DNA of 10,400 bases. It comes from JBDREC01 sp043820105 [NCBI: Pseudomonadota bacterium] (GTDB lineage: Bacteria; Bdellovibrionota_F; JAHFAK01). The notes under the pieces are model-generated. The model saw only the letters and a list, made by a program, of their open reading frames with translations. It was not told where the DNA came from and did no database searches. The position numbers and the translations under genes were made by a program. The first letter of the stretch is position 1. Every line of letters begins with the position of its first letter. The DNA lies in the NCBI GenBank assembly GCA_043820105.1, contig JBDREC010000026.1:1-10400 (forward strand), in the 5' to 3' direction. Of this stretch, positions 1-10,400 are shown one piece after another.

Positions 1-87
1 TCATTATTTTTAACATATTAATGTAAGGAGTTTTAATTTATGAGTTGCAATTTTTATAAAAATTTTAGATAAAAATTTTTGGGCTAG

Positions 88-135
88 GTGGACCACTTTT
101 GCGTCCGATTCGTGGACCAGTTTTCAATCCGATTG
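88..135 (+). repeat. Two tandem 24-bp units, likely remnant of an IS21-type terminus
   Basis: Units at 88-111 and 112-135 match at 19 of 24 bases. Each begins GTGGACCA, continues with a TTTT run and ends in TCCGATT. Imperfect tandem repeats of this size, beginning near a TG dinucleotide, are typical of the multiple terminal transposase-binding sites of IS21-family elements. If that is right, the repeat orientation places the interior of the element to the right. There, however, tryptophanase homology starts at once, so only a terminal stub is left. No istA or istB coding sequence is seen. The family call rests on recalled end structure, not on an alignment. Confidence 0.45.
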
Positions 136-484
136 GCAAAAGCAAACTACAATCTTTTCACTGTAAAAGGTGAAGATGTTCTGATTGATCTTTTAATAGA
201 TAGTGGAACAAGCGCTATGATTAGCCAGCAATGGGCAGATATGATGAATGGAGATGAATGCTACTCAGGAAGCAAGAGCTTTTTTAGATTTGAAAAAGTC
301 GTAAAAGATATTATGGGCTTTGAACATGTCATCCCAACTCATCAAGGAAGAGCAGCAGAGAGAATTTTATTTACGATTATCGGCAATAAAACAAAGACAA
401 TCCCTCATAGCATTTTTACTAAAGAATTCAACAATGTATTATCCAAAGGCTTTATTCGATACAACTAATGATAGAAGGGAACAA
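136..484 (+). pseudogene. Tryptophanase / tyrosine phenol-lyase remnant
   Basis: The translation in the frame of position 136 carries the N-terminal signature of the PLP-dependent beta-eliminating lyases: ANYNLF, then GEDVLIDLLIDSGTSAM, QQWADMMNGDE, and the substrate/PLP-region motif PTHQGRAAER. Members are about 450-475 residues; here homology starts at about family residue 30 with no start codon of its own, directly after the 24-bp repeats. The frame ends at 468. The next expected motif, FDTT, appears in the following frame at about 455-466 (ALFDTTNDRREQ), so there is a frameshift or small rearrangement between about 410 and 455. Homology then stops, and the catalytic lysine and the C-terminal two thirds are absent. 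The gene cannot make an active enzyme. I cannot tell tryptophanase from tyrosine phenol-lyase from this piece. Confidence 0.85.
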
Positions 485-581
485 GTTAGTTTGCTAAAGG
501 AAATAAACTTGATTTAAAACAAAAATAAATGAGTTTTTCACTTTAGTAACTTTTAAATATCACTATAAATATGAGGTGATA

Positions 582-2174
582 ATGGTAAAAGCCATAAAGA
601 CTAAAAGAATATTTTTTATTTTACTCGTTATTTATATTTTATTTTCTCACTTGGAGTTTTTCTTACAGCCAGGTTATTATTCAGACACCATAGGCATTGC
701 TTTTAGCGAGGATGCTTATTATGCTTTAATTGTTTCAAAAAATATTATTAATGGTAATGGAATTAGCGCAGATGGAATAACCTTAACCAATGGATTTCAA
801 CCTCTATGGGTATTAATAGCCACTATTCCATATTTAATATTTACTACAGATTTTTGGCAAATCACGTCTATTTTATTTATCGGAATCCTCTTTTGGTTTT
901 TATCAGCAGCTATATTTTTAAAAATTATAAAAGAACTCTTAGGTTATGAAATTAAAAAAAATAATATAAAGACTTTTTATGCACTAGCTTTTTTCTTGTT
1001 TTTAACTGATATAAAAATCCAAGAATATTTTTTTAATGGACTTGAAACAGGACTTTATTGTTTCATGTTTTTATTTTTTGTCTATTTATGGATAAAGCAT
1101 TGGATACCAATCTTAAATTCTAAAAACATTAAAATAAAGTATGCTTTTGAGATTGGTCTTTATAGTGGAGTATTATTTTGGTGTAGAAACGATTCAGTTT
1201 TTATTATAGGTATATCCTTCGCTTTTTATTTCTATTATTTATTGAAATTAAAAATACAATTAACAAAGGTAATATTTACGTCCCTTATAATGTCTATTGT
1301 TACTATTTTTATATCTTCACCTTGGCTACTTTATAACATATTTTTAACTGGCTCTATTGTTCCTCAAGGTGGTTTAGCTACAAATTCTGGCCCATATTTA
1401 TTTCCTTTTGGAATTGATAAATTAAGCGAGGGATGGATACAAATGGCAAAGCTAATTATCTCACCCATATTACCAATTGGATGGTCAGGATACTCTATCT
1501 TTTTCTATCTTTCATTTTTCATATTATTTATTATTTTATATTTTTCAAAGAAACAAATTAACATGCTATCTAGGTCAAATAGATGTTTTCTAATATTTAT
1601 GAGTCTAGCTACTTTTCTATTAGCTTCATATTATTTTTTGTTTAGTGGCGCAACTTGGATGTTTCAAAGGTATTTTATGCCAGTTAAGATTTTGTTTCAA
1701 ATATTTTGGTGTTTCACTCTCCTATCGTTTTTGACAAGATTCAAACATTTGTCAAAAACAATAGTATTTGTACTTATCTTTGCCTTATTTTTTTGGAGTT
1801 CTTATCATACTGCTAAACGCAATAAATATCCCGAGAGGTATATGTCAGAAGAGCTAAAGTTTATCAGCAAGCTCTTAGAAAAAGAGGAATATTCAAAAAT
1901 TGGCATGTTTGAATCTGGAAGATTAGGATATGCATATCCCAATAATATTATTAATTTGGACGGAAAAGTTAATAAAGAAGCATTGAAAGCGATATCAGAA
2001 GAAAAGTTTGATGACTACTTATCAAAAGCTTCTTTTGATTCTATTCTCATAAAGCCATTTCATGAGAAATGGCTAGATTTGAAGTATCCTGAATGGAAAA
2101 TTAATTTCACAAGAGTTTATGACACTAATATAAAAGGGACTTCAATGCTATACAAAAAGAAGAATCTGAAATAA
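582..2174 (+). CDS. GT-C family membrane glycosyltransferase (PMT/ArnT-like)
   Basis: This is a polytopic inner-membrane protein of 530 residues with about ten hydrophobic segments spread from residue 10 to about 410. The first outside loop has an acidic pair in SEDAYY (about residues 42-47), followed by NGNG and TNGFQPLW. This arrangement is typical of bacterial GT-C enzymes that use polyprenyl-phosphate sugars, where the acidic pair is catalytic. The soluble C-terminus has GRLGYAYPNNIINLDGKVN, a pattern recurrent in this family. The substrate cannot be read from the sequence, and no glycan genes lie next to it. I choose ATG 582 because GAGG at 573-576 lies 5 nt upstream; an in-frame GTG at 576 overlaps that site. 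The gene is convergent with the histidine kinase and their 3' ends overlap by 58 bp. Confidence 0.8.
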   Translation: MVKAIKTKRIFFILLVIYILFSHLEFFLQPGYYSDTIGIAFSEDAYYALIVSKNIINGNGISADGITLTNGFQPLWVLIATIPYLIFTTDFWQITSILFIGILFWFLSAAIFLKIIKELLGYEIKKNNIKTFYALAFFLFLTDIKIQEYFFNGLETGLYCFMFLFFVYLWIKHWIPILNSKNIKIKYAFEIGLYSGVLFWCRNDSVFIIGISFAFYFYYLLKLKIQLTKVIFTSLIMSIVTIFISSPWLLYNIFLTGSIVPQGGLATNSGPYLFPFGIDKLSEGWIQMAKLIISPILPIGWSGYSIFFYLSFFILFIILYFSKKQINMLSRSNRCFLIFMSLATFLLASYYFLFSGATWMFQRYFMPVKILFQIFWCFTLLSFLTRFKHLSKTIVFVLIFALFFWSSYHTAKRNKYPERYMSEELKFISKLLEKEEYSKIGMFESGRLGYAYPNNIINLDGKVNKEALKAISEEKFDDYLSKASFDSILIKPFHEKWLDLKYPEWKINFTRVYDTNIKGTSMLYKKKNLK

Positions 2175-3835
2175 AACATGTCAGGAAAGCTTTTTGCAAA
2201 GTCTATTGATTCTTTTTTCACAAGTTCAATACAAGCATCCACCTTATCGGCGTCATATAACCTGATCACTTTACTTAATATGTCATTTTCTTCTATTGTA
2301 TTTCTTACGAATGCTCGATATAGTGTCTCATCTTCAAGTAGAACAACTTTAATCTTTTTTTGCTTTTCCAAGAAACTTAATTTTTCATCAGTATCTTCTT
2401 GCAAGGGTTCATATTTTACAAAAAGAATTTCATCTGTGTTTTTGGGAAGTACTTCTAAATTATGTTCATCAATTTCGTCTGATGCTGGGATAGTTATTAC
2501 AAACTCGACTCCACTTTTTGATTCAACTCTATTATCAACATTTCTAGCCTCTATTGTACCATTATGTAAAGTTACAATTTTATGGGCTGATGCTAGACCC
2601 AATCCAGTGCCAGACTTTTTGCCTTTTGTGAAAAAGGATTCGAATAGGTTTTCAATATCTTCATCTGGTATTTGTGGACCATTGTTACCAATCACGATTT
2701 CAATACAATTATTCTCATTTTTAGTAATGGTTTTTGCATAAAACCATACATTTTTATTTTCATTGTTCCCATAAGATTTTAACGCTTCAATTGCATTCCC
2801 AATTATATTGACAAAAACTCTCACCATTCTTTCATTATCTGCAAATGGTTTTAAATTATTTTCAATATTATATTCAAATGTAACAAATATATCCTTTTTA
2901 CCTTGAACTGCCTGCCTAACAGAAAAATCTATTAAACCAGATAAACCATTAGGACTAGTCTCGACCTCTACTTCTCTTGAAAAGTCTAATATGTCAGATA
3001 TCATGCTTTCAGCATGTGTAATTGTTTCATCAACCGTTGCTTTTGCCTTTTGCATCGAACTTGGATTATCTTTTATTTTATCTATCATAGAAAGCATAGA
3101 TTTCATACTTGTGAATGGCTTTCTTACATCATGTGCAAGTATTGAAGCTGTTTGACCTATAGCAGCAAGCTTTTCATTTTCCTTCCTTTCTCTAATCGCG
3201 ATGTTCAACTTTTCAATTAGATTAAAAACTGAACCATAGAGTTGCTCAGTATAGCTACACTGTAAATTATCCGGTTCTTTAGGGAAATGAGGGTTCGATA
3301 TATCAATATTATTAATATCATTTAGAAAATTAGAGATTGAAAAAGTAGTTTTATTAATAAAAAAATATCCTAAGATCAGTGTAATTATAAACAACCCTAC
3401 CAATAAAATTAGCATCAAAGATATTGGTATTATTTTAGGTTTTGTCAACGACTCTAAACAATACTCTAGCTTTCCAATTTTTTTATCAAACAAAGATATT
3501 GGTACAATATTAGGCGAATTTGAACAAGAAAATCGCTTATTTTCATCATCAGGAATTGTAATGAACACATCATTTTCTGAATAAATATTAATGTACTGTG
3601 TGTTTCCCAAAAGTAGAGTGTCATCAAAATAGCCAATAATTGAAGCCTTATCTTTAATTTTTAAAAATAACGCAATTTTATTTGCAGCTTGTACTGCACT
3701 TGCATTGTAAGTTGCTTTAATGATTTCATTTTGTTTTAAAAAATCACTATAAACAAGAAAACTACATGAACAAATTAGAAAAACGATTAGAATCATCATT
3801 ATTCCAAAAAATAATTTCCTTTTAAGAAACCTCAA
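2117..3835 (-). CDS. Membrane sensor histidine kinase with a severed receiver domain
   Basis: In order, the 572-residue product shows: transmembrane segment 1 at about 9-30; an extracytoplasmic sensor region at 31-135; transmembrane segment 2 at 136-160; a linker; an HisKA helix with H-box SILAHDVRKP (phosphoacceptor His235); N-box NIIGNAIEAL (345-352 region); a G1-like GNNGPQIP, where the usual Asp is Asn; an F-box around FFTKG; and G2 SGTGLGLA (408-415). A receiver domain then starts at KVVLLEDE (496-503), keeping the acidic pair. It loses similarity after about residue 546, just where the strand with the phosphorylated Asp should come. The last 25 or so codons are antisense to the 3' end of the glycosyltransferase gene. 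The start is TTG, supported by AGGAG 5 nt upstream. It is last in a five-gene operon, 11 bp after the acetyltransferase gene. No cognate response regulator is seen. Confidence 0.85.
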   Translation of the reverse strand: MRFLKRKLFFGIMMILIVFLICSCSFLVYSDFLKQNEIIKATYNASAVQAANKIALFLKIKDKASIIGYFDDTLLLGNTQYINIYSENDVFITIPDDENKRFSCSNSPNIVPISLFDKKIGKLEYCLESLTKPKIIPISLMLILLVGLFIITLILGYFFINKTTFSISNFLNDINNIDISNPHFPKEPDNLQCSYTEQLYGSVFNLIEKLNIAIRERKENEKLAAIGQTASILAHDVRKPFTSMKSMLSMIDKIKDNPSSMQKAKATVDETITHAESMISDILDFSREVEVETSPNGLSGLIDFSVRQAVQGKKDIFVTFEYNIENNLKPFADNERMVRVFVNIIGNAIEALKSYGNNENKNVWFYAKTITKNENNCIEIVIGNNGPQIPDEDIENLFESFFTKGKKSGTGLGLASAHKIVTLHNGTIEARNVDNRVESKSGVEFVITIPASDEIDEHNLEVLPKNTDEILFVKYEPLQEDTDEKLSFLEKQKKIKVVLLEDETLYRAFVRNTIEENDILSKVIRLYDADKVDACIELVKKESIDFAKSFPDMFYFRFFFLYSIEVPFILVS

Positions 3836-3846
3836 AATAGCTCCTA

Positions 3847-4590
3847 TTATTTTTCACTTAAATGTGATAATGGTACAACCAATAAATCACCTATAGAAGA
3901 AAAGCCAATACTGGGTAAAATTCTATTTTTCATTATTGAGTTTGGAGTGAAAACATATAGAGGAGAATTAGAGTATTGTGATATATATTTAATTAACTGT
4001 AAGCCAATAGATTTTTTTCTATACTCAGGAGTAACTGCAACGTTGAATAAAAAATCACCACCATCATTAGTTCTAAAAGTACTTGAGCATGCAATTAAAC
4101 TGTCTCTATCAAATACCAACCAATGATTGCTTTCATGATTTTTTGACAAAATCTGCAATCTATCATGAAAATACTCTGTTAATTCATCAGAAAATGAAAA
4201 TGCGTTTTTCATAATATTGCAAAATGCATCAAGTTCATTGTCATTCATGTATTTTTTGCATGTTATTTTAATTTGTACATCCTCAATTTTAGTTATTTTT
4301 TTTTCTAATTTCATGTAATGATATGAATATTTACAATCTCTAAGGTAACTATTATTAGTTGAAGCAATTAATCCTTCTAATCCTTTATTTCTATAGAATT
4401 CTTTTATATATTTTAGTTCTTTATTATCTGGTTCCTCTTTACAAGTAAGAGGATAGGCCATATTATAATATTGAGAATCTTTTATGCTGGGAGCGTAAAA
4501 TAATCTAAAGTTTTGAATCGTAATCGATTCGTTATAGTCAATGAATATTGATTGTTCTTGTTTTAACACATGAAGCATCTGTTCATTCAT
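3847..4590 (-). CDS. GNAT-family N-acetyltransferase
   Basis: This 247-residue protein has a GNAT fold in its C-terminal half. The acetyl-CoA-binding motif A is visible as NVAVTPEYRKKSIGLQLIKY (about residues 183-202), with the pyrophosphate-loop pattern R-x-x-x-x-G. Strand/helix motif B follows around YVFTPNSIMKNRILPSIGF. The first 100 residues match nothing I recognise and may form the substrate-binding part. ATG 4590 is chosen because GGAG at 4598-4601 lies 7 nt upstream. It overlaps the end of the preceding gene by 8 bp, implying translational coupling; an upstream in-frame ATG at 4617 has no such site. Its place in a peptide/radical SAM operon makes peptide acylation a reasonable guess, but the acceptor cannot be seen. 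Confidence 0.8.
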   Translation of the reverse strand: MNEQMLHVLKQEQSIFIDYNESITIQNFRLFYAPSIKDSQYYNMAYPLTCKEEPDNKELKYIKEFYRNKGLEGLIASTNNSYLRDCKYSYHYMKLEKKITKIEDVQIKITCKKYMNDNELDAFCNIMKNAFSFSDELTEYFHDRLQILSKNHESNHWLVFDRDSLIACSSTFRTNDGGDFLFNVAVTPEYRKKSIGLQLIKYISQYSNSPLYVFTPNSIMKNRILPSIGFSSIGDLLVVPLSHLSEK

Positions 4591-6043
4591 ATTTTTTCTC
4601 CAACCTAATATCTGCAAATTTAATAAATGTTGGTGATTTTACTCCAGTATTAATTATCTTCCAATCTTTTGAATAAATCAATGGTTGTTTTGGATGAAAT
4701 AAAGGCAATGCAGTATATTGTAACACAATATCTTCATGTAATTCGAACATATGTTGAGCATATTCGCTATAGCTTAACGCATTGTTTAAAAGTTTATATT
4801 TTTCAATAGTTTTCTTATTGAATGGATCACCAACCGTATTCTTTATATTTGGATGAAAGAATTGTAATACATCCAAGTTTTCCTCTACCTCCAGATACCC
4901 AAACATTAGTTCAGCATTATTATTGTACCATTCCTGCAGTGCGTCTTCAACATCTAATATTTTGGTTTCAATTTTAATATTATTTTTTCGAAAAATGCCC
5001 TCAAAATATGATTTAACACATTCCTCTTGACCAGATCCTTTATGTATAAGTATTCTAATTCCATTTTTTGAATCGTATGTACCTAGATCTTTGCTAATAA
5101 TTTTCTTGTTACCGAAATGACCTAAAATACCATGTGGTATTATATTGTCCGTAATAATGTTACCAGGATAACAATTTGAAACCAATTCGTACCGATTTAT
5201 AAAGCTAACCAAAGACTTCCTCGCCTTTAAATCTCTAAACCGAAATGGATTCAAGTAAATAATATAAGTCTTTGCAGTATTAATAAAATGAATTTTTGCA
5301 TTCTTTGTTATATTATTAATTTCCGAACTAGTTATATAATACATGAACAGATCATTGTAAATATTACTATTAAATCCATTTATTGCATCTAGTTTTGAAG
5401 CTTTAGAAAAAGTTATTCTTGAAACTAAGTTTTCAGATTTATCTTTGCTATTTAGTATAATTTTATTTTGTGTTTTTTTTGAAATATAGTATTTTCCCAA
5501 GCCATAAATCTGCTGACCGTCTCTCAAAACTATTGACAGCCTATAATCAGAAAGATTATATATTAGCCTCGGAAAGGGTTTAGTTAAAATTATTTCAAAG
5601 GATTGGTTATCAATTACTCTAATACCACTTATATTTTTTTGCAATCCTTTTAAGAATAATTCAACTCCCCTGATAATAGACAACTTTTCATATCCTGGTA
5701 TTCTTCTGCTTATTGCATGCTCTAAACTAGATTTAACAATTCTTGAAGTAAGTGGTAGTCCATTTTTAAAAGTCAAATCAGATAAGTAGAATGTATACTT
5801 TTTTTGATTCTTTGAAACTTTAAAATCTTTTAAAAGTATAGGAATAGGAATATTTTTGTTGCTAATAGCAAATAAAGGAGAATGAATTTGAATAATAAGA
5901 TTTGCACTGAATATATCTTCAGATTCAACAGGATCAAGAGATTTATCTTTTGGAATTACTTGAACAGGATGCGTAATTTCAAATCCCAAAATTAATTTTA
6001 TTGAAAATATAAAAATTCCTATAATAAAACTTATATTCTTCAT
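4583..6043 (-). CDS. Family 5 extracellular solute-binding protein (peptide-binding type)
   Basis: The predicted product has 486 residues. It begins with a signal peptide (MKN, then a hydrophobic run to about residue 20) without a lipobox cysteine, so it is probably a free periplasmic protein. The family pattern appears at about residues 80-115 (strand-rich KKYTFYLSDLTFKNGLPLTS, then SSLEHAI), as in OppA/DppA-like proteins. The C-terminal half keeps the usual length and ends with LPLFHP and a final hydrophobic strand. ATG 6043 lies 5 nt after the radical SAM stop codon; an in-frame GTG at 6052 would overlap that stop as GTGA. Both have weak ribosome binding sites. No permease or ATPase genes accompany it, so it may present a ligand to the sensor kinase or bind the operon's own peptide instead of feeding a transporter. 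That role is inference. Confidence 0.75.
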   Translation of the reverse strand: MKNISFIIGIFIFSIKLILGFEITHPVQVIPKDKSLDPVESEDIFSANLIIQIHSPLFAISNKNIPIPILLKDFKVSKNQKKYTFYLSDLTFKNGLPLTSRIVKSSLEHAISRRIPGYEKLSIIRGVELFLKGLQKNISGIRVIDNQSFEIILTKPFPRLIYNLSDYRLSIVLRDGQQIYGLGKYYISKKTQNKIILNSKDKSENLVSRITFSKASKLDAINGFNSNIYNDLFMYYITSSEINNITKNAKIHFINTAKTYIIYLNPFRFRDLKARKSLVSFINRYELVSNCYPGNIITDNIIPHGILGHFGNKKIISKDLGTYDSKNGIRILIHKGSGQEECVKSYFEGIFRKNNIKIETKILDVEDALQEWYNNNAELMFGYLEVEENLDVLQFFHPNIKNTVGDPFNKKTIEKYKLLNNALSYSEYAQHMFELHEDIVLQYTALPLFHPKQPLIYSKDWKIINTGVKSPTFIKFADIRLEKKYE

Positions 6044-6048
6044 TTTTA

Positions 6049-6938
6049 TCACTTAATATTTCTATTCAAAATTATGTCTTCACATAGCTCACAATGTGAG
6101 GAATATTGAGGATTTAAGCCTTGACTTGAATACTCAATTCCTTTTTCTAAAAGCCTTTCTCTAAATGTTTTTCTTGTTACTTCATTATAGAAATTTGAGT
6201 TAAGGTGATACTTAAATTTACATGAAGATATATTTTCTATATTTTCACTTTTAATATTGAATAGAATATTGGAACAACAAACACTATAACCCTTTTCAGG
6301 ATAATATGACAAGGTCCCAGAGTTAGGACAAACTTGATCTAATACACCTGGATCAAAACTTTGATATTTAAAATAACTTTCAGTTTCTTTTGCACGACCA
6401 CTTGCTGTGACTTTTTGAATAATAACTTTAATATTAAATTCGGATGCCAAATCATCTATTTCAGTCAATTCTAAAGGAGAGGTAATGCACACAACAAATA
6501 GTAATTCAATATTCCTTTCCTTACAATAATTTCCTTACAATAATTTTTTAATTCATGAAGATTATTTTTATTGCAACGAATTTTATGAAACCTATCCAGT
6601 GAAAGTTGAATTCTGTTTACCTTAACAAGAGAATTAAAAATTTCTTGAAATTGATTCTTATTTTCTAAAAACCAACCATTTGTAGTAATTGTTACATTGT
6701 AACAAAAGTCTTCGATATTTTGCAAGATACTATTTATCGAACTTAAGAAGAAGGTTGGTTCTCCACCAGTAAATAACAAAGTCTTGGGTCTTAAGAAATT
6801 AACATCATCTGATATTGTCTCTATTTCACGTTTAGTAATTTTTTCTTTTCGATTTGGACCACAACTTCCAGCACAATGTTTGCAAGACAAGTTGCAATAC
6901 ATTCCTGGCATAATTTGAATTGTATCTATTTCTTTCAT
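6049..6938 (-). pseudogene. Radical SAM enzyme (peptide-maturase-like), split by a 14-bp duplication
   Basis: The N-terminal frame has the 4Fe-4S/SAM motif CNLSCKHC (Cys15, 19, 22; CX3CX2C), with an extra Cys26. It continues with TGGEP (57-61), TTNGW (85-89) and QLSLDRFH (111-118), all ordinary radical SAM landmarks. The C-terminal part, in another frame, adds more cysteines (VCP, 15 residues later VCCSN, then SSCKF and HCELCED), suggesting an auxiliary cluster of SPASM/twitch type. The frames differ because of a tandem 14-bp repeat at 6517-6544. With one copy removed, the reading passes as HELKNYCKERNIELLFVV into the second frame, giving 291 residues. As it stands, translation ends at 6471 after about 20 wrong residues. 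The gene may be newly broken, switchable by slippage, or a sequencing or assembly error. It starts 36 bp after the small-peptide gene, and its ribosome binding site is weak. Confidence 0.85.
6517..6544. repeat. Exact 14-bp tandem duplication inside the radical SAM gene
   Basis: TTCCTTACAATAAT occurs at 6517-6530 and again at 6531-6544 with no mismatch. Fourteen is not a multiple of three, and subtracting 14 from the 446-nt offset between the two half-frames gives 432, an exact multiple of three. The duplication alone therefore explains the split of the radical SAM gene. Confidence 0.95.
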
Positions 6939-6974
6939 TTTGAAAATAACCTAATAGTAAAAATTCTAATAAAT

Positions 6975-7190
6975 TTACGTTTCTCTTGTATCATCTGTGA
7001 TCGTTTGAAATGCCAATCTAATAGACTTTTCAATTTTAGGATTAGAAATGCTATTATTTAATTTATTTAAATCAATGATGTTTAGAGAGCCAACAAAGTT
7101 CATAGCAGCAAATGGTGTAATAAAAATACCTAGTGTTATTAATCTTTTCACCAAATTTTTTTTTAGCAATTTCTTTTCACTTTTAGACAT
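6975..7190 (-). CDS. Small 71-residue peptide, candidate RiPP or signal-peptide precursor
   Basis: The product has a strongly basic N-terminus (MSKSEKKLLKKNLVKR), a hydrophobic stretch LITLGIFITPFAAMNFVG (residues 17-34), an Asn/Ile/Leu-rich middle and a polar C-terminus ending in TDDTRET. It has no Cys, Trp, Tyr or His. The first half could be a secretion signal (FAA before MNF is a possible signal-peptidase site) or a membrane-active segment. GGAGG 6 nt upstream of the ATG is the strongest ribosome binding site in the operon, as expected for a peptide made in excess over its enzymes. It is the first gene behind the promoter at 7253-7281, with the radical SAM gene 36 bp downstream. I do not recognise a family; the precursor role rests on size, position and translation signals. 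Confidence 0.6.
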   Translation of the reverse strand: MSKSEKKLLKKNLVKRLITLGIFITPFAAMNFVGSLNIIDLNKLNNSISNPKIEKSIRLAFQTITDDTRET

Positions 7191-7252
7191 TAGTAACCTC
7201 CAATAATTTATTAATAATTAAAAGAAAGTAATTTTTTTTTATCTAAGAATTT

Positions 7253-7281
7253 ATAGTACTTTGAAATACAATTAATGTAAA
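7253..7281 (-). promoter_or_regulatory. Sigma70-type promoter of the small-peptide/radical SAM operon
   Basis: On the minus strand, TTTACA (7281-7276) and TACTAT (7258-7253) are separated by 17 nt, and A/T-rich DNA follows. Transcription would start near 7246, leaving a leader of about 55 nt before the ATG at 7190. This is the best match in the gap upstream of the operon. Confidence 0.5.
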
Positions 7282-7641
7282 AATTTATAGGCCAAAATTT
7301 ATGAATCAGATTATTTTTTATAAATAAAACACTTCTGTAAATAGAAAGAAAGAAAGAAAATGAATAATTTTTGTTTTACCACTTCAACCAACCCCCAGAA
7401 GAAACTAAATATTAACATTAATCCTCAATGGGATAATTATTGCTAGGTCATTTCTTCAATAATGTCAAATAATTTATGCATAGCAGCACTTTGCTTTTCT
7501 TATCACTATTATGACACTCCTTATTTTCTACTTATTTGATAATAAGAAATCTACCATTCCAATTAGGAAAAGTTATATTGCAAAATTGAGACCATATATC
7601 ATAAGATGTAATTTCAATAAGTTACAACATATTATCAATGT
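7282..7641. other. Gene-poor stretch without a supported gene
   Basis: No reading frame with a credible start, ribosome binding site and recognisable product is seen on either strand. The stretch contains an AGAA tetranucleotide repeat (7343-7358). A plus-strand open frame from 7511 encodes no recognisable protein. Several short open pieces broken by stops suggest decayed DNA between the peptide operon and the tRNA fragment. Confidence 0.6.
7343..7358. repeat. AGAA tetranucleotide repeat, four units
   Basis: AGAA is repeated four times perfectly and is followed by AA and an ATG at 7360. It lies about 60 bp upstream of the -35 box of the peptide operon. Four units is short, so length variation is possible but not shown. 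Confidence 0.8.
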
Positions 7642-7771
7642 TAAATTCTCGGATCCTAGACACCATTCCACTGTTGGAAATTTCCTTAAAGCTTTTTCCA
7701 TATCTTTACCCATCCATAAAATGATATCACAGACAGGGTAAAAATCGGGGGAATTTGAGGGAAATAGAAAG
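7642..7771 (-). pseudogene. Possible C-terminal remnant of an IS630/Tc1-type transposase
   Basis: Reading the minus strand from 7771 gives FLFPSNSPDFYPVCDII, then LWMGKDMEKALRKFP. The spacing and residues recall the end of the DDE domain in IS630/Tc1 transposases (P-x-x-SPDLNPIE-x-x-W...K), with NPIE decayed to YPVC. The frame has stops on both sides and no start. The match is short and was recognised by eye. Confidence 0.3.
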
Positions 7772-7861
7772 GAATAGAAATTAGAGATAACTTCTTGTTA
7801 AAGTTAAATATTTCTTTGTTTTCAAGGGGTTTTGAAATTGTTAAAAAATGCCCTTTTAGAT

Positions 7862-7884
7862 TTCAAATCTCGTCGCTCCCGTCA
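7862..7884 (+). pseudogene. 3'-end fragment of a tRNA gene, possible attachment-site remnant
   Basis: The sequence follows tRNA 3' geometry exactly. TTCAAAT (7862-7868) fits the T-loop, CTCGT (7869-7873) the 3' side of the T-stem, CGCTCCC (7874-7880) the 3' side of the acceptor stem and G7881 the discriminator base, then TCA in place of CCA. The 5' half of the T-stem does not pair (TAGAT precedes the loop) and no acceptor 5' strand lies upstream, so this is not a whole tRNA. A rho-independent terminator follows 6 bp later, as after many tRNA genes. Fragments like this commonly mark the far end of an integrated island. The isotype cannot be stated. Confidence 0.45.
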
Positions 7885-7889
7885 AAATT

Positions 7890-7926
7890 AAAAAAGGTTA
7901 AGTCTTCATTGACTTAGCCTTTTTTT
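7890..7926. terminator. Strong bidirectional rho-independent terminator
   Basis: Arms AAAGGTTAAGTC (7893-7904) and GACTTAGCCTTT (7911-7922) pair over 12 bp with one G-U, around the loop TTCATT; flanking A-T pairs extend the stem. A T-run follows on both strands, so it can end transcripts arriving from abiEii (stop at 7956, minus strand) and any plus-strand transcript from the tRNA fragment side. Confidence 0.85.
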
Positions 7927-7955
7927 CTTCTAGTTTCACCATCCATTTTCTTGAT

Positions 7956-8882
7956 CTAATTTAGCTGATTTAAATAATTAGAAAGGTTTTGCAATTGCTC
8001 TTGATGCTTAGTTTTATCCATCTTCTCAATATTGTGAATTTTCCATTTAACTCCAGGTAGCTTGGAAAAATTTCCCAGGCCTAATAAATTCCAATCTATT
8101 TCTTCTTGTTTCTTAAAATCAAGAAGAAATTTTTTTTCTTCATTTGTTAAAGTTTTTCTTATCAAACATGGCAGATTGATTTGTATATCCTCCAAATCTT
8201 TTAATGACACTTGTGCTCTGGTCATTCCCCTAAATTCCCTTTCATACACATTAGAAATATCCAAAATATTTGGATTTAATAGTTCGATAATTGGCCTGTT
8301 AGATTGAATAAGATATAGTAAAAATGTTTTTCTCAAAAGGTCTGAAATGCCTTCGTTTTCGAGTAATAATTTAATATCAAACAAGTCTCTTGGGTGCTGT
8401 CTATCCAGTGCAGCACATATTTTTCCTGCATAAATATCTTCAAAAGATAATACTTTCATTTTACAAGACATTTTAAATTCATCTTCTACATTTTTCTTAG
8501 TTTTAAGCAAAAATGGTTTATTAGCAGAACCTCGAATTATAAGGTTAACTTCTAATTTTATTAAAATATTATCTAAATTTAATATTAATCCTTTTAGAAA
8601 ACTTGATTTGCCTATTGTTTTAAAATTAAACCTTGCGGATGGAAAATAATGTGAAACTTGTTTTGATAAATCTTTTATGTTGCTTGTAATCTTATTAAGA
8701 CTTTCATCCCTTTCTTGTATAGGGAGATAGCATAAGTCAATATCAACAGATAGTCTTGGCAAATCCCTTATAAAATAATTTATTGCTGTCCCACCTTTTA
8801 ATGCAAAATCTTCATATTCATTTAAAAGAGGCAAAACTTTCAGCAAAAGTTCAACTTGTCTATTGTAAGAAATATTTTTCAA
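7956..8882 (-). CDS. abiEii: AbiEii-type nucleotidyltransferase toxin
   Basis: This 308-residue protein belongs to the AbiEii (formerly DUF1814) branch of the DNA polymerase beta-like nucleotidyltransferases. These are toxins of type IV toxin-antitoxin and phage abortive-infection systems, and members of the family can block growth reversibly. Visible motifs are LKGGTAINYF (28-37), then PRLSVDIDL with the paired metal-ligand residues Asp47 and Asp49. KLEVNLIIRG around 109-118 offers the third acidic residue, and YAGKICAALDRQHPRDLFDI (151-170) is the C-terminal family motif. Length and motif order are normal, so it looks intact. It starts with TTG, overlapping the antitoxin stop as TTGA; GAGGTG lies 5 nt upstream. 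The terminator at 7890-7926 ends the operon. Confidence 0.9.
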   Translation of the reverse strand: MKNISYNRQVELLLKVLPLLNEYEDFALKGGTAINYFIRDLPRLSVDIDLCYLPIQERDESLNKITSNIKDLSKQVSHYFPSARFNFKTIGKSSFLKGLILNLDNILIKLEVNLIIRGSANKPFLLKTKKNVEDEFKMSCKMKVLSFEDIYAGKICAALDRQHPRDLFDIKLLLENEGISDLLRKTFLLYLIQSNRPIIELLNPNILDISNVYEREFRGMTRAQVSLKDLEDIQINLPCLIRKTLTNEEKKFLLDFKKQEEIDWNLLGLGNFSKLPGVKWKIHNIEKMDKTKHQEQLQNLSNYLNQLN

Positions 8883-9670
8883 AAAAGCACCTCATCATCT
8901 TCATTAATTTCCTTTGGCACGGTTATTTGATATTTCCTGTTCAAGGTTCCACCTTTTACAATTTCTCGGTTTCCCTTTCCAAAGTCAATTTTTGATAAAT
9001 CCAAAGTTTTTACCCAATCAAAATTATATTTTTCAGCATAATACATAAATAGCCTTTTTGCTTTCACTGAATTACAATTTTCAAGAAGTTTTTGAACCAG
9101 ATCTGCTCTTAGATAATATAGACCTTCCATTAACAAAGCCGCTTCTTCAAAACTTTGCTTCTTTGGCAATAAATGCATCATTTCAATAGCCGCTCTTTCT
9201 TGTGAGGAGATCCTTATTGAATATTGACTGGAAACATCAAAAGAAATTAAACCCTCATCGTAGTTATTACTAAATAAATTCGTAGCGAAAAATGATATTC
9301 TCACATTCCATTTATAAGTCCTAAACCACTGAGGCAATTTGGTTCTGGCAGAAGAAAATAAAAATATTTCTGGTAGCTCCTGACTCAAATAATGAGCATG
9401 CCCGCCTAGCTGAAAGACTGTTTTAGCACCAACATGAACATCCAACTTTGAATGGTGCTGCAAAGCATACAAGCCGCCAGACCAGTTTATTTTATCCTTA
9501 TTTAATTTATAAGCACCTCTACCAACTTGCTCAAGCCACATGCTTTTTACATATTTGTGAATTAAGTCCTTACTATAACCCTTGGTTTGTAAATATTTCA
9601 AAGTACTTACAGATCCCCTAGGCCAATTTTCCAACAGCAGCTTTATTTTTGTTCTTTTTAGCTTACTCAT
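8879..9670 (-). CDS. abiEi: AbiEi-type antitoxin / transcriptional regulator
   Basis: The 263-residue protein has an N-terminal winged-helix region. SVSTLKYLQTKGYSKDLIHKY is the likely recognition part, and WLEQVGRGAYKL is the wing, typical of AbiEi antitoxins. The C-terminal antitoxin domain includes SAQERAAIE-like ISSQERAAIEMMHLLP and a C-terminal KYQITVPKE segment. AbiEi proteins repress their own operon by binding repeats in the promoter and neutralise AbiEii without forming a stable complex. ATG 9670 is preferred over ATG 9679 because 9679 lies inside the -10 box of the promoter. The predicted transcript starts at or within a base of 9670, so translation would be leaderless. The gene overlaps abiEii by 4 bp. 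Confidence 0.88.
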   Translation of the reverse strand: MSKLKRTKIKLLLENWPRGSVSTLKYLQTKGYSKDLIHKYVKSMWLEQVGRGAYKLNKDKINWSGGLYALQHHSKLDVHVGAKTVFQLGGHAHYLSQELPEIFLFSSARTKLPQWFRTYKWNVRISFFATNLFSNNYDEGLISFDVSSQYSIRISSQERAAIEMMHLLPKKQSFEEAALLMEGLYYLRADLVQKLLENCNSVKAKRLFMYYAEKYNFDWVKTLDLSKIDFGKGNREIVKGGTLNRKYQITVPKEINEDDEVLF

Positions 9671-9677
9671 AATACAC

Positions 9678-9706
9678 ATAATAGATTAAATATAAACACA
9701 AGTCAA
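9678..9706 (-). promoter_or_regulatory. Near-consensus sigma70 promoter of abiEi-abiEii
   Basis: On the minus strand, TTGACT (9706-9701) and TATTAT (9683-9678) are separated by exactly 17 nt. Counting 7-8 nt from the -10 box puts the start of transcription at 9671-9670, the first base of the abiEi ATG. No clear inverted repeat for AbiEi binding was found overlapping it. Confidence 0.75.
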
Positions 9707-9767
9707 TATTTATTTATTAATAGTTGCTTTTGTTAACTCTTGGTAAGCTAATTTAATTCTTTTTAAA

Positions 9768-9815
9768 CTCTGGCTATATCCTGGGATAATCCAGCAATTG
9801 AAATTAGTGCCAGAG
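9768..9815. repeat. Nested inverted repeat upstream of abiE
   Basis: CTCTGGC (9768-9774) and GCCAGAG (9809-9815) are inverted copies, enclosing a smaller hairpin CTGG-GATAAT-CCAG (9781-9794). The structure lies about 60 bp upstream of the abiE -35 box. It could be IS debris or a regulatory site; nothing decides between them. Confidence 0.5.
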
Positions 9816-9823
9816 TACATTAT
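9799..9823. repeat. Direct repeat, copy 1 of 25 bp
   Basis: It matches 9927-9951 at 23 of 25 bases, at a spacing of 128 bp. The shared core is TGAAATTAGTGCCAGAG. Confidence 0.85.
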
Positions 9824-9921
9824 GTGAGATTGTGCTTATTTTATCAATATTTCAATTTTGATAGCAGGTTCTTCGATTAAATCTAAAGTAATTATTGTTT
9901 TATAGCTGGTTTTATTTGAAA

Positions 9922-10194
9922 TTATGTGAAATTAGTGCCAGAGCATATTATAAGAGCATTGGGATCACAAACAAGATATTTATCAACCTTATCATGGATA
10001 ATATTTACCATCCATTGGGCCATTGGTCCCTCTTCAAAAGTAATACTTTTTTTACCCTTTATTGAACCAATATATTTTAAAACCATCAGCTCACTTGTAG
10101 AAACTGTCTCTGTCTCCAATAACTTGCCTCTTAAGTTAATTCTTGAAAAAGTTATTGACTTTGAATGCAAATCTGCTCCAATATAACTATTCAT
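9922..10194 (-). pseudogene. IS110-family transposase, N-terminal fragment
   Basis: The 90-residue reading frame begins MNSYIGADLHSKSITF, the characteristic start of IS110-family transposases, with the first catalytic Asp of the DEDD RuvC-like domain at residue 8. FEEGPMAQWM (about 54-63) supplies the expected Glu, and LVCDPNALI (about 78-86) matches the conserved strand before the missing part. Full-length members have roughly 300-400 residues, so the other two Asp residues and the C-terminal serine domain are lost. AAGGAGAG lies 5-6 nt upstream of ATG 10194, so the start is sound. The break coincides with a 25-bp direct repeat. No target duplication or right end of the element was found. 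Confidence 0.85.
9927..9951. repeat. Direct repeat, copy 2 of 25 bp, at the transposase truncation point
   Basis: The second copy of the 25-bp repeat coincides with the last readable codons (ICSGTNFT) of the IS110-type fragment. This suggests that the pair arose from the event that broke the transposase gene. Confidence 0.85.
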
Positions 10195-10221
10195 TGCGTC
10201 TCTCCTTCTTGTATCTTAATA

Positions 10222-10250
10222 ATAATATTGTTATACAACAATTTATACAG
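10222..10250 (-). promoter_or_regulatory. Possible promoter of the IS110-type transposase fragment
   Basis: On the minus strand, CTGTAT (10250-10245) and TATTAT (10227-10222) are 17 nt apart, about 30 nt upstream of the start codon. The -10 box is good and the -35 box weak. A small hairpin TTGTT-ATAC-AACAA (10228-10241) sits in the spacer. Confidence 0.35.
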
Positions 10251-10400
10251 AAGCGAGAGATACTTTTCATTATAATGGCACTATGAACATAATCTCTAAA
10301 AAAACGCTACCAATCCACCTATTCCATGATCTTCAAATTGAAATAAACTGGGAGTGAGCAATAAAAAGATGGCAAGACTGAGGTATAAAACGCATTCCGG

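What the first reader, a model, noticed from the sequence alone, without database searches (positions are those of the whole stretch)
2117..7190. Five-gene operon combining a small peptide, radical SAM enzyme, peptide-binding protein, acetyltransferase and sensor kinase
Seen: five same-strand genes with gaps of 36, 5 and 11 bp and an 8-bp overlap, one promoter, and the best ribosome binding site on a 71-residue peptide gene that comes first. Known: small peptide genes next to radical SAM enzymes often encode RiPP precursors, and family 5 binding proteins can take up or present peptides to sensing systems. Inferred: the peptide is modified by the radical SAM enzyme, perhaps also acylated by the GNAT, exported, and read by the binding protein and kinase. 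No protease, ABC exporter or permease is present, which sets it apart from the classic RiPP loci I know (for example YydFGHIJ-type). I do not recognise this set as a named system.
Basis: partly seen in the sequence, partly recalled or inferred. Interest (0 to 1): 0.75.

Follow-up and report, generated by a model that had tools for sequence, protein, structure and literature searches.

The report
Secreted modified-peptide signalling operon, decayed copy
The window holds a damaged copy of a gene set shared by two bacterial phyla that appears to make a secreted, chemically altered small peptide and to sense it through a peptide-binding protein and a kinase, a candidate cell-to-cell signalling system for which I found no description.

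Summary
The five genes and their spacing are as described; the promoter is not above chance. The set is conserved. The same radical SAM family occurs in 17 of 368 genomes of the best relative's phylum and in 15 of 247 of a second, Elusimicrobia by record title. A family-5 binding protein follows in 40 of 40 loci with sequence beyond the enzyme, a kinase in 31 of 33 testable ones. A short ORF with signal-peptide-like start lies upstream in 39 of 39, with related leaders and variable or repeated tails. The enzyme matches the epimerase EpeE over its length, catalytic cysteine included in 37 of 42 rows. A GNAT-like protein was recognised in 23 of 42 loci. A 2'-deoxyguanosine riboswitch precedes the peptide in 13 of 19 Elusimicrobia-type loci. 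Sister operons carry YcaO-like or no enzyme. Best reading: an epimerised peptide pheromone sensed by binding protein plus kinase. The window's enzyme is frame-broken and its kinase probably truncated. Function rests on comparison only.

The parts
7197..7201 (-). ribosome binding site GGAGG of the precursor gene
   Evidence: sequence
6975..7190 (-). precursor peptide gene, 71 aa, Lys-rich N-terminus and hydrophobic stretch, no Cys
   Evidence: phmmer over 5915 ORFs: the first 7 hits after itself are all radical-SAM-adjacent precursors (L095 1.6e-3, L146 2.8e-3, L128 6.2e-3, the rest 0.12-0.34; L095/L146 and L102/L104 are near-copies), first other ORF 0.35
7083..7130 (-). leader motif GIFITPFAAMNFVGSL, resembling GxF....A..[YF]V..L of relatives
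   Evidence: alignments; with a leader profile built without the window its own score is not significant (E 2.5, rank 29)
6978..7028 (-). predicted core/pheromone region, about the last 17 residues (KSIRLAFQTITDDTRET)
   Evidence: inference from hypervariable or repeated C-termini of relatives
6471..6938 (-). radical SAM enzyme, N-terminal piece with CxxxCxxC
   Evidence: PF04055 3.9e-9; TIGR04078 YydG is the best NCBIfam match at 1.9e-15, far below its cut-off
6049..6492 (-). radical SAM enzyme, C-terminal piece in another frame, with the CC pair and CxxC
   Evidence: aligned to intact relatives
6516..6543 (-). 14-bp tandem duplication at the frame break
4583..6052 (-). family 5 solute-binding protein, predicted peptide binder (alternative start 6043)
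   Evidence: PF00496 4.7e-17; model pLDDT 84; best PDB match OppA with a PhrE-derived pentapeptide, 1.6e-29
3847..4617 (-). GNAT-like protein (likely start 4590)
   Evidence: PF00583 1.5e-6; 31.9% to L097 and 25.5% to L147 GNATs, E 7e-47 and 7e-32, in the same gene order
2117..3835 (-). sensor histidine kinase, probably truncated inside its first receiver-like domain
   Evidence: HisKA 2.8e-8 and HATPase_c 3.7e-19; alignment with six relatives of 696-719 aa
2117..2174 (.). overlap of the kinase 3' end with the convergent gene 576-2174, possible rearrangement junction
   Evidence: coordinates; alignment; inference

Best explanation
The locus is a degenerate member of a peptide-signalling operon family. 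As inferred from intact relatives: a secreted precursor (signal-peptide-like start, related leader, variable C-terminal core) is modified in the cytoplasm by an EpeE-like radical SAM enzyme, most likely by turning one or more L-residues of the core into D-residues. In about half of the loci a GNAT-like partner, sometimes fused to the enzyme, may add a second change. The peptide leaves by Sec, is cut to its core, and is bound outside the inner membrane by the OppA-type SBP, which hands the signal to the partner kinase (LuxP-LuxQ-like logic). Core hypervariability and several copies per genome point to strain-specific pheromones. In Elusimicrobia-type genomes a 2'-deoxyguanosine riboswitch, predicted ON, controls the peptide. 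Shown: gene conservation, leader relatedness, epimerase fold with donor cysteine, riboswitch and terminator. Inferred: chemistry, export, sensing, output. In the window the enzyme is frame-broken and the kinase probably truncated, so this copy is probably inactive.
For: Distribution: 17 of 368 genomes with a near-full-length match (20 of 368 at E<=1e-15, three of them only N-terminal) and 15 of 247. In a third phylum the matches were N-terminal only (4 of 247, 6 of 297, 4 of 198: overlapping samples of one phylum); in a fourth 0 of 175. Neighbourhood: SBP on the same strand in 40 of 40 loci, kinase in 31 of 33, precursor-type ORF in 39 of 39, against an SBP in 1 of 26 comparison radical SAM loci, 12 of them under 3.6 kb. 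Precursors: leader 50.0% versus core 15.3% mean identity, core below leader in 135 of 135 pairs; repeats in L011, L093, L094. Epimerase: profile hits EpeE 8ai6 at 4e-18 over positions 12-280, next family 3.4e-6; fold 4.3e-16, next 1.3e-8; the C223A chain 8ai3 differs from wild type at the residue aligned to C218, Cys in 37 of 42 rows. SBP fold. Riboswitch in 13 of 19 loci, ON-type terminator in 13 of 13 of these. Sister operons with YcaO-like or no enzyme.
Against: No experiment. EpeE Asp210 is not conserved (Asp in 8 of 42 rows). TIGR04078's cut-off is not met (57 of 300 bits, N-terminal piece alone). Five of 42 rows lack the donor Cys. With a leader profile built without it, the window peptide is not significant (E 2.5). 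GNAT-like genes were recognised in only 23 of 42 loci; the window-type GNAT links to one of the three other groups at 55% and to two at under 1%, and 0 of 9 proteins of other types pass a Pfam GNAT cut-off. The SBP fold also matches metal-chelate binders. No dedicated protease or exporter was seen among 11 window proteins. Neighbouring sbp and kinase genes are not always functionally linked (PMC11113362 abstract). No riboswitch in the window or in 9 loci of the L011 phylum. Two loci with room lack the kinase (L107, L137).
Confidence: 0.6

Rival explanations
1. The peptide is an epimerised antimicrobial (epipeptide-type bacteriocin), and SBP plus kinase sense it for autoinduction or self-protection.
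For: EpeE, the closest characterised enzyme, makes a membrane-active peptide (PMC8326336 passages); hypervariable tails also fit an arms race.
Against: No exporter or immunity gene among the window proteins scanned. Tails of the Elusimicrobia-type precursors are short and many hold acidic residues, by eye unlike membrane-active peptides. The SBP fold is that of peptide carriers.
Confidence: 0.2
2. SBP and kinase sense outside nutrients or prey peptides; precursor and radical SAM make an unrelated product such as a cofactor or envelope peptide.
For: SBP-kinase pairs often sense nutrients (recalled; GABA-binding SBPs next to kinases in PMC11113362 abstract); the SBP model also matches CntA and NikA; kinase missing in L107 and L137.
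Against: Near-fixed linkage in two phyla; parallel operons pair related SBPs and kinases with another small ORF and a YcaO-like or no enzyme; cofactor precursors are not known to me for hypervariable or tandem-repeated cores (recalled).
Confidence: 0.13
3. The window's set is only a decayed relic or assembly artefact with no function here, whatever the family does.
For: Frame break at a 14-bp duplication, probable kinase truncation, tryptophanase fragment in the same window.
Against: Peptide, SBP and GNAT frames are intact; a duplication could be an assembly error; some relatives have kinases shorter than the window's (441-571 aa). This rival concerns the copy, not the family, and is compatible with the best explanation.
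Confidence: 0.55

Closest known systems
Epipeptide operon epeXEPAB (yydFGHIJ) of Bacillus subtilis, enzyme EpeE/YydG
   Same: Short precursor gene followed by a radical SAM enzyme of the same fold, with RS-cluster cysteines and, in 37 of 42 rows, a Cys at the H-donor place.
   Different: No EpeP peptidase or EpeAB exporter (roles recalled) seen in the window; adds SBP and kinase and often a GNAT; precursors have signal-peptide-like starts and hypervariable or repeated cores; EpeE Asp210 not conserved.
LuxP-LuxQ and other SBP-histidine kinase sensors (recalled; SBP-kinase neighbours discussed in PMC11113362 abstract)
   Same: Periplasmic binding protein gene next to a membrane kinase gene.
   Different: The SBP is OppA-type (family 5) and the signal is predicted to be a ribosomal, enzyme-modified peptide encoded in the same operon.
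Enterococcal PrgZ-cCF10 and OppA-Phr peptide uptake in Gram-positives (biology recalled)
   Same: SBP of the same fold that binds peptide pheromones (OppA with PhrE peptide rank 1, PrgZ rank 31; PrgZ best by sequence).
   Different: There the SBP serves import to a cytoplasmic receptor; here no permease lies in the operon and a kinase follows.
Nisin-type lanthipeptide autoinduction and streptococcal RaS-RiPP/Rgg-SHP circuits (recalled; titles and abstract starts)
   Same: RiPP genes tied to a peptide-sensing regulator.
   Different: The kinase or Rgg senses directly; no SBP-kinase pair; different enzymes; Gram-positive hosts.
2'-dG-II riboswitch class (RF03165)
   Same: Aptamer above gathering score ahead of 13 precursor genes.

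Membership tests
EpeE/YydG radical SAM peptide epimerase | RS cluster motif CxxxCxxC | tested here: met
   C15, C19, C22 in 40 of 42 rows, 2 cut off at that end; present in the window N piece
EpeE/YydG radical SAM peptide epimerase | H-atom donor Cys223 | tested here: met
   Cys in 37 of 42, window included; Ser in L098, Asp in L136b, L141, L142, L143
EpeE/YydG radical SAM peptide epimerase | second [4Fe-4S] cluster ligands | tested here: inconclusive
   C200 and C217 in 42 of 42, C272 and C275 in 41 of 42; ligand roles not examined
EpeE/YydG radical SAM peptide epimerase | Asp210 of EpeE | tested here: not met
   Asp in 8 of 42 at the aligned place; Gly in the window (and the alignment)
EpeE/YydG radical SAM peptide epimerase | TIGR04078 curated score | tested here: not met
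   57.1 bits for the N piece against a cut-off of 300; an intact relative was not scanned
EpeE/YydG radical SAM peptide epimerase | makes D-residues | not testable with these tools
   needs expression and mass spectrometry
epeXEPAB epipeptide operon | peptidase EpeP and ABC exporter EpeAB | tested here: not met
   none among the 11 window proteins scanned; relatives' wider neighbourhoods not scanned for them
RiPP precursor-enzyme pair | precursor with conserved leader and variable core beside the enzyme | tested here: met
   39 of 39 loci have the ORF; leader 50.0%, core 15.3% among 17 Elusimicrobia-type precursors; leader link across phyla significant or marginal for 9 hits, not for the window
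SBP family 5 (cluster C) | PF00496 above gathering score and OppA-type fold | tested here: met
   62.6 bits against 32.4; fold matches
SBP-coupled sensor kinase (LuxPQ-like) | physical SBP-kinase interaction | not testable with these tools
   adjacency only
2'-dG-II riboswitch-controlled operon | RF03165 match upstream | tested here: not met
   none in the window or in 9 loci of the L011 phylum; met in 13 of 19 Elusimicrobia-type loci

The most novel reading that the evidence does not exclude
A cross-phylum class of peptide-pheromone systems in Gram-negative-type bacteria whose signals carry D-amino acids (or, in sister operons, YcaO-made or no modifications) and are read by OppA-type binding proteins coupled to kinases. 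In Elusimicrobia-type genomes it is switched on by free 2'-deoxyguanosine together with a ComEC-like metallo-beta-lactamase-domain protein, so that DNA debris or lysis would trigger peptide talk between kin.
Probability: 0.4. Interest if true: 0.92.

Novelty: new variant of a known kind. Interest (0 to 1): 0.8.

Why it matters
Peptide pheromone circuits are best known from Gram-positives, and radical SAM epimerases from antimicrobial or toxic products (recalled; the second also in PMC8326336 passages). A conserved operon that joins an EpeE-like epimerase, a precursor with a signal-peptide-like start and variable core, an OppA-type binder and a kinase would be a signalling architecture that I did not find described in the listings (one open-access library; several listings show only the top of longer lists). 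It gives a direct assay: does the SBP bind its own modified core? It also suggests a role for 2'-dG-II riboswitches beyond DNA processing genes, and that RiPP enzymes (radical SAM, YcaO-like) may be interchangeable parts of one sensing module.

Tried and rejected
Finding relatives: full-length radical SAM queries found nothing in genome contigs or viral contigs, nor the kinase in viral contigs, probably because the scan needs exact 8-residue matches; a 50-residue N-terminal query succeeded. Plasmid and phage searches gave only distant radical SAM, SBP and kinase relatives and no DNA match in plasmids. Viral radical SAM loci L001-L008 were not followed beyond two ORF lists and the comparison.

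Considered and dropped: viperin-type defence (PADLOC 1.6e-10, matching only residues 14-119); ArsS and MoaA (below curated cut-offs); [quoted passage not shown]

Mistake corrected: the first leader profile wrongly included the window peptide because of a name-sorting slip; one search repeats it without. The window then drops from E 6e-14 to 2.5; only one search is used.

Not resolved: the host of the window (no genome held); the name of L011's phylum (record title says Deltaproteobacteria); the output of the kinase; the role of the GNAT; whether L081 (N-terminal match, SBP nearby) is a diverged member. In the comparison loci a kinase homologue lay in 2 of 26 (L015, L047), so a kinase nearby alone means little.

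Full report
OBSERVATION. The five minus-strand genes and their spacing are as stated. Pfam supports radical SAM, SBP_bac_5, GNAT and histidine kinase; the 71-residue peptide matches no family in Pfam, NCBIfam, PHROGs or PADLOC at the limits used. The promoter is not above chance (34 sites against 36.6). The radical SAM gene is broken between two frames at a 14-bp tandem duplication. The kinase probably ends inside its first receiver-like domain, and its last 19 codons are antisense to the end of the convergent gene 576-2174. Intact copies of the enzyme exist in relatives.

RELATIVES. One scan of GTDB genomes with 50 residues of the enzyme gave 49 loci. Against the window enzyme halves two stood out: L011 (Deltaproteobacteria M0603) and L012 (Elusimicrobia), 35-39% over both halves. 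L011 carries precursor-type ORF, enzyme, GNAT-like gene, SBP and the start of a further gene that may be the kinase (not scored); L012 carries small ORF, enzyme, SBP and kinase. A profile of the three (A1) was run over 368 genomes of L011's phylum: 20 matched at E<=1e-15, of which three (G035, G056, G328) matched only N-terminally, leaving 17 (G194's match starts at a contig edge). A 15-row profile without the window (A5) over 247 genomes of L012's phylum matched 15 genomes at 20 places. In another phylum, sampled three times with overlap, matches covered only the N-terminal part (model positions up to 187): 4 of 247, 6 of 297, 4 of 198. In a fourth there was none, 0 of 175. The tool scored only part of the first-look candidates in many genomes, so these counts are lower bounds.

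NEIGHBOURHOOD. I read L011, L012, L090-L109 and L128-L147, 42 loci beside the window; L095, L146 and L147 are contigs of one genome, and L102/L104, L106/L107 and L141/L142 are near-copies. L144 and L146 end inside the enzyme. In the other 40 of 40, an SBP homologue (profile E<=1e-3) follows on the same strand, at most about 3.1 kb away (L139). A kinase follows in 31 of 33 loci with room: L137 has none, and in L107 a transposase-like gene (by eye) follows the SBP. Seven further loci end too early to tell (L092, L095, L101, L102, L106, L109, and L011). As a comparison, an SBP homologue lay in 1 of 26 other radical SAM loci, 12 of them shorter than 3.6 kb; that one, L081, may be a diverged member; a kinase homologue lay in 2 of 26. 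GNAT-like proteins were recognised in 23 of 42 loci: between enzyme and SBP, after the SBP as in the window, L097 and L147, or fused to the enzyme's C-terminus (L103, L105, L108, L109). HHalign links the pre-SBP groups to each other at 99% and to the fusions at 87%, but the window-type group only to one of them (55%), and to the other two at 0.2% and 0.1%. Outside the window type, 0 of 9 proteins scanned pass a Pfam GNAT cut-off; L097 and L147 do. So these may be two or more unrelated GNAT recruitments. L012 and L100 have a PF00144 serine hydrolase beside the enzyme (4.6e-66 and 2.5e-36); in L012 it is on the other strand. In an unrooted enzyme tree of 40 rows the window pairs with L095 (98/88), whose genome has the order enzyme-SBP-GNAT-kinase on L147; L012 falls with L011 (80/91), apart from the 18 other Elusimicrobia-type rows.

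PRECURSORS. All 39 loci with sequence upstream of the enzyme hold an ORF with a signal-peptide-like start (by eye) that ends less than 30 nt before the enzyme or overlaps it (by 54 nt in L141 with the longest start), except L129, L130, L132 and L135 (about 45-197 nt). A leader profile from 17 Elusimicrobia-type precursors, run over 5915 ORFs, put nine precursors of the other phylum next (ranks 18-26, E 3.5e-4 to 0.14); the window was rank 29, E 2.5, not significant, and several other precursors scored no better than chance. The window peptide used alone found seven precursors before any other ORF (best 1.6e-3). Among the 17, mean identity is 41.6% for enzymes, 50.0% for leaders (first 40 columns) and 15.3% for cores over 135 pairs (one near-identical pair left out), core below leader in 135 of 135. 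L011 has three copies of RA(M/D)RAVAATM; L093 and L094 have four I(A/S)W units each, by a pattern chosen after seeing them. Two genomes hold three copies each with different cores.

ENZYME. The A1 profile matches EpeE (YydG) of B. subtilis over nearly its whole length at 4e-18, the next family at 3.4e-6. The model of L011's enzyme (pLDDT 92) has EpeE chains as its nine best PDB matches (best 4.3e-16), then 1.3e-8. The 8ai3 chain, titled C223A, differs from wild type at the residue aligned to our C218. A review gives Cys223 as the proposed H-atom donor and says that the alpha-carbon radical ends in epimerisation when an enzyme Cys answers it and in a thioether when a precursor Cys does (PMC8326336, passages). 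C218 is Cys in 37 of 42 rows. Three of the five exceptions (L141-L143, close relatives) have cores with two Cys, which hints at thioether chemistry there; but other precursors with one Cys go with enzymes that keep C218. Asp210 of EpeE is not conserved (Asp in 8 of 42). The window peptide has no Cys, so a thioether to a Cys of it is not possible.

SENSOR. The window SBP model (pLDDT 84) resembles OppA, MppA and DppE; the best match is OppA with a PhrE-derived pentapeptide, and PrgZ is rank 31. Metal-chelate binders of the same fold also match (CntA, NikA), so the fold alone does not prove a peptide ligand. Complete kinases of relatives range from 441 to 747 aa. Those of 696-719 aa in the alignment end in two receiver-like stretches by eye; Pfam did not name these. 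A published warning holds: neighbouring sbp and kinase genes are not always linked (PMC11113362, abstract).

REGULATION IN ELUSIMICROBIA-TYPE GENOMES. A 2dG-II aptamer (61.7-85.6 bits, threshold 60) precedes the precursor in 13 of 19 loci; of the six misses, L145 has no upstream sequence, L128 has 104 nt and L131 157 nt, while L012, L133 and L137 had room. In 13 of 13 an intrinsic terminator starts 7 nt inside the P1 3' strand, so ligand binding should prevent termination (own script). RF03165 occurs in 58 of 247 genomes of that phylum (53 over the family's cut-off), among them all 15 with the enzyme family, against 43 of 232 others; kinship is not controlled. Among 20 other sites read (chosen by me from seven enzyme-positive genomes), four precede a protein with a ComEC-like motif (only L192 was scanned: PF00753, 5.8e-15), four precede peptide-SBP-kinase operons, three of these with a YcaO-like gene (PF02624 3.6e-7 over the cut-off; 8.5e-4 and 2.3e-3 below it), and twelve precede other genes, several of them secreted-looking proteins of unknown function. 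In three of the four operons the kinase is cut by the end of the fetched stretch. The SBP profile recognises three of these four SBPs (not L186's) and the kinase profile all four kinases. [quoted passage not shown] The window and nine loci of L011's phylum have no Rfam hit at gathering thresholds.

VERDICT. The conservation is well supported, the precursor-enzyme pairing strongly so, and the epimerase chemistry likely. Signalling is the best of several readings, and the window's own copy is probably inactive. The literature search covered only open-access PubMed Central papers: listings (several showing only the top of longer lists), passages of one review and two research papers and one abstract. 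I found no description of this gene set there.

Noticed in passing
window 7956-8882 and 8879-9679 (-): AbiEii/AbiEi toxin-antitoxin type pair (PADLOC 3.4e-106 and 3.3e-83), overlapping by 4 bp.
   Followed up: no
window 88-468 (+): N-terminal fragment of tryptophanase (NCBIfam 1.5e-38), matching only profile positions 30-125 of 463.
   Followed up: no
window 9922-10194 (-): 90-aa ORF that looks like an IS110-type transposase N-terminus (recalled; no library match below E 0.05).
   Followed up: no
L178-L197: 2dG-II riboswitch regulon in Elusimicrobia-type genomes: ComEC-like MBL proteins, a CAAX-protease gene after a secreted-looking ORF (L178, Rce1-like 6.2e-16), peptide-SBP-kinase operons.
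   Followed up: partly
L180 195-3551, L186 177-3651, L185 208-3601, L187 1-3414: Sister operons with small signal-peptide-like ORF, SBP and kinase that have a YcaO-like protein (L180, L186, L185) or no recognised modifying enzyme (L187) in place of the radical SAM enzyme.
   Followed up: partly
L141-L143: Enzymes with Asp in place of the donor Cys go with precursors whose cores hold two Cys, a hint of a switch from epimerisation to thioether formation.
   Followed up: partly
L100 8149-9552 (-), L012 4869-6236 (-): PF00144 serine hydrolase (family that includes D-stereospecific peptidases, recalled) beside the enzyme where no GNAT-like gene was recognised.
   Followed up: no
L130 7991-8024, L132 and L135 gaps: Strong intrinsic-terminator-like hairpins between precursor and enzyme genes in 3 of 12 gaps tested (weaker in L129 and L136, none in the window), as if the peptide were made in excess.
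   Followed up: no
L136 8006-10287 (-): Two radical SAM genes flank one precursor; the upstream one has Asp at the donor place.
   Followed up: no
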